Part shown: positions 1 through 64,000 of the stretch, one piece after another
Layout of the letters: each line of letters begins with the position of its first letter
Position numbering within the stretch: the stretch's first letter is position 1
Source of the DNA: Sulfitobacter indolifex
GTDB taxonomy: Bacteria > Pseudomonadota > Alphaproteobacteria > Rhodobacterales > Rhodobacteraceae
Direction of reading: 5' to 3'
DNA length: 64,000 nucleotides
Assembly: GCF_022788655.1 (NCBI RefSeq)
Contig: NZ_CP084951.1
Coordinates: 1,922,001 to 1,986,000, forward strand
Notes under the pieces: generated by a model
Told to the model about the DNA's origin: nothing
The model's database searches: none
Seen by the model: the letters and a program-made list of their open reading frames with translations, nothing else
Position numbers and translations under genes: made by a program

Positions 1-18
1 GATCTTTGGCCGCGCTGC

Positions 19-750
19 TCACACCTCGCCCCCCGACAGCGACAGCGCGTGGCCGTTGACCGAAGCGGCGGCGTCCGACAGCAGATAAAGCGCCGCGGCG
101 GCGACTTCCGAGGTTTCGACAAAGCGGTTTTGCGGGCTGGCGCGTTTCAGGATGGCGCGGGCCTCATCGGCGCATTTACCGGTGGTGGCAGTGATGTTCT
201 CGACCGAACGCTCCAGCAGTGGCGTGTCAATGAAACCGGGGCAAATAGCGTTCACGGTGATCCCGGAGCGCGCCACTTCCAGCGCCAGCGCGCGCGTGAG
301 CCCGACCACGCCGTGTTTCGCCGCGACATAGCCCGCAACGTAAGGATAGCCCTTGAGCCCGGCGGTGGAGGCGACGGCGATGAGCCGACCCTGTTTGGCC
401 TCTTTCATATCCGCCAGCGCCGCCTGCCAGACGTTAAAAACGCCGGTGACGTTGACCGCCAGCATGTCGCTCATGTCCTGCGCGGTGATCTTGTGGAAGG
501 GCGCGGAATGGGCCGCGCCCGCATTGGCGATGACCCCGGTGATGGGGCCATTTTCCGCACGGGCGGCGGCAAAGGCATCGGCCACGGCCTGCGCATCGGT
601 CACGTCACAGGTCTGAAACGGCAGGCCCTGTTCGCGCAGTGGCGCTTCACGGCGGCCCATGATGGTGACTTTGGCGCCATTGGCGGCCACGGCGCGGGCA
701 ATCTCTGCCCCGACGCCAGAGCCGCCGCCGGTGATGATCACATGGCTCAT
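19..750 (-). CDS. SDR family NAD(P)-dependent oxidoreductase
   Basis: Short-chain dehydrogenase of 243 residues. The cofactor motif TGGGSGVG lies at residues 7-14, the NAG element near 77-79, Ser at about 129 and the catalytic Y142-x3-K146. The start is the ATG at 750: it overlaps the stop of the upstream monooxygenase gene in an ATGA arrangement, so the two are translationally coupled. A longer reading with 13 more residues would run into the upstream gene and is less likely. From the coupling I infer that it oxidises or reduces a hydroxyacyl intermediate in the same aromatic CoA-ester pathway. The exact substrate is unknown. Confidence 0.88.
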
Positions 751-3038
751 ACTTTCTCCATCTCTGCGGCACGGTCCGCCAGACGCCAAGCCTGATCGCG
801 GCCCGGCCCGTAGGGCAGCGGCCAGTCGGCATGGCGGTCGCCAATTGCGGCGGCGGCATGCAGCGTCCAGTAAGGATCGGCGAGATGCGGACGGGCAAGA
901 CAGACCAGATCGGCACGGCCCGCCATCAAGATCGAATTGACGTGGTCCGCTTCAAAGATGTTGCCCACCGCCATGGTCTTGATCCCGCCGTCGTTGCGGA
1001 TGCGGTCGCTGAAGGGGGTCTGGAACATGCGGCCATAGACCGGCTTGGCTTGTTTCGAGGTCTGGCCTGCGGACACATCGATGATATCGGCCCCCGCCTC
1101 GCTGAACATGCGGGCTATTTCAACGGCTTCTTCGGGGGTAACGCCGTCTTCTTCGACCCAGTCGTTTGCGGAGATACGCACTGCCATCGGCTTCCCTTCG
1201 GGCCATGCGTCGCGCATCGCTTTGAACACTTCCAGTGAGTAGCGCATGCGGTTTTCCAGGCTGCCGCCGTATTCATCGTCGCGCTGGTTCGACAGGGGCG
1301 AGATGAACGACGAAATCAGATAACCGTGCGCCGCGTGCAGCTCAACCATGTCGAAATTGGCGCGCTCGGCCATGCGGGTGGCTTCGACGAATTCGTCGCG
1401 GATCGTGTCCATGTCGTCGCGGGTCGCGGCCTTTGGCACGGCGTTGTTTTCCGACCACGGGATCGCGGAGGCCGATATGATGTCCCAGTTGCCGGCTTTC
1501 AGCGGCGCGTCCATCTCTTCCCAGCCGAGCTGTGTCGAGCCTTTGCGCCCCGAGTGGCCGATCTGGCAGCAGATTTTAGCATCCGTTTCGGCATGGACGA
1601 ATTCGGTCAAACGCTGCCACGCAGCCTCATGTTCGGGCGCGTAAAGGCCCGGGCAGCCCGGCGTGATGCGGCCCTCGGGCGAGACGCAGGTCATCTCGGT
1701 ATAGACCAGCCCTGCCCCGCCCTTGGCGCGTTCGGCGTAGTGGATCAGGTGCCAATCGGTCGGGCAGCCATCGACGGCCTTGTACTGCGCCATCGGCGAG
1801 ACGACGATACGGTTCTCAAGCTTCATGTCACGCAGCTGAAACGGCGCGAACATCGGCGCACGCACCGGGCCGTTGCTGTCGGCGCCCGCCTGTTCGAGGA
1901 ACCATTTCTCGGCCCCTTCCAACCACTTGGCATCGCGTTCGCGCAGGTTCTCGTGGCTGATCCGCTGGCTGCGGGTCAGCATGGAGTAGTTGAGCTGCAC
2001 CGGGTCAAGGTCGAGATAGCGCTCGACATCTTCAAACCATTCAACCGAGTTGCGCGCCGCCGATTGCAGACGCAGTACCTCAAGGCGGCGGGCTTCTTCG
2101 TATTTCTCAAAGGCGGTGGGCAGGTCCGCATCATCGCTAACGTGCTTGGCCAGTGAGATCGCAGACTCCAGCGCCAGTTTCGTGCCCGACCCGATCGAGA
2201 AATGCGCCGTGGCCGAGGCATCGCCCAAGAGCACGACATTCTCATGACTCCACTTTTCACAAAGCACGCGGGGGAACTTGATCCAAGCCGAGCCGCGGAT
2301 GTGGCTGGCATTGGTCATCAGCTTATGGCCGCCGAGGTGGTCTTTGAAGATTTCTTCGCAGATCGCGATGGTTTCTTCCTGGGTTTTTTCGCCGAAGCCG
2401 TAAGCGTCAAAGGTCTCTTGGCTGCATTCCACGATGAAAGTCGCCGTGTCCTTGTCGAACTGATAGGCGTGGACCCAAATCCAGCCTTTGTCGGTCTGTT
2501 CAAAGATGAAGGTAAAGGCGTTGTCGAATTTTTGATGCGTGCCGAGCCAGACAAAGGGGCAGCGGCGCACGTCAATGTCGGGCTGGAACGTATCTTCGAA
2601 CTCCATCCGGGTTTTGGAGTTCAGCCCGTCGGCAGCGACCACCAGATCGTAGTCATCCATATAGTCAGACGCGGCTTTCACTTCGCTTTCAAACTGAAGG
2701 TTCACCCCCAGTTCGCGCGCCCGTTCTTGCAAGATCAGCAGCAACCGTTTGCGGCCGATGCCACAGAAACCGTGCCCAGTGCTGTGGATCACATGGCCCT
2801 TATGATGCAGGGCAATATCGTCCCAATAGGCGAAATGGCTGCGGATCTCTTTGGCAGATACCGGGTCGTTAGCCTCAAGGTTATCGAGCGTCTCATCCGA
2901 GAGCACAACGCCCCACCCGAAAGTGTCATCGGCGCGGTTACGCTCCATCACGGTCACATCGGCGTCGGGCTGGCGCAGCTTTAGCGAAATCGCAAAGTAC
3001 AGCCCCGCAGGACCACCGCCAAGACAGATTGCACGCAT
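747..3038 (-). CDS. bifunctional 2-aminobenzoyl-CoA / salicylyl-CoA monooxygenase-reductase
   Basis: A 763-residue two-domain flavoenzyme. Residues 1 to about 375 form an FAD-dependent aromatic hydroxylase, with the dinucleotide motif GGGPAG at 7-12 and the GD motif at 272-273. Residues about 395-745 form an old-yellow-enzyme type NADH:flavin oxidoreductase (MFAPFQL start, conserved [11 protein letters not shown] segment). This fusion is characteristic of 2-aminobenzoyl-CoA monooxygenase/reductase and its salicylyl-CoA 5-hydroxylase relatives, which hydroxylate and dearomatise a CoA-activated aromatic acid in the cytoplasm. The downstream SDR is coupled to it. CoA ligase and ring-processing partners are not in view, so the substrate (anthraniloyl-CoA or salicylyl-CoA) is an inference. 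Confidence 0.88.
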
Positions 3039-3209
3039 CGAAATTCCCCTCTGGTTCGGTTTGGAGGGAGCGTAAGCCGAGTCGCTTTTTCGTTCAAGAG
3101 TAAATATTTTAGGCTTAAAGTAATATCGGCAAGACGGCGGGCAGAAGGATTGAACCCAAGGGTCACAGGGCCTATGGCAGACAGGAGATTCACGACGAAG
3201 GGCGGCAAA
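3039..3209. promoter_or_regulatory. divergent intergenic region with AT-rich imperfect palindrome
   Basis: About 170 bases separate the divergent monooxygenase-reductase and kinase-like genes. An AT-rich patch at about 3100-3126 contains the imperfect palindrome TTTAGGCTTAAA, in a size range used by MarR-type dimers. A MarR/HpaR-family regulator is encoded 1 kb away. No clear -35/-10 pair stands out. That this is its operator is a guess. Confidence 0.2.
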
Positions 3210-4088
3210 ATGACGGATGTGAGCAAGGCAGACTGGCTGGCCGTAGAGGTACAGGAGACCCGTTTGAACCTCTGGGCGATGCAGGGCAGCTCAGTCCTAG
3301 AGACCGCCACAGCGGATGGCGACGCCGCGCAGCAGTCCTCCGTTGAGGGGTTCGACGCGATACTGAAAACCCTCACCGCGCCGTGGCACCTGACCCGCCT
3401 GCCGACATTTGTGGCTGGGCTCTCTGCGGGCTGGGCCAATGCCACCCCCCGCGCGGTTCCTTGCAATGCGATTGCCCAAGCAACAACGCCCATTACAACA
3501 GAGAACTTCGACCTTCAGATTATCCCAGCCCTGCGCCAGCGTGAGCCAAGTGGGTTGCTGCAAGGGGCAGAGACGCGGATCGCGGGGTTTCTGAGCCTCA
3601 ACAAGGATTGGGACGGGGTCATCTGCCTGCCGGGGGCGACTTCGGTTTGGGCCCAGATCAGCGCGGGCGAAGTGGTGAGCTTTCAGACCTTCCTGACCAG
3701 AGAATTGCTGGGCCACTTGGGCCAAGGCACCCCCGCCGAGGGCACCGCGCTGGACGACACGGCCTTCGACGACGCCCTCAGCGATGGGCTGTCGCGGCCC
3801 GAGCGTATGGCGGGACGGCTGGCCTCCATCCGTGCCGATCTGACATTGGGAGAGGTTCCGCCCCCCACCGCAGAGGCACGGTTGGCTGGCACACTTATCG
3901 GCGCAGAACTGGCGGCAGCGCGGCCATATTGGTTGGGACAAACCTTGGCGGTGATCAGCGCAGGCGGCGCGGCGCAGCTATACCTGCGGGCCTTGTCGCA
4001 GCAAGGCGCGCCCGCGACCGACACTGACGGCAGCCGCATGGCATTGGCCGGGATTTGCGCAGTGCGGCGGGCGGTCAATGGGGGCTAA
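3210..4088 (+). CDS. degenerate 2-dehydro-3-deoxygalactonokinase (DgoK)-like protein
   Basis: A 292-residue protein of the DgoK family (ASKHA-fold sugar-acid kinase), recognisable by overall layout, by the segment [15 protein letters not shown] where the family normally has LPGTHTKW, and by the C-terminal [16 protein letters not shown] region. Two hallmark sites are altered. The N-terminal phosphate-binding DWGTS-type motif reads [12 protein letters not shown] (no Gly-Thr-Ser), and the LPGTHxKW His and Lys are lost. The ATG at 3210 follows a purine-rich GAAGGGCGG; in-frame ATGs at 3150 and 3174 are alternatives. There is no DgoA aldolase or transporter beside it. It may be a pseudokinase with a different role. 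Confidence 0.65.
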
Positions 4089-4100
4089 GCACCCTGCCCG

Positions 4101-4553
4101 TCAGTCTTTCTTCTGTATATCCAGATTGACGAGGTCTTCGAGCATATCCAGCAGGTCTTCCATCCGCTGCTTGCCGAAACGCGCTTCGAAATCCGAAAAC
4201 AACGCGGCGGCGGCGCCCGCATGGTCTTGCAGAATCTGCTGCCCCTGATCGGTGATCGTGACAATAGACTTGCGCCCGTCGTCTGGATCACTGGCACGGC
4301 TGAGCAGTCCCTCTTGCTCCATCGCGCGCAGCATCCGGGTCAGGCTGGGCAACAGCAAGCAGGCTTCTTGCGCCAGTGCAGTCTGCTCCATCGGGCCAGA
4401 TTCGTCGACCACGCGCAGCACGCGGAACTTCTGTTCCGAGATGCCACTTTTGTTCAGAATTTCGCGGATTGGCCCCATCACCCTTTCGCGGGCGCGCAAC
4501 AGCGCGATCGGCAGGGTACGGGCCGTGCGGCGCAGGGGGGGCATTGTGGCCAT
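4101..4553 (-). CDS. hpaR: MarR-family regulator, HpaR-like
   Basis: A 150-residue winged-helix regulator resembling HpaR, the homoprotocatechuate degradation repressor. Visible features are the N-terminal LRRTARTLPIALLRARERVM segment, the GISEQKFRVLRVVDESGP and LTRMLRAMEQEGLLSR recognition-helix region, and the wing DPDDGRKSIVTIT. It is convergent with the DgoK-like gene (12-base gap) and divergent from the PLP decarboxylase at 4740. Candidate targets by position are that decarboxylase and the aromatic CoA operon at the left end. The HpaR subfamily call is moderately sure; the MarR call is firm. Confidence 0.82.
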   Translation of the reverse strand: MATMPPLRRTARTLPIALLRARERVMGPIREILNKSGISEQKFRVLRVVDESGPMEQTALAQEACLLLPSLTRMLRAMEQEGLLSRASDPDDGRKSIVTITDQGQQILQDHAGAAAALFSDFEARFGKQRMEDLLDMLEDLVNLDIQKKD

Positions 4554-4698
4554 TCTTGACGGTTTCCTGATCGCTACTTACCAAGTCAATTACCGCCCCT
4601 TAGGGCGTGACGATCACCATAACCGCTGTAATGCCATTCTTGAAGAGGCGATGCAGAGCGGGACTATAGTGAGACAATACAACAACAAGGGGCAGGAA

Positions 4699-4743
4699 AT
4701 GCGCAACAAAACCAACACACAGAACCACGGGAGCCGCGCATGA
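4699..4743 (+). CDS. possible 14-codon leader peptide of the decarboxylase
   Basis: An ATG at 4699 sits behind a strong GGGGCAGGA Shine-Dalgarno at about 4689-4697 and opens a 14-codon frame (MRNKTNTQNHGSRA). Its TGA stop overlaps the ATG of the decarboxylase (ATGA). It is rich in Asn and Thr and contains no run of aromatic codons, so classical aromatic attenuation is not indicated. The downstream gene has its own weaker GGGAG. Translational coupling is the simplest role, and it may have none. Confidence 0.35.
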   Translation: MRNKTNTQNHGSRA

Positions 4744-6146
4744 ACTGGGAAGACTTCCGCCATTGGGGCCGCCGCGCGGCTGATTGGGCCGCAGATTATC
4801 ACGCGGGCCTGCGCAGCCGCCCGGTGCGCGCACAGGTCACCCCCGGCGCGGTGCTCTCTGCCCTGCCCGACACCCCGCCCGAAGGGGCCGAGGCGATGCA
4901 GGCAATCTTTGACGATTTTGAGCAGACCATCATGCCCGGCATGACCCATTGGCAGCACCCCCGGTTCTTTGCCTATTTCCCGGCCAATGCGGCCCCGGTT
5001 TCGGTGTTGGCGGAATATTTCGTCTCTGCCATCGCGGCGCAGTGCATGCTGTGGCAGACCTCTCCGGCGGCGACCGAATTGGAAACCCGCGTCTGCGACT
5101 GGATGCGCCAAGCCATCGGCCTGCCCGATGGCTTTACCGGGGTGATCCAAGACAGCGCCAGCTCCGCCACGCTTTGCGCCGTGCTGACCATGCGCGAACG
5201 GACGCTGGATTGGCAGGGCAACAAAGCGGGGCTTTCCGGTCAGCCGCGCCTGCGGGTCTATTGCTCAGCAGAGGTGCACACCTCCATCGACCGGGCCATC
5301 TGGATCGCGGGATTGGGCGAAGAGAACCTTGTCCGCATCCCGACCCACGGCCCAACCCGCGCGATGGATGCAGACGCCTTGCGCGCCGCCATCACCGCCG
5401 ATCGCGCAGCAGGGCATCTGCCTGCGGGTATCATCGCCTGCACTGGCGGCACCAGCGCGGGCGCAAGTGACGACATTGCCGCCGTGATGGATGTGGCCGA
5501 GGCGGAAGGGCTTTATACCCATGTCGACGCGGCTTGGGCCGGATCGGCGATGATCTGCCCTGAGTTCCGCAGCCTCTGGGCCGGGGTGGAGCGTGCCGAT
5601 TCCGTGGTGATGAACCCCCATAAATGGCTGGGTGCGCAGTTTGATTGCACGACCCACTTCCTGCGTGACCCCGAGGATTTGGTCCGCACGCTGGCGATCC
5701 AGCCGGAGTATCTGAAAACCCACGGCGCGGATGGGATCGTTAACTATTCCGAATGGTCGGTGCCACTGGGTCGCCGTTTTCGGGCGCTGAAACTATGGTT
5801 CCTGATCCGTGCGCATGGGCTGGAAGGGCTGCGTGAGATGATCCGCAACCATGTGGCATGGGCGCAGGATTTGGCCGCACGGCTGGAGCAGACGGAAGGC
5901 TTTGAGATTGTCACGCAACCGATGCTATCGCTCTTCACTTTCCGCCATTTGGCGACGGAAGCAGACCTAGACGCGCATAACCAAGACCTGCTCAATCGCA
6001 TCAACGAAGATGGCCGCATCTACCTTACCCAAACCCGCATCGACGGGGCGCTGGTCATCCGTTTCCAAGCGGGCGCTTTCACCGCCACGGCCGAGGATGT
6101 GGCCATGGCCTATGACGTGATCACCGAATTGGCCGGTGCAGACTAA
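4740..6146 (+). CDS. PLP-dependent group II (aromatic-L-amino-acid type) decarboxylase
   Basis: A 468-residue decarboxylase of the DOPA/tryptophan/glutamate decarboxylase superfamily. The family segment HPRFFAYFPANA is near residue 75, VIQDSASSATLCAV near 135, the PLP-pocket HVDAAWAGSAM near 260, and the PLP-binding lysine is K295 in NPHKWLGAQFD. It converts an amino acid to its amine in the cytoplasm; aromatic substrates are the usual ones for this subgroup, but specificity cannot be read here. The start at 4740 follows GGGAG and overlaps the leader-frame stop. It is divergent from the HpaR-like gene, which could control it. The 3' end lies 3 bases from the convergent 6150 gene. Confidence 0.85.
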   Translation: MNWEDFRHWGRRAADWAADYHAGLRSRPVRAQVTPGAVLSALPDTPPEGAEAMQAIFDDFEQTIMPGMTHWQHPRFFAYFPANAAPVSVLAEYFVSAIAAQCMLWQTSPAATELETRVCDWMRQAIGLPDGFTGVIQDSASSATLCAVLTMRERTLDWQGNKAGLSGQPRLRVYCSAEVHTSIDRAIWIAGLGEENLVRIPTHGPTRAMDADALRAAITADRAAGHLPAGIIACTGGTSAGASDDIAAVMDVAEAEGLYTHVDAAWAGSAMICPEFRSLWAGVERADSVVMNPHKWLGAQFDCTTHFLRDPEDLVRTLAIQPEYLKTHGADGIVNYSEWSVPLGRRFRALKLWFLIRAHGLEGLREMIRNHVAWAQDLAARLEQTEGFEIVTQPMLSLFTFRHLATEADLDAHNQDLLNRINEDGRIYLTQTRIDGALVIRFQAGAFTATAEDVAMAYDVITELAGAD

Positions 6147-6149
6147 GCC

Positions 6150-7025
6150 TTAGGGCGTGATAAAGGTGACACCCGGCATGGCGCGGATGATCTCGACATC
6201 CGCGTCATAAAGCGCAGTCATCTGCTCGACCAACTCTTCGGTCCAGCCGGGCATGTCGAGCTCTTCTTCGATCTCTTCTTCGAGCGCGTATTTGTCGAGA
6301 AAAGCGGTAATCACCCGCCGTTTCTGCGCCTCAGACATCTCAGGGTGCGTGTCGACATAGCTGCGAAAACGCCGCATCCCCTCTTCGGACATGATGGCAT
6401 GCAGCAGATCAAAGCCGCCTTTGATCTTTGTCTCAGGTGCCAATCCGGCCATGTCGCGGATGATCTGCGCCCAGATCAGCGGCGCGTCTTCGTTGCACCA
6501 AATTGTAATTGGGACATCCGGTGCCGCCTCGCGCAGCTGGCTAATTGTTTCGGACCACCGCAGGTCTTCCGGGCCCCGCTCGCCCCAGAACGCCGCCGAG
6601 GTTTTATCTGCTGCTTTTTCATATAGCACGGGCACCAGCGACGCCGGGTTTCGAATCGCCATAAAGATGCTGATCTCATCTTCGGGGAAAAGCTGCGCCA
6701 TGCGCAGCATCCGCACAGGCGCTGCCGAATATAGCATCCCCTGCTGCAGGGCCGTCGCCGGAGAGCGGAAGAAATTGGCATCCGACAGGATCACACGGTT
6801 TGCCGTCCCATCATCCAAAAACGCATCCAGCAATACATCACGCGCCACACCCGACGGCTCGGCTTTGTGCATGGCGTTGAGCGTGTCGCGAAACAGGTTG
6901 CGGTAGGTGCTGGGCCCCGGCACCTTGATCCCCGCTTTGGCAAGATCATCTTGGTTACGCAGCAGGCACTTAAGCAGCCGCTCGTCTTCTGTGAAATGGA
7001 CGCCTGTGTGCAAAACGAGCTGCAT
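6150..7025 (-). CDS. conserved hypothetical protein, sulfotransferase-like
   Basis: A 291-residue soluble protein I do not recognise with certainty. It begins MQLVLHTGVHFTEDERLLKC; the lone HTG near residue 6 and the overall plan (a loop where phosphosulfate would bind, then a central IFMAIRNPASLVP segment like the RNP motif) resemble P-loop sulfotransferase-type proteins common in Roseobacter genomes. No signal peptide or membrane segment is visible; the C-terminus is acidic (EEEIEEELD). It is convergent with the decarboxylase and transcribed away from the tRNA-Thr. No partner gene suggests a pathway. Confidence 0.7.
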   Translation of the reverse strand: MQLVLHTGVHFTEDERLLKCLLRNQDDLAKAGIKVPGPSTYRNLFRDTLNAMHKAEPSGVARDVLLDAFLDDGTANRVILSDANFFRSPATALQQGMLYSAAPVRMLRMAQLFPEDEISIFMAIRNPASLVPVLYEKAADKTSAAFWGERGPEDLRWSETISQLREAAPDVPITIWCNEDAPLIWAQIIRDMAGLAPETKIKGGFDLLHAIMSEEGMRRFRSYVDTHPEMSEAQKRRVITAFLDKYALEEEIEEELDMPGWTEELVEQMTALYDADVEIIRAMPGVTFITP

Positions 7026-7152
7026 GATACTCCGCTCAACCGCTAAAACCTTGGCGTTGAATAGCCCGTCCCGTGGCCCGTGTAAAATCCGAAAGAAACC
7101 CGCATTTCTCCTCTTGCACCCCCCGCGTCCTTTCTCTAAATGAGCCCCCAGT

Positions 7153-7228
7153 GCCCCTATAGCTCAGCTGGTAGAGCAACTGATTTGTAATCAGTAGGTC
7201 CGCGGTTCGAGTCCGTGTGGGGGCACCA
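7153..7228 (+). tRNA. tRNA-Thr (anticodon TGT)
   Basis: A complete cloverleaf. The acceptor stem GCCCCTA pairs with TGGGGGC (one G-T pair). The D-arm AGCTCAGCTGGTAGAGC is present, the anticodon stem ACTGA/TCAGT closes the loop TTTGTAA with anticodon TGT, and the T-arm holds GGTTCGAGTCC. The discriminator A (7225) is followed by an encoded CCA at 7226-7228. No integrase or direct repeat of its 3' end is seen, so it does not look like an occupied attachment site. Confidence 0.96.
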
Positions 7229-7596
7229 CTTCTTCTGAATACCTTTAAACGCCCTATGCTTAGGCCCGTCTCGCGTGTTGATGATCCGCGCGACGTCTTC
7301 GGTCTTACTTTGCTATTGAGGGCAAGGCTGGGCGCCTTAAGGAGCCCTTCAGCGTACGCTTTGGTTTTAACCGCCGCGCCGCTTTTGCGTGTCGAAAAGA
7401 CAGCGAAGAGTTAGTCAGCACCTGCTGCGCGCCGCTTCTGGGCGACGTGCCCCGAGGCGCTCTGTTGCGCTAGGCCAAGCGCGAAAGTCCTCCACGCCCC
7501 ACCTGTTAAGCATTACTTACCACTTGAAATCTGCGCATCGGCCTTAAATTTGCCCATAGTGGAGCCCGTCAGTGGACCATCAAAGGAGCGCGCGAT
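7229..7596. other. intergenic stretch with no recognised gene
   Basis: About 370 bases between tRNA-Thr and egtB. Short open frames exist but have no ribosome site or family resemblance. No clear terminator hairpin follows the tRNA. The last 20 bases hold the egtB ribosome site AAAGGAG at about 7581-7587. Confidence 0.5.
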
Positions 7597-8859
7597 ATGA
7601 ATGCCACCCCTCTGGAAATGTCCCCTGATGAGGCGTTGAACCTTTTCACCGCGACCCGCAGCCGGACGCGGGCATTGGCGGCACCGCTCTGTCCCGAAGA
7701 TATGATGCTGCAAAGTATGGAAGACGCCTCTCCGGTGAAATGGCATCTGGCGCATACGACGTGGTTCTTTGAAGAGTTCATCCTCAAACCGCGGGTTGCG
7801 GATTATAGGTCACCTGATGACCGTTTCGCCGTGCTGTTCAACTCTTACTATGTCCGAGCCGGGCCGCGCCATGCCCGTGACAAACGAGGATTGGTGTCGC
7901 GCCCGGACGGGGACGCCGTACGGGCCTACCGGGATCATGTCGAAAACAGTTTGAACGATTTAATGAACGCCAGCCGCGACGATTCACATGAGATCGCGCA
8001 TCTGGTCGAACTGGGCTGTCACCACGAAATGCAGCATCAAGAACTTTTGATCACGGACCTGCTGCATGGGCTGAGCTTTAATCCCCTCCTGCCGACCTAT
8101 AAAGACCCCGAGCCGCTTGCGGTGACCGATCAAACCCCCCTCAATTTCACGCGCCACGCGGGCGGCCTTATCGAAATTGGTCATGACGGACACGGTTTTG
8201 CCTATGATTGCGAAGGACCGCGGCACAAGACGTGGCTTGACCCTTATGAGATTGCCGACCGGCCGGTGACCAACCGCGAATGGATCGCCTTTATGGAGGA
8301 TGGCGGCTACAGCGACGCGCGGCTTTGGCTGATGGAAGGTCATGCCGTTGCGCAGCGCGAAAGCTGGGAGCACCCGCTATATTGGTGGCGGCAGGATGAC
8401 GAATGGTGGACCTTCAGCCTGCGCGGCCCCCAGCCCGTAGCACTTGACGCGCCCGTGGTACATGTCAGCTACTATGAGGCCGAAGCCTTTGCCCGTTGGG
8501 CCGGGGGCCGTTTGCCCACCGAAGCAGAGCATGAGGTCGCTTTTCGCGACGTGCCGATGGGCGGCAACTTGATGGGCGATGCGGGTGACCTTGGGCCGCT
8601 CCGGCCTTTGCCTGGACAGGGCATTTGGGGCGATGTTTGGGAGTGGACATCCTCTGACTTTGCCCCCTATCCCGGCTTCCGGCCGCCTGAAGGCGCTTTA
8701 GGTGAATACAACGGCAAGTTCATGGTCAACCAGCGCGTGCTGCGCGGTGGTTCCTGTGCCACGCCTAAAGATCAGCTGCGTCCCAGCTACCGGACGTTCT
8801 TTTATCCGCATCAACGCTGGCAGATGATGGGCCTGCGATTGGCCCGCGATGCGCGCTAG
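7597..8859 (+). CDS. egtB: ergothioneine biosynthesis protein EgtB (sulfoxide synthase family)
   Basis: A 420-residue non-haem iron enzyme that joins a trimethylated histidine (hercynine) to a thiol donor in ergothioneine synthesis. The N-terminal DinB-like domain carries the iron-ligand motifs WH50LAH and H143-x3-H147-x-E149; the C-terminal half (about 200-420) is a formylglycine-generating-enzyme/sulfatase-modifying fold ending in GGSCATPKDQLRPSYR and MGLRLAR. The ATG at 7597 has a good AAAGGAG site. The partner methyltransferase EgtD, often adjacent, is not in the window. The related selenoneine synthase SenA cannot be excluded by motifs alone. Confidence 0.85.
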   Translation: MNATPLEMSPDEALNLFTATRSRTRALAAPLCPEDMMLQSMEDASPVKWHLAHTTWFFEEFILKPRVADYRSPDDRFAVLFNSYYVRAGPRHARDKRGLVSRPDGDAVRAYRDHVENSLNDLMNASRDDSHEIAHLVELGCHHEMQHQELLITDLLHGLSFNPLLPTYKDPEPLAVTDQTPLNFTRHAGGLIEIGHDGHGFAYDCEGPRHKTWLDPYEIADRPVTNREWIAFMEDGGYSDARLWLMEGHAVAQRESWEHPLYWWRQDDEWWTFSLRGPQPVALDAPVVHVSYYEAEAFARWAGGRLPTEAEHEVAFRDVPMGGNLMGDAGDLGPLRPLPGQGIWGDVWEWTSSDFAPYPGFRPPEGALGEYNGKFMVNQRVLRGGSCATPKDQLRPSYRTFFYPHQRWQMMGLRLARDAR

Positions 8860-8913
8860 GCTTGGCTTAGCAACATGGACGCGCCCCGATACGGGATTTA
8901 GGTGCCGGCCCTG

Positions 8914-11900
8914 CTATTGAATTCCCACCCTGAACTGCACGGCTCCGGTTTCTCCGGGTAACATTTGCCCCGTGCAGTTCCACTCGATCGCGCCTGCATA
9001 ACTCGCCACATTGCTTGCAGGTCGCACCAGATCACAGTTGAGATTGGGCGACACCTGCTGCGGATCGACAATTGGCTCTGACAGGCTCGTATAGGGCGGT
9101 GTCATATCATAGATTTTGACGTTTGAGGCCTGCGTGGTCGCCTTGTTGCGCAGGTAAATCCGGTAGAGCAGGATATCATTGATGCTGCCGAGATTGGTGG
9201 TCCCTTCCAACGTACCTTGGGTCTCATTCTCCACCGTTTTGCGCAATTCAATCTGGGTGGATTGCCCCCCGACTGAGATTTCATCGGTATTGCTGACTGA
9301 GCTTGTAACCGTGGTGCGCGCAAATGCAGTCGCGGCCAACACTTGATAGACATAGGTGCTGCCCTGCCCAGCGCCCGATCCCGCAGAGACGCGCGAGACG
9401 ATGCAGATGGTTTGCCCCGTGATGACTGCGATGGGACCGGTGATCGGTCCATCAAGACTGTCGTCACAGCCGACATCTTGATAAAGCGCCGCGTTGAAAG
9501 CGCCGGTCGGGGTCGATGTGGCCCCGGCGAAGGAGAAGGTCACCTGCCCTTCAGACGTGGCGGTATAGATATGCGGCAAGGTGGCCACTTGGCCTTGTGC
9601 GACCGTGGTGGTCTGGTCATTCGTCAAGCTGGGCAATTGCAGAAGGCCGATGTCCAACCCCATGCGATTGCCAAAGGCTTCGGGTGTGAAGGTAAATTCA
9701 CCATCATGCGGGTTCGCGTCCACCAAGTCGGGAAGTCCGCTCGTTGCTTCTGAGATCGCGCGGTAGTCATTGGCTGGTATTGCACGGATTGTGATGGCCC
9801 CGCTGTAGGTGCCTGAGAGCCCATAGCTCCAAGTTCCATCGGCCGCCACACCGGGCGTGGCCAGCACTGTGCCACTGCTGTCAAGGATCTCAAAAACCGC
9901 AGATGACGCCCCGCTTTCGCTGCCGTTGCGCAGCGCGTCATGTGCGGTGCCGCCGCCTGCCCCGTTGTCGATAAAGACCCGGCCCGACAAGATCCGCTCC
10001 CCCGTTACCAAGTTCACCGAATAGGACGCCTCATCATCATCGGGGAGTTGGTCAAAAAGGTCGTCGGTCAATGGCCCGGTGTTGGGATCGCTGTCAGGAT
10101 CGGGTAGCGAGCTATAGATAATCTCGGCCTGATTGGTGAAATCGCCGCTGCCCAGCACCGTGGTGGTAATCGTCAGCGTCTCACTGGCGCCGCTGAGCAG
10201 CTCATCCACAAACCACAGGCCGGTATTGGGGTCATAGGTGTCCCCAGTGGAAGGGGCATCGTCGGAAACATAGGCAAAGCCACTGGGAATCTGGTCAATC
10301 ACCTTAACGCCTGAGGGTGAGCCGCCGCTGACGTTGGTTATTGTGATGATCCAATCAATCGTGTCGCCTTCGGATACATTTGTGATGGGTGTGATGGTGC
10401 CGGTTGCCGCGGCGATTTTAGTGAGTTCAAGGTCGCTTCCCGCCGGGTCAAAACCAAAGTCTTGATCTGTGGTAACGCTATTGCCAGAGACCGCCACGCC
10501 AATCAAAGGATTGGAGGTGCCAATGGTCAGCCCGCTTGGCAGATCGGCGTCGGCCTCATCCAGCGCAACACGGTAGGTCGTGTTTACCATCAGATCACCC
10601 ACCGCGTAGGTGCCATCGGCCAGCGTATCGGTTGTCACTAGAAACACGTCATCGGCGGTATTGGCCGGGGTGCCATTGTCGGCATAGACCGAGATGCCCA
10701 CACCTGCGCCGAAATTGGTCTCTCCGCTATCCTTCACGTCAGAGGCATCTGCGTCCTCGTAGATATTGCCGGATATGCCTCCCAACGGGATCGGCGCCGG
10801 CCCCCGGCAGGAGATGCCGTCGCTCCGATCGCCTTCATCACCAGGGATGTTCGAAATCAGTCGCGGCACACCCGTCGCGGTGGAAATAATGAAAAGATTG
10901 TTGGTGGTGTTTGAATAGCCATAAAGCCTGCCATCGCGGTCAAACCACAATGCATCGAACATTCCGGCATAGACCGCAGGCCCAATCGCTTGTGGTGTCA
11001 CGCTGCCCGGTGTGCCGTTGTTGACTGCCGCGCGGAACAAAAAGCCGGAGTTTCTGTCGATCCCATACATGATGCCATCAACGGGATTAAAGGCGAGGTC
11101 CTCTGGGTTCACGCCAATGGTTAGGGCGATCGCACCCAATCCAATCGGTGCAGTAGGGTTGGTCAGATCAACGATCTGCCAAGTATTTGCATCAACTTCA
11201 TAAATAAATCGGCCATTGGGCAGAATATCCCCTGCGTTCAGCGCATCGTCTGCACCTGATATGTTGCCCAGATCGGCAATATTACCGGCCCCATCAATCC
11301 GATATAGCCTGCGGGTATTCTCTTCCACACCGTAGATATAGCCGTCGAGCGCATTATACCCCCATGCCCCGTCCCGGTTCTCTCCAGTTGAGCCTGAGGG
11401 ATCCACCGTTGTAGCATAGCTGCCGCCGGCATCGCGGAAGGTCATTCGTATAAGGGTCGAGGGGCTATCCACGATAGCATAGAGGGACGCATCACAGACA
11501 AGAGGCGGCGGATCGCTGGAAATGGTCAACGTGTAGTCTTCGACCTCCCCCTCGAAGGCCGTTGCAAGACCGGCGCTGTCAGTTGACCAGCGAAACCGTG
11601 CATAGGTCGGCAGGGTTGTGGCCCCGGCAGGGACCGCCACCTCAAAGAGGATAGACCCATTGGTGGCACCATCTTTATCAATTGCGTCGCCGTCTTGGAG
11701 GTTCAAGGCAACCTGCTCCCCCGCTTGGCCAAAGGTGCCATCGCCATTAAAATCAATGAAAGCCTGAAGATACGACGACCTTGGCGCGCCGCTTCGGTCG
11801 TTGACCGTGACTGCAATCTCGGCCAGCCCACCGCGATAGAACTGCGGCAGGACCACCCCGTCTTCGTCATCAGACCCATCGGCGTCGTCGCCCGTAGCCC

Positions 11901-14139
11901 CAATAGAGTTCTGTGCCAGCAGATCAATATCAGGCGGGACCGTGCCCAGATAGACCTCGGGCGCGCCGGGGCCTTCGATGATATGCTGTGGATCGCCATA
12001 GCTGGCCGGGGCATCACCACGGTCAGCGTCGGGCGGCGTCTTGATGGTGATGCCGTAGTCCTCGACTTCCCCGTCGGGCGCAGCGGTAAGGGCATCCAGC
12101 CCGGCCGCCGACGACCAACGCAGACGGACGAATGTCGGCGTCAGCACCGCCGTCGCGGGAACACTTATGGGAAAGGAAATCTCTCCGTTCACCGCCCCGT
12201 CGAGATCCTGCGGGCCACCGTCTTGGATGTCGGTCGCCACCTGATCCCCAAGAAAGAGGCCATCGCCCCCGAAATCGACGAATGCCTGTAGATAGCCACT
12301 GCCCGGGGAAGGTTCATTCACAACCACCGTGGCCGTGCGGGTCAGATCGCCATACAGCTGCGGAAACGCCTCTTCGCTTTCGTCGTCGTTGCCGTCCAAG
12401 TCATCGCCCGTCCCGTCAACCGAATGCTGCGCTGAACCGTCGCCATCGCCATTGAGCGCGCCAATCCAATATTGCGAGGTGTCGGCATGTTGCGGATCAC
12501 CATAGGTGATCGGCGCATCGCCTCGGTCAGGGCCAGACCCCGCATAGATCGTGGTGGGATCGTCGCGCCCTGCTCCCGGCCCGTTCGAAGGGGTGCCATC
12601 CCCATCGCCGGGGTTTTCTGAGTCGGAGAGATCAGACACAACCGTCCCGCCCGGCGTTTGCGCGGTCACCTCTGCCTGATTGGAGATCGTAGTGTCCAAA
12701 TCTTCGGGCACCAGCGTGTAGGTCGCCGTATAGACGGCCTTCTCCCCGACCAATAGCGTGCCTTCGGGCGACAACGATGTTGCGGCCTGAAAGGTAATCA
12801 CGGGCGGCACGCCCTTACCGCTAAACTGCGTCTCGGCAAGCTGCACATTGGTCAGATCGACGTTGCCGAAGTTTTCTGCGGTGAGGACATAGGCGATCGT
12901 CTCCCCCGCGTCGGCATAGCCGTTTAGGTTTGTATCCACCAACTGCGCGAGTTTCAGCAGACCGACAGAGCCCACATCAATAGAGACCTGGGCCGGGGCG
13001 GAATAGGTCTGCGGCTCGTTTGGCAGGACGATGGGTGACTGATAGCGGTAGTTAATCGACGTCGGCGCCGCGAAAAAGGCTGCGAAAGGGGTAAAGGTCA
13101 ACTCTCCAGTCAGATCGTCATAGCTCCATGTTCCTTCCCCGAGCACATCAAACCCGACCCGGTGGCCTTCGGAATCGGTCACAATGTTAAGCGCACCTGT
13201 GGGCGGGATCAGATCAACGGCCTGTTTGGCATATTCGCTCGGCTCGCCGGAATTATTTGCGGGGGCGTTGTTGTTCTCTGTTGCGACGCTGTCGTTGAAG
13301 AGGATGTTCAACACGACCGGCTCACTCAGAACCTGCTCTTTCAGGTCGTCCTGCAACACGGGCGCTTTGAAATCGCCACATTGAAGGTCATAGGTCTGTG
13401 TTTCGTTATAGGTCGGGTTGGACAGCAGAACGAGAAACCCGTTGTTCGCGGTCCGGCCAAAGTTGAAAGTCGACGTCTGCGGATAGAAAATCTCCAGCCC
13501 TGAAACCGGCTGGTTGCTATAACCACGATCCCCCGCGAGATAGAAAACCTCTGTCCCGAGGTTCGCATCCGGCCCTTCGATATAGCCCCGATAGGTTGTG
13601 GCACTTCTATCGATCCGAACGTATTCGACGGTGCCATCGCAGATATTGACATAGACCTGTTCGTTGAGAGGCCCGTCAATGTCGTTAATCTGAAAAAATA
13701 CATCCGCGACAACCGGCACACCGCCAGAGTTGGTCGTAATATTATGGGTGCCCGCCTCATAAAGGTAGAAGTCCATAAAATGCGGATCTTGCCCCGTCGA
13801 CGTAATCTGGATCTGCCCGTTGCCAGTGGTGAAAATATGGTCCCGGCTGGCAAAGACCATCTCAGCCACGATATCCACCGGCACGCCGCCCACGGTGCCG
13901 GCGTTGGACCACAGTGCACGCTCTCCAATTCCGGCACCCACAACGGTTGGCGCCCCGACAGTGTTCAGAATCAACTGCTGCGCAAATGCTCCTTTTGTCG
14001 TGAAAACCAGCGGCAAAAGCGTGGCGCAGAAAATCCGTAAGCCAAGCGCCGCGCCCCCGCGTCCCCGTCGGGCCACCGAGAAGAAACCGCCAAAAATGCG
14101 TTCTAGAAAGACGCCAATAAAACTTAGTTCAAAATGCAT
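8914..14139 (-). CDS. giant modular surface protein (DUF11, GEVED and SdrD B-like domains)
   Basis: About 1741 residues from the ATG at 14139 (a GTG at 14163 would add 8). A long N-region and hydrophobic stretch end in AFAQQ, a likely signal-peptidase site near residue 60. Numbering from the longer start: a unique domain to about 390; a DUF11-like repeat about 400-530; two GEVED domains at about 541-711 and 714-883, each opening DRGDAP and closing GEVEDY; a propeller-like DUF6923-type region about 888-1121; an SdrD B-like domain about 1122-1241; another DUF11 about 1244-1388; a second SdrD-like unit; and a C-terminal DUF11-like tail. Acidic DGDGD and DPDSDPN stretches suggest calcium binding. 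No LPXTG, PEP-CTERM or autotransporter barrel is visible, so the export and anchoring route is unclear. Confidence 0.82.
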   Translation of the reverse strand: MHFELSFIGVFLERIFGGFFSVARRGRGGAALGLRIFCATLLPLVFTTKGAFAQQLILNTVGAPTVVGAGIGERALWSNAGTVGGVPVDIVAEMVFASRDHIFTTGNGQIQITSTGQDPHFMDFYLYEAGTHNITTNSGGVPVVADVFFQINDIDGPLNEQVYVNICDGTVEYVRIDRSATTYRGYIEGPDANLGTEVFYLAGDRGYSNQPVSGLEIFYPQTSTFNFGRTANNGFLVLLSNPTYNETQTYDLQCGDFKAPVLQDDLKEQVLSEPVVLNILFNDSVATENNNAPANNSGEPSEYAKQAVDLIPPTGALNIVTDSEGHRVGFDVLGEGTWSYDDLTGELTFTPFAAFFAAPTSINYRYQSPIVLPNEPQTYSAPAQVSIDVGSVGLLKLAQLVDTNLNGYADAGETIAYVLTAENFGNVDLTNVQLAETQFSGKGVPPVITFQAATSLSPEGTLLVGEKAVYTATYTLVPEDLDTTISNQAEVTAQTPGGTVVSDLSDSENPGDGDGTPSNGPGAGRDDPTTIYAGSGPDRGDAPITYGDPQHADTSQYWIGALNGDGDGSAQHSVDGTGDDLDGNDDESEEAFPQLYGDLTRTATVVVNEPSPGSGYLQAFVDFGGDGLFLGDQVATDIQDGGPQDLDGAVNGEISFPISVPATAVLTPTFVRLRWSSAAGLDALTAAPDGEVEDYGITIKTPPDADRGDAPASYGDPQHIIEGPGAPEVYLGTVPPDIDLLAQNSIGATGDDADGSDDEDGVVLPQFYRGGLAEIAVTVNDRSGAPRSSYLQAFIDFNGDGTFGQAGEQVALNLQDGDAIDKDGATNGSILFEVAVPAGATTLPTYARFRWSTDSAGLATAFEGEVEDYTLTISSDPPPLVCDASLYAIVDSPSTLIRMTFRDAGGSYATTVDPSGSTGENRDGAWGYNALDGYIYGVEENTRRLYRIDGAGNIADLGNISGADDALNAGDILPNGRFIYEVDANTWQIVDLTNPTAPIGLGAIALTIGVNPEDLAFNPVDGIMYGIDRNSGFLFRAAVNNGTPGSVTPQAIGPAVYAGMFDALWFDRDGRLYGYSNTTNNLFIISTATGVPRLISNIPGDEGDRSDGISCRGPAPIPLGGISGNIYEDADASDVKDSGETNFGAGVGISVYADNGTPANTADDVFLVTTDTLADGTYAVGDLMVNTTYRVALDEADADLPSGLTIGTSNPLIGVAVSGNSVTTDQDFGFDPAGSDLELTKIAAATGTITPITNVSEGDTIDWIITITNVSGGSPSGVKVIDQIPSGFAYVSDDAPSTGDTYDPNTGLWFVDELLSGASETLTITTTVLGSGDFTNQAEIIYSSLPDPDSDPNTGPLTDDLFDQLPDDDEASYSVNLVTGERILSGRVFIDNGAGGGTAHDALRNGSESGASSAVFEILDSSGTVLATPGVAADGTWSYGLSGTYSGAITIRAIPANDYRAISEATSGLPDLVDANPHDGEFTFTPEAFGNRMGLDIGLLQLPSLTNDQTTTVAQGQVATLPHIYTATSEGQVTFSFAGATSTPTGAFNAALYQDVGCDDSLDGPITGPIAVITGQTICIVSRVSAGSGAGQGSTYVYQVLAATAFARTTVTSSVSNTDEISVGGQSTQIELRKTVENETQGTLEGTTNLGSINDILLYRIYLRNKATTQASNVKIYDMTPPYTSLSEPIVDPQQVSPNLNCDLVRPASNVASYAGAIEWNCTGQMLPGETGAVQFRVGIQ

Positions 14140-14381
14140 ATCCGTGCTCACTACCTTTGACACAACTTACCGACGAAGCGAGTTAGAAGCAGTTGCGCAG
14201 AAAGGTATTAAGATATGCTTCCGAATAGCGATGCAGCGCGCATGAGGCCGAGATATCCCGTAAAATAGGCTATTTCACCCAAAGCGATCTGTGTTTTGGG
14301 CTGAACGGCGGCGCGCTCTCCAGGTCATTCACCACGATTCTCCTTTTTCCACTCCGCCCGGTTTATTTGTGAAATAGGCCC

Positions 14382-14414
14382 TTGACCCTCCAGTGACTGG
14401 AAGGCCCATATAAA
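14382..14414 (+). promoter_or_regulatory. CueR-type copA promoter and operator
   Basis: A -35 TTGACC at 14382-14387 and a -10 around CATATAAA at 14407-14414 are separated by an over-long spacer of 19-21 bases. The spacer holds a dyad, CCCTCCAGT (14386-14394), centre G, ACTGGAAGG (14396-14404), with one mismatch. This is the classic architecture of MerR/CueR-activated promoters, where metal-bound regulator untwists the long spacer. The genes for the copper pump and for CueR follow. Confidence 0.88.
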
Positions 14415-14440
14415 GGTCATCAATGAAAGAGGATCAAAAA

Positions 14441-16948
14441 ATGGACGATGCGGATACACTCACCTTTGGGGTGCAAAATATGAGCTGCGCGTCTTGTGTG
14501 GGACGTGTGGAAAAGGCGGTGAACGCGGTTGAAGGCGTTCGCGAAGCGCGGGTGAATTTGGCTGCGGAAAACCTGCGTGTGAGCACAGCCCCCGGTTTCG
14601 ACGCGGCGAAGGTCGAAGCGGCGTTAACCCAAGCCGGCTACCCAGCCCGCACGACGACTCATCGGCTAAAGCTTTCCAATATGAGCTGTGCCTCCTGTGT
14701 GGGTCGGGTTGAGCGTGCTCTTTCCGCGGTGCCCGGCGTGCTCTCGGCCTCTGTTAACCTTGCGACAGAAGAAGCGCAGGTTGAGACCTTGGAGGATGCG
14801 AACCTCCTCACGGCCCTGCGCGATGCCGCAGCTCAAGCAGGCTATCCCGCGACCCTTGATACGCCAGGCACCCCCGGCCCCGATGCCGCCGCCCGAAAAG
14901 AAGCGGAAGCCGCGCAGCTTAGGCGTATGACGTTGCTCGCAGCGGCCTTAACACTTCCGGTTTTCGTGCTGGAAATGGGCGGTCACCTGATCCCGGCGTT
15001 CCACCACTGGGTGCTGGCGACCATCGGGATGGAGACAAGCTGGTTTATTCAATTTATCCTTACAACCCTCGTGTTGGCGTGGCCGGGGCGGCATTTCTAT
15101 ACCAAGGGGTTGCCTGCCCTGCTGAAGGGCGCGCCGGATATGAATTCACTGGTGGCGCTCGGCTCGGGAGCGGCTTGGCTCTTCTCGGTGACCGCCCTTT
15201 TTGCGCCGGGTCTGCTCCCAGACGGCAGCCGCGTGGTGTATTTCGAAGCGGCGGCGGTGATCGTGACGCTGATCTTGCTGGGCCGATATCTTGAGGCACG
15301 CGCCAAAGGGCGCACCGGGGCGGCCATCACAAAATTGATGGGTCTGCGCGCGCGCAGTGCACGGGTTGAGCGTGACGGAGCAATCGTTGAGCTTGCCATC
15401 GATGATATCGTGTCGGGGGACATCATTCACCTCCGCCCCGGTGAGAAGATCGCCACAGATGGTGTTGTCACCGAAGGGCAATCCTACGTCGACGAGAGCA
15501 TGATCACGGGCGAACCTGTGCCAGTGGAGAAAGCCATCGGCACAGAGCTTGTCGGCGGTACAGTCAATGGCACCGGCAGCCTCACGTTCCGCGCGACCAA
15601 AGTTGGCGGCGACACGATGCTGGCGCAGATCATCCGCATGGTCGAAGAGGCCCAAGGCGCAAAACTGCCCATCCAAGATTTGGTAAACCGGATCACCCTG
15701 TGGTTCGTTCCTGTTGTTATCGCCGTGGCGTTGGTGACCTTTGGTGTCTGGCTGGCCTTTGGCCCGTCGCTTGGCCACGCTCTCGTGGCGGCGGTCGCGG
15801 TGCTGATCATCGCCTGCCCCTGTGCGATGGGTCTGGCCACGCCGACCTCGATCATGGTCGGCACCGGACGGGCGGCGCAATTGGGCGTGTTGTTCCGCCA
15901 AGGAGATGCGTTGCAAACGCTGCAAAGTGTTAAGACCGTGGCCTTGGACAAGACCGGCACGCTGACCAAGGGCAAACCCGAACTCACCGATCTGGTGCTG
16001 GTGGGCGAACTGACCGAAGACGAGGTGCTGCCCCTGATTGGCGCGGTTGAGGTGCGTTCAGAGCATCCAATCGCCCAAGCCATCGTGCGCCGGGCTGAGC
16101 TTGCGGGCAAACTGCCCAGCGACCTGCGTGATTTTCAATCGCACACCGGCTATGGGGTCAGTGCCACGGTGTCAGACCGCAAGGTTATCTTGGGGGCTGA
16201 CCGTCTTATGCTCCGCGAAGGGATCGATCTGGACACCACCGGGCCGATCGCGGCAGACTTGGCCAAAGCGGGGAAAACCCCGCTCTATGCTGCAATTGAC
16301 GGTCAGTTGGCCGCTGTGATCGCTGTCGCCGACCCCATTAAGCCCGGCACGCCAGAGGCCATCGCGCGCCTCCATGACCTCGGACTTCAGGTGGCAATGA
16401 TCACCGGTGACAATCGTGGCACGGCAGAGGCCATCGCCGCGCAACTGGGCATCGATCGCGTCGTCGCCGAAGTACTGCCAGACGGCAAAGTGGCCGCCAT
16501 CGACAAGCTGAAAGAGGGCGGCAACCGTATCGCCTTTGTCGGAGACGGGATCAACGACGCCCCGGCGCTGGCGCAGGCCGACGTGGGCCTTGCCATCGGC
16601 ACGGGCACAGATGTGGCGATTGAGGCGGCTGATGTGGTGCTGATGTCGGGCGACCTGCGCGGCGTGGTCAATGCCATCGACGTGAGCCAGCGCAGCATGG
16701 CCAACATCCGCCAGAACCTCTTCTGGGCCTTCGGATATAACGTGCTGCTGATCCCGGTCGCGGCGGGCGCCTTCTATCCGCTGACCGGCTGGCTTTTGTC
16801 GCCCGCGCTGGCCGCCGGCGCGATGGCCCTGTCGAGCGTCTTTGTCCTCAGCAACGCGCTGCGTCTGCGCTGGATTGCCGCCCCCTTGGCCGAAAACGCC
16901 ACCCCACAAAATGAACCACGGGCTGCTGCCCCCGTGGCCGCAGAATAG
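14441..16948 (+). CDS. copA: Cu(I)-exporting P1B-type ATPase CopA
   Basis: An 835-residue inner-membrane copper exporter. Two N-terminal heavy-metal-binding domains each carry MSCASCVGR (near residues 14 and 81). The transmembrane ion site CPC is at 459-461, phosphorylation aspartate D503 lies in DKTGTLTKG, and there are a TGES-type segment ([12 protein letters not shown]), an HP locus (SEHPIAQA) and a [10 protein letters not shown] hinge. I place the start at ATG 14441, behind GAAAGAGG. The in-frame ATG at 14423 would lie within a few bases of the predicted transcription start, leaving no room for a ribosome site. cueR follows after 9 bases. Confidence 0.95.
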
Positions 16949-16957
16949 GAGCGCAAC

Positions 16958-17353
16958 ATGAACATCGGAGAAGTCTCACAGCAGACTGGCCTGCCGCCGA
17001 AAACCATCCGCTATTACGAAGATATCGGGCTGGTCAAACCCCTGCGCGATGCCAATGGCTACCGCGCCTTCCGCGAGAGCGAGATGCACAAGCTGGCCTT
17101 TTTGGGCCGCGCCCGAACCTTGGGGTTCAGCATCGAAGATTGCCGCAACCTATTGGCGCTTTGGGAGGATAAGAACCGCGCCAGTGCGGATGTGCGCGCG
17201 ATTGCGAAAGAGCATCTGGCACAGATCGAAGCCAAGATCAGCGGCTTGCAAGATATGCGCGACACGCTGAGTACGCTGGTCCGCGACTGTGCCGGGGACG
17301 ACCGGCCCGACTGTCCGATCCTCAAGACGCTTGGCACGGCGACGGCGTCATAG
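16958..17353 (+). CDS. cueR: Cu(I)-responsive MerR-family activator CueR
   Basis: A 131-residue regulator with the MerR helix-turn-helix (MNIGEVSQQTGLPPKTIRYY), the wing GLVKPLRDANGYR and a long dimerisation helix. The metal-binding loop has two cysteines spaced C-x7-C (CAGDDRPDC), which indicates a monovalent copper/silver/gold sensor. It lies directly after copA behind GGAGCGCAAC, so it is almost certainly cotranscribed with the pump and controlled by its own operator at 14386-14404. A strong terminator follows its stop. Confidence 0.93.
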   Translation: MNIGEVSQQTGLPPKTIRYYEDIGLVKPLRDANGYRAFRESEMHKLAFLGRARTLGFSIEDCRNLLALWEDKNRASADVRAIAKEHLAQIEAKISGLQDMRDTLSTLVRDCAGDDRPDCPILKTLGTATAS

Positions 17354-17369
17354 GCATCATTCCAAAAAC

Positions 17370-17407
17370 AAACGGCGCCGCCCAGCCAAGCCGGGCGGCG
17401 CCGTTTT
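17370..17407. terminator. bidirectional Rho-independent terminator
   Basis: A perfect 13-bp stem: AACGGCGCCGCCC (17371-17383) pairs with GGGCGGCGCCGTT (17393-17405) across a 9-base loop. It is followed by TTTT on the plus strand and, read in reverse, by TGTTTTTGG. It sits between the convergent cueR and choV genes and can end both transcripts. Confidence 0.92.
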
Positions 17408-17429
17408 GCGTTCGTGTCAGACCCTGAAC

Positions 17430-18449
17430 CTAGGCTTTGAGCCGGTCCACAATGCTATGCGCCGTGACCGTCCCGATCTGCGCGCCGTCTTCCATGACCT
17501 CAATCGCCGCATCGGCCCCGCGCAGACGGTCCATCAATTCACGCACTGGCGTCTCGGCTGAGGTTTCGCCTTGGGTGGGGGCACCATCGACAATGCCCAT
17601 GACATCGCGCGCGGTCAGAACCTCAAGCGGGTTCATATTTGCCACGAACTCCGCCACATAGTCCGACGCCGGGTTCGAGAAAATCTCGCGCGGGGTGCCG
17701 ATCTGCACGATGCGGCCCCCTTCCATGATCGCGATGCGCCCGCCCAACTTGAACGCTTCGTCAAGGTCGTGGCTCACGAAAATGATCGTACGGTTAAGTT
17801 CGCGCTGAAGATCCAGCAGCTCATCCTGCAACCGCGTGCGGATCAACGGGTCAAGCGCCGAGAATGGCTCGTCCATCAGCAGGATCGGCGCTTCGGTGGC
17901 AAAGGCACGGGCAAGGCCCACACGCTGCTGCATCCCGCCCGAAAGCTCGCCCACCTTGCGGTCGGCCCAATCGCTCAGGCCCACCAGTTTCAACTGCCGT
18001 TCTGCGCGTTCCAACCGCTCGGCCTTGGGCACATTCGACAGCTCCAACCCAAGCGCCACATTGTCGCGCACCGTGCGCCATGGCAGCAGGCCGAACTGCT
18101 GAAACACCATGGACACACCCTCGCGGCGCACCCGGCGCAGCTCTGATGGGTTGCTGCCATGAATGTCACAAGACCACCCTTCGGCATGCACATGCACCGT
18201 GCCGCGCACCATCGGGTTCAGACCATTTACCGCGCGCAAAAGCGTCGATTTGCCCGAGCCTGACAAGCCCATCAGCACAAGGATTTCACCATTCTCGACG
18301 CTCAACGAGCAGTCATGCACACCCAGCACCTGACCCGTCGCCGATTCAATCTCGGCGCGGCTCTGGCCTTCGTCCATCAGCGGCAGAGCCTTTTCAGGCT
18401 TGTCACCAAAGACAATGGACACATTATCAAATTCTACTGCTTTACTCAT
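17430..18449 (-). CDS. choV: choline ABC transporter ATP-binding protein
   Basis: A 339-residue ABC ATPase of the quaternary-amine (ProV/ChoV) type. Walker A GLSGSGKST is at 61-69, the signature LSGGMQQR follows, Walker B is ILLMDEPFSALD, and a short CBS-like tail follows residue about 280. It energises import of choline or a related betaine. Its ATG overlaps the choW stop (ATGA). Order choX-choW-choV on the minus strand matches known choline uptake operons. No betaine-aldehyde or choline dehydrogenase genes accompany it here. Confidence 0.9.
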   Translation of the reverse strand: MSKAVEFDNVSIVFGDKPEKALPLMDEGQSRAEIESATGQVLGVHDCSLSVENGEILVLMGLSGSGKSTLLRAVNGLNPMVRGTVHVHAEGWSCDIHGSNPSELRRVRREGVSMVFQQFGLLPWRTVRDNVALGLELSNVPKAERLERAERQLKLVGLSDWADRKVGELSGGMQQRVGLARAFATEAPILLMDEPFSALDPLIRTRLQDELLDLQRELNRTIIFVSHDLDEAFKLGGRIAIMEGGRIVQIGTPREIFSNPASDYVAEFVANMNPLEVLTARDVMGIVDGAPTQGETSAETPVRELMDRLRGADAAIEVMEDGAQIGTVTAHSIVDRLKA

Positions 18450-19279
18450 TTCCGTCCCACCCGCAGGATACGGTCGAGCATGATCGCCACGACGACGATC
18501 ACCAACCCGGATTCAAATCCCAAGCCTGTGTTGACTTGGTTCAAGGCGCGCACCACCGGCACACCCAATCCATCTGCGCCCACCAGTGCTGCGATTACCA
18601 CCATCGACAGCGACAGCATGATTGTCTGGTTCAGACCCGTCATGATCTGCGGCAAGGCATAGGGCAGCTCAATCTTCCACAGCGTCTGGCGCGGCTTGGC
18701 ACCAAAGGCCTGCGCCGCCTCAAGCAACGCTTTGGGGGTCGAGGAGATGCCCAACTGGGTCAGCCGGATCGGCGCGGGCAGCACGAAGATCACCGTAGCA
18801 ATCAGGCCGGGCACCATACCGATGCCAAAAAAGACAATCGCAGGGATCAGATAGACGAAGGTCGGCAGCGTTTGCATTAGGTCAAGCACAGGGGCCACCC
18901 AAGCGTACAACCGGGGCCGATGCGCCACGGCGATGCCAATCGGCACACCCACACCCATACAGACCACACAGGCCGAGAGAACCAGCGTCAGGCTCTCCAT
19001 CGTTTCTTCCCAGTAGTCTTGGTTAAGAATAAACAGGAAGCCCAGCACCACAAAGGCAACGGTCTTCCAATTGCGCTGAATGCCCCAAGTGATCGCGGCA
19101 AAAACGGCGATGAGGATCAGCGGATGCGGGGTTTGCAGCACCCAAAGGATCGCCTCAATCAGCCGTTCCATCAGGTCCGCCAGCCCGTCAAAGAACCACG
19201 CTCCGTTTGTTTGCAGCCAATCCAGCGCGTCTTCGGCCACATCGGCCACGGGGATCTTGTTTTCTGTCAGCCAGTCCAT
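18446..19279 (-). CDS. choW: choline ABC transporter permease
   Basis: A 277-residue inner-membrane permease (ProW/ChoW type) with about six hydrophobic segments and the coupling-loop region GISSTPKALLEAAQAFGAKPRQ facing the ATPase. The N-terminus (MDWLTENKIPVADVAEDALDW) is a cytoplasmic extension typical of this family. It is coupled to choV by overlap and separated from choX by an 86-base gap holding a hairpin. Confidence 0.9.
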   Translation of the reverse strand: MDWLTENKIPVADVAEDALDWLQTNGAWFFDGLADLMERLIEAILWVLQTPHPLILIAVFAAITWGIQRNWKTVAFVVLGFLFILNQDYWEETMESLTLVLSACVVCMGVGVPIGIAVAHRPRLYAWVAPVLDLMQTLPTFVYLIPAIVFFGIGMVPGLIATVIFVLPAPIRLTQLGISSTPKALLEAAQAFGAKPRQTLWKIELPYALPQIMTGLNQTIMLSLSMVVIAALVGADGLGVPVVRALNQVNTGLGFESGLVIVVVAIMLDRILRVGRK

Positions 19280-19316
19280 GTCAGTCCTTCAGACTTGGAG
19301 AATTGCGCATGAGAAC

Positions 19317-19344
19317 GACCCGCCCCATCGCTTTGGGGCGGGTC
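19317..19344 (-). terminator. intra-operon hairpin between choX and choW
   Basis: GACCCGCCCCA (19317-19327) pairs with TGGGGCGGGTC (19334-19344) in an 11-bp stem with a 6-base loop, just after the choX stop on the minus strand. The tail on that strand is only weakly U-rich (GTTCTC). The likely effect is partial termination or 3'-end protection that keeps the binding protein more abundant than the permease and ATPase. Confidence 0.6.
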
Positions 19345-19365
19345 TTTTCCATCATACCGTGAAGA

Positions 19366-20286
19366 TCACTTCAGCGAAGCGACAGCTTCCATCGCGTCGC
19401 CACCGTCAACGGTGGTCACACCGTCAAGCCAAGTGCTGAGAACGTCGGAGTTCGCTTTGATCCAAGCGGCGGCCGCCTCTTCCGGCTTTTCGCCATCATC
19501 AAGGATTTTGCCCATGATCTCGTTTTCCATGGCCAGCGTGAACTCGAGGTTGTTCAGGAATTTGCCAAGGTTCGGGCATTCCTCAACAAAACCGGCGCGG
19601 GTGTTGGTGTAAACCGTCGCACCACCCAGATCGGGGCCAAAGAAGTCATCGCCGCCTTCCAGATAGGTCAGCTCAAAGTTGGCGTTCATCGGGTGCGGCT
19701 CCCAACCGAGGAAGACAACAGGCTCTTCCTTGCGGGTGGCACGCTGAACTTGGGCCAACATGCCCTGCTCGGAGGATTCAACGACCTCGAAATCGCCCAG
19801 ATCAAAAGCGTTGTCGTCGATCATCGATTGGATCAGACGGTTGCCGTCATTGCCCGGCTCAATGCCGTAGATCTCGCCTTCGAGTGCGTCTTTGTTGGCG
19901 GCGATGTCGGCGAAGGTCTTGATGCCCATGTCGGCGGCGACCTTGTTAACGGCCAGCGTGTATTTCGCGCCTTCAAGGTTGGCGCGCACGGTGTCGACGC
20001 TGCCTTCCTCACGGTATTTGGCGATGTCGCCTTCCATGGTTGGCATCCAGTTGCCCAGGAACACGTCGATGTCGCCCGCGGCCATGGAGGTGTAGGTCAC
20101 CGGCACGGCGAGGATTTTCGTCTCGGTGTCATAGCCAAGCGCGTCAAGCACGACCGAAGCGGCAGCGGTGGTTGCGGTGATGTCTGTCCAACCCACGTCA
20201 GAGAAGGTGACTTCGTTACATTCAGCAGCGGCGAGCGATGTCGCGGCGGTCATTGCCAAAACGGAAGTCGTAAGCAGTTTTTTCAT
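19366..20286 (-). CDS. choX: choline ABC transporter substrate-binding protein
   Basis: A 306-residue periplasmic binding protein of the ChoX/OpuAC type. The signal peptide MKKLLTTSVLAMTAATSLAA is followed by AECNEVTFSDVGWTDITA. Aromatic residues typical of a quaternary-ammonium cage are present (FSDVGW, LGNWMPTM, FLGWEPHPM). The start at 20286 is preceded by GGGGAG; a further 14 codons upstream are open but contain no signal-peptide features. It is first gene of the operon and binds choline for ChoWV. Confidence 0.92.
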   Translation of the reverse strand: MKKLLTTSVLAMTAATSLAAAECNEVTFSDVGWTDITATTAAASVVLDALGYDTETKILAVPVTYTSMAAGDIDVFLGNWMPTMEGDIAKYREEGSVDTVRANLEGAKYTLAVNKVAADMGIKTFADIAANKDALEGEIYGIEPGNDGNRLIQSMIDDNAFDLGDFEVVESSEQGMLAQVQRATRKEEPVVFLGWEPHPMNANFELTYLEGGDDFFGPDLGGATVYTNTRAGFVEECPNLGKFLNNLEFTLAMENEIMGKILDDGEKPEEAAAAWIKANSDVLSTWLDGVTTVDGGDAMEAVASLK

Positions 20287-20312
20287 TGGTGTTCTCCCCA
20301 GAGAAGTTTTTA

Positions 20313-20332
20313 TTGACTGATGCGCCAATCAA
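20313..20332. promoter_or_regulatory. possible BetI-like operator upstream of choX
   Basis: An imperfect dyad, TTGACTGATG/CGCCAATCAA, lies 27-46 bases before the choX start. About seven of ten positions match in the two arms, and the TTGA...TCAA ends resemble BetI/TetR operators of choline genes. No betI gene is in the window. Confidence 0.3.
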
Positions 20333-20414
20333 AAGCCATCGGCCCTGATATTGCAACCGGATTAATTTCGCCAACTTAATTCAGGGTGAAAATCAATACT
20401 ACTTGTTTCAAAGG

Positions 20415-22046
20415 TCACTCCCGTTCGGCCTGTTTTGGGCGCAAGACCGGGGTCACGTCGTCATCGGCGCCGGGCTCGGGTTTGGCGTTCACTTTCAGCG
20501 CCTCTGCCGCCTGCGTAGAACGTTCTTTGGCGGGCGTATCCTCGGGCGACGAAACCGCAGGCGTGGGCGCCTCTCCCACAGGGTCAGTAAGCTCTGTTTC
20601 TGTTTTGTTTTCAGTAGCCTCCCCCTGCATCTCTAATGCCTCCAAACCGAATGCCGCACGAATTGCAGCTTGGGTTCCGGCCCCGTAAAGTCCGTCAATT
20701 GCGCCGTCGTAAAACCCGAAATCCGAAAGCTTGCGCTGCAGCGCCTTACGGGTGTCGCTGTTGAAAAGCTGAGGCTCATCTTGCATCAGGCCAAGCAACG
20801 TGCCGTCCCCGGCGCGCAGCGCGCGATAGAGATACAATGCGGCGTCGGCGGCCCCGCGACCGGGCACCTTGCCGTCGTCAATCATCGCGGCAAAGTTGAA
20901 CATGGCCGCAGGATGTCGCCTATCGGCTGCACGGCGAAAGTAATCAAGCGCGGCCTCGGGGTCGGGTTCTTGGCCCAGCTCACCCTGCAAATGAATGAAC
21001 CCCAGGTCGTTCAGCGCCCCGGCATGGCCCCGCGCCGCAGCCGCTTGATAAAGCGCGAGGGCGCGCGGCTGATCCTGCGCCACGCCCCGCCCCTGCTCGT
21101 AAAGCTGTGCCAGCTGAAACCGCGCCTCGGGTGATCCGGTCGCTACCGCGCGCTGCAGGTTTTGCGCGGCGGTTTCAGGGTCATATCGCGGACTATCGGG
21201 ATCACTAAGCATAGCGGCCAAGCCTAACTGAGACCGGGTATCCCCCTTGCCTGCCAATTCAATCAAGCGCTCGCTCTGTGTGTCATCCAAGTCTGACCAT
21301 TTGAGGCGCGGATTTTCCGCCCCTTTCACCGCATCATACCCGCCGATGAAGGTCGGCGTGGGGTTAAGCCGCCCAAAGCGACGCGCGGAAAGGGTGCCGC
21401 CGCTGCGGCTGCGCAGCGCTGTGCGGAACCCATCCAGCATGGCGCCGATCTCGACCTCCGGTTCGGCCAAGGCATCTGCCAGTGTCGCGGCAAAAATGCT
21501 GGGGCTTTCACCGCTATCATCACAGGCCCCAACTTCTCCGGAGGTGATGACCAATGTCCCTTGGCGTGGTTCTGGCGGAGGCAACGGGCCCGTCATCTGG
21601 AGCGGGGCAGCATGACAATTGTCGAGCACGACGAGCCGAATTTCCCGCGCCTTTCCCGCGGCGCGCAGCAGCACCGGCAGGGCCACCCCCTCTTTCCTAA
21701 GCGCCGACGCGGGCGCGAGCGGGGCATCTGCCGGGACCAAGAGGCTCTGCCCGCCCGAAGCGATACGCTGACCCGCATAATAAATCAGTGCAATATCCGC
21801 CGTTTCCGCCTGAAACGCAAAGTCAGAGAGGCTTTGCTTGAGCGCGTCACTTTCAGCGTCAATCAGCGTGGTGACATCAAACCCCTGCGCGCTGAGCGCA
21901 TCGGTCAGTGCCTCAGCGTCTTCGCGCGGACCGTCCGATGCGGCCGCGCCTTCATAATCGGACATACCGATCACCATCGCAACGCGGTCTTGGGCCGCGG
22001 CCGCGATGGGCAGGATCAGCATCAGTAGGATCGTGGTCAGACGCAT
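20415..22046 (-). CDS. caspase-fold (peptidase C14) protein with Sel1 repeats and peptidoglycan-binding domain, catalytic His lost
   Basis: A 543-residue exported protein. It begins with a signal peptide (MRLTTILLMLILPIAAAAQ). A caspase/metacaspase-like p20 domain spans about 20-230: the Cys region VVLDNCHAAPL retains C144, but the usual YYAGHG reads YYAGQR, so Q93 replaces the catalytic His. Sel1-like repeats run about 250-400 (LAQLYEQGRGVAQDQ, LGFIHLQGELGQEPD). A PG-binding-1 segment follows (DFGFYDGAIDGLYGAGTQAA, about 440-465), then an acidic Ser/Pro/Glu tail. It is probably a periplasmic scaffold at the cell wall, without protease activity. It is on the same strand as the Mrp operon upstream, 120 bases away. 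Confidence 0.82.
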   Translation of the reverse strand: MRLTTILLMLILPIAAAAQDRVAMVIGMSDYEGAAASDGPREDAEALTDALSAQGFDVTTLIDAESDALKQSLSDFAFQAETADIALIYYAGQRIASGGQSLLVPADAPLAPASALRKEGVALPVLLRAAGKAREIRLVVLDNCHAAPLQMTGPLPPPEPRQGTLVITSGEVGACDDSGESPSIFAATLADALAEPEVEIGAMLDGFRTALRSRSGGTLSARRFGRLNPTPTFIGGYDAVKGAENPRLKWSDLDDTQSERLIELAGKGDTRSQLGLAAMLSDPDSPRYDPETAAQNLQRAVATGSPEARFQLAQLYEQGRGVAQDQPRALALYQAAAARGHAGALNDLGFIHLQGELGQEPDPEAALDYFRRAADRRHPAAMFNFAAMIDDGKVPGRGAADAALYLYRALRAGDGTLLGLMQDEPQLFNSDTRKALQRKLSDFGFYDGAIDGLYGAGTQAAIRAAFGLEALEMQGEATENKTETELTDPVGEAPTPAVSSPEDTPAKERSTQAAEALKVNAKPEPGADDDVTPVLRPKQAERE

Positions 22047-22166
22047 AAAGCAGGCTCCTTTCGGGCAGCATCGGATTGGGCAGCACCGCCCATTAACCTA
22101 TGCTGTCACGAAAAGGTTTCCACCATTGTAACGCTTTGAAGTGAAATCTATTGCCGCGCTGAAACC

Positions 22167-22562
22167 TCAGGCGTGCGGCGGCGTTTCTTCGATCTCGCGG
22201 TCGACCTCGGGCACGTTCAGCGTGGCCCATGTATCGCCATCAGGCAACTCAGGCGGATTGGGCAGGCAATCGCGGCGGTGGATATTCGCCTTGGCCATGA
22301 AATTGGCCGACACGGGCGCGGTAACAAAGATGAACGCCATGATCAAAAGCTCATGAAGTGAGCCTGTGCCCGACAGGAACGAGCTGACCATAGCGGCCAA
22401 CAGATAGGCGCCGATCCCCAGCGTGGCGGCCTTGGTCGGCGCGTGCAACCGGGTCATCGGATCGTTCAGCTTTAGCAAGCCAATCCCGGCGACGACGACA
22501 AAAAAACTGCCGATGATTAACAAAACAGCGACGGCATAGGTGGCGATGATGTCGAGGCTCAT
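22167..22562 (-). CDS. mrpG: Mrp-type Na+/H+ antiporter subunit G
   Basis: A 131-residue membrane protein with three hydrophobic segments and the family segment GIGLLKLNDPMTRLHAPTKA. It is last in the six-gene Mrp (Pha/Mnh) operon and overlaps mrpF by 4 bases. The C-terminus is a hydrophilic cytoplasmic tail. Confidence 0.92.
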   Translation of the reverse strand: MSLDIIATYAVAVLLIIGSFFVVVAGIGLLKLNDPMTRLHAPTKAATLGIGAYLLAAMVSSFLSGTGSLHELLIMAFIFVTAPVSANFMAKANIHRRDCLPNPPELPDGDTWATLNVPEVDREIEETPPHA

Positions 22563-22846
22563 TCGATGATATCTCCGCGCAGGACGAAACGGGCATAGGC
22601 CACTGTCGAGACAAAACCCAGCATGGCGATGATCAGCGCCGCTTCAAAGTAAATCTGTGTGCCTTGCAGGATGCCCAGCAATACAATGATGCCGATGGCG
22701 TTGATGAACATCGTGTCCAGCGCCAGAATGCGGTCCCCGGTGCCGGGGCCAATCCACAGTCGGATCATTGCCATGAACTGCGCAATGGCCACCAATACAA
22801 GCGCGCCATAGAGCGTGAGAGTGAGAAAATCACTTGCTTGGGTCAC
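22559..22846 (-). CDS. mrpF: Mrp-type Na+/H+ antiporter subunit F
   Basis: A 95-residue protein with three membrane helices and the MrpF pattern RLWIGPGTGDRILALDTM. It overlaps both mrpE (4 bases) and mrpG (4 bases), as expected for subunits translated together. It is a small structural subunit of the seven-subunit complex in the inner membrane. Confidence 0.92.
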   Translation of the reverse strand: MTQASDFLTLTLYGALVLVAIAQFMAMIRLWIGPGTGDRILALDTMFINAIGIIVLLGILQGTQIYFEAALIIAMLGFVSTVAYARFVLRGDIIE

Positions 22847-23343
22847 AGGAAAATCTCCTTCAGGCGGCGTTCATAACGGTCTTTGATCTCATCTCGCACC
22901 GCATCGGGGTCGGTGGCGTCCAGCGCATGCACCAGCAGGTAGCGCCCATTGTCCGACAGATCAGCCGAGACGGTGCCGGGCGTCAAGGTGATGGTGCCTG
23001 CCAGAATGCTGATCGCTTCGGGCTCTTTCAGGTCCAACGGTATGACCACCCAAGCGGGCGACATGCTGGCGTTGGATTTGGTCAAGATGATCCACGCCAC
23101 TTGAATATTGGCGATGATAATGTCCCACAGCACCAAGATCACATAGGCGATCATGCGTAGCGGGCGAATGCCTTGGGGCCGGTCGGTCCACCAACGCGCG
23201 GTCAGCACCGGGATCACAATCCCGAGGATCAGACCAAAGACCAGCATGCCCGCGCTAAATTTGTTTTGCAGCAGGACCCAGACCACCGTCAGCAACAGGG
23301 TCAGAAACGGGTGCGGCAACAGCCAACGGATAGGTCGCATCAT
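22843..23343 (-). CDS. mrpE: Mrp-type Na+/H+ antiporter subunit E
   Basis: A 166-residue protein with N-terminal helices and the MrpE segments VLWDIIIANIQVAWIIL and TLTPGTVSADLSDNGRYLLV. A soluble C-terminal part of about 80 residues follows. It starts one base after mrpD ends and overlaps mrpF. Required for complex assembly in known systems. Confidence 0.92.
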   Translation of the reverse strand: MMRPIRWLLPHPFLTLLLTVVWVLLQNKFSAGMLVFGLILGIVIPVLTARWWTDRPQGIRPLRMIAYVILVLWDIIIANIQVAWIILTKSNASMSPAWVVIPLDLKEPEAISILAGTITLTPGTVSADLSDNGRYLLVHALDATDPDAVRDEIKDRYERRLKEIFL

Positions 23344-23344
23344 A

Positions 23345-24889
23345 TCAATGGGCCTCCTCTTTGCCGTCCGACAGCTTGCCGGGGGTCTCTAGCACGGTGC
23401 TCAGATAGCGCTCAGGGCTGAACAGTTGTTTTGAGATCGCCGTGGCATATTGCGTGGCCGGGCCCGCCAGCAGCGTATGCGCGACCAGCAGCGCCAGCAG
23501 GCCACCCACCGCAACATAGCTCAGCGCCGCGGGCGCCTCGGCAGGGGTGGCCCCCTCTTCCGGCGCAATGCTGCGGGATTTCCAAAAGACCACACTGCCC
23601 GCGCGGCCAAAGCCTACGAGGCTTAGAAGGCTCGCGCCCAAGATCACGGCCCAGATCCAGACCCAGAACTCATTCTGGGCAGCGGCGTCCATGATCAGCA
23701 GCTTACCAACAAAGCCCGACAGCGGCGGCACACCGACCATGGCGATGGCCGCGACAAAGAACAACGCGGCGGTCAGCTTGGCCCCCGCCACTTGCGGCTG
23801 GGCCGTCAGATCAAGATTGTCCCGCCCGGCCCGTGCCAGATCGGCAATCAGGAACAGCGCGCCTGCGGCCAGCGTCGAATGCACGATATAGTAAAGTGCT
23901 GCGGCAATGCCTTCGGGGGTGAACAGTGCGATTGAGATCATCACCATCCCCATGGACCCGATGACCGAGAAGGCGACCAGTCGGTCCAGCTGCTTGGCTG
24001 CCAGCACACCGACCATGCCAAGCGCCAACGACAGCAGCGCGGCAGGCAGCAGCCATGTGGTGTGCAGATCTGCTGTTGCGGCAAGGCTTGGCGGGAAGAT
24101 CAGCGTATAGACGCGGATGATCGCGTAAGCGCCGACCTTGGTCATGATCGCGAAAAGCGCCGCCACCGGGCCGGGTGCTTCGGCATAGCTGGAGGGCAAC
24201 CAGAAGTGCAGCGGCACCACGGCCGCTTTGACCGCAAAGACCATCAAGAGCAGCACCGCTGCGATGCGGATACCCACCGTCTCACCTGCGTCGATCAGGG
24301 CCACACGCTGCGCCAGATCGGCCATGTTCAGCGTGCCCGTCTCCGCATAGATCGCGCCGAGCGCAAAAAGGAACAGCGTCGAGCCGAGCAGGTTATAGAG
24401 CACATATTGCACCCCTGCCCGCAGCCGGAATGTGCCCCCGCCGTGGATCATCAGCCCGTAGGAGGCGATCAGCAGCACTTCGAAAAAGACGAAAAGGTTG
24501 AAAAGGTCGCCGGTCAGGAACGCACCCATGATCCCCATCAATTGGAACTGGAACAGCGCATGGAAATGCCGCCCGCGTTCGTCCCATTTCGAGCCGATGA
24601 CATAGAGCAGCACAAACAGCGCCAGCACCGCCGTCAGCGTCACCATCAGCGTCGACAGACGGTCGCCGACCAGCACGATGCCAAAGGGCGCGGCCCAATC
24701 GCTGAGTTGATAGAGCATCACCGTACCGCTTGACGCCTCGACCGAAAGGCCAAGCCCAACAGCGATCAGCGCCAACGCTCCAAACAACGATAATACCCGC
24801 TGAATGGTAATGTGATACCGCGCCGCCAACACGATGAAAGGTGCCAAAAAAGCGGGCAGCACGATGGGCAGGATCAGCCAATGGGTCAT
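23345..24889 (-). CDS. mrpD: Mrp-type Na+/H+ antiporter subunit D
   Basis: A 514-residue polytopic protein (about 14 helices) homologous to the antiporter-like subunits of respiratory complex I. The proton-path region includes AVKAAVVPLHFWLPSSYAEA, with the lysine and trans-membrane glutamate environment typical of MrpD. It overlaps mrpC by 4 bases. The tail after about residue 450 is hydrophilic. Confidence 0.93.
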   Translation of the reverse strand: MTHWLILPIVLPAFLAPFIVLAARYHITIQRVLSLFGALALIAVGLGLSVEASSGTVMLYQLSDWAAPFGIVLVGDRLSTLMVTLTAVLALFVLLYVIGSKWDERGRHFHALFQFQLMGIMGAFLTGDLFNLFVFFEVLLIASYGLMIHGGGTFRLRAGVQYVLYNLLGSTLFLFALGAIYAETGTLNMADLAQRVALIDAGETVGIRIAAVLLLMVFAVKAAVVPLHFWLPSSYAEAPGPVAALFAIMTKVGAYAIIRVYTLIFPPSLAATADLHTTWLLPAALLSLALGMVGVLAAKQLDRLVAFSVIGSMGMVMISIALFTPEGIAAALYYIVHSTLAAGALFLIADLARAGRDNLDLTAQPQVAGAKLTAALFFVAAIAMVGVPPLSGFVGKLLIMDAAAQNEFWVWIWAVILGASLLSLVGFGRAGSVVFWKSRSIAPEEGATPAEAPAALSYVAVGGLLALLVAHTLLAGPATQYATAISKQLFSPERYLSTVLETPGKLSDGKEEAH

Positions 24890-25233
24890 GTGCGGTCCTC
24901 CGCCTTTGTATCGATCAGCGGATCATCGACATGATCGTCATTGCCCCCGAGATATGCGCCGAGCGCGATCATCACCACCACGGCAGTCATGCCGAAAGAG
25001 ATCACGATGGCCGTCAGCACCAAAGCCTGCGGCAAGGGATCGGTATAGCGCGCGGCGTCCGTCAGGATCGGCGGTGCGCCGACGGTCAGACGGCCCGAGG
25101 CAAACAAAAACACATTGACGGCATAGGTCAGCAGCGATGTGCCCATGATGACCGGAAAGCTCCGCAAACGCAGCACAAGATAGAGGCCAGAAGCCGTCAG
25201 GATGCCGATGGCAGAAGCGACGAGAAGTTCCAT
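24886..25233 (-). CDS. mrpC: Mrp-type Na+/H+ antiporter subunit C
   Basis: A 115-residue NuoK-like membrane subunit with three helices and a soluble acidic tail. I chose ATG 25233 (MELLVASAIGILTASGLYLV), the usual family length; an upstream 24-codon extension would lie inside mrpA and is Arg-rich. It starts one base after the mrpA stop at 25235-25237. Confidence 0.92.
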   Translation of the reverse strand: MELLVASAIGILTASGLYLVLRLRSFPVIMGTSLLTYAVNVFLFASGRLTVGAPPILTDAARYTDPLPQALVLTAIVISFGMTAVVVMIALGAYLGGNDDHVDDPLIDTKAEDRT

Positions 25234-25234
25234 T

Positions 25235-28093
25235 TTATGCCTCCGCCTTGATGTTGTCTTCGCGGGATGGGTCGATGTCCATCGGGTGATCCGCCTCCGG
25301 CACATGAGCGCGACGCGCGAGGCGCGAGAAGCTTTCGAGCGTCAGCATCACGGCCCCCACGACCGCAAGGAACACCCCAAGATCAAAGAGCGCCGCCGTG
25401 GCCAGTTCGAACTTTTCGAAAGGTGGAATGCGCACATAGGTGAAATCCGAGGTCAGGAAGGGTTTGCCAAAGAACCACGAGCCAATGCCCGTGAGCCCCG
25501 CGATCAGCACGCCGGTGCCGATGATCCCGTGATAAGGATACCGCAGCCGCGCCGAGGCCCATGCAAAGCCGCTCGCCATATACTGCATCACCACAGCGAT
25601 CGACACGATCAGACCCGCGATAAACCCGCCACCCGGCTCATTATGGCCGCGCAGGAAGATGTAGAAACCCACCATCAGCACCACTGGCATGATGACGCGG
25701 GTCATGACCACCATCATCATCGGGTGCCTGTCCCCTGCCCGCGGCTGATCTGGCTTGCGGTTCAGCAAACGCGCCCGCACGGGGCCCGACAGCAGCGTTT
25801 CGGTCAGCGCATAGATCAGCAGCGCCGCGATGCCCAAGACGATGATCTCGCCATAGGTGTCAAAGCCCCGGAAATCGACGAGGATCACATTGACCACATT
25901 GGTGCCGCCGCCGCCTTTGTAGGCGTTGGCGAGGTGGAATTCGGAAATGCTCGGCGCCACGGTGTCGCGTAACAAGTAGTGATAGGACAGTGCCATGGTC
26001 GCCAAACCAGCACCGACCGACACCACCACATCACGGCTGCGGCGCAGCACGCTGCTTTCAATGGGTGTGTGATTGGGCAGGAAGTTCAGCGCAAGCAGCA
26101 GCAGGATGATCGTGACCACCTCAACCGTCAGCTGGGTCATCGCCAAGTCAGGCGCGCTGAAGAAGACGAAACCAGCCGAGACGATCAGACCGACGATGCC
26201 AATCAGGATCAGCGACAACAGGCGGTTGCGGTGCAGGAACACAAGGCCTCCTGCCGCCGCGACGAGCATCAGCCAGCCCGCGATCTGCACTGCGTTGGTC
26301 GGCTGCACCGCGCGAGTCGCCGCCCCGACGGTGCCGGTCGCCCAAGCGTAATAACCCACTGCCACCACGGTCACCGCCATGATCGCGGCATAACGCGAGA
26401 AGGCGCCGTTGTGGAGTCGCAGCGAAATCGCCTGTGATAGGCCGACAAAGGCCGCGATGATACGGTCAAAGATCGACTTGGCCTCGGGCCGCGGCGTCGC
26501 GTCCCAAAGACGCAGAAGCGGGGTGAAGAGCGCCAGCAGGATCAAACCACCGACAACCGCGATGATCGACATGTAAAGCGCCGGGCCCAACCCGTGCCAA
26601 ATCTTGAAATGCGCCGAGGGCATCTCGGCTGCGCCGCCTAGAACCGAAGCTGTCACCAGCTTGACGAACGGCTCAGCCAAGAAAGGTGCGAGACCGATCA
26701 CCACCACGGGAATGATCAACAGCGCGGGCGGCAGCCACAGACCGGGTTTGGGATCATGCGGATGATCAGGATAGTCGTCACGCTCTTTGCCCAAGAAGAC
26801 ATGGCCGATCAGCCGGAAACTATAGGCTGCAGAGAACAGCGCGCCAAAGGTTGCGAGGCCCGGCACCAGCCATGGCATGTCAAAAAGCGTGGTGTGCAGG
26901 GTTTCTTCCAGCATCATCTCTTTGGACAAGAACCCGTTCAGCAACGGAATACCGGCCATCGACAGCGCCGCCAGCGTGGCAATCACAAAGGTCACTGGCA
27001 TCAAATGCCGCAGCCCGCCCAAGCGGCGGATGTCGCGCGTATGCACCGCGTGATCGACGATGCCCGCCGACATAAAGAGCGCCGCCTTGAAGGTCGCGTG
27101 ATTCAAGATGTGAAACACTGCCGCCATCGCACCAAAGGCCGTGCCGGTGCCCAAAAGCATGGTGATCAGGCCAAGGTGGCTGACGGTTGAGAACGCCAAC
27201 AGCGCCTTCAGGTCATGTTTAAACAGCGCAATCACCGCGCCCAGCACCATGGTGATCAGCCCTGCCGTTGTGACGATGACAAACCATTCAGGCGTGCCCG
27301 ACAGCACCGGCCACATGCGCGCCATCAGGAAAATGCCCGCCTTCACCATTGTCGCAGAGTGCAGATAGGCCGAGACCGGCGTCGGCGCGGCCATCGCGTG
27401 GGGCAACCAGAAGTGGAACGGGAATTGCGCGGATTTGGTGAAACAGCCCAGCAGGATCAGGATCAGTGCGGGTAGATAGAGCGGCGAGGCTTGGATCAAC
27501 TCGCGGTTTTCTAGGATCACGCTCAGGTCATAGCTGCCGACAATCTGACCCAGCAGCAACATGCCACCGATCATCGCAAGGCCGCCCATGCCGGTCACGG
27601 TCAGCGCCATGCGCGCGCCTTGGCGGCCTTCGGGAAGGTGCTTCCAATAGCCGATCAGCAGGAAGGACGAAAGCGAGGTCAGTTCCCAGAAGATCAGCAG
27701 GATCAATACGTTATCGCTTAGCACGATACCCACCATCGCGCCTTGGAACAGCAGCAGATAGGTGAAAAACTCGCCCATATGATCATCGCGCGACAGGTAA
27801 GACCGCGCATAGGCGATGATCAACAGACCGATGCCGAGGATCAGGCAGGCAAAGAAAAAGCCCAAACTGTCGAGCATCAAGGTCATGTTCAGACCAAGCT
27901 GCGGGATCCAATCAACCCGCGCGGTGACCAACTCTCCGGCCAGCACGGCGGGCAGATGTGTGAGCAGGCCAATCAATGCCACGAGCGTCACCATAAAGGT
28001 CACCCCGGCACAGGCCTGACGTCCTGCGGAATTCATCAGTCCGGGCAACAACGCCCCAAGGAAAGGCAAGGCAACGATAAGGAAGAGGGACAC
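25235..28093 (-). CDS. mrpA: Mrp-type Na+/H+ antiporter fused subunits A and B (PhaAB type)
   Basis: About 952 residues. Residues 1 to about 770 form the complex-I NuoL-like antiporter MrpA (HFWLPHAMAAPTPVSAYLHS is its signature), and the last 150 or so are a fused MrpB domain (GFYIFLRGHNEPGGGFIAGL). The fusion marks a group 2 Mrp system as in rhizobial Pha. I choose the GTG at 28093 as the start because AGGAG lies 5 bases upstream and translation opens directly into the first helix; a GTG at 28153 would add 20 unlikely residues. The complex exports Na+ (or K+) in exchange for protons. Confidence 0.93.
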   Translation of the reverse strand: MSLFLIVALPFLGALLPGLMNSAGRQACAGVTFMVTLVALIGLLTHLPAVLAGELVTARVDWIPQLGLNMTLMLDSLGFFFACLILGIGLLIIAYARSYLSRDDHMGEFFTYLLLFQGAMVGIVLSDNVLILLIFWELTSLSSFLLIGYWKHLPEGRQGARMALTVTGMGGLAMIGGMLLLGQIVGSYDLSVILENRELIQASPLYLPALILILLGCFTKSAQFPFHFWLPHAMAAPTPVSAYLHSATMVKAGIFLMARMWPVLSGTPEWFVIVTTAGLITMVLGAVIALFKHDLKALLAFSTVSHLGLITMLLGTGTAFGAMAAVFHILNHATFKAALFMSAGIVDHAVHTRDIRRLGGLRHLMPVTFVIATLAALSMAGIPLLNGFLSKEMMLEETLHTTLFDMPWLVPGLATFGALFSAAYSFRLIGHVFLGKERDDYPDHPHDPKPGLWLPPALLIIPVVVIGLAPFLAEPFVKLVTASVLGGAAEMPSAHFKIWHGLGPALYMSIIAVVGGLILLALFTPLLRLWDATPRPEAKSIFDRIIAAFVGLSQAISLRLHNGAFSRYAAIMAVTVVAVGYYAWATGTVGAATRAVQPTNAVQIAGWLMLVAAAGGLVFLHRNRLLSLILIGIVGLIVSAGFVFFSAPDLAMTQLTVEVVTIILLLLALNFLPNHTPIESSVLRRSRDVVVSVGAGLATMALSYHYLLRDTVAPSISEFHLANAYKGGGGTNVVNVILVDFRGFDTYGEIIVLGIAALLIYALTETLLSGPVRARLLNRKPDQPRAGDRHPMMMVVMTRVIMPVVLMVGFYIFLRGHNEPGGGFIAGLIVSIAVVMQYMASGFAWASARLRYPYHGIIGTGVLIAGLTGIGSWFFGKPFLTSDFTYVRIPPFEKFELATAALFDLGVFLAVVGAVMLTLESFSRLARRAHVPEADHPMDIDPSREDNIKAEA

Positions 28094-28319
28094 GCGAACT
28101 CCTGATCTGGCGGACTGAAAGGTCATCACCTTCTGGAGAAATTTGCCCGGCACCTCAAGCGAAACCGGGCATTAACGGCCAGTTTGTCGCAGGTTACGGC
28201 TCCGTGACGGGCGCGTGGCGCTCAGGTAAGCGCCGATTCCACGCAGGGCCAAACGCCGTCCAGGTGTCAGCCCCCTGCCCGCACTTGCCCTTTAACCCAT
28301 GTTCCTTACCCCATGTCCC

Positions 28320-29837
28320 TTAACTTGTCTGAAACAATTCCCGATAGGTTTCGCGCAGGACGTTCTTTTGCACTTTCCCCATCGTATTACGGGGCAGCTC
28401 TGGCAGGACGATCAATTTGCGCGGCTGCTTGAACTTGGCCAGCGATGCAGCCACATCCTTTGCGATCCCATCAAGGTCCAGCTCCGCCCCCTTGCGCGCC
28501 ACCAACAGGGCGACGACGCTTTCGCCAAAATCAGGATGCGGCACGCCGATCACCGCGCTTTCCAGCACGCCGGGCTGGTCGTCGAGCAGCAGTTCGACCT
28601 CTTTGGGGTAGATGTTGTACCCGCCCGAGATAATCATGTCTTTGTCGCGCCCAACGATGCTCACATAGCCATCCGCATCGCGCCGCCCAAGATCACCGGT
28701 GATAAAGAACCCGTCTTCGCGCAGTTCTTGGGCGGTTTTTTCGGGCATCTGCCAATAGCCTTTGAACACATTGGGCCCGCGCACTTCGATGCTGCCGATC
28801 TCTCCGTCCGGCAGGGTCGCGCCGGTCTTGGGGTCGGTGATCTTAAGCTCGACATCCGGCAGCGGGAAACCGACGGTGCCCGCGCGGCGCTCGCCGTCAT
28901 AGGGGTTTGAGGTGTTCATGTTGGTCTCGGTCATGCCGTAACGCTCGAGGATGCGGTGGCCGGTGCGTTCCTCAAAATCGACATGGGTTTCGGCCAAAAG
29001 CGGTGCCGAGCCAGAGATGAACAGCCGCATGTTCGCCGTCGTCTCACGGGTGAAAATCGCGTCGTCCAAAAGCCGGGTGTAGAAGGTCGGCACGCCCATC
29101 ATCGCGGTGGCGTGGGGCATCCGTTCTATCAGCCGGTCAATGTCGAGCTTGGGCAGGAAGATCATCGCGCCCCCCGCCACCAGCGTCACATTCGTCGCCA
29201 CAAACAGGCCATGGGTGTGAAAGATCGGCAGCGCGTGCAGCAGCACGTCATTTGCGGTGAAGCGCCACAGTTCGGCCAGCGTCTGCGCGTTCGACAAAAG
29301 GTTGGCCTGCGTCAGCATCGCCCCTTTCGAGCGCCCCGTGGTCCCAGAGGTATAGAGGAAGGCCGCAAGGTCATCGGCGTCCCGTGCCACAGTCTCAAAG
29401 GTATCGGAGGCCGAGGTCGCACGATCCGCGAAGCTGCCGTCGTTCTCCGCCCCCAACGTCTCAAGCTGGCAGTCCGCAGCCTTGGCCACCGGGGCCATCT
29501 CATTGCGGCGCGCAGGCTGGCAGACAAAGGCGGCCGCCCCGCTGTCGGTCACGAAATAGCGCACCTCGTCGGCGGTATAGGCAGTGTTGAGCGGCAAAAA
29601 GATCACCCCCGCCTGGACGCAAGCAGCATAGAGCGCCAATGCGTCGGCGGATTTGTCGATCTGCACCGCGAGCCGGTCACCCGATTTCAGACCAAGATCG
29701 GTCAGCGCATGGGCAAACCGCGCAGCGCGTCCAAGGAAACCCGCGTGGGTCAGGACGACCCCGCCTTCGAGATGCAGAAAGGCCGTCGTCTTTCCGGCGT
29801 GACGGCCGAACAATGCGTCATAAAGGGGGTTTGCCAT
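28320..29837 (-). CDS. matB: malonyl-CoA synthase (acyl-CoA synthetase family)
   Basis: A 505-residue adenylate-forming enzyme. The AMP-binding motif YTSGTTGRSKGAM sits near residue 165, the ERYGMTETNMN motif near 300, and the acceptor lysine near the C-terminus in NTMGKVQKNVLRE. Overall sequence fits MatB, which activates malonate (or methylmalonate) to its CoA ester with ATP. The ATG at 29837 follows GAGGAG by 8 bases. It lies downstream of a DctPQM transporter on the same strand, as in rhizobial matPQMAB, but malonyl-CoA decarboxylase (matA) is absent. Specificity is inferred. Confidence 0.82.
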   Translation of the reverse strand: MANPLYDALFGRHAGKTTAFLHLEGGVVLTHAGFLGRAARFAHALTDLGLKSGDRLAVQIDKSADALALYAACVQAGVIFLPLNTAYTADEVRYFVTDSGAAAFVCQPARRNEMAPVAKAADCQLETLGAENDGSFADRATSASDTFETVARDADDLAAFLYTSGTTGRSKGAMLTQANLLSNAQTLAELWRFTANDVLLHALPIFHTHGLFVATNVTLVAGGAMIFLPKLDIDRLIERMPHATAMMGVPTFYTRLLDDAIFTRETTANMRLFISGSAPLLAETHVDFEERTGHRILERYGMTETNMNTSNPYDGERRAGTVGFPLPDVELKITDPKTGATLPDGEIGSIEVRGPNVFKGYWQMPEKTAQELREDGFFITGDLGRRDADGYVSIVGRDKDMIISGGYNIYPKEVELLLDDQPGVLESAVIGVPHPDFGESVVALLVARKGAELDLDGIAKDVAASLAKFKQPRKLIVLPELPRNTMGKVQKNVLRETYRELFQTS

Positions 29838-29959
29838 CACGGTGCTCCTCGCGGTTTTCTGTAAGAAGATGACAAACGCATTCCACCGGTCAATGCAAGC
29901 GTTTGAGGCGAAGCCCGCCAGTCGAAGATCGTGAAAACGCGATGCGGGCCAATGTCTTG

Positions 29960-29987
29960 CGGGGCAGCGCTGATGTGCGCCGCCCCG
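29960..29987. terminator. hairpin between dctM and matB
   Basis: CGGGGC-A-GCGC (29960-29970) faces GCGC-C-GCCCCG (29977-29987). On the minus strand the central mismatch becomes a G-U pair, giving an 11-bp stem 9 bases past the dctM stop, but with no U tail. On the plus strand it is followed by TTTT. It may attenuate matB expression or stop antisense transcription. Confidence 0.45.
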
Positions 29988-29996
29988 TTTTAGGTG

Positions 29997-31313
29997 TTAG
30001 CGGCCCATCAGGCTCGGAAGCCAAGTCGCAACCTCTGGCAGCCAAACGATCAACGCCAATACGAAGAGCTTGATCAGCAAAAACGGCATGACCGACGCAT
30101 AGATCTGCGGCATGCGAATTTCAGGCGGCGCCACGCCCCGCATGACAAACAGCAGCAGGCCAAAGGGCGGGGTCAGCAAGCCGATCTCCATGGTCAGCAG
30201 ATAGACCACGCCGAGCGTCAACTCATTGATCCCCATCGCACCCGCCAGCGGCACGAAGACCGGTACGGTGACCATCAGCATTGAGACCTGATCAATAAAA
30301 CAGCCCAGAAAAAGCAGGATCGCGATCATTCCCAAAAGCACCATCAGCGGCGTCGGATCGACCGCGTTGATCGCATTGATCAAGCCATTGGTAGCGCCCG
30401 AGAACGACAACACCTGCGCAAAGGTCTGGCTGGCCGCGATGATGAACAAGATCATCACCGAAAGCTTTAGCGTCTCCATCAACGCGCGGCCCATCTTCTC
30501 CCAACTCAGCGCGCGGTAAGCCGCACCGATGATCACCGCAGTGATGCTGCCAAGAGCCGCACTTTCCGTGGGCGTGGCGATGCCGGCCAGCAGCGAACCG
30601 ATCACCACAGCAAAGAGAACCGACAGCGGCAGCACGTAAATCGCGAAAGGCGTCCAACGTTCACGAAGAGTCATTTCCTCATAGACATCTGGCGGTGCCA
30701 CCTTCGGGTCCAGTACACTGCGCCCCACCACATAAACCACAAAGAGCACTGCCAGCAGCAGCGCCGGAAGCACACCGGCAATCAGCAGCCCGGCGATGGA
30801 AATCCCCGCAAGCGAGCCCACCAAAACCGCCAGCGCCGAAGGCGGGATCAACATGGCAATCGCGCCCGATGCCATGATCGGCCCCATCGCCATCGACGGG
30901 TGATAGCCGCGTTTCAGCATCCCCGGCAGCAGCGTGCCGCCCAGCATCGCGGTATTGGCGATGGTCGAGCCGGAAAGGGCGGCAAAGATCGTGCCACCAA
31001 AGATCGTCACGACCGACATGCGGCCCGGAATGCGCGTCACTACCCGCTCAATCGCGTCAATGGCGCGATGCGCGACCCCGGTTTGAAACAGGATCTCTCC
31101 CATCAAGATAAACAGTGGTATCGGCGCTAGCTGAAAATTCGCCACCGATTGCGCCGAGTTGCGCGCCAGTTGTAGGATGCCGCGGTCTCCGCCCAGCACG
31201 AAGTAAGCGCCTACGGTCGTCACGGCGATAAAGGCAAAGGCGACCGGCAGGCCGATCAGCAGCAAAACCGCCAATCCGCCCAGCATCAAGGTCAATGTCA
31301 GGCCCCAATCCAT
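29997..31313 (-). CDS. dctM: TRAP transporter large permease (DctM type)
   Basis: A 438-residue inner-membrane protein with about 12 hydrophobic helices of the DctM family (APIPLFILMGEILFQTGVAHRAIDAI; GSTIANTAMLG; PTESAALGSI). I place the start at ATG 31313, one base after the small-subunit stop (TGA C ATG); an ATG 4 codons further upstream lies within dctQ. It provides the translocation path for the substrate delivered by the periplasmic binding protein. Confidence 0.93.
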   Translation of the reverse strand: MDWGLTLTLMLGGLAVLLLIGLPVAFAFIAVTTVGAYFVLGGDRGILQLARNSAQSVANFQLAPIPLFILMGEILFQTGVAHRAIDAIERVVTRIPGRMSVVTIFGGTIFAALSGSTIANTAMLGGTLLPGMLKRGYHPSMAMGPIMASGAIAMLIPPSALAVLVGSLAGISIAGLLIAGVLPALLLAVLFVVYVVGRSVLDPKVAPPDVYEEMTLRERWTPFAIYVLPLSVLFAVVIGSLLAGIATPTESAALGSITAVIIGAAYRALSWEKMGRALMETLKLSVMILFIIAASQTFAQVLSFSGATNGLINAINAVDPTPLMVLLGMIAILLFLGCFIDQVSMLMVTVPVFVPLAGAMGINELTLGVVYLLTMEIGLLTPPFGLLLFVMRGVAPPEIRMPQIYASVMPFLLIKLFVLALIVWLPEVATWLPSLMGR

Positions 31314-31314
31314 G

Positions 31315-31809
31315 TCAAAGACCACTCAAGCTACGCTCGGCCGTTTCCGGATAGAGCAAACGTCGGATAAAGATGATCGTGCAAAGCGCCAGCGACAGCG
31401 GCACAAATGCCAGCATCCACCACTCTGGGATCACAAAGGAGGTGCGGATCATCGACCCGCGCGCGGCAGAGGCCAGCACCGCTTGCAGCCCGTACCAGCC
31501 CAGCACCCCTGCCGTTACCGCGCCAATGGCGCTGGTCAAGCGGGTCAAAGCATAGGCAGTGCGCTGCGACAGGTTGCTGGTGATCAGATCAACCTTCACA
31601 TGCCCGCCGATTGACAGCACCCAAGGCGCGCCAAGGAAAGTGGCAATCATCAACGCATATTGGATCGCATCCAGCGCGCCATAGACCACAGGCAAGCCGA
31701 GATTGCGCAGCACCACGTTGATCGCGATAAACACCGCGATCACCCCGAGGATCCCGGCCGAAAAGACGGCCAGCCCCCGGAGCGTCCGGTCAAACAGTGT
31801 TGAGATCAT
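31315..31809 (-). CDS. dctQ: TRAP transporter small permease (DctQ type)
   Basis: A 164-residue membrane protein with four hydrophobic segments, typical of DctQ (FLGAPWVLSIGGHVKVDLIT is the conserved family region). It starts 8 bases after the dctP stop and is followed directly by dctM. It forms the membrane complex with DctM. Confidence 0.92.
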   Translation of the reverse strand: MISTLFDRTLRGLAVFSAGILGVIAVFIAINVVLRNLGLPVVYGALDAIQYALMIATFLGAPWVLSIGGHVKVDLITSNLSQRTAYALTRLTSAIGAVTAGVLGWYGLQAVLASAARGSMIRTSFVIPEWWMLAFVPLSLALCTIIFIRRLLYPETAERSLSGL

Positions 31810-31816
31810 CGGGAGA

Positions 31817-32788
31817 TCACTTGGTCATGCAGGCGCGCATCTGCTGCGCAAGGTCGGCATCGACCTCTTCGACCGCAGCCCAGCCCGCATCGCGCGCGGC
31901 ATTGGTCCAGGTTTCGGCATCCGCATCGCTCAGCGTGATGGTCTCGATCCCGGCTTCGGCCTGTGCCGCGTATTCCGATGCGTTTCGGTCCGCATTGTCG
32001 TTGTTGAGCTCTTCCATCCAAGCCGCGCCCTCTTCGAGCTTGGCGCGCTGCTCATCGGTCAGAGAGTTCCAAGTGTCGAGGTTCACCAGAGTGTTCACGT
32101 CGACATTGTAAAAGCTCGGATCGACGCGGTATTTGGTCTGCTCGTCCCAGCCAAGATCAAGCACACCCTGCGAGGGCCAGCCGTAACCGTCAATCGCGCC
32201 GCGTTCCAGCGCGCTATAGACTTCGCCCGGTGCGGTGCGCACGAGGTTGGCGCCCAGTTGCGTGAACATCGCCTGATAGACTGGCGTGGTGCGGATGGTC
32301 AGACCGCTAAGGTCTGGCCCCTCAATCGGCTTGGTCAGATAGAGGTGATAGCCGATCCCGTCCCCGCCGTGGCCGAGGTATTTGACGTTCATCTGCTCTT
32401 GGTGAATGCGGTCGACCAACTCATAACAGCCGTTCTCGCGCTGCTCTTGAATGGTGTTTTCCGCCAAATGCAGCGCGTCGCCCGTGGGCAACAAATTGGG
32501 GTAATAGGCCGTGGTGTTGTTGGCGATGTCGACAACGCCAGATTGCACCGCGTTGCCCAACTCAAAGGGCGGCACGGCCTCTGGCCCGCCGACCATATTA
32601 ATCTGAACGACGCCTTTGCCGTTTTCGTTGACCCAATCGACAAAGGATTCAAACTCGCGGCTAAAAGCGGTGCCGAGGGTAAAGGCCGACACCGCGCGCA
32701 GGGTCACTTCTTCGGCGCTGGCGGTGCTGGTGGTGGCGATGGTGCTCACGGCAAAGAGCGCCGCGCTGAGCGTGGTTGTTGTTTTCAT
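31817..32788 (-). CDS. dctP: TRAP transporter substrate-binding protein (DctP type)
   Basis: A 323-residue periplasmic binding protein. The signal peptide MKTTTTLSAALFAVSTIATT ends near SASAEE. The start is ATG 32788 behind GGGAGAC; the open frame upstream is Arg- and His-rich non-coding sequence. The conserved carboxylate-binding arginine region is SGLTIRTTPVYQAMF, and GAIDGYGWPS fits the family pocket. Position upstream of matB points to malonate as ligand, as in rhizobial MatP, but other small carboxylates are possible. Confidence 0.9.
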   Translation of the reverse strand: MKTTTTLSAALFAVSTIATTSTASAEEVTLRAVSAFTLGTAFSREFESFVDWVNENGKGVVQINMVGGPEAVPPFELGNAVQSGVVDIANNTTAYYPNLLPTGDALHLAENTIQEQRENGCYELVDRIHQEQMNVKYLGHGGDGIGYHLYLTKPIEGPDLSGLTIRTTPVYQAMFTQLGANLVRTAPGEVYSALERGAIDGYGWPSQGVLDLGWDEQTKYRVDPSFYNVDVNTLVNLDTWNSLTDEQRAKLEEGAAWMEELNNDNADRNASEYAAQAEAGIETITLSDADAETWTNAARDAGWAAVEEVDADLAQQMRACMTK

Positions 32789-32841
32789 GGTCGTCTCCCA
32801 GTTGTTACCAAAAGCCCGCGATCTCTGCCCCGGTGCTCTCG

Positions 32842-32874
32842 CATGCATATGCATAATATGTATCTGCATGTAAT
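32842..32874. promoter_or_regulatory. AT-rich palindromic operator candidate upstream of dctP
   Basis: The perfect 12-base palindrome ATGCATATGCAT at 32843-32854 is followed by ATAATATGTAT and CTGCATGTAAT, giving repeated ATGCAT/ATGTAT half-sites 55-85 bases before the dctP start. This density is unusual in this GC-rich region and suits a dimeric GntR-type regulator. No such regulator gene is in the window. Confidence 0.4.
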
Positions 32875-32998
32875 TCGTAGCGGCAAGATTTCGCCGCGTC
32901 AATTTAAACTCTCGCCCTCCTGCTCCCGCGCGCACATTGGCGGTCCTTTGCGCAAATTGTCGCGGCATTAAGATAGATTAATGACGGCGCCGCGCTGA

Positions 32999-33013
32999 GA
33001 ACATATATAGAAC
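32999..33013 (+). promoter_or_regulatory. LexA (SOS) box of the radical SAM-udgX operon
   Basis: An exact GAAC-N7-GAAC direct repeat, the LexA site of alphaproteobacteria. It ends two bases before the ATG at 33016. There is no Shine-Dalgarno sequence between promoter and start, so the transcript is probably leaderless or nearly so, and LexA would block both promoter escape and the start region. Confidence 0.88.
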
Positions 33014-33015
33014 AC

Positions 33016-34251
33016 ATGGCAAAACAGACACTCGATCAAAAACTGGCGATTCTCAGCGACGCGGCGAAATACGACGCCTCCTGCGCCTCCTCCGGCTCGA
33101 CCAAACGCGACTCGCGTGATGGCAAAGGGCTGGGCTCAAACGAAGGCAGCGGCATCTGCCACGCATACGCCCCCGACGGGCGGTGCATCAGTCTGCTTAA
33201 AATCCTGATGACCAATTTCTGCATCTACGATTGCAGCTATTGCATTAACCGGGTGTCCTCTAACGTGGATCGCGCGCGGTTCAGCGTGGATGAGGTGGTG
33301 AAGCTCACCATCGAATTCTACCGCCGCAATTACATCGAAGGGCTGTTCCTGTCCTCGGGCGTGATCCGCTCACCCGATGCGACCATGTCCGACATGGTGC
33401 AGATCGCCCGCAAGCTCCGGCACGAAGAGAACTTTCGCGGCTATATCCACCTCAAGACCATCCCCGACGCCTCGCCCGAGTTGATCGAAGAAGCCGGGCT
33501 GCTGGCCGACCGTCTGTCGATCAACGTCGAACTGCCGACCGACAGCGCGGTCGAGCAATATGCGCCAGAAAAGAAGCCCGAGCAAATCCGCCGGGCCATG
33601 GCGAATGTGCGGATGGTCAAGGACGCCAGCAAAGATAAATCCTTCACCGGCAAGCGCCCGCCCCGCTTTGCCCCTGCGGGCCAATCCACCCAGATGATCA
33701 TCGGCGCGGATGGCTCCAACGATGCCACGGTGCTGGGCCAGTCGACGCGGCTTTATTCCAGTTACAAGCTGAAACGCGTCTATTACTCCGCCTTTTCGCC
33801 CATCCCCGACAGTTCTGCCAAACTGCCGCTGATCCGCCCGCCTTTGCAGCGCGAACATCGGCTCTATCAGGCCGACTGGCTGCTGCGGTTTTACGACTTT
33901 CAGTTGGACGAGATCACCTCCGTCACCCGCGACGGCAATCTTGACCTTGAGATCGACCCCAAGCTCGCTTGGGCGCTGGTCCACCGCGAACACTTCCCCC
34001 TCAATGTGAACCGCGCCAGCCGCGAGATGCTGCTGCGGGTGCCGGGCTTTGGCGTCAAGACGGTCAACCGCATCCTCGCCACACGGCGGCACCGTAGCTT
34101 GCGCTACGAAGACCTGACCCGCATGGGTGCGTCGATGAAAAAGGCCCGTGCGTTCATCACCGCCGGAGGCTGGACACCGGGCGGGCTGACCGACAGCGCC
34201 AACCTGCGCGCGCGCTTTGCCCCGCCGCCCGAACAGTTGACCCTGTTCTGA
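33016..34251 (+). CDS. putative DNA modification/repair radical SAM protein
   Basis: A 411-residue radical SAM enzyme with the cluster motif C69-x3-C73-x2-C76 (CIYDCSYC). It matches a family always found beside a UDG-like partner, recognisable by LSDAAKYDASCASSG near the N-terminus and a helix-hairpin-helix region near 330-385 (LLRVPGFGVKTVNRIL). Its chemistry is unknown; the HhH suggests that it acts on DNA. The stop overlaps the udgX ATG region (TGATG). A LexA box lies immediately upstream, so it is an SOS gene. Confidence 0.87.
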   Translation: MAKQTLDQKLAILSDAAKYDASCASSGSTKRDSRDGKGLGSNEGSGICHAYAPDGRCISLLKILMTNFCIYDCSYCINRVSSNVDRARFSVDEVVKLTIEFYRRNYIEGLFLSSGVIRSPDATMSDMVQIARKLRHEENFRGYIHLKTIPDASPELIEEAGLLADRLSINVELPTDSAVEQYAPEKKPEQIRRAMANVRMVKDASKDKSFTGKRPPRFAPAGQSTQMIIGADGSNDATVLGQSTRLYSSYKLKRVYYSAFSPIPDSSAKLPLIRPPLQREHRLYQADWLLRFYDFQLDEITSVTRDGNLDLEIDPKLAWALVHREHFPLNVNRASREMLLRVPGFGVKTVNRILATRRHRSLRYEDLTRMGASMKKARAFITAGGWTPGGLTDSANLRARFAPPPEQLTLF

Positions 34252-35681
34252 TGCACCGCGTCAGCTTGCCCCCCATCGGCACCGCCAAAGCGTGGCGCGA
34301 GGCCGCGCGCGGGTTTCTTGCGGCTGGCGTGCCGCCCGAGCAAATCCTCTGGGGGGATCACGCCGCGGCTCCTGATCTGTTCGGCGGGGAAAGCGCTCCC
34401 CCCTCAGGCGGGAAGGTCTCGGTCCCGCGCAGCTTTATCTCAATGGCCGAGACCGCCGTCTGGCATAGCGACCCTGAGCGTTTTGCCCGGCTCTATGCTT
34501 TTCTGTGGCGGGTGAAAGACGCGCCGCATTTGATGTCGGACCGAGGCGATGCCGACCTCGCCGTGCTGCGGGGGATGGAGAAAAACGTCCGCCGCTGCCA
34601 GCACAAGATGAAAGCCTTTGTCCGCTTCCGCGAGATCGGCGTGCCTGACGCCCCGCGCCGCAGCTTTGCCGCGTGGTTCGAGCCCACGCATCACACCGTA
34701 GAGCCGACGGCGGATTTCTTCGTGCGGCGGTTTTCTGACATGGACTGGCGCATCCTCACTCCCGATGTCTCGGCGATTTTCGAGAACGGCAAACTCACTT
34801 TCCAAGAAGGCCACAGCAAGCCCGACCTGCCCGAAGACGCGGGCGAGCAGCTTTGGATCACCTACTTCCAGAACATCTTTAACCCCGCCCGCCTGATGGT
34901 GAAGGCGATGCAGTCCGAGATGCCCAAGAAATACTGGAAAAACATGCCCGAGGCCGCCTTCATTCCCCAGATGATCGCCGAAGCCCCCGCCCGCGCCCGC
35001 GCGATGGCCGAGGCCGCGCCGACCCTGCCCCCCGTCCGCATGGATCGGGTGCAAGCACAGCTCAGCGCCTTTGATTCCGCATGGGACGGCCCGATGGAAG
35101 AACTGCCCGCCGCGATCCGCGCTTGCACCCGCTGCCCACTGCATTGCCACGCCACCCAAGCCGTGCCGGGCGAAGGGCCGACGCGTGCGGATTTGATGGT
35201 GGTGGGCGAACAGCCCGGCGATCAGGAGGATTTGGCAGGCCGTCCCTTCGTCGGCCCTGCCGGGCAGATGTTCGACCGCGTGGCATCAGAGGCCGGGCTG
35301 GACCGCGAGGCAGCATACGTGACCAACGCCGTCAAACACTTCAAATTCACCGCCCGTGGCAAGCGCCGCATCCACCAGCGCCCCGAGACCTCCGAGATTG
35401 ATCAATGCCGTTGGTGGGTGAACGCCGAGGTGGCGCAGGTGCAGCCTAAACTGATCCTCGCCATGGGCGCCACGGCGGCTCAGAGCCTGACGGGTTCCGG
35501 TGCGGGCATCCTCAAGCGGCGCGGCACCATTGAGGCGGGGCCGGAAGGCATCCCGGTGCTGATCACCCTGCACCCATCCTACCTGCTTCGAGTACCGGAC
35601 CCAGCTCTGCGCGAAGAGGCCGAGGCACAGTTTCGCTCCGACCTCGCCATGGCCGCGCGTATGATGGCGGAGGCGGCTTAA
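34251..35681 (+). CDS. udgX: UdgX-type uracil-DNA crosslinking protein with N-terminal partner domain
   Basis: A 476-residue fusion. Residues 1 to about 255 form the domain that accompanies the radical SAM protein (DUF4130-like). Residues about 280-476 form UdgX: motif A GEQPGDQED at 319-327, iron-sulfur cysteines C292, C295, C299 and C386, the UdgX-specific loop KRRIH at 371-375, and HPSYLLR at 441-447. In known UdgX the His of KRRIH (here H375) attacks the sugar after uracil release and stays covalently joined to DNA. It is coupled to the radical SAM gene and controlled by the LexA box at 32999. Its 3' end shares 4 bases with the convergent SRAP gene. Confidence 0.9.
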   Translation: MHRVSLPPIGTAKAWREAARGFLAAGVPPEQILWGDHAAAPDLFGGESAPPSGGKVSVPRSFISMAETAVWHSDPERFARLYAFLWRVKDAPHLMSDRGDADLAVLRGMEKNVRRCQHKMKAFVRFREIGVPDAPRRSFAAWFEPTHHTVEPTADFFVRRFSDMDWRILTPDVSAIFENGKLTFQEGHSKPDLPEDAGEQLWITYFQNIFNPARLMVKAMQSEMPKKYWKNMPEAAFIPQMIAEAPARARAMAEAAPTLPPVRMDRVQAQLSAFDSAWDGPMEELPAAIRACTRCPLHCHATQAVPGEGPTRADLMVVGEQPGDQEDLAGRPFVGPAGQMFDRVASEAGLDREAAYVTNAVKHFKFTARGKRRIHQRPETSEIDQCRWWVNAEVAQVQPKLILAMGATAAQSLTGSGAGILKRRGTIEAGPEGIPVLITLHPSYLLRVPDPALREEAEAQFRSDLAMAARMMAEAA

Positions 35682-36316
35682 TGCTCGGGGTCGATGACCT
35701 GTAATGTCCCATCCGGCAGGGGCTGTTGCAGGGCGGGCAAATCGGCGGTTTCGGCTGTAAGCCACGCCTGCACGGCGTCAGGCGAGGTCAGGATCACCGG
35801 CATCGCCTTGGGATGCACCGCGCCGACCTCGGCATTGGCCTCGGTGGTCAGAAAACCATAGAGGTTGTCGGTCGTCTCGCCGTCCTTGAGTTTGCGCACA
35901 GAGGTCCACTGCGTCCAAATCCCGGCGAAAAACGCCAGCGGGCGGTCCTCTTCCAGCGCGAACCAGACCGGGCGCGAAGGCTGGCCGGGGCGGTTATGCG
36001 GCTCTGAAAAACTGGTGAAGGGCACGACGCAGCGATGCTCTGCCCCCAGCCAGCGCCGCCAGTGGGGCGAGCCGATGTTGCGCACATTGGTCACGCCGCG
36101 ATCGGTCTTTTTGCCCTTGAGCGCAAAGGCAGGCGACGGCAGCCCCCACCGCATCATGCTGAGCACCGGACCTTCCGCGCCGCCGCGCACCACGGGAGCG
36201 CTGTAGTCGGGGTAGATGCCGGGCATCGGCGGCAGATTGCCCGCTTGATCGTCGATCCCGTCGAACCAGCCGCGGATCGCGTCTTGGCCCTTGGTCAGGG
36301 AATAGAGATTGCACAT
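35678..36316 (-). CDS. SOS response-associated peptidase (SRAP/YedK, HMCES type)
   Basis: A 212-residue SRAP protein. After Met removal Cys2 (MCNLYS) is the residue that forms a stable thiazolidine crosslink with abasic sites in single-stranded DNA. Other conserved points are RWGLPSP, the VPFTSFSEP glutamate segment and the HPKAMPVIL histidine. It shields abasic sites from error-prone processing. It is tail-to-tail with udgX (TTAA shared) and divergent from imuA. The nearest LexA box (36426-36440) is about 110 bases upstream of its start, so its own SOS control is possible but not certain. Confidence 0.92.
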   Translation of the reverse strand: MCNLYSLTKGQDAIRGWFDGIDDQAGNLPPMPGIYPDYSAPVVRGGAEGPVLSMMRWGLPSPAFALKGKKTDRGVTNVRNIGSPHWRRWLGAEHRCVVPFTSFSEPHNRPGQPSRPVWFALEEDRPLAFFAGIWTQWTSVRKLKDGETTDNLYGFLTTEANAEVGAVHPKAMPVILTSPDAVQAWLTAETADLPALQQPLPDGTLQVIDPEH

Positions 36317-36393
36317 GGATCAGGCCCCTTTGCCGGCGTGGTTGTGCTCAGTAGATGCGATCTTATGCGTCCCCGGCAAGGGCCACGCGATCT

Positions 36394-36423
36394 TTGACAG
36401 GAGCGCAGTTCGTGATTTATAAA
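36394..36423 (+). promoter_or_regulatory. sigma-70 promoter of imuA-imuB-dnaE2
   Basis: TTGACA at 36394-36399 and TATAAA at 36418-36423 are separated by 18 bases. Initiation would fall near 36430, inside the LexA box that follows, so LexA binding would block it directly. Confidence 0.75.
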
Positions 36424-36425
36424 TA

Positions 36426-36440
36426 GAACAAAATGTGAAC
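36426..36440 (+). promoter_or_regulatory. LexA (SOS) box of the imuA-imuB-dnaE2 operon
   Basis: An exact GAAC-N7-GAAC repeat overlapping the predicted transcription start and ending two bases before the ATG at 36443. The geometry is the same as at 32999-33013. SOS control of this cassette is the rule in alphaproteobacteria. Confidence 0.9.
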
Positions 36441-36442
36441 AT

Positions 36443-37189
36443 ATGGATTCGTGCATGACAACAGATTCTTCATATGGGCAGGTCCTTACCCTGCCACGGC
36501 GCAAGCCGTCGACGCCCCCAGAGCCGGGGGTGCTGGCCAGTCATGCGCCGCTGACGGATGTCTTTCCGACGGGTTTTGCCGCGCCCTCGGCCACCGGTTT
36601 TGTGCTCTCGCTGCTGCCCCAAAGCGCGGGGCCGGTGCTTTGGGTGCAGGACTTCTTGTCGCGGCGCGAGAATGGGGCGCCGTATACGCCCAGCCTGCGC
36701 GGTTTCGGGCTAGAGCAGCCGGTGCTGCTGGTCACGGTCAGCCATCCCCGCGACGTGCTTTGGACGATGGAGGAAGGGGCGGCCTGCGCGGGCCTCTCGG
36801 CCGTGATCGGCGAGGTGCATGGCGGGCCGGAGGTGCTGGATTTCACCGCCACCAAACGGCTGTCGCTCAGGGCCGAGGCGTCGGGCGTGCCGCTGTACCT
36901 CATTCGCAGCGGCGATCCGGGCGGCTTAAGTGCGGCGCGGATGCGTTGGCGCATCTCTGCCCTGCCCTCGCAAGCCCATCCGCAGGATGCCCAAGCCCCG
37001 GGTGCCGCACGGTGGGATCTCGACCTGTTTCGCGCCCGTGGGCATCCGCCGGGGCGTTGGGTGGCCAGCCATGACCCCGACAAACGCCAAAGCCCCCGCG
37101 CCGCAGATCGTCTCCGTCTGGTTCCCTATGCTGACGATGGAGCGGTGGCGCCGGGTGATCGCCCAATACCGCAGCGTGCCGGGGAATGA
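36443..37189 (+). CDS. imuA: mutasome accessory protein ImuA
   Basis: A 248-residue ImuA/SulA-like protein, first gene of the imuA-imuB-dnaE2 translesion cassette. It has a RecA-like layout (TGFVLSLLPQSAGPVLWVQD; GLEQPVLLVTVSHPRDVLW) without a clear Walker A. The ATG at 36443 comes two bases after the LexA box and lacks a ribosome site; ATG 36455 is an alternative. Its frame runs 119 bases into imuB, a longer overlap than the few bases usual elsewhere in this window. The last 35 residues may be dispensable. Confidence 0.87.
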   Translation: MDSCMTTDSSYGQVLTLPRRKPSTPPEPGVLASHAPLTDVFPTGFAAPSATGFVLSLLPQSAGPVLWVQDFLSRRENGAPYTPSLRGFGLEQPVLLVTVSHPRDVLWTMEEGAACAGLSAVIGEVHGGPEVLDFTATKRLSLRAEASGVPLYLIRSGDPGGLSAARMRWRISALPSQAHPQDAQAPGAARWDLDLFRARGHPPGRWVASHDPDKRQSPRAADRLRLVPYADDGAVAPGDRPIPQRAGE

Positions 37190-38624
37190 CGTGCCGGTCG
37201 TCCTGTCTCGCGACGGCAGCCATGGGCCGGTGGTGCATGGGCTGAGCGCGGCGGCTCAGGCGCGCGGGATCGATGCCGGCGCACGGGTGGTCGATGTTCA
37301 GGCCATTCACCCCGATCTGCATGTGGAACCTGCGGATCTGGAGGGCGACGAGGCGCTGATCCAACGGCTGGTGCATTGGGCGCGGCGCTGGTGCCCCTGG
37401 ACGGCGCGGGACGTGGATCATGGGCTGCTGCTGGACGTCACCGGCTGCACCCATCTGTTTGGTGGTGAGGCGGCGATGCTGCGCGACATCCGGGCGCGCT
37501 TTGCATTGCAGGGACTGACGGCACGGGTCGCCATGGCCCCCACCCCCGGTGCCGCGCAGGCGCTGGCACGCTTCGGCTCCGGCGCGCAGATTTGCACCGC
37601 TAGGGATGTGGCCACCGCCCTCGCCCCCCTGCCCGTCGTCGCCCTGCGGCTCGATGCCCAGACCACGCGGCTCTTGGACCGTCTGGGCCTCAAGACCATC
37701 GGCGCGCTGAGCGATCTGCCCCGCGCCGCGCTCATGCGCCGCTTCGCCAGTCTCAAGCCTGCACGCAACCCGCTGATCCTGCTCGACAAGGCCTTGGGTA
37801 AAGCATCGGACCCGCTGAACGCCCCGCCGGATCACCGCCACTTCATGACCCGCAGCCGCCTGCCCGAGCCGGTGATCGACCCCGCCCCGCATCTGCCCGC
37901 GCTGGTGGATGACCTCTGCACCCTTCTGGCCCGCGCCGAACTGGGCGCACGGCGGCTGCGTCTGACGATCTACCGCATCGACGGCGATTGGCGCGCCCTT
38001 GGGGTGGCCACGGCGCGGGCCAGCCGCGACCCATCCCACCTGCGCAGGCTGTTCGACGGCAAGCTGGAGAACATCGACAGCGGCTTTGGTTTCGATCTGC
38101 TGACGCTGGAGGCGTTGGCCTGCGAGCCGCTGTCGCTGATCCAAGACCACCTCGAAGGCAAACGCGACCCGTCGGCGGATGTGGCAGGGCTGCTCGACCG
38201 TCTTGCGGCCAAACTGGGGGCGGACAAGGTCAGCTGGCCCGATTGGCAAGAGAGCCACAGGCCCGAGCGGGTGGAGCGCCGTGTCGATGCGCTGCAAGGC
38301 ACGCCCGCCGCAGCACCCACCCTGCTGCGCGACCGCCCCCTGCGCCTGCTGACCCCGCCCGAGGAAGTGCGCGTGATCTATGCCGTGCCCGAAGGCCCGC
38401 CCTCGCAATTCAACTGGCGGCGCGTGACCTATAAAACCATGCGCCACGCGGGGCCGGAGCGCATCGCGCCCGAATGGTGGCGCGACCGCCCCGGCACCCG
38501 TCTGCGCGATTATTATAAAGTGGAGGTCGAAGGCGGCCAGCGCTTCTGGCTCTACCGTGAAGGGGTAATCCACGATGGCCGCGGGGCCGAGCCGCGCTGG
38601 TTTCTGCATGGGATGTTCGCCTGA
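37071..38624 (+). CDS. imuB: ImuB, inactive Y-family DNA polymerase homologue
   Basis: A 517-residue protein related to DinB. The start is set at ATG 37071 because the family-wide opening IVSVWFPMLTMERW follows at once. This segment replaces the catalytic DMDAFF motif of active Y-family polymerases, as expected for ImuB, which acts as a scaffold joining the clamp, ImuA and DnaE2. Other conserved parts are LLLDVTGCTHLFGGE and the little-finger region. The stop overlaps the dnaE2 start (TGATG). Confidence 0.92.
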   Translation: MTPTNAKAPAPQIVSVWFPMLTMERWRRVIAQYRSVPGNDVPVVLSRDGSHGPVVHGLSAAAQARGIDAGARVVDVQAIHPDLHVEPADLEGDEALIQRLVHWARRWCPWTARDVDHGLLLDVTGCTHLFGGEAAMLRDIRARFALQGLTARVAMAPTPGAAQALARFGSGAQICTARDVATALAPLPVVALRLDAQTTRLLDRLGLKTIGALSDLPRAALMRRFASLKPARNPLILLDKALGKASDPLNAPPDHRHFMTRSRLPEPVIDPAPHLPALVDDLCTLLARAELGARRLRLTIYRIDGDWRALGVATARASRDPSHLRRLFDGKLENIDSGFGFDLLTLEALACEPLSLIQDHLEGKRDPSADVAGLLDRLAAKLGADKVSWPDWQESHRPERVERRVDALQGTPAAAPTLLRDRPLRLLTPPEEVRVIYAVPEGPPSQFNWRRVTYKTMRHAGPERIAPEWWRDRPGTRLRDYYKVEVEGGQRFWLYREGVIHDGRGAEPRWFLHGMFA

Positions 38625-41600
38625 TGCCCGAGCAGGAGGGACATAAGCGCCGGACGCTGGGCGAGGACGGGTTCAGCGCACCGCCCCGTGCGGAATATGT
38701 GGAGTTCGGACTGGCCAGTTGCTTTTCCTTCCTCCGCGCCGCCTCGGACGCCGTCGATCTGGTCGAGACGGCGCATTACCACGGCTATGACAGCCTCGGC
38801 ATCGCGGATCACAACACGCTGGCGGGCGTGGTGCGGCTGCATGTGGAGGCCGAAAAGGCGCATATTCGCCCGCTGATCGGGGCACGGCTGGTGCTGCTCT
38901 GTGGCACCGAACTGCTGGCCTATCCGCAAGACCGCGCCGCCTATGCGCGGCTCTCGACGCTGCTGTCGGCGGGCAAGATGCAATCGGTGGACGGCGAATG
39001 GCAGCAAAAGGGCGAGACCCATCTGACGCTGGAGATGCTGGCCCAACACGCCGAAGGGCTGCACCTGATCGTCATGCCGCCCGAGAACCTTGATGTCTTT
39101 GCCGCTGGCCTGCCGCGCCTGGTCAAGGCGCTGCCGGGGATGCGGCATGTGGGCGCGAGTTTCCTTTACCGGGGCGATGACCGGGCGCGGATCAATCGGC
39201 TGGATGCGCTGGCCCGTGCGCAGGGTCTGACGATCTTGGCGACCAACGACGTGCTCTATCACGCCCGCCACCGGCGGCCCTTGCAGGACGTGATGGTAGC
39301 GATCCGCGAAGGGGTCATCGTGCCGAAAGCGGGCTATCTGCTGGAGGCCAATGCCGAGCGGCACCTGAAATCCCCCGAAGCGATGTGCCGCCTCTTTGCC
39401 GACTGGCCACATGCCATCGCCGCCACACGCAGACTGGCGGACCGGATCACCTTCAAACTCACCGATCTGGCCTATGAATACCCGCATGAGATCGTCCCCG
39501 AAGGCCGCACACCGATGGAGGAACTGTCGCGCCTCACATGGGAGGGCGCTGCGCGGCGTTATCCTGACGGCGTGCCCGAGGCGGTGGAAAAGACCATCCA
39601 CAAGGAATTCGCCCTGATCGAAAGCAAGAAGATCGCCCGCTATTTCCTCACCATCTACGACATCGTGCGCTTTGCCCGGCAGGACGCGCAGCCGCCGATC
39701 CTTTGCCAGGGGCGCGGCTCGGCGGCCAACTCCGCCGTCTGTTTCTGCCTCGGCATCACCTCGGTTGACCCCGCCGTACACAACCTGCTGTTCGAGCGGT
39801 TCCTGTCGGAAGAACGCGACGAGCCGCCCGACATCGACGTGGATTTCGAGCACGAGCGGCGCGAGGAAGTGATCCAGTACATGTACGGCAAATATGGCCG
39901 TCACCGCGCCGGGCTTTGCGCCACCGTGATCCACTACCGCCCACGCTCGGCCATTCGCGAGGTCGGCAAGGCGATGGGGCTGTCGGAAGACGTCACCTCG
40001 AAACTCGCGGGCACGATCTGGGGCAGCTTTGAAGGCCAGATGGACGACGAGCGCACCCGCGAGGCGGGGTTGGACCTGTCGGACCCCTACCTGCGCATGG
40101 TGCTGACGCTGGCCAAACAGATGATCGGCATGCCGCGGCACCTGAGCCAGCACGTCGGCGGCTTTATCCTCACCGAACGCCCCCTGACCGAGATCGTCCC
40201 CATCGGCAACGGCGCCATGCCCGAGCGCAGTTTTATCGAATGGGACAAAGACGACATCGACGCGCTGCAAATCTTCAAGGTCGATATTCTGGCCCTTGGC
40301 ATGCTCACCTGTATCGCCAAATGCTTTGATCTGATCGAGGCGCATTACGACCGCCCGCTGGAACTGGCCACCGTCCCGGTGGAGGACCATGAGGACGACG
40401 CCACTGGGCGGCCCACCTACGATATGCTCTGCAGGGGCGACAGTCTGGGGGTGTTTCAGGTCGAAAGCCGTGCGCAGATGGCGATGCTGCCGAAACTGCG
40501 GCCCCGCGTCTTCTATGATCTGGTGATCGAGGTCGCCATCGTCCGCCCCGGCCCCATTCAGGGCGACATGGTGCACCCCTATCTGCGTCGCCGTCAGGGC
40601 ATGGAAAGCGTAGTCTACCCCGCCCCCGGCCCGGCCTATCCGCAGGACGAATTGTTCAGCATCCTCAGCCGGACGCTGGGCGTGCCGATCTTTCAAGAAC
40701 AGGCGATGAAGATCTCCATCGACGCGGCACAGTTTTCACCGACTGAGGCCAACGAGCTGCGCAAGGCCATGGCCACCTTCCGCTCGCGCGGGACGATTGA
40801 AAAGCTGCAGGACAAGATGGTGGGCCGGATGACCAAGCGCGGCTATGACCCGGTCTTCGCGCAGCGTTGTTTTGATCAGATCAAAGGCTTTGGAGAATAC
40901 GGTTTCCCCGAAAGCCATGCCGCGAGCTTTGCCAAGCTGGTCTATGTCTCAAGCTGGATGAAATGCCACTACCCGGCGGCCTTTGCCTGCGCGCTGCTGA
41001 ACTCGCAGCCGATGGGGTTTTACGCGCCGGCGCAGATTGTGCGCGATGCGCGCGAGCATCAGGTTGAGGTGCGCGGCGTGGATGTGAACCTCTCGGATTG
41101 GAACTGCACGTTGGAGCCTTGTGGCGAGGGCTTTGCCCTGCGGCTGGGGCTGCGCATGGTGGACGGGTTGCAGGAGAAAGCCGCCGCGCGGATCATGGAC
41201 CGGCGCGAGACGCCTTATACGGATGTCGAAGACCTCAAGACCCGGGCCGGCCTCGACGCCAAGGCGATCCGCCAATTGGCCGCCGCCGACACGATGCGCA
41301 GCATGGGGATCGACCGGCGCCAAGCGCTTTGGCAAAGCCAAGGGCTGCGCGACGCGCCTGCTCTGCCGATCTTTGACCATGCCGAGGCGGCGTCTCAGGG
41401 GCCGGAGCCTGAGGTGACGCTCCCGGTGATGCCGAAAGCCGAACAGGTGGTCGCCGATTACCAGACGCTGCGGCTCTCACTTAAAGCGCATCCGATGTCC
41501 TTTTACCGCAGCAGCCTTGCCGCGCAGGGGTTTTCCTCGGCCCGCGATTTGGGGCGGATGGGGCATGGACGGCGGGTCAAGCTCGCCGGGCTGGTGCTGG

Positions 41601-41953
41601 TGCGCCAAAAACCCGGCAGCGCCAAGGGCGTCTGTTTCATCACGCTGGAGGATGAATGCGGGGTCGCGAACCTTGTGATCTGGCCCAATATGTTCAAGCT
41701 CTACCGTCCCACGATCATGGCGGCGCGTCTGCTGGTCGTGGAGGGCCGCGTGCAGACCGATGGGCGGGTGATCCATGTGGTGGCCGATCGGTTAGAAGAC
41801 CGTTCTGACCGGCTGGCGGCGCTGTCGGATGCGCCGATGCCCGGCATCACCACGCGGGGCGATCATCCGACCCATCCGCTGCCCGGTCAGGTGGCGATGC
41901 ATTCCCATCCCCGCGACGCGCGCGTGATCCCCAAGTCGCGTGATTTTCATTAA
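38624..41953 (+). CDS. dnaE2: error-prone DNA polymerase DnaE2 (ImuC)
   Basis: A 1109-residue C-family polymerase. The N-terminal PHP domain (FGLASCFSFLRAASDAVDLV) is present; the polymerase active site PDIDVDF has D403, D405 and D407, and CQGRGSAANSAVCF lies upstream. The C-terminal OB-fold (about 985-1080) is also seen. It lacks the extended tail of replicative DnaE1 and is the translesion subunit of the SOS mutasome with ImuA and ImuB. Its start is coupled to imuB. Confidence 0.95.
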   Translation: MPEQEGHKRRTLGEDGFSAPPRAEYVEFGLASCFSFLRAASDAVDLVETAHYHGYDSLGIADHNTLAGVVRLHVEAEKAHIRPLIGARLVLLCGTELLAYPQDRAAYARLSTLLSAGKMQSVDGEWQQKGETHLTLEMLAQHAEGLHLIVMPPENLDVFAAGLPRLVKALPGMRHVGASFLYRGDDRARINRLDALARAQGLTILATNDVLYHARHRRPLQDVMVAIREGVIVPKAGYLLEANAERHLKSPEAMCRLFADWPHAIAATRRLADRITFKLTDLAYEYPHEIVPEGRTPMEELSRLTWEGAARRYPDGVPEAVEKTIHKEFALIESKKIARYFLTIYDIVRFARQDAQPPILCQGRGSAANSAVCFCLGITSVDPAVHNLLFERFLSEERDEPPDIDVDFEHERREEVIQYMYGKYGRHRAGLCATVIHYRPRSAIREVGKAMGLSEDVTSKLAGTIWGSFEGQMDDERTREAGLDLSDPYLRMVLTLAKQMIGMPRHLSQHVGGFILTERPLTEIVPIGNGAMPERSFIEWDKDDIDALQIFKVDILALGMLTCIAKCFDLIEAHYDRPLELATVPVEDHEDDATGRPTYDMLCRGDSLGVFQVESRAQMAMLPKLRPRVFYDLVIEVAIVRPGPIQGDMVHPYLRRRQGMESVVYPAPGPAYPQDELFSILSRTLGVPIFQEQAMKISIDAAQFSPTEANELRKAMATFRSRGTIEKLQDKMVGRMTKRGYDPVFAQRCFDQIKGFGEYGFPESHAASFAKLVYVSSWMKCHYPAAFACALLNSQPMGFYAPAQIVRDAREHQVEVRGVDVNLSDWNCTLEPCGEGFALRLGLRMVDGLQEKAAARIMDRRETPYTDVEDLKTRAGLDAKAIRQLAAADTMRSMGIDRRQALWQSQGLRDAPALPIFDHAEAASQGPEPEVTLPVMPKAEQVVADYQTLRLSLKAHPMSFYRSSLAAQGFSSARDLGRMGHGRRVKLAGLVLVRQKPGSAKGVCFITLEDECGVANLVIWPNMFKLYRPTIMAARLLVVEGRVQTDGRVIHVVADRLEDRSDRLAALSDAPMPGITTRGDHPTHPLPGQVAMHSHPRDARVIPKSRDFH

Positions 41954-42070
41954 CAAATCTTCATGCTCTGGATGAAGTAAATCGCGCAAGAAGTTGAAAT
42001 TCACACGAAACACATAAAGTAACCGTCACCAGTTGACCCCGCGACCCCGCCTCGCTAGCCTGCCCGCAAT

Positions 42071-42148
42071 CCGTTGGGGTGCCGCAAGGCTGAGAGGTGA
42101 AAACCGACCCATCGAACCTGATCCGGGTCGTACCGGCGTAGGGAACGG
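42071..42148 (+). promoter_or_regulatory. TPP riboswitch (THI element)
   Basis: All conserved blocks are present in order: P1 arm CCGTT with GGGGTGCC, the GGCTGAGA box at 42088-42095, ACCGACCC, the GAACCTGATCCGGGTC box at 42114-42129, ACCGGCGTAGGGAA, and the closing AACGG at 42144-42148. It precedes a ten-gene thiamine operon and would repress it when thiamine diphosphate is bound. Confidence 0.97.
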
Positions 42149-42227
42149 AACCAAGCATCGGCCCCATGCGGCCCGTCGTTTATCCCGTATCCACATGCCC
42201 TTGGCCCATCTGACGAATGGGGGCCAT

Positions 42228-43031
42228 ATGGCGTTTCAAGCACTGACGATTGCGGGCTCTGACAGTGGCGGCGGGGCAGGCATTCAGGCCGATCTCAAGA
42301 CCTTCAGCGCGCTTGGCGTTTACGGGGCCAGCGTGCTCACCGCCGTGACGGCGCAGAACACCCGCGCTGTGACCGGGGTCGAGATGATCTCTCCCGCGAT
42401 GATCCGCGCGCAGATGGCGGCGGTATTCGATGATCTGGCGATTGGCGCGGTCAAGGTTGGCATGTTGGGCGATCCTGAGACAATCAATGCCGTCGCAAAC
42501 GGGCTCGCCAATTGCCGCGCCCCCGTGGTGCTCGACCCGGTGATGGTGGCGAAATCCGGCGATGCGCTGCTTTCCCCCGAAGCGGTGGCGACCCTGTGCG
42601 ACCGGATGCTGCCCCTCGCTCATCTGCTGACCCCGAACCTGCCCGAGGCCGCTCGGTTGCTCGACACGCAGGAGGCTACCGATGAAGCCGCCATGCTGGA
42701 ACAGGGCCGTGCTCTGCTCTCGGCCGGTCCCGGCGCGGTGTTGATGAAGGGGGGGCATGGTACGGGGGAGACCTGTGTGGACCTGCTGATCACCACGGCC
42801 GAAACCCTACGCCTCAGCGCCCCCCGCCAGCACACCACGAACACCCACGGTACCGGTTGCACCCTCTCCGCCGCCATTGCCGCAGGTCTGGCGCGGGGGC
42901 AGACGCTGCCGCACGCCGTGCAGGCTGCGCACACCTATCTGCAACGCGCCATCGCGGTTGCCGACACCCTCAACATCGGCAGCGGCCACGGCCCGGTGCA
43001 CCACTTCCACGCGATCTGGCACGATGAGTGA
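42228..43031 (+). CDS. thiD: hydroxymethylpyrimidine/phosphomethylpyrimidine kinase
   Basis: A 267-residue ribokinase-fold kinase that phosphorylates hydroxymethylpyrimidine twice. The GSDSGGGAGIQADLKTF segment at residues 10-26, the DPVMVAKSG centre and the NTHGTGCTLSAAIAAGLARG anion-hole region are all intact. The start ATG 42228 follows GGGGG; ATG 42195 upstream is less likely. It is first in the thi operon and the entry point for salvaged pyrimidine. Confidence 0.95.
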   Translation: MAFQALTIAGSDSGGGAGIQADLKTFSALGVYGASVLTAVTAQNTRAVTGVEMISPAMIRAQMAAVFDDLAIGAVKVGMLGDPETINAVANGLANCRAPVVLDPVMVAKSGDALLSPEAVATLCDRMLPLAHLLTPNLPEAARLLDTQEATDEAAMLEQGRALLSAGPGAVLMKGGHGTGETCVDLLITTAETLRLSAPRQHTTNTHGTGCTLSAAIAAGLARGQTLPHAVQAAHTYLQRAIAVADTLNIGSGHGPVHHFHAIWHDE

Positions 43032-44004
43032 CGTCACCGTCATCGGCGGGGGCGTTGCGGGGCTTTGGGCCGCGCGGGCCTGTCTGGCGCAAGGGCTGCG
43101 GCCTCGGTTGGTCGACCGCAAAGGCCCGCCCGGCCCGCATGGGTGTTCGTGGTGGGCCGGCGGGATGCTTGCCCCCTTTTGCGAAGGGGCGCTGAGCGAG
43201 CCTGCGGTCGTGAGCCATGGGAAGCGTGCCGCTGACATGTGGTCTGAAGTGACCGAGGTGACCCGACGCGGCACGCTGGTCCTTGCCCCCGAACGCGACC
43301 GCGCTGAAATCCAGCGTTTCGCGGCCCGAACCGAGGGCCATGCCGCCTGCGATGCGGACGCCATCGCGTCGCTTGAGCCAGACCTTGCCCCCCGCCACCG
43401 GCGCGGCCTGTTCTTCACCGACGAAGCGCATCTGAACCCGCGCCAAGCCCTGCATGATCTGACACAGGCGCTCGCTGGCGAGGGCGTGAAGGTCGAGACC
43501 ACGCCCCTCACCCCATCGGAGGTCGCAGGCCCGGTGATCGACTGCCGTGGCATGGCCGCCAGCGCGGACCTGGCTGGCCTGCGTGCGGTGCGCGGCGAGA
43601 TGATCCTGCTGCGCGCGCCTGATGTTACGCTCACCCGCCCGATCCGCCTGCTCCATCCGCGTCACCCGCTCTATGTGGTGCCGCGTGGGAGCGGGATATT
43701 CATGCTGGGCGCGACCCAGATTGAGAGCGCCAGCCGCGCCAAAATGACCGCGCGCTCGGCGCTGGAACTGCTCTCGGCGGCCTATGCGCTCGACCCGCGC
43801 TTTGCCGAAGGGGAGATCGTCGAGATGGGCGCGGACCTGCGCCCGGCTTTTGCCAACAACCTTCCCGGCATCGTGCAACGCAGCGCAGTGCTGCACCTTA
43901 ACGGATTGTTTCGGCATGGGTTTTTGATGGCACCGGCCTTGGCCGAACAGGCTGCGGCCTTTCTTGCAACAGCGACAACGGGGGATCTATTCCGTGAAAA
44001 TTGA
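43024..44004 (+). CDS. thiO: glycine oxidase ThiO
   Basis: A 326-residue FAD-dependent oxidase that turns glycine into iminoacetate (dehydroglycine) for thiazole formation under aerobic conditions. The GGGVAGLWAA nucleotide motif is at residues 8-17, and the substrate-side segments WWAGGMLAPF and VVPRGSGIFMLGATQIES are present. The ATG at 43024 overlaps the thiD end by 8 bases, and its 3' end overlaps thiS by 11. Its presence instead of ThiH indicates aerobic thiazole synthesis. Confidence 0.93.
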   Translation: MSDVTVIGGGVAGLWAARACLAQGLRPRLVDRKGPPGPHGCSWWAGGMLAPFCEGALSEPAVVSHGKRAADMWSEVTEVTRRGTLVLAPERDRAEIQRFAARTEGHAACDADAIASLEPDLAPRHRRGLFFTDEAHLNPRQALHDLTQALAGEGVKVETTPLTPSEVAGPVIDCRGMAASADLAGLRAVRGEMILLRAPDVTLTRPIRLLHPRHPLYVVPRGSGIFMLGATQIESASRAKMTARSALELLSAAYALDPRFAEGEIVEMGADLRPAFANNLPGIVQRSAVLHLNGLFRHGFLMAPALAEQAAAFLATATTGDLFREN

Positions 44005-44191
44005 AGTGAATGGCGAGGCGCGTGAGGTCGCGGCTTCTCAGCTTGATGCGGTCTTGGCGGAGCTTGGCTGGGGCGCGGCGAAAGTCGCCACGGCGCTCAA
44101 CGGCACTTTCGTCCCCGCAGGCGCGCGGGGCGAGACGATGCTGAACGACGGCGACAGGCTCGAAGTGCTCAGCGCCATGCAGGGGGGCTGA
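43994..44191 (+). CDS. thiS: sulfur carrier protein ThiS
   Basis: A 65-residue ubiquitin-fold carrier ending in the essential Gly-Gly (AMQGG). I choose the GTG at 43994 (VKIEVNGEAREV), which gives the usual length, over an upstream start inside thiO. ThiF adenylates the C-terminus and it is then converted to a thiocarboxylate that donates sulfur to ThiG. Confidence 0.93.
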   Translation: MKIEVNGEAREVAASQLDAVLAELGWGAAKVATALNGTFVPAGARGETMLNDGDRLEVLSAMQGG

Positions 44192-44194
44192 GTG

Positions 44195-44956
44195 ATGCGC
44201 GACTTTTACGGCACCACCCTGCCCCTGCCGCTGATGCTGGGCACCGCGCGCTACCCGTCACCGGCGGTGATGGAGGCCGCCTTTCGCCAGAGCGCCGCAC
44301 CTGTCGCGACCGTTTCACTGCGCCGCGAACAGGGCGCGGGTCAGGCGTTTTGGGACATGGTGCGCGGGCTTGGCGTGCATCTGCTGCCCAATACTGCCGG
44401 CTGCCATTCGGCGCGTGAGGCAATCACCACCGCGCAGATGGCGCGGGAGTATTTCCAGACGAATTGGATCAAGCTGGAGGTCATCGGCCATGCCGACACG
44501 CTGCAGCCCGATCCCTTCGGGTTGGTCGAGGCCGCCGAAGTGCTCTGTGCCGATGGGTTCGAGGTGTTTCCCTATACGACCGAGGATCAGGTGCTGGCCG
44601 CGCGTCTGGTCGATGCGGGATGCCGTGTGCTGATGCCATGGGGCGCGCCGATTGGCTCGGGGCTGGGGCTGAACAATCTCCACGGGCTGCGGAGCTTGCG
44701 GGCGGCATTTCCAGATGTGGCAATGGTGATTGACGCAGGTCTCGGCCTGCCCAGCCATGCCGCACAGGCATTGGAGATGGGGTTTGACGCGGTGCTTCTG
44801 AACACCGCCGTGGCCGAGGCCGAAGACCCCGCCGCCATGGCCGAAGCCTTTGCATTGGCCTGCCGCGCAGGTGCGCTCGCCGCCGCCTCTGGCCCCATGG
44901 GGCAACGTGACATGGCTGTGCCCTCAACCCCTGTCATCGGAAAGGCTTGGCTATGA
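44195..44956 (+). CDS. thiG: thiazole synthase ThiG
   Basis: A 253-residue TIM-barrel enzyme that assembles thiazole phosphate from dehydroglycine, deoxyxylulose phosphate and ThiS-thiocarboxylate. The Schiff-base lysine lies in NWIKLEVIG (near residue 90), and [12 protein letters not shown] and [19 protein letters not shown] form the phosphate site. A GTG at 44192 and this ATG at 44195 are both possible starts. The stop overlaps thiE (ATGA). Confidence 0.95.
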
Positions 44957-45549
44957 ACCTGCCGCATTTTTATCCTGTCTTTGACAGTGCCGCATGGGTC
45001 GCGCGGGCGATGCCGCTGGGCGTGAAACTGGTGCAGTTGCGGATCAAGGACGCGCCTGAAGACGTGCTGCGGGACGAGATTACCATCGCCCTTGACCTCT
45101 GCCGCCAGCACGGCGCGCAGCTGGTGGTGAATGATCATTGGCAGCTCGCGATTGAGCTGGGGGTCGACTGGCTGCATCTGGGCCAAGAGGATCTGGATAC
45201 CGCCGACATCCCCGCGATCCGCCGCGCGGGGATGAAGCTGGGCCTGTCGACCCATGACCATGCCGAGCTTGAGCGTGCGCTTGCCCTCGCCCCTGATTAC
45301 ATCGCGCTTGGCCCCGTCTACCCGACGATCTTGAAAAAGATGAAATGGACTGAACAAGGTCTCGACCGGCTGACCGAATGGAAGGCTCGGATCGGGGATA
45401 TCCCGCTGTGCGCCATCGGCGGGATGAGTGTCGCCCGCGCGCCGGGGGCCTTTGCCGCTGGGGCCGATATGGTGGCGGCGGTCACGGATATCACCCTAAA
45501 CGCCGACCCCGAAGCGCGGATGCGCGAATGGCTCGAGGTGACGGCATGA
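44953..45549 (+). CDS. thiE: thiamine phosphate synthase ThiE
   Basis: A 198-residue TIM-barrel enzyme that couples pyrimidine diphosphate to thiazole phosphate. Conserved parts are [44 protein letters not shown] and IGGMSV. It is slightly shorter than many homologues but complete. The start ATG 44953 overlaps the thiG stop and follows AAAGG. The stop overlaps the thiF start. Confidence 0.94.
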
Positions 45550-46508
45550 GCCGCTATGTCCGCCAGACGATCTTGCCAGAGGTTGGCGCGGAAGGCCAAG
45601 CGCAGTTGGCTGCGGCGCGGGTTCTGGTCGTCGGCGCCGGAGCGCTGGCGGTGCCGGTGCTGCAATATCTCGTCGGGGCCGGTGTCGGACAGATCACGCT
45701 GATTGACGGCGATGTGATGGCTGAGAGTAACCTGCACCGCCAGCCGCTCTACCGGATGAGCGATATCGGCCGGTTCAAGGTCATCGCCGCTGCTGAGGCC
45801 ATGGCGGCGCTGAACCCCGAGGTCATAGTCACGCCCCGCGCCGAATGGCTCACCCCTGCCAATGCGCCCGCGCTGGTAGCGGATTGCGATATCGCGCTGG
45901 ATTGCGCGGATACGTTCGCGGCGAGCCTGACGCTGTCGGATGTGGCTTTGGCGGCTGGTAAGCCGTTGATATCGGCGTCGGCGCTTGGGCTTTCGGGCTA
46001 TGTTGGCGGCTTCTGCGGGGCTGCGCCTACCCTGCGTGCGGTCTTCCCTGATCTGCCACAGACAGCGGCCACCTGCGCCACGGCGGGCGTCTTAGGGCCG
46101 GTGGTGGGCCTGATCGGCGCGGCGCAGGCCCAGATGGCGCTTTCGGTGCTGCTGGGGCTGTCGCCCTCTCCACTTGGGCAGTTGATGATCTGGGATGCCG
46201 CGAACTGGCGCATGTCGGGCTTTCGTTTCGACGCCGCGCCCGAGCCTGAAACGCTGACGTCTTTTATAGCCGAATGCCAGATCACCCCTCGCGATCTGGT
46301 TATCGACCTGCGCACCGAAGCGCCCGCGCCTTTCTTAGCCCAAGCACGCCATGTCCCCCCTGAGGCGCTGCCAGACCTGCCGCTACCGCCCGACACATCG
46401 CGCATCGTGCTCGCCTGCCGCACCGGCCTGCGCGCCCATCATGCGGCCAACACCCTTCGCGCCCGCTGGCCGGGTGAGATCGCCCTACTGGCCCTGCCCG
46501 GCGCCTAA
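45546..46508 (+). CDS. thiF: ThiF/MoeB-family adenylyltransferase with C-terminal rhodanese-like domain
   Basis: A 320-residue E1-like enzyme that adenylates the ThiS C-terminus. The ATP-binding VVGAGALAVPVLQYL is at 28-42, D54 and R65 lie in the DGDVMAESNLHRQPLYR region, and CATAGVLGPVVG at 177-188 is typical. The usual zinc-binding CxxC (PCYRCLFP in relatives) is replaced by PTLRAVFP at 161-168, so the zinc site looks lost. Residues about 245-320 resemble a rhodanese with active-site loop C291-RTG, which could supply the persulfide. Coupled to thiE. Confidence 0.9.
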   Translation: MSRYVRQTILPEVGAEGQAQLAAARVLVVGAGALAVPVLQYLVGAGVGQITLIDGDVMAESNLHRQPLYRMSDIGRFKVIAAAEAMAALNPEVIVTPRAEWLTPANAPALVADCDIALDCADTFAASLTLSDVALAAGKPLISASALGLSGYVGGFCGAAPTLRAVFPDLPQTAATCATAGVLGPVVGLIGAAQAQMALSVLLGLSPSPLGQLMIWDAANWRMSGFRFDAAPEPETLTSFIAECQITPRDLVIDLRTEAPAPFLAQARHVPPEALPDLPLPPDTSRIVLACRTGLRAHHAANTLRARWPGEIALLALPGA

Positions 46509-46545
46509 CCCTTTCCTTAACAAACACTATATTGGAGCCTTTCCC

Positions 46546-47493
46546 TTGAAAAACATCCTCGTCCCCCTCGCCTTCACACTGATTGCCGCACCCGCTGTGG
46601 CCCAAGACAAGATGACCGTCATGCTGGATTGGTTCATCAACCCCGATCACGGGCCGATCATTCTGGCCGAAGAAAAGGGCTATTTCGCCGATGCAGGGCT
46701 TGACGTTGAACTGATCTCTCCCGCCGACCCGAATGAGCCTCCGCGCATGGTGGCGGCGGGCCGGGTCGATCTGGCTGTCTCCTACCAGCCGGAACTGCAT
46801 CTGGCCCAGCGCGAAGGACTGGACCTGCGCCGCGTGGGTACGCTGATTGAGACGCCGCTGACCTGCCTTGTCGTGCGCGCCGCTGGCCCGGTGCAGGAGA
46901 TGGCCGACCTTAAAGGCCGCAAGGTCGGCTTTGCCGTGGCGGGCGTACAAGAGATGCTGCTGGACGCGATGCTCAGCAACAATGGCGTGGCCCCGTCGGA
47001 GGTTGAGCAGATCAACATCGGTTGGTCGATCTCGCCCGCGCTGATGTCGGGCCAAGTCGACGGGGTGATCGGTGCGTTCCGCAATTTTGAGCTGAACCAG
47101 ATGGCGATCGAAGGCCATGAGGGGCGCTGTTTCTATCCCGAAGCCGAAGGCGTGCCCGCCTATGATGAGCTGATCTACGTCGCTCATGCTGACGACATGA
47201 ACCGCGATATGATTGCGCGTTTCCTGAGCGCCACCGAACGGGCCGCTGCCGATATCGTGAATGATCCGACCGGCAGCGGGGAGACCTTCTTTGCCTCCGA
47301 CGCCGAGCTGCGCAATGAGCTGAACACCCGCGCATGGCAAGACACATGGCCCCGTTTCGCCACCCGCCCTGCCGCCGTGGACCATGGACGGTATGACCGG
47401 TTTGAGACCTTCATGCTGGAAAGCGGTGTGGTTGAGGCAACGATCCCCGCCGCCGATCTGGTGGTAGATGTAACCGCGAAGGTCGGGCAATGA
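46546..47493 (+). CDS. thiY: thiamine-pyrimidine ABC transporter substrate-binding protein ThiY
   Basis: A 315-residue NMT1/THI5-like periplasmic protein. I choose the TTG at 46546 because GGAG lies 8 bases before it and it opens into a clean signal peptide (KNILVPLAFTLIAAPAVAQ). The mature part begins DKMTVMLDWFINPDHGPI, the typical pyrimidine-binding opening (MLDWxxNPDH). It binds formylaminopyrimidine or hydroxymethylpyrimidine for import by ThiXZ. The next gene overlaps it by 4 bases. Confidence 0.92.
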   Translation: MKNILVPLAFTLIAAPAVAQDKMTVMLDWFINPDHGPIILAEEKGYFADAGLDVELISPADPNEPPRMVAAGRVDLAVSYQPELHLAQREGLDLRRVGTLIETPLTCLVVRAAGPVQEMADLKGRKVGFAVAGVQEMLLDAMLSNNGVAPSEVEQINIGWSISPALMSGQVDGVIGAFRNFELNQMAIEGHEGRCFYPEAEGVPAYDELIYVAHADDMNRDMIARFLSATERAAADIVNDPTGSGETFFASDAELRNELNTRAWQDTWPRFATRPAAVDHGRYDRFETFMLESGVVEATIPAADLVVDVTAKVGQ

Positions 47494-48173
47494 CCGCCCC
47501 CGATTACGGTACAGCTTTCGCCGCGTGGCGTGGTGCTGCGGGGCAGGATTGGCAACGCTACACCCGACACGCCTTTGTCGAAGGGCTGCGCGACGGCACC
47601 CTGCCACAGGCAAGCTACCTACATTATCTGCGGCAAGATTACGTTTTTCTGATCCACTTCGCCCGCGCTTGGGCGCTGGCCGCAGCCAAAGCAGAGACAA
47701 TAGATGAGATGGCCGCCGCCAGCGCCACTGTGCATGCGCTGGTCCATGTGGAAATGCCGCTGCATGTGCAAACCTGCGCAAGCCACGGCATTGACCGCAC
47801 GGCACTTGAGGCCACAACAGAAGCACCCGGCAACCTCGCATATACCCGCTATGTGCTGGAGGCGGGGTATTCTGGGGATTTCCTTGATCTCATGGCCGCC
47901 CTCGCGCCCTGCGTGTTGGGCTATGGGGAGATTGGGCTGAGCCTGCGGGGCAATGACGGCCCCTATGCCGATTGGTGCGCTGTCTATGGGGGGGAGGAAT
48001 ACCAATCCCTGTGCCGGGATGTGGGGGCATTGGTCGATGGTGCAGTAGAGCGGCGTTTGGGGCCGGATTGGCAGACCTTGCCGCGCGCGACGACGCTACA
48101 GTCGCGGTTTGATACCGCCACGCTGCTTGAAGTGGGCTTCTGGGATATAGCGCTTTCGCCCATATCCACATGA
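47490..48173 (+). CDS. tenA: aminopyrimidine aminohydrolase TenA (thiaminase II)
   Basis: A 227-residue all-helical TenA protein. The catalytic cysteine C141 in LAPCVLGYGEIG, the aspartate D50 in YLRQDYVFL and the C-terminal glutamate region LLEVGFWDIA place it in the TenA_C class. It hydrolyses the amine from thiamine breakdown products to give hydroxymethylpyrimidine for ThiD. It sits between transporter genes and overlaps both neighbours by ATGA, so uptake and salvage are made together. Confidence 0.94.
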   Translation: MTAPDYGTAFAAWRGAAGQDWQRYTRHAFVEGLRDGTLPQASYLHYLRQDYVFLIHFARAWALAAAKAETIDEMAAASATVHALVHVEMPLHVQTCASHGIDRTALEATTEAPGNLAYTRYVLEAGYSGDFLDLMAALAPCVLGYGEIGLSLRGNDGPYADWCAVYGGEEYQSLCRDVGALVDGAVERRLGPDWQTLPRATTLQSRFDTATLLEVGFWDIALSPIST

Positions 48174-48907
48174 CCGCCCCCGCGATCCATCTTGCGGGTG
48201 TTTTGCAAGGGGCCAAAGCAGCTTTGATTGAACCCTTTGACATTACCCTGCCCGGCGGCCAATGGAGCGTGCTGCTCGGCCCCTCAGGGGTCGGGAAAAC
48301 CTCGCTTTTGCGTTTGCTGGCTGGGCTGCCCTGTGCGGCACAGCTGCAAGGACAGATCATTGCAGAGGACGGCGCGCCCCTTACGCCGCGCGTGACAATG
48401 ATGGCGCAGGACGACCAACTGCTGCCATGGGCTGGCGCATTAAAGAATGTCACAATCGCTGCCCGCCTGCGGGGAGAACGCCCCGACCTTAACCGCGCTG
48501 GGGCGCTTTTGACCGAGGTTGGATTGGGCGCAGAGACGGAACGCAAACCTGCCGAACTCTCTGCCGGTCAGCGCCAGCGCGTCGCCTTAGCCCGCACGCT
48601 CTTTGAAGGGCGCGACATTGTCCTGCTGGATGAGCCCTTTGCTGCGCTTGATGTGGTCACCCGCCATCAGATGCAGGGTTTGGCCGCGCGGCTGCTGGCG
48701 GGTCGGACCGTGGTTTTGATCACCCATGACCCTGCCGAAGCCCTGCGGCTGGCCGATCACGCATGGATCGTGGCGCGCCGCGGGATTTCGCCCTGCGCCC
48801 TGCCCTGCACGCCGCCCCCCCGCCGTATCGACGCGCCCGAAACCCTCGCCGCCCAGGCGGATTTACTGCGCCGGATGGGCCTTGCCTCTCCCGACAAGGT
48901 CGCCTGA
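48170..48907 (+). CDS. thiZ: thiamine-pyrimidine ABC transporter ATP-binding protein ThiZ
   Basis: A 245-residue ABC ATPase. Walker A is GPSGVGKTSLLR, the signature LSAGQRQRVALART, Walker B DIVLLDEPFAALD, and the H-loop VLITHDPAEA. It energises ThiX. The start overlaps the tenA stop and its stop overlaps thiX (TGATG). Confidence 0.93.
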   Translation: MTAPAIHLAGVLQGAKAALIEPFDITLPGGQWSVLLGPSGVGKTSLLRLLAGLPCAAQLQGQIIAEDGAPLTPRVTMMAQDDQLLPWAGALKNVTIAARLRGERPDLNRAGALLTEVGLGAETERKPAELSAGQRQRVALARTLFEGRDIVLLDEPFAALDVVTRHQMQGLAARLLAGRTVVLITHDPAEALRLADHAWIVARRGISPCALPCTPPPRRIDAPETLAAQADLLRRMGLASPDKVA

Positions 48908-49659
48908 TGCCATTTGCCGGACATAGAGTATGGCGCGGCGCGGTCAGCTTTGCGCTCGCGATGGCAATTTGGCAGTTAGTGGTCACACTCAGTGGTGTGC
49001 CCCGTTTTATCTTGCCGGGGCCGTGGCTTGTGCTGCAAGCGCTGGGCGCGAATGCTGCGCTGCTGTGGCAAAACGCCCTTTGGTCAGCGGGCAACCTCGC
49101 GCTCGGCCTTGGAGTGGGGATTATTCTAGGGGTAGAGACAGCGGTGTTGCTGACGCTATCCCGCCGTGCGCGCTGGCTGTTGCGCCCGATGCTGGTTGTG
49201 GCGCAAGCCGTGCCAGTTTTCGCTCTCGCCCCTGTCATTACCCTCTGGCTTGGCTACGGCATGCCGTCCAAAATCGTCACTATCGCTCTTGTTACCTATT
49301 TCCCCATCGCCTCGGCTTTGTTCGACCGATTGATGGCGCTCCCCCCCGGCCTGAGCGATCTATCACGCCTTGCCGGGGCCAGCCGCTGGCGCGAAACGCT
49401 GTTGCTACGCCTGCCCCACGCCGTGCCGGGCCTGATCTCTGGCCTGCGCCTTGCTGTGGTCTATGGGCCGCTGGCGGTACTGATCGGCGAATGGGTCGGA
49501 TCATCGCGTGGGTTAGGGCACCTGATGCTCATGGCCAATGGCCGTGGCCAGACGGCGCTGATGTTTGCGGCGTTGGTTGTGCTGGCGGCGCTGTCGTTGG
49601 TGTTGTGGGTGGTGGTAGAGGCGCTAGCCCGCTGGGCAGCGCGGCGATCTTATATCTAG
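48907..49659 (+). CDS. thiX: thiamine-pyrimidine ABC transporter permease ThiX
   Basis: A 250-residue inner-membrane permease of the SsuC/TauC/ThiX type with about six helices and the coupling motif LSDLSRLAGASRWRETLLLRL (its middle). It is the last gene of the riboswitch-controlled operon. A reading that starts inside thiZ at 48763 would add unrelated residues and is rejected. Confidence 0.92.
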   Translation: MPFAGHRVWRGAVSFALAMAIWQLVVTLSGVPRFILPGPWLVLQALGANAALLWQNALWSAGNLALGLGVGIILGVETAVLLTLSRRARWLLRPMLVVAQAVPVFALAPVITLWLGYGMPSKIVTIALVTYFPIASALFDRLMALPPGLSDLSRLAGASRWRETLLLRLPHAVPGLISGLRLAVVYGPLAVLIGEWVGSSRGLGHLMLMANGRGQTALMFAALVVLAALSLVLWVVVEALARWAARRSYI

Positions 49660-49940
49660 CGGGCACAAAGCCAGTCAGCTTCGGCAGGACCAAGGGCAGT
49701 GCCGAATAGCGCCTGGGTTATCATCTCGCACTGCCGGTAAGCTAAGCGCCAGTTCGCGCAGCGGCTGGCCGTCCAGCGCAAGGTTTGGGGCGTGACCAAA
49801 CTTTTCCACCGCTGCGGATAAGCTTGAGCATTTCGGTGCGCCCAACACGGTTTCCCTGCCTATGTAGTGGACGGCTAACATTTATGCGAAGGAGATGCGC
49901 TCCGCCGATTGCGGGGGACAGAGCGCAGCGATAGAGGTCT
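49660..49940. other. intergenic stretch with no recognised gene
   Basis: About 280 bases between the convergent thiX and aminotransferase genes. A minus-strand frame of 68 codons (49675-49881) has no ribosome site or recognised family. No clean terminator hairpin was found. It marks the change from the compact thi operon to a more accessory-looking region. Confidence 0.4.
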
Positions 49941-51269
49941 TCAAAGCTCCGCGAGCACCTTATCAATGGCAGTTGCGAGCATATCGACGAGACCCGAAAG
50001 CTCCGCCTCAGAGGCGATAAACGGCGGCGCTAACAGGATATGATCGCCAACACGGCCATCGCGTGCACCGGGCATGGGGTAACAGATCAAACCCTCGGCA
50101 AAGGCTGCTTTTTTGATCTTTGCCGCCACACCATATTTCGGATCAAACGGCGTTTTGCTGTCGCGATCCGCCACAAGCTCGACCCCCCGAAACAAACCGC
50201 GCCCACGGATATCGCCAACATGGGGATGCTGCCCCAAACGGGCTTCAAGCTGCTGTTGCAGATAGGTGCCGCGTGCCTTGACCTGAGGGATCAGATCATT
50301 TTCTAAAATCTCTTGCACCACAGCAAGGCCCGCAGCGGCGGCGACAGGGTGGCCAATGTAGGTATGACCGTGTTGGAAAAAGCCGGTGCCCTGCGCGATC
50401 GTATTGTAGATTTGCGAGGTGCAGAGCATTGCGCCAATCGGCTGATACCCTGCGCCCAACCCTTTGGCGATGGTCAGAATATCGGGGGCAATCCCATCCG
50501 CCTCGCAGGCATACAGATGGCCTGTGCGCCCCATGCCACACATCACCTCGTCCAAGATCAAGAGCACGCCATACTGATCGCAGATTTCGCGAATGCGTTT
50601 GAAGTATCCCGGCACCGCGGGCACCGCACCCAATGTGGCACCGACAACTGGCTCGGCGATAAATGCCATAACGGTTTCAGGCCCAAGTCGCAGGATTTCG
50701 GCCTCTAGCTCATTCGCGGTACGTTGGCCGTAATCTTCAAGGCTCTCGCCCTCTGGTCGCTCTGCATATTCGTAACAAGGGGCGATGTGGCTCATTTCAA
50801 CGAGCAATGGCGCAAACTGCTGACGCCGCCACGCATTACCGCCAGCGGACAGGGCCCCGATGGTGTTGCCATGGTAGCTTTGGCGCCGGGCGATCAGGTG
50901 TTTGCGCGCCGGCTCTCCGTTTTCCAAATGGAACTGGCGCGCCAATTTGATAGCGCTTTCAACAGCTTCTGAGCCGCCGGATACGAAATACACACGATCC
51001 AGATCGCCCGGCGCATGCTCAATCAACAGATCGGCAAGCTGCTCGGCAGGATCAGAGGTGAAAAAGCTCGTATGGGCGAACGCCATTTGATCCACCTGCG
51101 CCTTCACCGCGTCGCGCACGCGGGCGTTTGAGTGGCCAAGGCAAGATACGGCCGCACCGCCAGAGCCGTCGAAGTACCGTTTTCCGTCTTGGTCGATCAA
51201 GAAACACCCATCTCCGGCAGTGGCTGTTGGCAGGGTCGCGTTGCAGTGGCGAGGAAAAACATGGCTCAT
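49941..51269 (-). CDS. class III PLP-dependent aminotransferase
   Basis: A 442-residue aminotransferase of the omega-amino-acid/beta-alanine:pyruvate type. Landmarks are FFTSDPAEQLADLL, YFVSGGSEAVESAIKLA (phosphate site), SYHGNTIGALSAGG, LLILDEVMCGMGRTG (PLP aspartate) and TIAKGLGAGYQPIGAML with the Schiff-base lysine. It starts inside the end of the BKACE gene (ATGA), so the two act in one pathway. Probably it removes an amino group from an omega-amino or beta-amino acid that BKACE produces or consumes. Confidence 0.9.
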   Translation of the reverse strand: MSHVFPRHCNATLPTATAGDGCFLIDQDGKRYFDGSGGAAVSCLGHSNARVRDAVKAQVDQMAFAHTSFFTSDPAEQLADLLIEHAPGDLDRVYFVSGGSEAVESAIKLARQFHLENGEPARKHLIARRQSYHGNTIGALSAGGNAWRRQQFAPLLVEMSHIAPCYEYAERPEGESLEDYGQRTANELEAEILRLGPETVMAFIAEPVVGATLGAVPAVPGYFKRIREICDQYGVLLILDEVMCGMGRTGHLYACEADGIAPDILTIAKGLGAGYQPIGAMLCTSQIYNTIAQGTGFFQHGHTYIGHPVAAAAGLAVVQEILENDLIPQVKARGTYLQQQLEARLGQHPHVGDIRGRGLFRGVELVADRDSKTPFDPKYGVAAKIKKAAFAEGLICYPMPGARDGRVGDHILLAPPFIASEAELSGLVDMLATAIDKVLAEL

Positions 51270-52036
51270 GCGGGGTTTCCTTGAAGCAGTTCGCGCAGCG
51301 CCGCGACGGAACTGGCGTTGGTTTCATGAACGAAATTTTGGGAATTGCAGAGGCTGTTTTCAAAGCCGACACGCAGATCACCGCCCCGTTGCGCGGCAGC
51401 GGCCAAACAGGCGTGTTCCTGTGGCCCGAAAGCGCAGATCATCCACCGGGACGCGTCCGGCAGTGCTGCCAGAAACGGGTCAAGATCCGAAGGTTCAGAA
51501 ATCTGGCCATCACTGTAGCGGCCTAGCACAAACAGCACCGAACCCTGCTTTGCCTCAGGCGCGGTGTGAATAATTCCACGCGATTGCCAGTCGCGCAGCA
51601 GCGCGATGTCGTCAGTGTTATAGAGGATATGTTGCACCTCTGTGCCCTGCTCGGCGCAAGTGGCATATAGCTTTTGTGCCATCTTAGGCGCGCGGGCGAT
51701 CTCGCGGACAGAGATAGATGCCCAATCGGGACGCACCTTTGCGAGGCATTCAAACTGCGCGGCCACATCAAAGATACCTGCAGCTTCGGTTGTGATTTGC
51801 ACGCGCATTGCGGGTACTTGCACCGCCAATTCGGCCAAAGCTTCCAAATAGCGTCCAGCATCAAGGGAATGCCCGCCCTTTGCATCTCGAACATGCAGGT
51901 GTAGCGCTTGCGCACCAGCGATCTGGCAGGATTTTGCCGTTTCAACAGTGTCTTGCAGGGTGACCGGCAAAGCAGGATGGTCCGCCTTGCCACGCCGCGC
52001 TCCGTTCGGGGCGACCATGATATAGCTGTGGTCCAT
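51266..52036 (-). CDS. BKACE family enzyme (DUF849, beta-keto acid cleavage)
   Basis: A 256-residue TIM-barrel enzyme of the 3-keto-5-aminohexanoate cleavage (BKACE) family, which condenses a beta-keto acid with acetyl-CoA to give acetoacetate and a new CoA ester. The zinc motif HxH is in LHLHVRD (near 46-52), APNGARRGK opens the barrel, and QITTEAAG and VGFENSL form the active-site rim. It starts 3 bases after the truncated dehydrogenase remnant and overlaps the aminotransferase. The substrate is unknown. Confidence 0.9.
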   Translation of the reverse strand: MDHSYIMVAPNGARRGKADHPALPVTLQDTVETAKSCQIAGAQALHLHVRDAKGGHSLDAGRYLEALAELAVQVPAMRVQITTEAAGIFDVAAQFECLAKVRPDWASISVREIARAPKMAQKLYATCAEQGTEVQHILYNTDDIALLRDWQSRGIIHTAPEAKQGSVLFVLGRYSDGQISEPSDLDPFLAALPDASRWMICAFGPQEHACLAAAAQRGGDLRVGFENSLCNSQNFVHETNASSVAALRELLQGNPA

Positions 52037-52039
52037 GGA

Positions 52040-52282
52040 TTAACCTTTCATGCGTGAACCGTCAGGATCAAACACCGGCCCTTCGATTACAGTTGTACCA
52101 AGCTCTAGCATGTTTTCGGCATCCAAATGGGCTGCGATACGTGCACTTTCTGGCCCCGTATTGCGCTCAACCAAAACAGCGTCAGTGACGCCCATTTTCG
52201 CCAGGTGATGCAACGTAGAACACCCCATTATACCGCCACCGATAGCGACGACTGAGGCGTGAGACGGAAGAGAGCTGGCCAT
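52040..52282 (-). pseudogene. internally deleted FAD-dependent (dimethylglycine/sarcosine dehydrogenase-like) oxidoreductase remnant
   Basis: About 80 codons remain. The first part ([20 protein letters not shown], then [16 protein letters not shown]) is the N-terminal FAD-binding fold of the dimethylglycine/sarcosine dehydrogenase family. It jumps at about residue 45 into a segment that looks like the extreme C-terminus of the same proteins ([16 protein letters not shown]). The intervening 700 or more residues are missing, an in-frame internal deletion. It is first in the BKACE/aminotransferase operon and would leave no FAD enzyme. The call rests on memory of the family ends and should be tested. 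Confidence 0.7.
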
Positions 52283-52471
52283 CAGCGGCTCTTGAAGAAA
52301 GTCTGTGACTGTCGCGTAGGCCCGGATGGGCAAACATTCATTACATCCTGTCTGGCCACAAAAACAGTTTCAGTCAATGCTTGGAAAAAAGAACGTTTGT
52401 TTTCACTTCTTTCATTGGACATAGTGGCACCTGTTGCGCCTCCGGCTCCCTCTAACCTCAAGGCCATTGAT

Positions 52472-53359
52472 ATGGACCCTACCCTGAAAAACCGTGTTCT
52501 ATCAGACCTGAAGACGATCCTGCCGGATTTGCCCCGCGGCTTGCGGACGGCGGCAAAATATATTGTCGATCACCCATCCGACTTTGGCTTAGATCCGATC
52601 CGCGAAACAGCCCGCAAAGCTGGGGTAAGCCCCTACACCCTCGTACGACTGGCAGAGCGGATAAGATTCAGTGGCTTTGAAGAGCTGCGCGAACCCTTCC
52701 GCCATGCTCTCGTCTCCTCCGCCGCGGCGGTTGAGCAGCCAGATTGGGTCGATGCGTTCAAAGAACACGGGCCCCTCGGGCAGGTCCAGGCCACAGCGGC
52801 GCACAACACGCTCGCGATTGTGCAAAGATCACTGCAACGGCAAATCCCCGAACAATTGCAGCGGATTGTGAAGCTACTTTTCGAGGCAGATACCGTGTAT
52901 CTAACCGCCACCCGCGCCAGTTATTCGATGGCCTACTACCTACATTATGTGGGCAGAATGGCATTGCCGAGCTTGCAATTGATCCCACGGCATATGACCA
53001 GCCCAATTGATGATCTGAACTCAGCAGCAGAAAACGATGTGATGATCGCTATCACATTCACCCCCTATTCCCGTGAGACGATTGAAGCCTGTCGGTTCGC
53101 GCATAGCAAAGGCGTCAAGTTGATCATGATCTCAGATAGCGAGATCGTAGACACGCAATTTACGCCAGATGAAACCCTGATCGTCTCGGTCCTCTCTCCG
53201 CATCATTTCGGGTGCTACGCTGGTGCAATGGCCGTGATTGAAACCCTCATCGCCTTGCTTGTGGATCATGGAGGTGAAGAATCCAAAAAACGAATCAAGT
53301 CATATGAAGACCTGCGTAAAGGCACACAGGCCTATTGGGTGGCCAAAAAAAAACGTTAG
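52472..53359 (+). CDS. RpiR-family transcriptional regulator
   Basis: A 295-residue regulator with an N-terminal RpiR helix-turn-helix (TAAKYIVDHPSDFGLDPIRE, KAGVSPYTLVRLAERIRFSG) and a C-terminal SIS sugar-isomerase-like sensor domain (VYLTATRASYSMAYYLHYVG; VMIAITFTPYSRETIEA). The start ATG 52472 follows AAGG; the upstream open frame crosses the divergent gene. It is divergent from the truncated dehydrogenase and is the likely regulator of that operon. Confidence 0.87.
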   Translation: MDPTLKNRVLSDLKTILPDLPRGLRTAAKYIVDHPSDFGLDPIRETARKAGVSPYTLVRLAERIRFSGFEELREPFRHALVSSAAAVEQPDWVDAFKEHGPLGQVQATAAHNTLAIVQRSLQRQIPEQLQRIVKLLFEADTVYLTATRASYSMAYYLHYVGRMALPSLQLIPRHMTSPIDDLNSAAENDVMIAITFTPYSRETIEACRFAHSKGVKLIMISDSEIVDTQFTPDETLIVSVLSPHHFGCYAGAMAVIETLIALLVDHGGEESKKRIKSYEDLRKGTQAYWVAKKKR

Positions 53360-53574
53360 GCATCAGAAGGGCATCGTCTGATTGTACGTGCGGGATCGAG
53401 CGGGGCGAACCGCCATGCTTTGGTCATGGCCCATCCTCTGTCCACTTTTCTTCGAGGGAGAAGCGACGGACCTACGCTGCGTGACCGTATAACGCTGGCA
53501 ATCAACCATTCTTGCAACAGATTTAGTCTTACAGCGCTCTTGCCGACCTCGTTATCATAAAGGACATCCAGACC

Positions 53575-54564
53575 ATGTCGAACAAAGCTCTTTTCAGGCC
53601 GGCCATCGCGTCCTTTCTGCTTGCCACTGCCGCGCTGGCCCCTGCGCTCTTGTCTGCGCAGAATGCCGCGGTTGACACCTCTGCCGCGGTAAAGGCAGCG
53701 GGCTGGGCCGACAACGTCACCATCACCATGGATGCCGATGCCAACACGTTCCGTTACCAATCCAATGGCATTCCTAGCCATGGGTTCGCGGAAAAATACT
53801 TGATCCCCAGTGACCCGACCGATCAGCCTTTCAAAGACAAGCCAGCCGAATTCTTCGATGTCGTTAATTCCGCAGAGTATTTCACAGAAACCGAGGTCGA
53901 CACGACCATCACCACGCGGCCAGTCTTAGTCGAGAATACGACGGAGACTTCACTGGGGCGCATCGGCGTGGCGCTCAGCGGCGCGCAGCTTTTCAATGAT
54001 TACGAGGACATGGAACGCGCAGTCGTGGCGCAGGACGATCAGGTCATTCACGATCATGTGCCGTTTCTGGACGAATGCAACGGGCACACACTCGTTAACG
54101 GGTCCGACTATCACTATCATGGCATTCCGGTCTGCATCTCCGAAGCATTGGGCCAGCCGGGCGAACATTCGGTCATGATCGGCGTGTTGGAAGATGGCTT
54201 TCCGGTGTACAGCAATCAGGGCGAAGGTGGCGTCATCGTGACGAACGCCGATCTGGACGCCTGCAGCGGCCACGTTGGCGTGACGCCAGAGTTTCCCGAA
54301 GGCATCTACCATTACCATCTGACGGCGGACGAGGCCCCTTACATGATCGATTGCTACCACGGCGCGATCGAAGTGGCGGAGAGAGGGCCCGGTGCCGGAG
54401 GCCGCCCTGACTTTGCGGCGGTGGCCGCGCAGTTGGGCATCGCGGAAGTCGAATTGATGAACGCCCTCGGCACATCAACGCCGCCCGACTTCGCAGCTGC
54501 GGCTCAGGCGCTGAAGATCAGCGAAGACGATCTACGCGCTGCCATGCCTGGCCCAGGTCAGTAA
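53575..54564 (+). CDS. YHYH domain-containing exported protein
   Basis: A 329-residue protein with a signal peptide (MSNKALFRPAIASFLLATAA then LAPALLSAQ) and two copies of the YHYH motif, in DYHYHGIPVC (about 179) and IYHYHLTADE (about 243). Conserved Cys residues around them (ECNGH, PVCIS, DACSG, IDCYH) suggest a metal site or disulfides. It has a degenerate C-terminal repeat (PDFAAVAAQLGIAEVEL / PDFAAAAQALKISEDDL) that resembles the YHYH-associated motif. Function of this family is unknown; copper- or iron-related roles are only guesses. Confidence 0.83.
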   Translation: MSNKALFRPAIASFLLATAALAPALLSAQNAAVDTSAAVKAAGWADNVTITMDADANTFRYQSNGIPSHGFAEKYLIPSDPTDQPFKDKPAEFFDVVNSAEYFTETEVDTTITTRPVLVENTTETSLGRIGVALSGAQLFNDYEDMERAVVAQDDQVIHDHVPFLDECNGHTLVNGSDYHYHGIPVCISEALGQPGEHSVMIGVLEDGFPVYSNQGEGGVIVTNADLDACSGHVGVTPEFPEGIYHYHLTADEAPYMIDCYHGAIEVAERGPGAGGRPDFAAVAAQLGIAEVELMNALGTSTPPDFAAAAQALKISEDDLRAAMPGPGQ

Positions 54565-54576
54565 GGCTAGAGGTCC

Positions 54577-55503
54577 TTATGCCCCTCGTTTATCAAACAA
54601 GGTGCGTTGTTTTTTCTTGAAATAGGTCCAGGCAATAAAGCGACTTGTTTTTTGCCCCTGTGCCATTTCGACGACCTTATATTCAGCAACCCGCGCTTTG
54701 CCCAAGATTCGATGGAGCGGTTGAAGATTGTCCTTTTTTGACACCAACGAAGTAAACCACAGGCACTGTTTGGCGAAGTCCATGCTCTCAGCAACCATGC
54801 GTGCGATGAACTTTATCTCGCCACCCGGGTACCAAAGCTCAGCGTCTCGGCCGCCAAAGTTGAGTTTGGTTGAGCGTCCTTTGCCAAGGCTCGCCCACTT
54901 GCGTTGGGTGCCCTTGTTCGCCTGCTCTTTAGATCCGTGAAACGGTGGATTACACATGGTGACGTGAAAGACATCGTCGGGCTGGATCACGCCGCGAAAG
55001 ATGTTCTCAGAGTTATTCTGTAGCCTAAGGTCAATGTCCAACTTGTTGACGTCACGGATTTGACGTGCCGATTTAATCGCGTTTGCGTCAACATCGACGC
55101 CCGTAAAACGCCAGCCATAAGCGCTCTGGCCTATCAGGGGGTATACCAAGCTCGCACCGGTGCCGATATCCAACGCCTTGATATGGCGTCCCCGAGGGGC
55201 TTCTTGGAGGTTATTATCTTTAGCAAGCAGGTCCGCGAGATGGTGAATGTAGTCGACACGGCCAGGTATCGGAGGGCAGAGATACCCAGCCGGGAAATCC
55301 CAAAATTCGATATCATAATGCGTTCTTAGCAAGGCCCGATTTAGCATGCGAACAGCCATCGGGTCTTGGAAATCAACCGTCGACTGACCGACGGGATTTT
55401 TGATCATGAAGGCCTCAAGCTCAGGTGTCTGGACAACCAACCGCTCAAAATCATAGCCATCTAAGTGCAGATTGCGGGGGTGAAGCTTTGTTTTACTGGC
55501 CAT
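54577..55503 (-). CDS. rlmF: 23S rRNA (adenine(1618)-N6)-methyltransferase RlmF
   Basis: A 308-residue SAM-dependent methyltransferase. The SAM motif ALDIGTGASLVYPLIG, the N6-adenine catalytic motif NPPF in VTMCNPPFHGS, and the N-terminal LHPRNLHLDGYDFERLV are typical of RlmF. I place the start at ATG 55503 behind AAAGGGG; 11 further codons upstream are open. It methylates A1618 of 23S rRNA in the cytoplasm. It is convergent with the YHYH gene, 12 bases apart. Confidence 0.93.
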   Translation of the reverse strand: MASKTKLHPRNLHLDGYDFERLVVQTPELEAFMIKNPVGQSTVDFQDPMAVRMLNRALLRTHYDIEFWDFPAGYLCPPIPGRVDYIHHLADLLAKDNNLQEAPRGRHIKALDIGTGASLVYPLIGQSAYGWRFTGVDVDANAIKSARQIRDVNKLDIDLRLQNNSENIFRGVIQPDDVFHVTMCNPPFHGSKEQANKGTQRKWASLGKGRSTKLNFGGRDAELWYPGGEIKFIARMVAESMDFAKQCLWFTSLVSKKDNLQPLHRILGKARVAEYKVVEMAQGQKTSRFIAWTYFKKKQRTLFDKRGA

Positions 55504-55881
55504 GGGGCCCCTTTGTTCAAGTTTGGAGGGCGTCACGGGCCAGAGGGCTTTTTGAGTTTAAGCTTTCAGGTGCAAAGAGTAAAACTATCGTTGTGGCAAA
55601 TCTTCAGGCGCCGCGGCGGTACGGCCGCACCTGCGCGATGCAATATCACGCATTTAGGTCGCGAAGCTGACTATGGCCATCCCCAAAATTGCGGTAATCC
55701 GGCAGCTTCTTTCGCACCTACGGCCCCGAGCCAACATTTTTTGCATCCGTTTACTGTGATGTGCCCAGACCAAACCTAAGTCGACCATTCAACTGCCGTA
55801 ACTTAATTCCATTTGGGGCCGCATCCGTGGGCCCAAGCAGTTCAACTGGGATTGTCGTAGGGTGCAGTCCAGTTCAGGGCA
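55504..55881. other. intergenic stretch with no recognised gene
   Basis: About 380 bases between rlmF and the ArsC-like gene. Short open frames (for example 55465-55779 plus) run through the rlmF start region and show no family features. No RNA or repeat was recognised. Confidence 0.45.
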
Positions 55882-56211
55882 TCAGTCCGCGAGTAAAGCT
55901 TCCTGAACATCATCATCCCACCCCAGAAAGAACCTGTCGTTGTCACGGATTACTGGGCGGGCCATTACTTTGGGTTGGGCCGCGATCTGCGCCTCTGCCT
56001 CCGAATTCTTCAACCAGTTATTAAGCGCGCGGTAGTCATTTGACTTGCGGTCCACAAGCCGGTCTCCGAATTCTACGATCAACTTCGACAGTTCCGCCTC
56101 GCTCAACGGCTCCGACCGAACATCACGAAAAATGACGTCAATTCCCTTCGCTTCTAATGTTTTGCGGGCCCTCTGACAGATTGCGCAAGTCTGTAAGCCG
56201 TAGATCATCAT
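55882..56211 (-). CDS. ArsC/Spx-family thioredoxin-fold protein
   Basis: A 109-residue protein of the arsenate-reductase-like family (YffB/Spx type). It opens MMIYGLQTCAICQRARKTLE with the redox motif C-x2-C near residues 9-12, and contains RPVIRDNDRFFLGWDD with the conserved RP cis-proline segment. It has no ars operon neighbours, so an arsenate-reducing role is not implied. The ATG at 56211 follows AAAGGG; the next ATG at 56208 is equally possible. Confidence 0.85.
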   Translation of the reverse strand: MMIYGLQTCAICQRARKTLEAKGIDVIFRDVRSEPLSEAELSKLIVEFGDRLVDRKSNDYRALNNWLKNSEAEAQIAAQPKVMARPVIRDNDRFFLGWDDDVQEALLAD

Positions 56212-56393
56212 GGCGTAATTCCCTTTAAGCATCGATCCCGTAGCCTCATGCATTGATGTGCGCAACACAACCATCCAAACAGCCATATGCGTCAGCTAAC
56301 GGGCATGCTCGACCGGTTCTGTCGCGTCATAGCCCTTGCGCTGGCTTAAAGGAAAGCTTGCAACAAGGTGTTTCCACCGCCATTCAGTCGGGA

Positions 56394-57428
56394 ATGACCC
56401 ATTCATCAGCTCAGCACGCAGTTTCATTAGCCACTCTCGGTTGGTCAACGTTTTTTGACGAGCAAGTGGAGCCCGGCGAAGCCGAGCTTGCGCCCATGCG
56501 CATCGCAACCGTCCACCGAGACCGGGTCACTGCGATGTCTGAGCATGGCCCAATGAGGCTGAAACTTGCCGCACAGACGAATACGACGGATTTCGCCGTG
56601 GGCGACTGGGTTCTGGTGGCGCGCGAAACCCGGCTGCTGGTCCGGCGTCTCACGAGACGGATGCAGTTACAGCGCAAAGCCGAAGGCCGGCGACAAGCGC
56701 AGCTTATTGCAGCGAATGTCGACACTCTTTTGATCGTCACATCGTGCAATGATGATTTCAATCCGGCACGATTGGAGCGGTATCTGGCGTTGGCAAACGA
56801 GGCTGGGGCGGTCCCTGTGATCGTCCTGACCAAGATCGATCAGACCGCAGAACCCGCACGGTATCTTCGGCAGGCGCAAGCCCTTCAAACCGATCTGGAT
56901 GCCGTCATGCTGAACGCAAAATCACCTGATGCAGCACTCACATTGGCGCACTGGTGTGGTCCAGGGCAGACCGTCGCCCTTGTCGGGTCGTCCGGGGTCG
57001 GTAAGTCGACTTTGCTCAATACGCTGTCGGAGAAGTCTCCCGAGGATGCACAGCCAACAGGTGCCATTCGCGCGGCGGATGCGAAAGGGCGGCATACAAC
57101 CACCTCGCGATCGCTCCATGCCATCGCCGGTGGCGGCTGGGTGATCGACACGCCGGGAATGCGAACGCTGCATCTGAGCGATGTCTCAGCCGGGCTGAAC
57201 ACTCTGTTTGCAGAGATCGTCGAGCTTGCGTCGCAGTGTCGCTTCCGCGATTGCACACATGCTCATGAACCCGGTTGCGCGGTTCAGGCTGCCACCGCCG
57301 ATGGGACGCTCGATCCGGCCCGCCTTGACCGGTGGCGTAAGCTTACGGAGGAAAACTCAACCAATACGGTCATCCAGACCGGACCTCGCGGTAACAAGGT
57401 TACGAAGACCCCTGGCAAACGCCGCTGA
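56394..57428 (+). CDS. rsgA: ribosome small subunit-dependent GTPase RsgA
   Basis: A 344-residue circularly permuted GTPase. It has an OB-fold N-terminal domain, then G4 LTKID, G1 GSSGVGKST, G2 TTTSR and G3 DTPG in the permuted order, and a zinc-binding end C-x5-C-x-H-x5-C (CRFRDCTHAHEPGC). It assists 30S maturation. The ATG at 56394 has a poor ribosome site; an in-frame TTG near 56358 behind AAAGGA is a possible earlier start. It is divergent from the ArsC-like gene. Confidence 0.92.
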   Translation: MTHSSAQHAVSLATLGWSTFFDEQVEPGEAELAPMRIATVHRDRVTAMSEHGPMRLKLAAQTNTTDFAVGDWVLVARETRLLVRRLTRRMQLQRKAEGRRQAQLIAANVDTLLIVTSCNDDFNPARLERYLALANEAGAVPVIVLTKIDQTAEPARYLRQAQALQTDLDAVMLNAKSPDAALTLAHWCGPGQTVALVGSSGVGKSTLLNTLSEKSPEDAQPTGAIRAADAKGRHTTTSRSLHAIAGGGWVIDTPGMRTLHLSDVSAGLNTLFAEIVELASQCRFRDCTHAHEPGCAVQAATADGTLDPARLDRWRKLTEENSTNTVIQTGPRGNKVTKTPGKRR

Positions 57429-57698
57429 CGCGCTTTCGGCCCTAACCTGCCGTTCGCCTCGTGTCTGAGCGCTGCGGTGCCGCTTCACCAGATCGGCCAT
57501 TCTTTTATCTTGCAGCATTTTCGGCCGGTGAAGGTCGGCAGAGTGGGACGATGCACCATTTCGCTGCAGTTTCGCCAAGGTCCGCTTTGGTGATCAGAGC
57601 TGGTCAAAATCGGTCGCTTTCGCCGATGACGTATGAGTTTTGGCCGCCAGATGCTCCAAGGTGTAGCTAATGCGCCCTCGCTCCCCCCCCTCTTGATC

Positions 57699-58910
57699 TT
57701 ATGCGTCCAGTACGGCGGCAGCTTTCATGGTGTTTTCCAGGCGCGCGATGAAGCTTTGGGCAGTCAGCCCTTTCAAAAGCGTTTCACGCGCAGTGCGTCT
57801 GATTTGGTCGCGCTGTTCCGTGTTCTGCAACACTCCGGTACAGACTTCTTCGAGGTTGCTGTAATCCCAGGCCACCGGAAGATAGGTTTCACCAGGTATA
57901 AATATATCCGGATAAGTAACCACATGGGACATGTCCGGTTTTATCAGAATGCTGCCACAGAGGATGGCTTCAAAATCCCGCCAGCAGAGTTCACCATAGC
58001 CGAACGGGCTAAGCGTAAGCCAAGAACTGAGCATCTCATTGTAATATTCTTGCTGGGGCACTCGGTTGTTGGGCGCATGCACGCGCATCTTACCCTCAAG
58101 GGCGCGCATGGCCTCTACTGCACCATTGCGCATACCGTAGATCCAATTATCGGGCGTGACGCTGGCGCGGCAGGAGATGTCGATCGTCTTAGGTTTGCAT
58201 AAACTTTCTGCGGAGATATCCCGAGAAAGGTCGTAGATTTTGTCATCCAGCCCAATGTTCCAACCCAATACGATCTTGGCGATTTGATCGTCGTTGAGGG
58301 GGTCAGTCTCGGAGATGATGTTGTCGCTAAAATCCACACCGAAGGTCTGATGTGCGTAGTCGGTCAAGTTGGTCTTACCGTGGTAGCTGCGCTTATACGC
58401 CTTCAAGTCAGAAAACTTGTGCTTTTTGATATAGGTATCACAGGCATCTATCACTTGCGGCCAGATCACACATTGATCGTCATCGCCGTCAAAAACCAAG
58501 CATTTCGCGCCCGCCGCCCGTGCCGCGTCAAACAAGGTTTGCGCAAGCGCCGCTGCCTTGTCGGCGGGCGTGTCAAAGGCCAGCTTCAATCCAACGGCGG
58601 CATAGCCAGACAGTTGTTCCTTGCTGATCGACGCAATTCGGTCTGTGGAACCAAACTCAAAAATCAGGCCTAGTTCGGCCGCAATCGTCTGACGGAACCG
58701 ACGCAGGGGGGCAAATTGTTGTTCGCTGGTCCCCTTCATGCCGTCACTGAGAAGTAGAACCCTGCGGGATTTGCGCCCGGACACAGAGGCCCGTTTAACA
58801 GCAATGCGTGTGGCAACGCCTGTATCTAGCAAAGAACGTATCGCACGCCTTGATTTGCGCACGAGTGGCGAAGGCACGCCAGCGTCTGAGCTTAGGGTAA
58901 GTTTGGACAT
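57699..58910 (-). CDS. glycosyltransferase-like protein (GT1-type C-terminal domain)
   Basis: A 403-residue protein without signal peptide. The C-terminal third reads like a family-1 glycosyltransferase nucleotide-sugar site (SPFGYGELCWRDFEAILCGS, then ILIKPDMSHVVTYPDIFIPG and an acidic DYSNLEE). The N-terminal half has LLLSDGMKGTSEQQFAPL and an FEFG segment and is not recognised further. The ATG at 58910 follows AGAGG. It is divergent from UDP-galactopyranose mutase across 107 bases, so a role in transferring galactofuranose or building the same glycan is the likely context. Confidence 0.72.
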   Translation of the reverse strand: MSKLTLSSDAGVPSPLVRKSRRAIRSLLDTGVATRIAVKRASVSGRKSRRVLLLSDGMKGTSEQQFAPLRRFRQTIAAELGLIFEFGSTDRIASISKEQLSGYAAVGLKLAFDTPADKAAALAQTLFDAARAAGAKCLVFDGDDDQCVIWPQVIDACDTYIKKHKFSDLKAYKRSYHGKTNLTDYAHQTFGVDFSDNIISETDPLNDDQIAKIVLGWNIGLDDKIYDLSRDISAESLCKPKTIDISCRASVTPDNWIYGMRNGAVEAMRALEGKMRVHAPNNRVPQQEYYNEMLSSWLTLSPFGYGELCWRDFEAILCGSILIKPDMSHVVTYPDIFIPGETYLPVAWDYSNLEEVCTGVLQNTEQRDQIRRTARETLLKGLTAQSFIARLENTMKAAAVLDA

Positions 58911-58980
58911 ATCTGCCTCTGATCGGAATAAAGGGCATTGGCACATAGAAAACCATGCTAGGCAACTTTAAGCTGTGTAG

Positions 58981-60126
<1,146 letters not shown>

Positions 60127-60410
60127 GGCGCATGAGCTTCAGCACCATGGAATATTCCAAGAGAACTCGCGGCAGGTGAACACGAAACGTCTTCGGTCTT
60201 CGATACACCAAAGCAGGCCTCAGGAGTGTTTGCCTAGAAATACAGAACTCAGCGGCAAGAGGCCGCTGAAAGGCCAGACCATGGCCTACAAATTGCGAAG
60301 CAACCCCGGCAACCGACTGGGCAGATACGCAGACAAGATTGAAGCAGCCCGAGAACAGGCGCTGTCAGACCAATGCGAACCAGTCTCTGTTCTCCAGCAA
60401 CCTCAATCTG
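60127..60410. other. intergenic stretch with hairpin, no recognised gene
   Basis: Between glf and the IS6 relic. The only structure seen is a 7-bp hairpin CAGCGGC/GCCGCTG near 60249-60267 without a U tail. A 53-codon frame from ATG 60281 with an AAAGG site ends in the transposase 3' end and resembles nothing known. Confidence 0.35.
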
Positions 60411-61103
60411 TTAGGCTGCGCAGAGACCGCGCCACTCGGTAAGAGCAGCGGCACGGTTCAGCTTGAAATTTGATCGGCTGTAAAGGTGGCGCTCCGCGTT
60501 GAAATGGTGGTGGACTGAGCCATGAACGGCGGCGAATTTCTGTAAAGTTTGCATGCGTCTAAAGCGAAGCATGGCCCGCTCTCTTCGCCTAAATGGTTGG
60601 CGTGAATCCTCAGCGCGATTATTGAGCCATCGGCCGGTTTCCTGTTTATCGACATTGCCCACGACCTTCATCGCCGCGCAGTAGGAACGTAGCTTATCGG
60701 TGACGAAGATCTGTGGTCGACCATGACGTTTCATTGTTCTTAGTAAGCATTTCAATGCTGCCTTTCGATCTCGGCGCTTTGTGACAAAGCTTTCCAGGAC
60801 TTCCCCCTCGTGATCCACAGCCCGCCAAAGGTAGTGCGTCTCGCCGTTGATCCTCACGAACACCTCGTCCAAGTGCCACCGCCAATTTGAATATGCGTGC
60901 ATCTGGCTGACCCTATTCTTGCCGATCTCTGCGGCAAACGAAGGGCCAAATCTGTTCTACCAAAATCGAACCGTCTCATAACTGATGTCGATGCCGCGTT
61001 CGTTCAAAGGTCCTCCACGTTCCGGAGCGAAAGTGGAAACCTAACATACATCATCACGGCCAAGCGGATGATCTCGGGGCTCGTCTAGAAAAAACAAAAG
61101 AGG
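60411..61103 (-). pseudogene. decayed IS6-family transposase
   Basis: A minus-strand IS6-type DDE transposase. The intact part (60411-60902, MHAYSNWRWHLDEVFVRI to AALTEWRGLCAA) carries the first and second catalytic Asp (HLDEVF, VTDKLRSY). The upstream 200 bases still encode the family N-terminus (TSPEIIRLAVMMYVRFPL, then LNERGIDISYETVRFW) but with an in-frame TAG at 60957-60959, a one-base deletion near 61005-61010 and a second TAG at 61085-61087. No clear terminal inverted repeats were found, so it is an inactive relic. Confidence 0.88.
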
Positions 61104-61285
61104 GAACGTATTGTCTTACACAGAAGCTAAGTGCTCGCCCTGCCCGCCTCAACAAGTTCTCTTTCGACAGCGCCGATGCCACCGATACCGGATCGTTTCA
61201 TGGCAGACATTTCAATTATTTTTCTATTGGATCGAAAGGATGATAGAATTCTCTTCTGGGGAATGCGCAAACGGGCGGTAAACAA

Positions 61286-62521
61286 ATGGATTTCGGTATT
61301 TCTGGCGGCACAAAAAAGCTGCTCAGAGACGGGCTGCACCGCATTTGCACGGCCCAGCAAACCCTCGATCGAATTCTGCCGATCAAGCATAAATTTGGGA
61401 TTACCCGCATTGCGAATGTTACAGGTTTGGATCGTGTCGGGTTACCGGTTGTATTGGCCATCAGACCCAATGCACGCTCCATTTCGGTATCTCAGGGAAA
61501 AGGTTCGACGCTTGTTCTTGCCAAGGTCTCCGCTTTAATGGAGGCGATCGAAATCTGGCATGCAGAGCATTTTGACCGACCAGTTTTCTTTGCGCGTTTT
61601 GACGATCTGTCTGAGCAACATGATTTTATTGACCTGACACGACTGCCGGAAGTTCGTGGGCGCACCCGCAACAGCGCAGAACGCCTACACTGGGTCTACG
61701 CACAGGAATTGATGAGCGGTAGAAAGGTGCTTGTTCCCGTAGAAATGGTGCAAACTGATTACACCCACCCGCTCTTTCCCGGCACAGGATGTTTTCCCTC
61801 AAGTACCAACGGTCTGGCCTCGGGGAACAGTGAGCTTGAGGCGACATGCCATGCGATATGCGAAGTGATCGAACGTGATGCTTTGGCTTTGTGGCATCAT
61901 GGCTCTCCCGACGCGCAGAAGTCGTCGCAGCTTGACCTAAACACCGTCGATGATCCAATTTGTTTGGAGGCCTTACGGAAATTCGCGGAAGCTGGTCTGG
62001 AGTGTTTTGTATGGAATGTGACGTCCGATGTCGCAGTGGCCTCCTTTATGTGCGTGATCTTTGACCGCCAGTCAGAAACGGACCATCTCGGGCTAGGATC
62101 AGGAACCCATCCGGACCGCTCGGTCGCGCTGGAAAGAGCGCTAAACGAAGCGGCGCAGACGCGGTTGAACTATATCTCCGGTGCCCGAGAGGACCTGTCA
62201 TTTGAAGAATACAGCGCGTCCGGCCGAGCGCAGAAAATGACGGAATTTGCGGTTGCTCTTAGCGGACCGATGCCTTCGCTGAAATTTTGCGATGTCCCTT
62301 CATCTTCCAACATTGATCTGGAAAGCGATCTTAATTTTCTCAAGAAGTGCTTGTGGAGTGCTGGAATCAATGAGGTTGCTGTTGTCGGTCTTGGGCGTGA
62401 AGAATTCCGAATTTCAGTTGTACGGGTGATCGTGCCGGGGCTTGAAGCTCCGCATGACGACGAAGGGTATGTCGCGGGCGTCCGCGCCCGCCGTCTCAGT
62501 GGAGAAGGAACTATGGGGTGA
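61286..62521 (+). CDS. YcaO-domain protein (predicted ATP-dependent backbone-amide modifying enzyme)
   Basis: A 411-residue YcaO enzyme. The ATP/Mg motifs include KVSALMEAIEIWHAEHF (SxxxExxE-like), EATCHAICEVIERDALALW and RSVALERALNEAAQTRL. YcaO proteins phosphorylate peptide backbone amides to form azolines or, with a TfuA partner, thioamides. A TfuA gene follows with a 4-base overlap (GTGA), which points to thioamide chemistry. No leader-binding E1/ocin-ThiF-like domain is fused to it and no precursor peptide is evident. The sequence composition is less GC-rich than the left part of the window, which hints at transfer. Confidence 0.9.
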   Translation: MDFGISGGTKKLLRDGLHRICTAQQTLDRILPIKHKFGITRIANVTGLDRVGLPVVLAIRPNARSISVSQGKGSTLVLAKVSALMEAIEIWHAEHFDRPVFFARFDDLSEQHDFIDLTRLPEVRGRTRNSAERLHWVYAQELMSGRKVLVPVEMVQTDYTHPLFPGTGCFPSSTNGLASGNSELEATCHAICEVIERDALALWHHGSPDAQKSSQLDLNTVDDPICLEALRKFAEAGLECFVWNVTSDVAVASFMCVIFDRQSETDHLGLGSGTHPDRSVALERALNEAAQTRLNYISGAREDLSFEEYSASGRAQKMTEFAVALSGPMPSLKFCDVPSSSNIDLESDLNFLKKCLWSAGINEVAVVGLGREEFRISVVRVIVPGLEAPHDDEGYVAGVRARRLSGEGTMG

Positions 62522-63294
62522 TCGTCTTTGCCGGGCCATCTCTTTGCGATACCGATTTCTTGCAGGGTTCCGCACTCGAAATCCGGCCCCCCGTGCGTCA
62601 GGGCGATGTCTATTTGGCAACGCTCGAAAAACCTAAGGCGATCGGCATTATCGATGGGTATTTCGACGGAACTCCCTCAGTCTGGCATAAGGAAATCCTA
62701 TGGGCGATATCACAAGGTATTACAGTGCTTGGCGCGTCCAGCATGGGTGCCTTGCGCGCTGCTGAGCTTGATACATTTGGCATGATTGGTGTTGGGGCGA
62801 TCTATGTCGACTACCGCGACGGAATATTGGAAGGTGATGATGAAGTCGCACTAGCACACGGACCGGCTGAACTTGGTTTCACGCGGTTGAGCGTTGCAAT
62901 GGTTAACGTTCGGGCAACTCTCAAGGCAGCGGTTCTCGCAAACGTACTTTCCCGGACCGAAGCCGGTGAATTAGCTGTCCGGGCCAAGAATATCTTTTTT
63001 AAAGACAGAACATGGGAGAGCGTTCTGTCAGAAACTGATACGGGGCTAAACGATCGCGAAAACCTAAAGGCTTGGATTGCAGCGAACGAGGTCGATCAGA
63101 AACGCATTGATGCCGGATTTCTTCTGGAGCGCATGATCACGGTTGGGTTGGAAACACCTGACATCGACTTTCATTTTGAGCGTACCGATCTTTGGGTCCA
63201 CGCCACCCGGACTTGGAAAAGTCGCCAAACGAAGTGCAATAACGCGGACAGCGGAACTTACAACCTATTGGGGAATAACAACTTTCTCAGCTAA
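62518..63294 (+). CDS. TfuA-like protein
   Basis: A 258-residue TfuA family protein, named after the trifolitoxin cluster. It has IVFAGPSL at the start and the hallmark GASSMGALRAAEL near residue 75-87, then GDDEVAL. TfuA partners with YcaO to deliver sulfur for thioamide formation. The GTG start at 62518 overlaps the ycaO stop and follows AGAAGGA. The last 30 residues are Asn/Ser-rich and differ from the core. A metallopeptidase gene follows after 68 bases. Confidence 0.9.
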   Translation: MIVFAGPSLCDTDFLQGSALEIRPPVRQGDVYLATLEKPKAIGIIDGYFDGTPSVWHKEILWAISQGITVLGASSMGALRAAELDTFGMIGVGAIYVDYRDGILEGDDEVALAHGPAELGFTRLSVAMVNVRATLKAAVLANVLSRTEAGELAVRAKNIFFKDRTWESVLSETDTGLNDRENLKAWIAANEVDQKRIDAGFLLERMITVGLETPDIDFHFERTDLWVHATRTWKSRQTKCNNADSGTYNLLGNNNFLS

Positions 63295-63362
63295 TTTCAG
63301 TCGGCATGTGGTAAGCTGCGTCTCAGAAATTAAGGCGCACGTAGCGAGAGGGAAGCAAATCC

Positions 63363-64000
63363 ATGCAGGGCACGCGGTTCCGACTGTTCCCTCAACCCCA
63401 ATTTCTGAAAGATTTTTCTGAGCCAGAAATTGTTCTTGTCTCATCCGTCGCAGGGAGCCTTGGGCCGGGCCCCTCGGATGATCGCATGTATGCAATATTT
63501 CCCATCGGTAAGACCGCCCCCTATGGCATTGCGCCCGACGGTTCTGCGGTTTTGACACCTGCATGGCAGGGACAGGTTGAGGATCCTGCTTATCCTGACG
63601 AATACGGCAATTTCGACTACCTCGAACCTGGCACTCCACAATTCGAAACTGCGCACCTATTCGGAACTGTTCGATTTGTGATGGATATTTGGGAGGGATA
63701 TTTCGGGCGGGAGATCCCTTGGCAGAGCGACGGCACTTATGACCGCGTCGAACTGACCATCCTGCCCTCGCTTGAAAACGCCTATTCCGGCTTTGGATTT
63801 CTTGAGATGGGCGGCGACCGTAGCGATGGGGGATATACACCCTTCAGTCTCAACTTTGATGTTATTGCCCATGAATTGGGTCACGCGATCATCTATTCTG
63901 AAGTGGGCGTCCCCGATCCAGAAAACGTGACCGGGGAGTATTTCGGGTTTCACGAAAGCGCTGCCGATCTTGTTGCGCTCCTCTCGTCGCTGCATTTTAA
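63363..64000 (+). CDS. zinc metallopeptidase (gluzincin type), partial at window edge
   Basis: An open frame of 212 codons from ATG 63363, behind GAGAGGGAAG, that runs off the window without a stop. It contains the zinc motif HELGH (H170, E171, H174) followed 23 residues later by E198 in GFHESAADLVAL, the third-ligand pattern of thermolysin-like gluzincins. There is no obvious signal peptide. Being directly downstream of ycaO-tfuA on the same strand, it could be the leader peptidase or maturation protease of that system. Family assignment beyond gluzincin is not possible from the part seen. Confidence 0.75.
   Translation, partial: MQGTRFRLFPQPQFLKDFSEPEIVLVSSVAGSLGPGPSDDRMYAIFPIGKTAPYGIAPDGSAVLTPAWQGQVEDPAYPDEYGNFDYLEPGTPQFETAHLFGTVRFVMDIWEGYFGREIPWQSDGTYDRVELTILPSLENAYSGFGFLEMGGDRSDGGYTPFSLNFDVIAHELGHAIIYSEVGVPDPENVTGEYFGFHESAADLVALLSSLHF

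Follow-up and report, generated by a model that had tools for sequence, protein, structure and literature searches.

A 2006 survey is said to have dealt with the imu cassette. SOS control of a uracil-DNA glycosylase (UDG)/radical SAM (rSAM) operon, linkage of SRAP to Imu proteins and linkage of DUF4130 to rSAM and UDG proteins are already in print. The available portion of PMC8565304 describes a two-gene, LexA-controlled COG1573-COG4277 operon with a uracil-DNA glycosylase and cites earlier reports from Verrucomicrobia and Caulobacter, Alphaproteobacteria being included. According to the accessible part of PMC3765255, SRAP adjoins imuA-imuB-dnaE2, and DUF4130 is tied to SplB-like rSAM proteins and UDG within the same context network as SRAP and ImuB-C. 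The hallmarks of cross-linking UdgX, as given in the available text of PMC10359453, are a KRRIH R-loop, motif A (GEQPG) and motif B (HPS); the same text regards the physiological function of UdgX as largely unknown. No report of an rSAM-DUF4130-UdgX cassette inside a mutasome operon was found in the open-licence PMC literature.

Gene content of the locus

The locus under study lies in a Sulfitobacter-like window of 64,000 nucleotides (the whole stretch of DNA that was analysed) and has the following features:

32999..33013, + strand: LexA box GAACATATATAGAAC, with its end 2 bp short of the rSAM start codon
33016..34251, + strand: radical SAM protein, TIGR03916 (rSAM_link_UDG), by profile match and Cys pattern
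34251..35681, + strand: DUF4130-UdgX fusion, TIGR03915 plus TIGR03914, by profile matches and motifs
35678..36316, - strand: SRAP protein, PF02586, by profile match and catalytic residues
36426..36440, + strand: LexA box GAACAAAATGTGAAC, upstream of both imuA (2 bp to its start) and the divergent SRAP gene (110 bp to its start)
36443..37189, + strand: imuA, named from its position and conserved gene context, the family score being below cut-off
about 37071..38624, + strand: imuB, Y-family-like, PF00817 (start codon uncertain; open frame from 36930)
38624..41953, + strand: dnaE2, error-prone DNA polymerase, NF004225 (1384 bits, cut-off 939)

Open reading frames, profile matches and a box scan agreed with a preliminary description of this DNA on the six genes, their order, the two exact LexA boxes and all their coordinates, as well as on the R-loop motif KRRIH (starting at residue 371, with its His at 375), Cys2 of SRAP and the tail-to-tail overlap of the UdgX and SRAP frames by 4 bases (35678-35681). 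Two features had been missed: the rSAM and udgX frames overlap by 1 base, and the 'UdgX' of that description has a DUF4130 domain fused to its N-terminus (DUF4130 at residues 10-235, TIGR03915; UdgX at residues 238-467, TIGR03914). TIGR03916, TIGR03915 and TIGR03914 all score above cut-off, in that order.

The weakest call is ImuA (19.8 bits against a cut-off of 150 for NF033429, and no Pfam match); ImuB is above cut-off for the general Y-family model PF00817 only, so both names depend partly on gene order. With dnaE2 the two genes form a single SOS-boxed operon, as in an ImuABC mutasome. PADLOC assigned no defence family to rSAM, UdgX or SRAP.

The rSAM protein scores 585.8 bits against TIGR03916 (cut-off 343.5), a family that NCBIfam names only as 'putative DNA modification/repair'. 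Its CxxxCxxC motif (C69, C73, C76) is invariant across 47 aligned proteins, and three more cysteines (23, 48 and 57) are invariant as well. The C-terminus has a helix-hairpin-helix (HhH)-like stretch, for which the PDB sequence matches to RuvA and ComEA-type HhH domains are weak.

In the UdgX domain GEQPG starts at residue 319, KRRIH occupies 371-375 (His375) and HPS stands at 441; by these motifs (R-loop His, motif A and motif B) the protein is predicted to be a cross-linking UDG. Of 168 UDG domains, 166 have the R-loop His (153 recognised by pattern and a further 13 by eye). SRAP carries C2, N77, E105 (within SFSEP) and H168, the catalytic residue set of SRAP/HMCES proteins, N77 presumably being the catalytic Asn; the closest solved chain is 2aeg. 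The catalytic Glu and His are named in the available part of PMC9436759.

LexA boxes and predicted SOS control

GAACN7GAAC occurs four times in the window (expectation, 1.67), and four matches were reached in 10 of 100 shuffles; judged by composition alone, the two boxes of the locus are within chance. The remaining two matches lie inside long ORFs. The locus boxes are convincing because of their position: both end 2 bp ahead of a start codon (rSAM and imuA), and the rSAM box is kept in relatives. Such spacing predicts messages with little or no leader. Of 173 usable alphaproteobacterial loci (L117 and L135 left out), many of them closely related and hence not independent, 169 have an exact box in the 120 bp preceding rSAM, against 31 of 7299 control windows. 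Such a GAACN7GAAC box, near the start and retained among relatives, is what an alpha-type LexA regulon has, and it supports the prediction that the rSAM-udgX cassette is under SOS control.

In 29 loci of other classes the E. coli-type box CTGTN8ACAG was found at 19, versus 0.67% of control windows, and the looser CTGN10CAG at 24, versus 7.8% of control windows. Common SOS regulation might on its own promote clustering of the cassette with imuABC.

Neighbourhoods of the cassette

The recurring unit is the rSAM-DUF4130(-UdgX) cassette, rather than UdgX-SRAP. The rSAM gene immediately precedes the DUF4130-UdgX fusion in all 26 family loci. Of the 40 genus loci fetched, 39 have it upstream of a DUF4130(-UdgX) gene and the remaining one has an rSAM remnant only; two of the 39 (L114 and L116) show no UDG part. 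Among the 199 loci of the tree set, 27 have no detected UDG domain beside DUF4130 (two of these, L175 and L254, end at a contig edge); therefore, UdgX is not essential to the rSAM-DUF4130 core pair.

Adjacency of UdgX and SRAP was seen in a single clade, made up of the window and eight relatives (9 of 58 genus genomes; in one of the nine, G176, SRAP is split between two matches). Neither the 31 other genus loci nor the 26 family loci have it, with the exception of G107, where a distant SRAP paralogue (32% identity) lies 4.7 kb from udgX. Over the 199 loci, SRAP with a bit score >60 was found beside rSAM in L078-L084 and L094 only; L168 has an SRAP match with 28% identity about 7 kb beyond udgX. 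No SRAP was detectable in the fetched flanks of the mutasome-linked cassettes read from Sphingomonadales and family f159. UdgX-SRAP as a conserved pair was rejected.

Linkage of the cassette to imuABC recurs, in three arrangements: (i) convergent across SRAP, in the window and its eight genus relatives, where each unit keeps its own LexA box; (ii) inside the operon, as imuA-imuB-rSAM-udgX-dnaE2, complete in 31 of 80 named Sphingomonadales loci (chosen by similarity to a linked locus) and partial in 5 more, spanning several genera and with gaps of 14-156 bp between the udgX and dnaE2 matches; (iii) divergent, in family f159, where coordinates show it in seven of the eight genomes with rSAM, three of the seven read as DNA.

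Family f13 adds to arrangement (ii): imuB lies just upstream of rSAM on the same strand in at least 28 of 99 rSAM genomes; this count leaves out ImuB matches that, by eye, are on a contig other than that of rSAM, far off (G584) or in genomes where no rSAM passes the cut-off, as well as G605, where an rSAM fragment under the cut-off stands beside imuB. In family f160 the cassette and imuABC are on different contigs in all seven genomes. Cassettes without adjoining imuABC in the stretch read make up 151 of the 199 loci of the tree set and all 26 family relatives.

On the tree of 199 rSAM proteins (L054, L116 and L134 left out) the convergent, in-operon and divergent types require 1, 8 and 1 changes, 10 in total; thus, none of the three types need turn directly into another. 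Gain and loss are indistinguishable in such counts.

Possible joint function with the mutasome

The presence of the cassette beside the same polymerase genes in other lineages, in different arrangements, suggests joint working, and we infer a joint function of the cassette and imuABC. As the most likely one, to which we would give about an even chance, the rSAM-DUF4130 pair would process damaged bases in the gapped, single-stranded DNA that also serves ImuABC as template. The locus comprises two LexA-boxed units, a putative lesion-processing cassette (rSAM plus DUF4130-UdgX) and the ImuA-ImuB-DnaE2 mutasome, with SRAP as a third, mobile element between both in this clade only. One could speculate that DUF4130 docks the pair and that rSAM, with its DNA-binding-like HhH tail, performs a radical reaction on the lesion, a chemistry that is likewise speculative, as is the order of steps in the putative pathway. 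The fused UdgX domain may trap uracil (e.g. arising from deaminated cytosine in the lesion) covalently and thereby cap the site, which would stay uncleaved during mutasome action; SRAP would be a parallel AP-site cap, and its partnership is not required. A more specific role for DUF4130 seems doubtful to us: that of a degenerate RecJ/Cdc45-like ssDNA platform, by which a radical enzyme for repair and a protein that traps uracil covalently would reach the mutasome-filled gap. Comparison of DUF4130 with RecJ by hhalign gave probabilities of 0.3% and 0.1%, with a RecJ profile of three sequences only.

The strongest competitor, in our estimate appreciably less probable than joint processing, is that the cassette and imuABC share no step in their biochemistry and are separate SOS units, brought together through LexA control and mobility. 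Most cassettes are indeed away from imuABC, the units of the window clade retain separate LexA boxes, and plasmid records of rSAM (158) and of SRAP relatives (499) indicate that both move. However, the imuB-cassette-dnaE2 order in several Sphingomonadales genera and the divergent pair of f159 are tighter than mere proximity; by rough arithmetic, random placement within 10 kb of an imu operon in a 4-Mb genome has a chance of about 0.6%.

It is rather improbable that rSAM acts like spore photoproduct lyase (SPL), directly reversing UV pyrimidine lesions, with UdgX removing uracil from deaminated cytosine therein. The HhH-like tail suits a DNA substrate, DUF4130-associated rSAM proteins are named SplB-like in the accessible part of PMC3765255, and the available text of PMC3323433 predicts LexA-controlled splB in alpha and beta Proteobacteria, although that splB may not be TIGR03916. 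On the other hand, SplB (COG1533) is listed apart from the COG1573-COG4277 operon in the available portion of PMC8565304. Structure searches, for which the model had a pLDDT of only 68, gave the generic radical SAM enzymes LipA, PFL-AE and HydE; among the PDB sequence and structure matches listed there was no SPL entry, the model being of moderate quality.

Still less probable is the scheme put forward in the preliminary description, UdgX and then SRAP acting on successive stages of a lesion (uracil, abasic site) with the mutasome bypassing the cross-link: its parts look intact (KRRIH/GEQPG; C2/N77/E105/H168) and their arrangement is kept in nine genus genomes (SRAP split in one), but SRAP adjoins the cassette in one clade only, apart from the distant G107 paralogue, the linked cassettes read from Sphingomonadales and f159 have no detectable SRAP in the fetched flanks, no UDG domain was detected in 27 of 199 loci, UdgX would cap its own product (PMC10359453, available text) and so leave no free AP site for SRAP, and mutagenic translesion synthesis is inhibited by cross-links of HMCES/SRAP, which SRAP can itself reverse (PMC9436759, available part); this last point counts against bypass. 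In that description rSAM, too, might resolve the adduct. What stays of the 'SOS island' proposed there is the predicted SOS control of rSAM-udgX and the cassette-imuABC link recurring in other lineages.

As to joint processing of damage by the cassette and the mutasome, the presence of the cassette inside the Sphingomonadales mutasome operon offers a setting in which UdgX and the TIGR03916 rSAM can be tested, namely mutagenesis that depends on DnaE2 and follows SOS induction. Should the link prove functional, there would be bacteria in which the processing of damage and error-prone copying are coupled within a single operon.

Among described systems, solved UdgX structures (6ajo, which we take to be Mycobacterium smegmatis UdgX, and others) have GEQPG, KRRIH and HPS in common with the window protein (E 6.1e-49); unlike the M. 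smegmatis protein, the latter carries a fused DUF4130 domain and has rSAM as its partner. COG4277 is presumably the TIGR03916 rSAM family. The COG1573-COG4277 operon is a LexA-controlled UDG operon, as is predicted here, whereas physical integration with imuABC is not described in the available portion of PMC8565304; similarly, the accessible part of PMC3765255, on SRAP/ImuB-C neighbourhoods, does not describe the in-operon order, the divergent arrangement or the cross-linking class of UdgX. The three models of the NCBIfam set TIGR03916/TIGR03915/TIGR03914 (rSAM_link_UDG, SAM_7_link_chp, UDG_fam_dom) are all matched in that order by the locus; their names and descriptions, unlike the context in the window, make no mention of a mutasome. 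Gene order and LexA box are also those of the ImuA-ImuB-DnaE2 mutasome, to which the rSAM-DUF4130-UdgX cassette is attached in the window and in two further lineages.

Parts of the island and their distribution

All gene families of the preliminary description could be identified, and the gene content was present as claimed:

window 33016-34248: radical SAM protein (rSAM), TIGR03916, 585.8 bits
within 32999-41953: DUF4130-UdgX fusion, TIGR03915 and TIGR03914
within 32999-41953, opposite strand to the other island genes: SRAP
within 32999-41953: imuA-imuB-dnaE2 (the mutasome, imuABC)

The UdgX part of the fusion, which matches solved UdgX structures at 6.1e-49, carries GEQPG at 319, HPS at 441 and the cross-linking histidine at residue 375, in KRRIH; SRAP (closest solved chain, 2aeg) has C2, N77, E105 and H168. 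Both H375 and Cys2 were thus found where they had been placed, and the 4-base overlap between UdgX and SRAP was confirmed; rSAM and udgX overlap by 1 base. A TPP riboswitch (RF00059, 68.3 bits) lies at 42065-42161 (+), between dnaE2 and thiD.

The rSAM was matched in 41 of 58 Sulfitobacter genomes, near full length in 39 of them (including the window's). Forty genus loci besides the window's were fetched, with flanks of varying length (e.g. 10.3 kb in L088, 5.2 kb in L114). Eight had the complete island; 31 had rSAM, DUF4130(-UdgX) and a LexA box, with SRAP and imuABC absent from the fetched flanks, some of them short, and the UDG part not seen in two (L114, L116); one had an rSAM remnant only. 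In a family sample of 149 genomes, full-length DUF4130-UdgX occurred in 27, and rSAM was immediately upstream in 26/26 relatives; imuABC and SRAP were not seen in the stretches fetched for these 26 (E 1e-8), the exceptions being a distant SRAP 4.7 kb from udgX in genome G107 and imuB 14.6 kb off in genome G088. The adjacency is not unique to the window, being found in 9/58 genus genomes; within the fetched stretches it did not extend to the other genus loci or, these exceptions aside, to the family relatives.

All nine island genomes share a TRAP-transporter/thiD setting (no thiD was seen in L078), found at no other fetched genus locus. Their ImuB proteins are 88-100% identical, so the genus island would most simply represent one event in one clade. 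The island is real, built of ordinary parts and confined to one clade.

Some genes were split between hits: rSAM and dnaE2 in L094 (G185), SRAP in L080 (G176), rSAM in L116 (G196) and L054 (G147), which suggests frameshifts or assembly errors. Plasmid-borne rSAM was found in 158 records, 58 of them from Phaeobacter and 7 from Sulfitobacter.

The core unit and its LexA boxes

The UDG domain was not detected beside DUF4130 in 27 of 199 loci (two of which, L175 and L254, end at a contig edge), and DUF4130 was not detected in 5 (L139 has a divergent downstream ORF; L192 ends early); therefore the core unit is rSAM plus DUF4130, with UdgX a frequent addition. The cross-linking histidine is kept in 166 of 168 UDG domains (153 by pattern, 13 of the remaining 15 by eye); the two exceptions are L201, with Asn, and L162, where the motif is missing. 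Six cysteines are invariant among 47 aligned rSAM proteins; as three of them (residues 23, 48 and 57) lie outside CxxxCxxC, the protein may have a further site for a metal or cluster. The predicted DUF4130 structure (pLDDT 86) weakly resembles RecJ/Cdc45-type proteins, without sequence support.

The window contains four copies of GAACN7GAAC versus 1.67 expected; two are outside the island, within long ORFs. The two in the island each stop exactly 2 bp short of a start codon (33013-33016; 36440-36443). Of 173 usable alphaproteobacterial loci, many of them close relatives, 169 have an exact box in the 120 bp before rSAM, versus 31/7299 control windows from the same loci (175 were fetched; L117 and L135, without the rSAM N-terminus, were excluded; starts were set by aligning each rSAM with that of the window). 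Among the four misses, L036 and L240 have a box with one altered base; in L054 and L119 no box was seen in this range. The commonest spacing is again 2 bp, which predicts leaderless or near-leaderless messages. Among 29 loci from other classes of the phylum, 19 have CTGTN8ACAG and 24 have CTGN10CAG (control rates, 0.67% and 7.8%). L037 (9624-10304, -; genome G117) holds a DUF4130 gene on its own, with a LexA box at the start of the gene; no rSAM or UDG was found in the stretch around it.

Joining of the cassette to the mutasome

What generalises, and was less expected, is that the rSAM-DUF4130-UdgX cassette has repeatedly become joined to imuABC; our searches of open-licence literature found no earlier report of this. 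In type I, that of the window clade, cassette and mutasome are convergent with SRAP in between. In type II the cassette is inside the operon: in at least 28 of 99 genomes with rSAM over the cut-off in family f13 (Sphingomonadales, by organism names of loci), imuB precedes rSAM in the same orientation, at 77-6305 bp. In a set of 80 Sphingomonadales loci with organism names, Erythrobacter, Porphyrobacter, Tsuneonella, Qipengyuania, Novosphingobium and Croceicoccus included, imuA-imuB-rSAM-DUF4130-UDG-dnaE2 was complete in 31 and partial in 5, and imu genes were not seen in 44. The linked fraction is biased upward because the loci were the best matches to the rSAM of L120, itself within such an operon. 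Four of the partial loci run to the contig end; L208 has dnaE2 without imuA or imuB. In type III (L165, L169, L173) the two are divergent with a LexA box in between; by coordinates, 7/8 rSAM genomes of family f159, from two genera, have this order, and 0/7 genomes of family f160, where cassette and imu genes are on separate contigs.

On a FastTree of rSAM proteins (199 of 202 loci, the window not included; L054, L116 and L134 were too short) the linked state needs 10 changes, distributed 1/8/1 among types I/II/III, gain not being distinguishable from loss. The differing gene orders argue for separate gains.

Additional ORFs, assigned by eye, were seen at Sphingomonadales loci: a small PilZ-like one in L176 (8765-9103, +), where it separates imuB from the LexA box of rSAM, with a similar ORF in L120, and a hemerythrin-like one between rSAM and DUF4130-UdgX in two Sphingomonas loci (L224, 11261-11737; L239, 11267-11773). 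The gap between rSAM and DUF4130-UdgX hits exceeds 300 bp in 20 of the 44 unlinked loci.

Proposed lesion processing and known SOS systems

The favoured reading, held with about even confidence, is that the cassette would be an SOS lesion-processing arm acting on the same templates that the mutasome copies. Pure clustering of the cassette and imuABC appears a less probable explanation. The order proposed earlier, with UdgX and SRAP acting on uracil and then the abasic site before mutasome bypass, is disfavoured by the view published in PMC9436759, in which cross-links made by SRAP hold back translesion synthesis and can be reversed.

SRAP is a story separate from the cassette. At 7 of 13 fetched SRAP loci (L068-L073, L075), its close relatives immediately precede a distinct imuB-dnaE2 set, each with its own LexA box; no imu genes were found at the other six, where the L067 stretch is only 4.6 kb. 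SRAP relatives occur in 499 plasmid records, 252 rated conjugative. Since the window SRAP starts 110 bp from the box shared with imuA, its predicted SOS control is less certain than that of imuA. SRAP-Imu linkage has been in print since 2013 (PMC3765255).

For the cassette, PMC8565304 describes SOS control of the COG1573-COG4277 UDG operon in Bacteroidetes and cites the same for Verrucomicrobia and Alphaproteobacteria; our LexA-box counts extend this published control rather than discover it.
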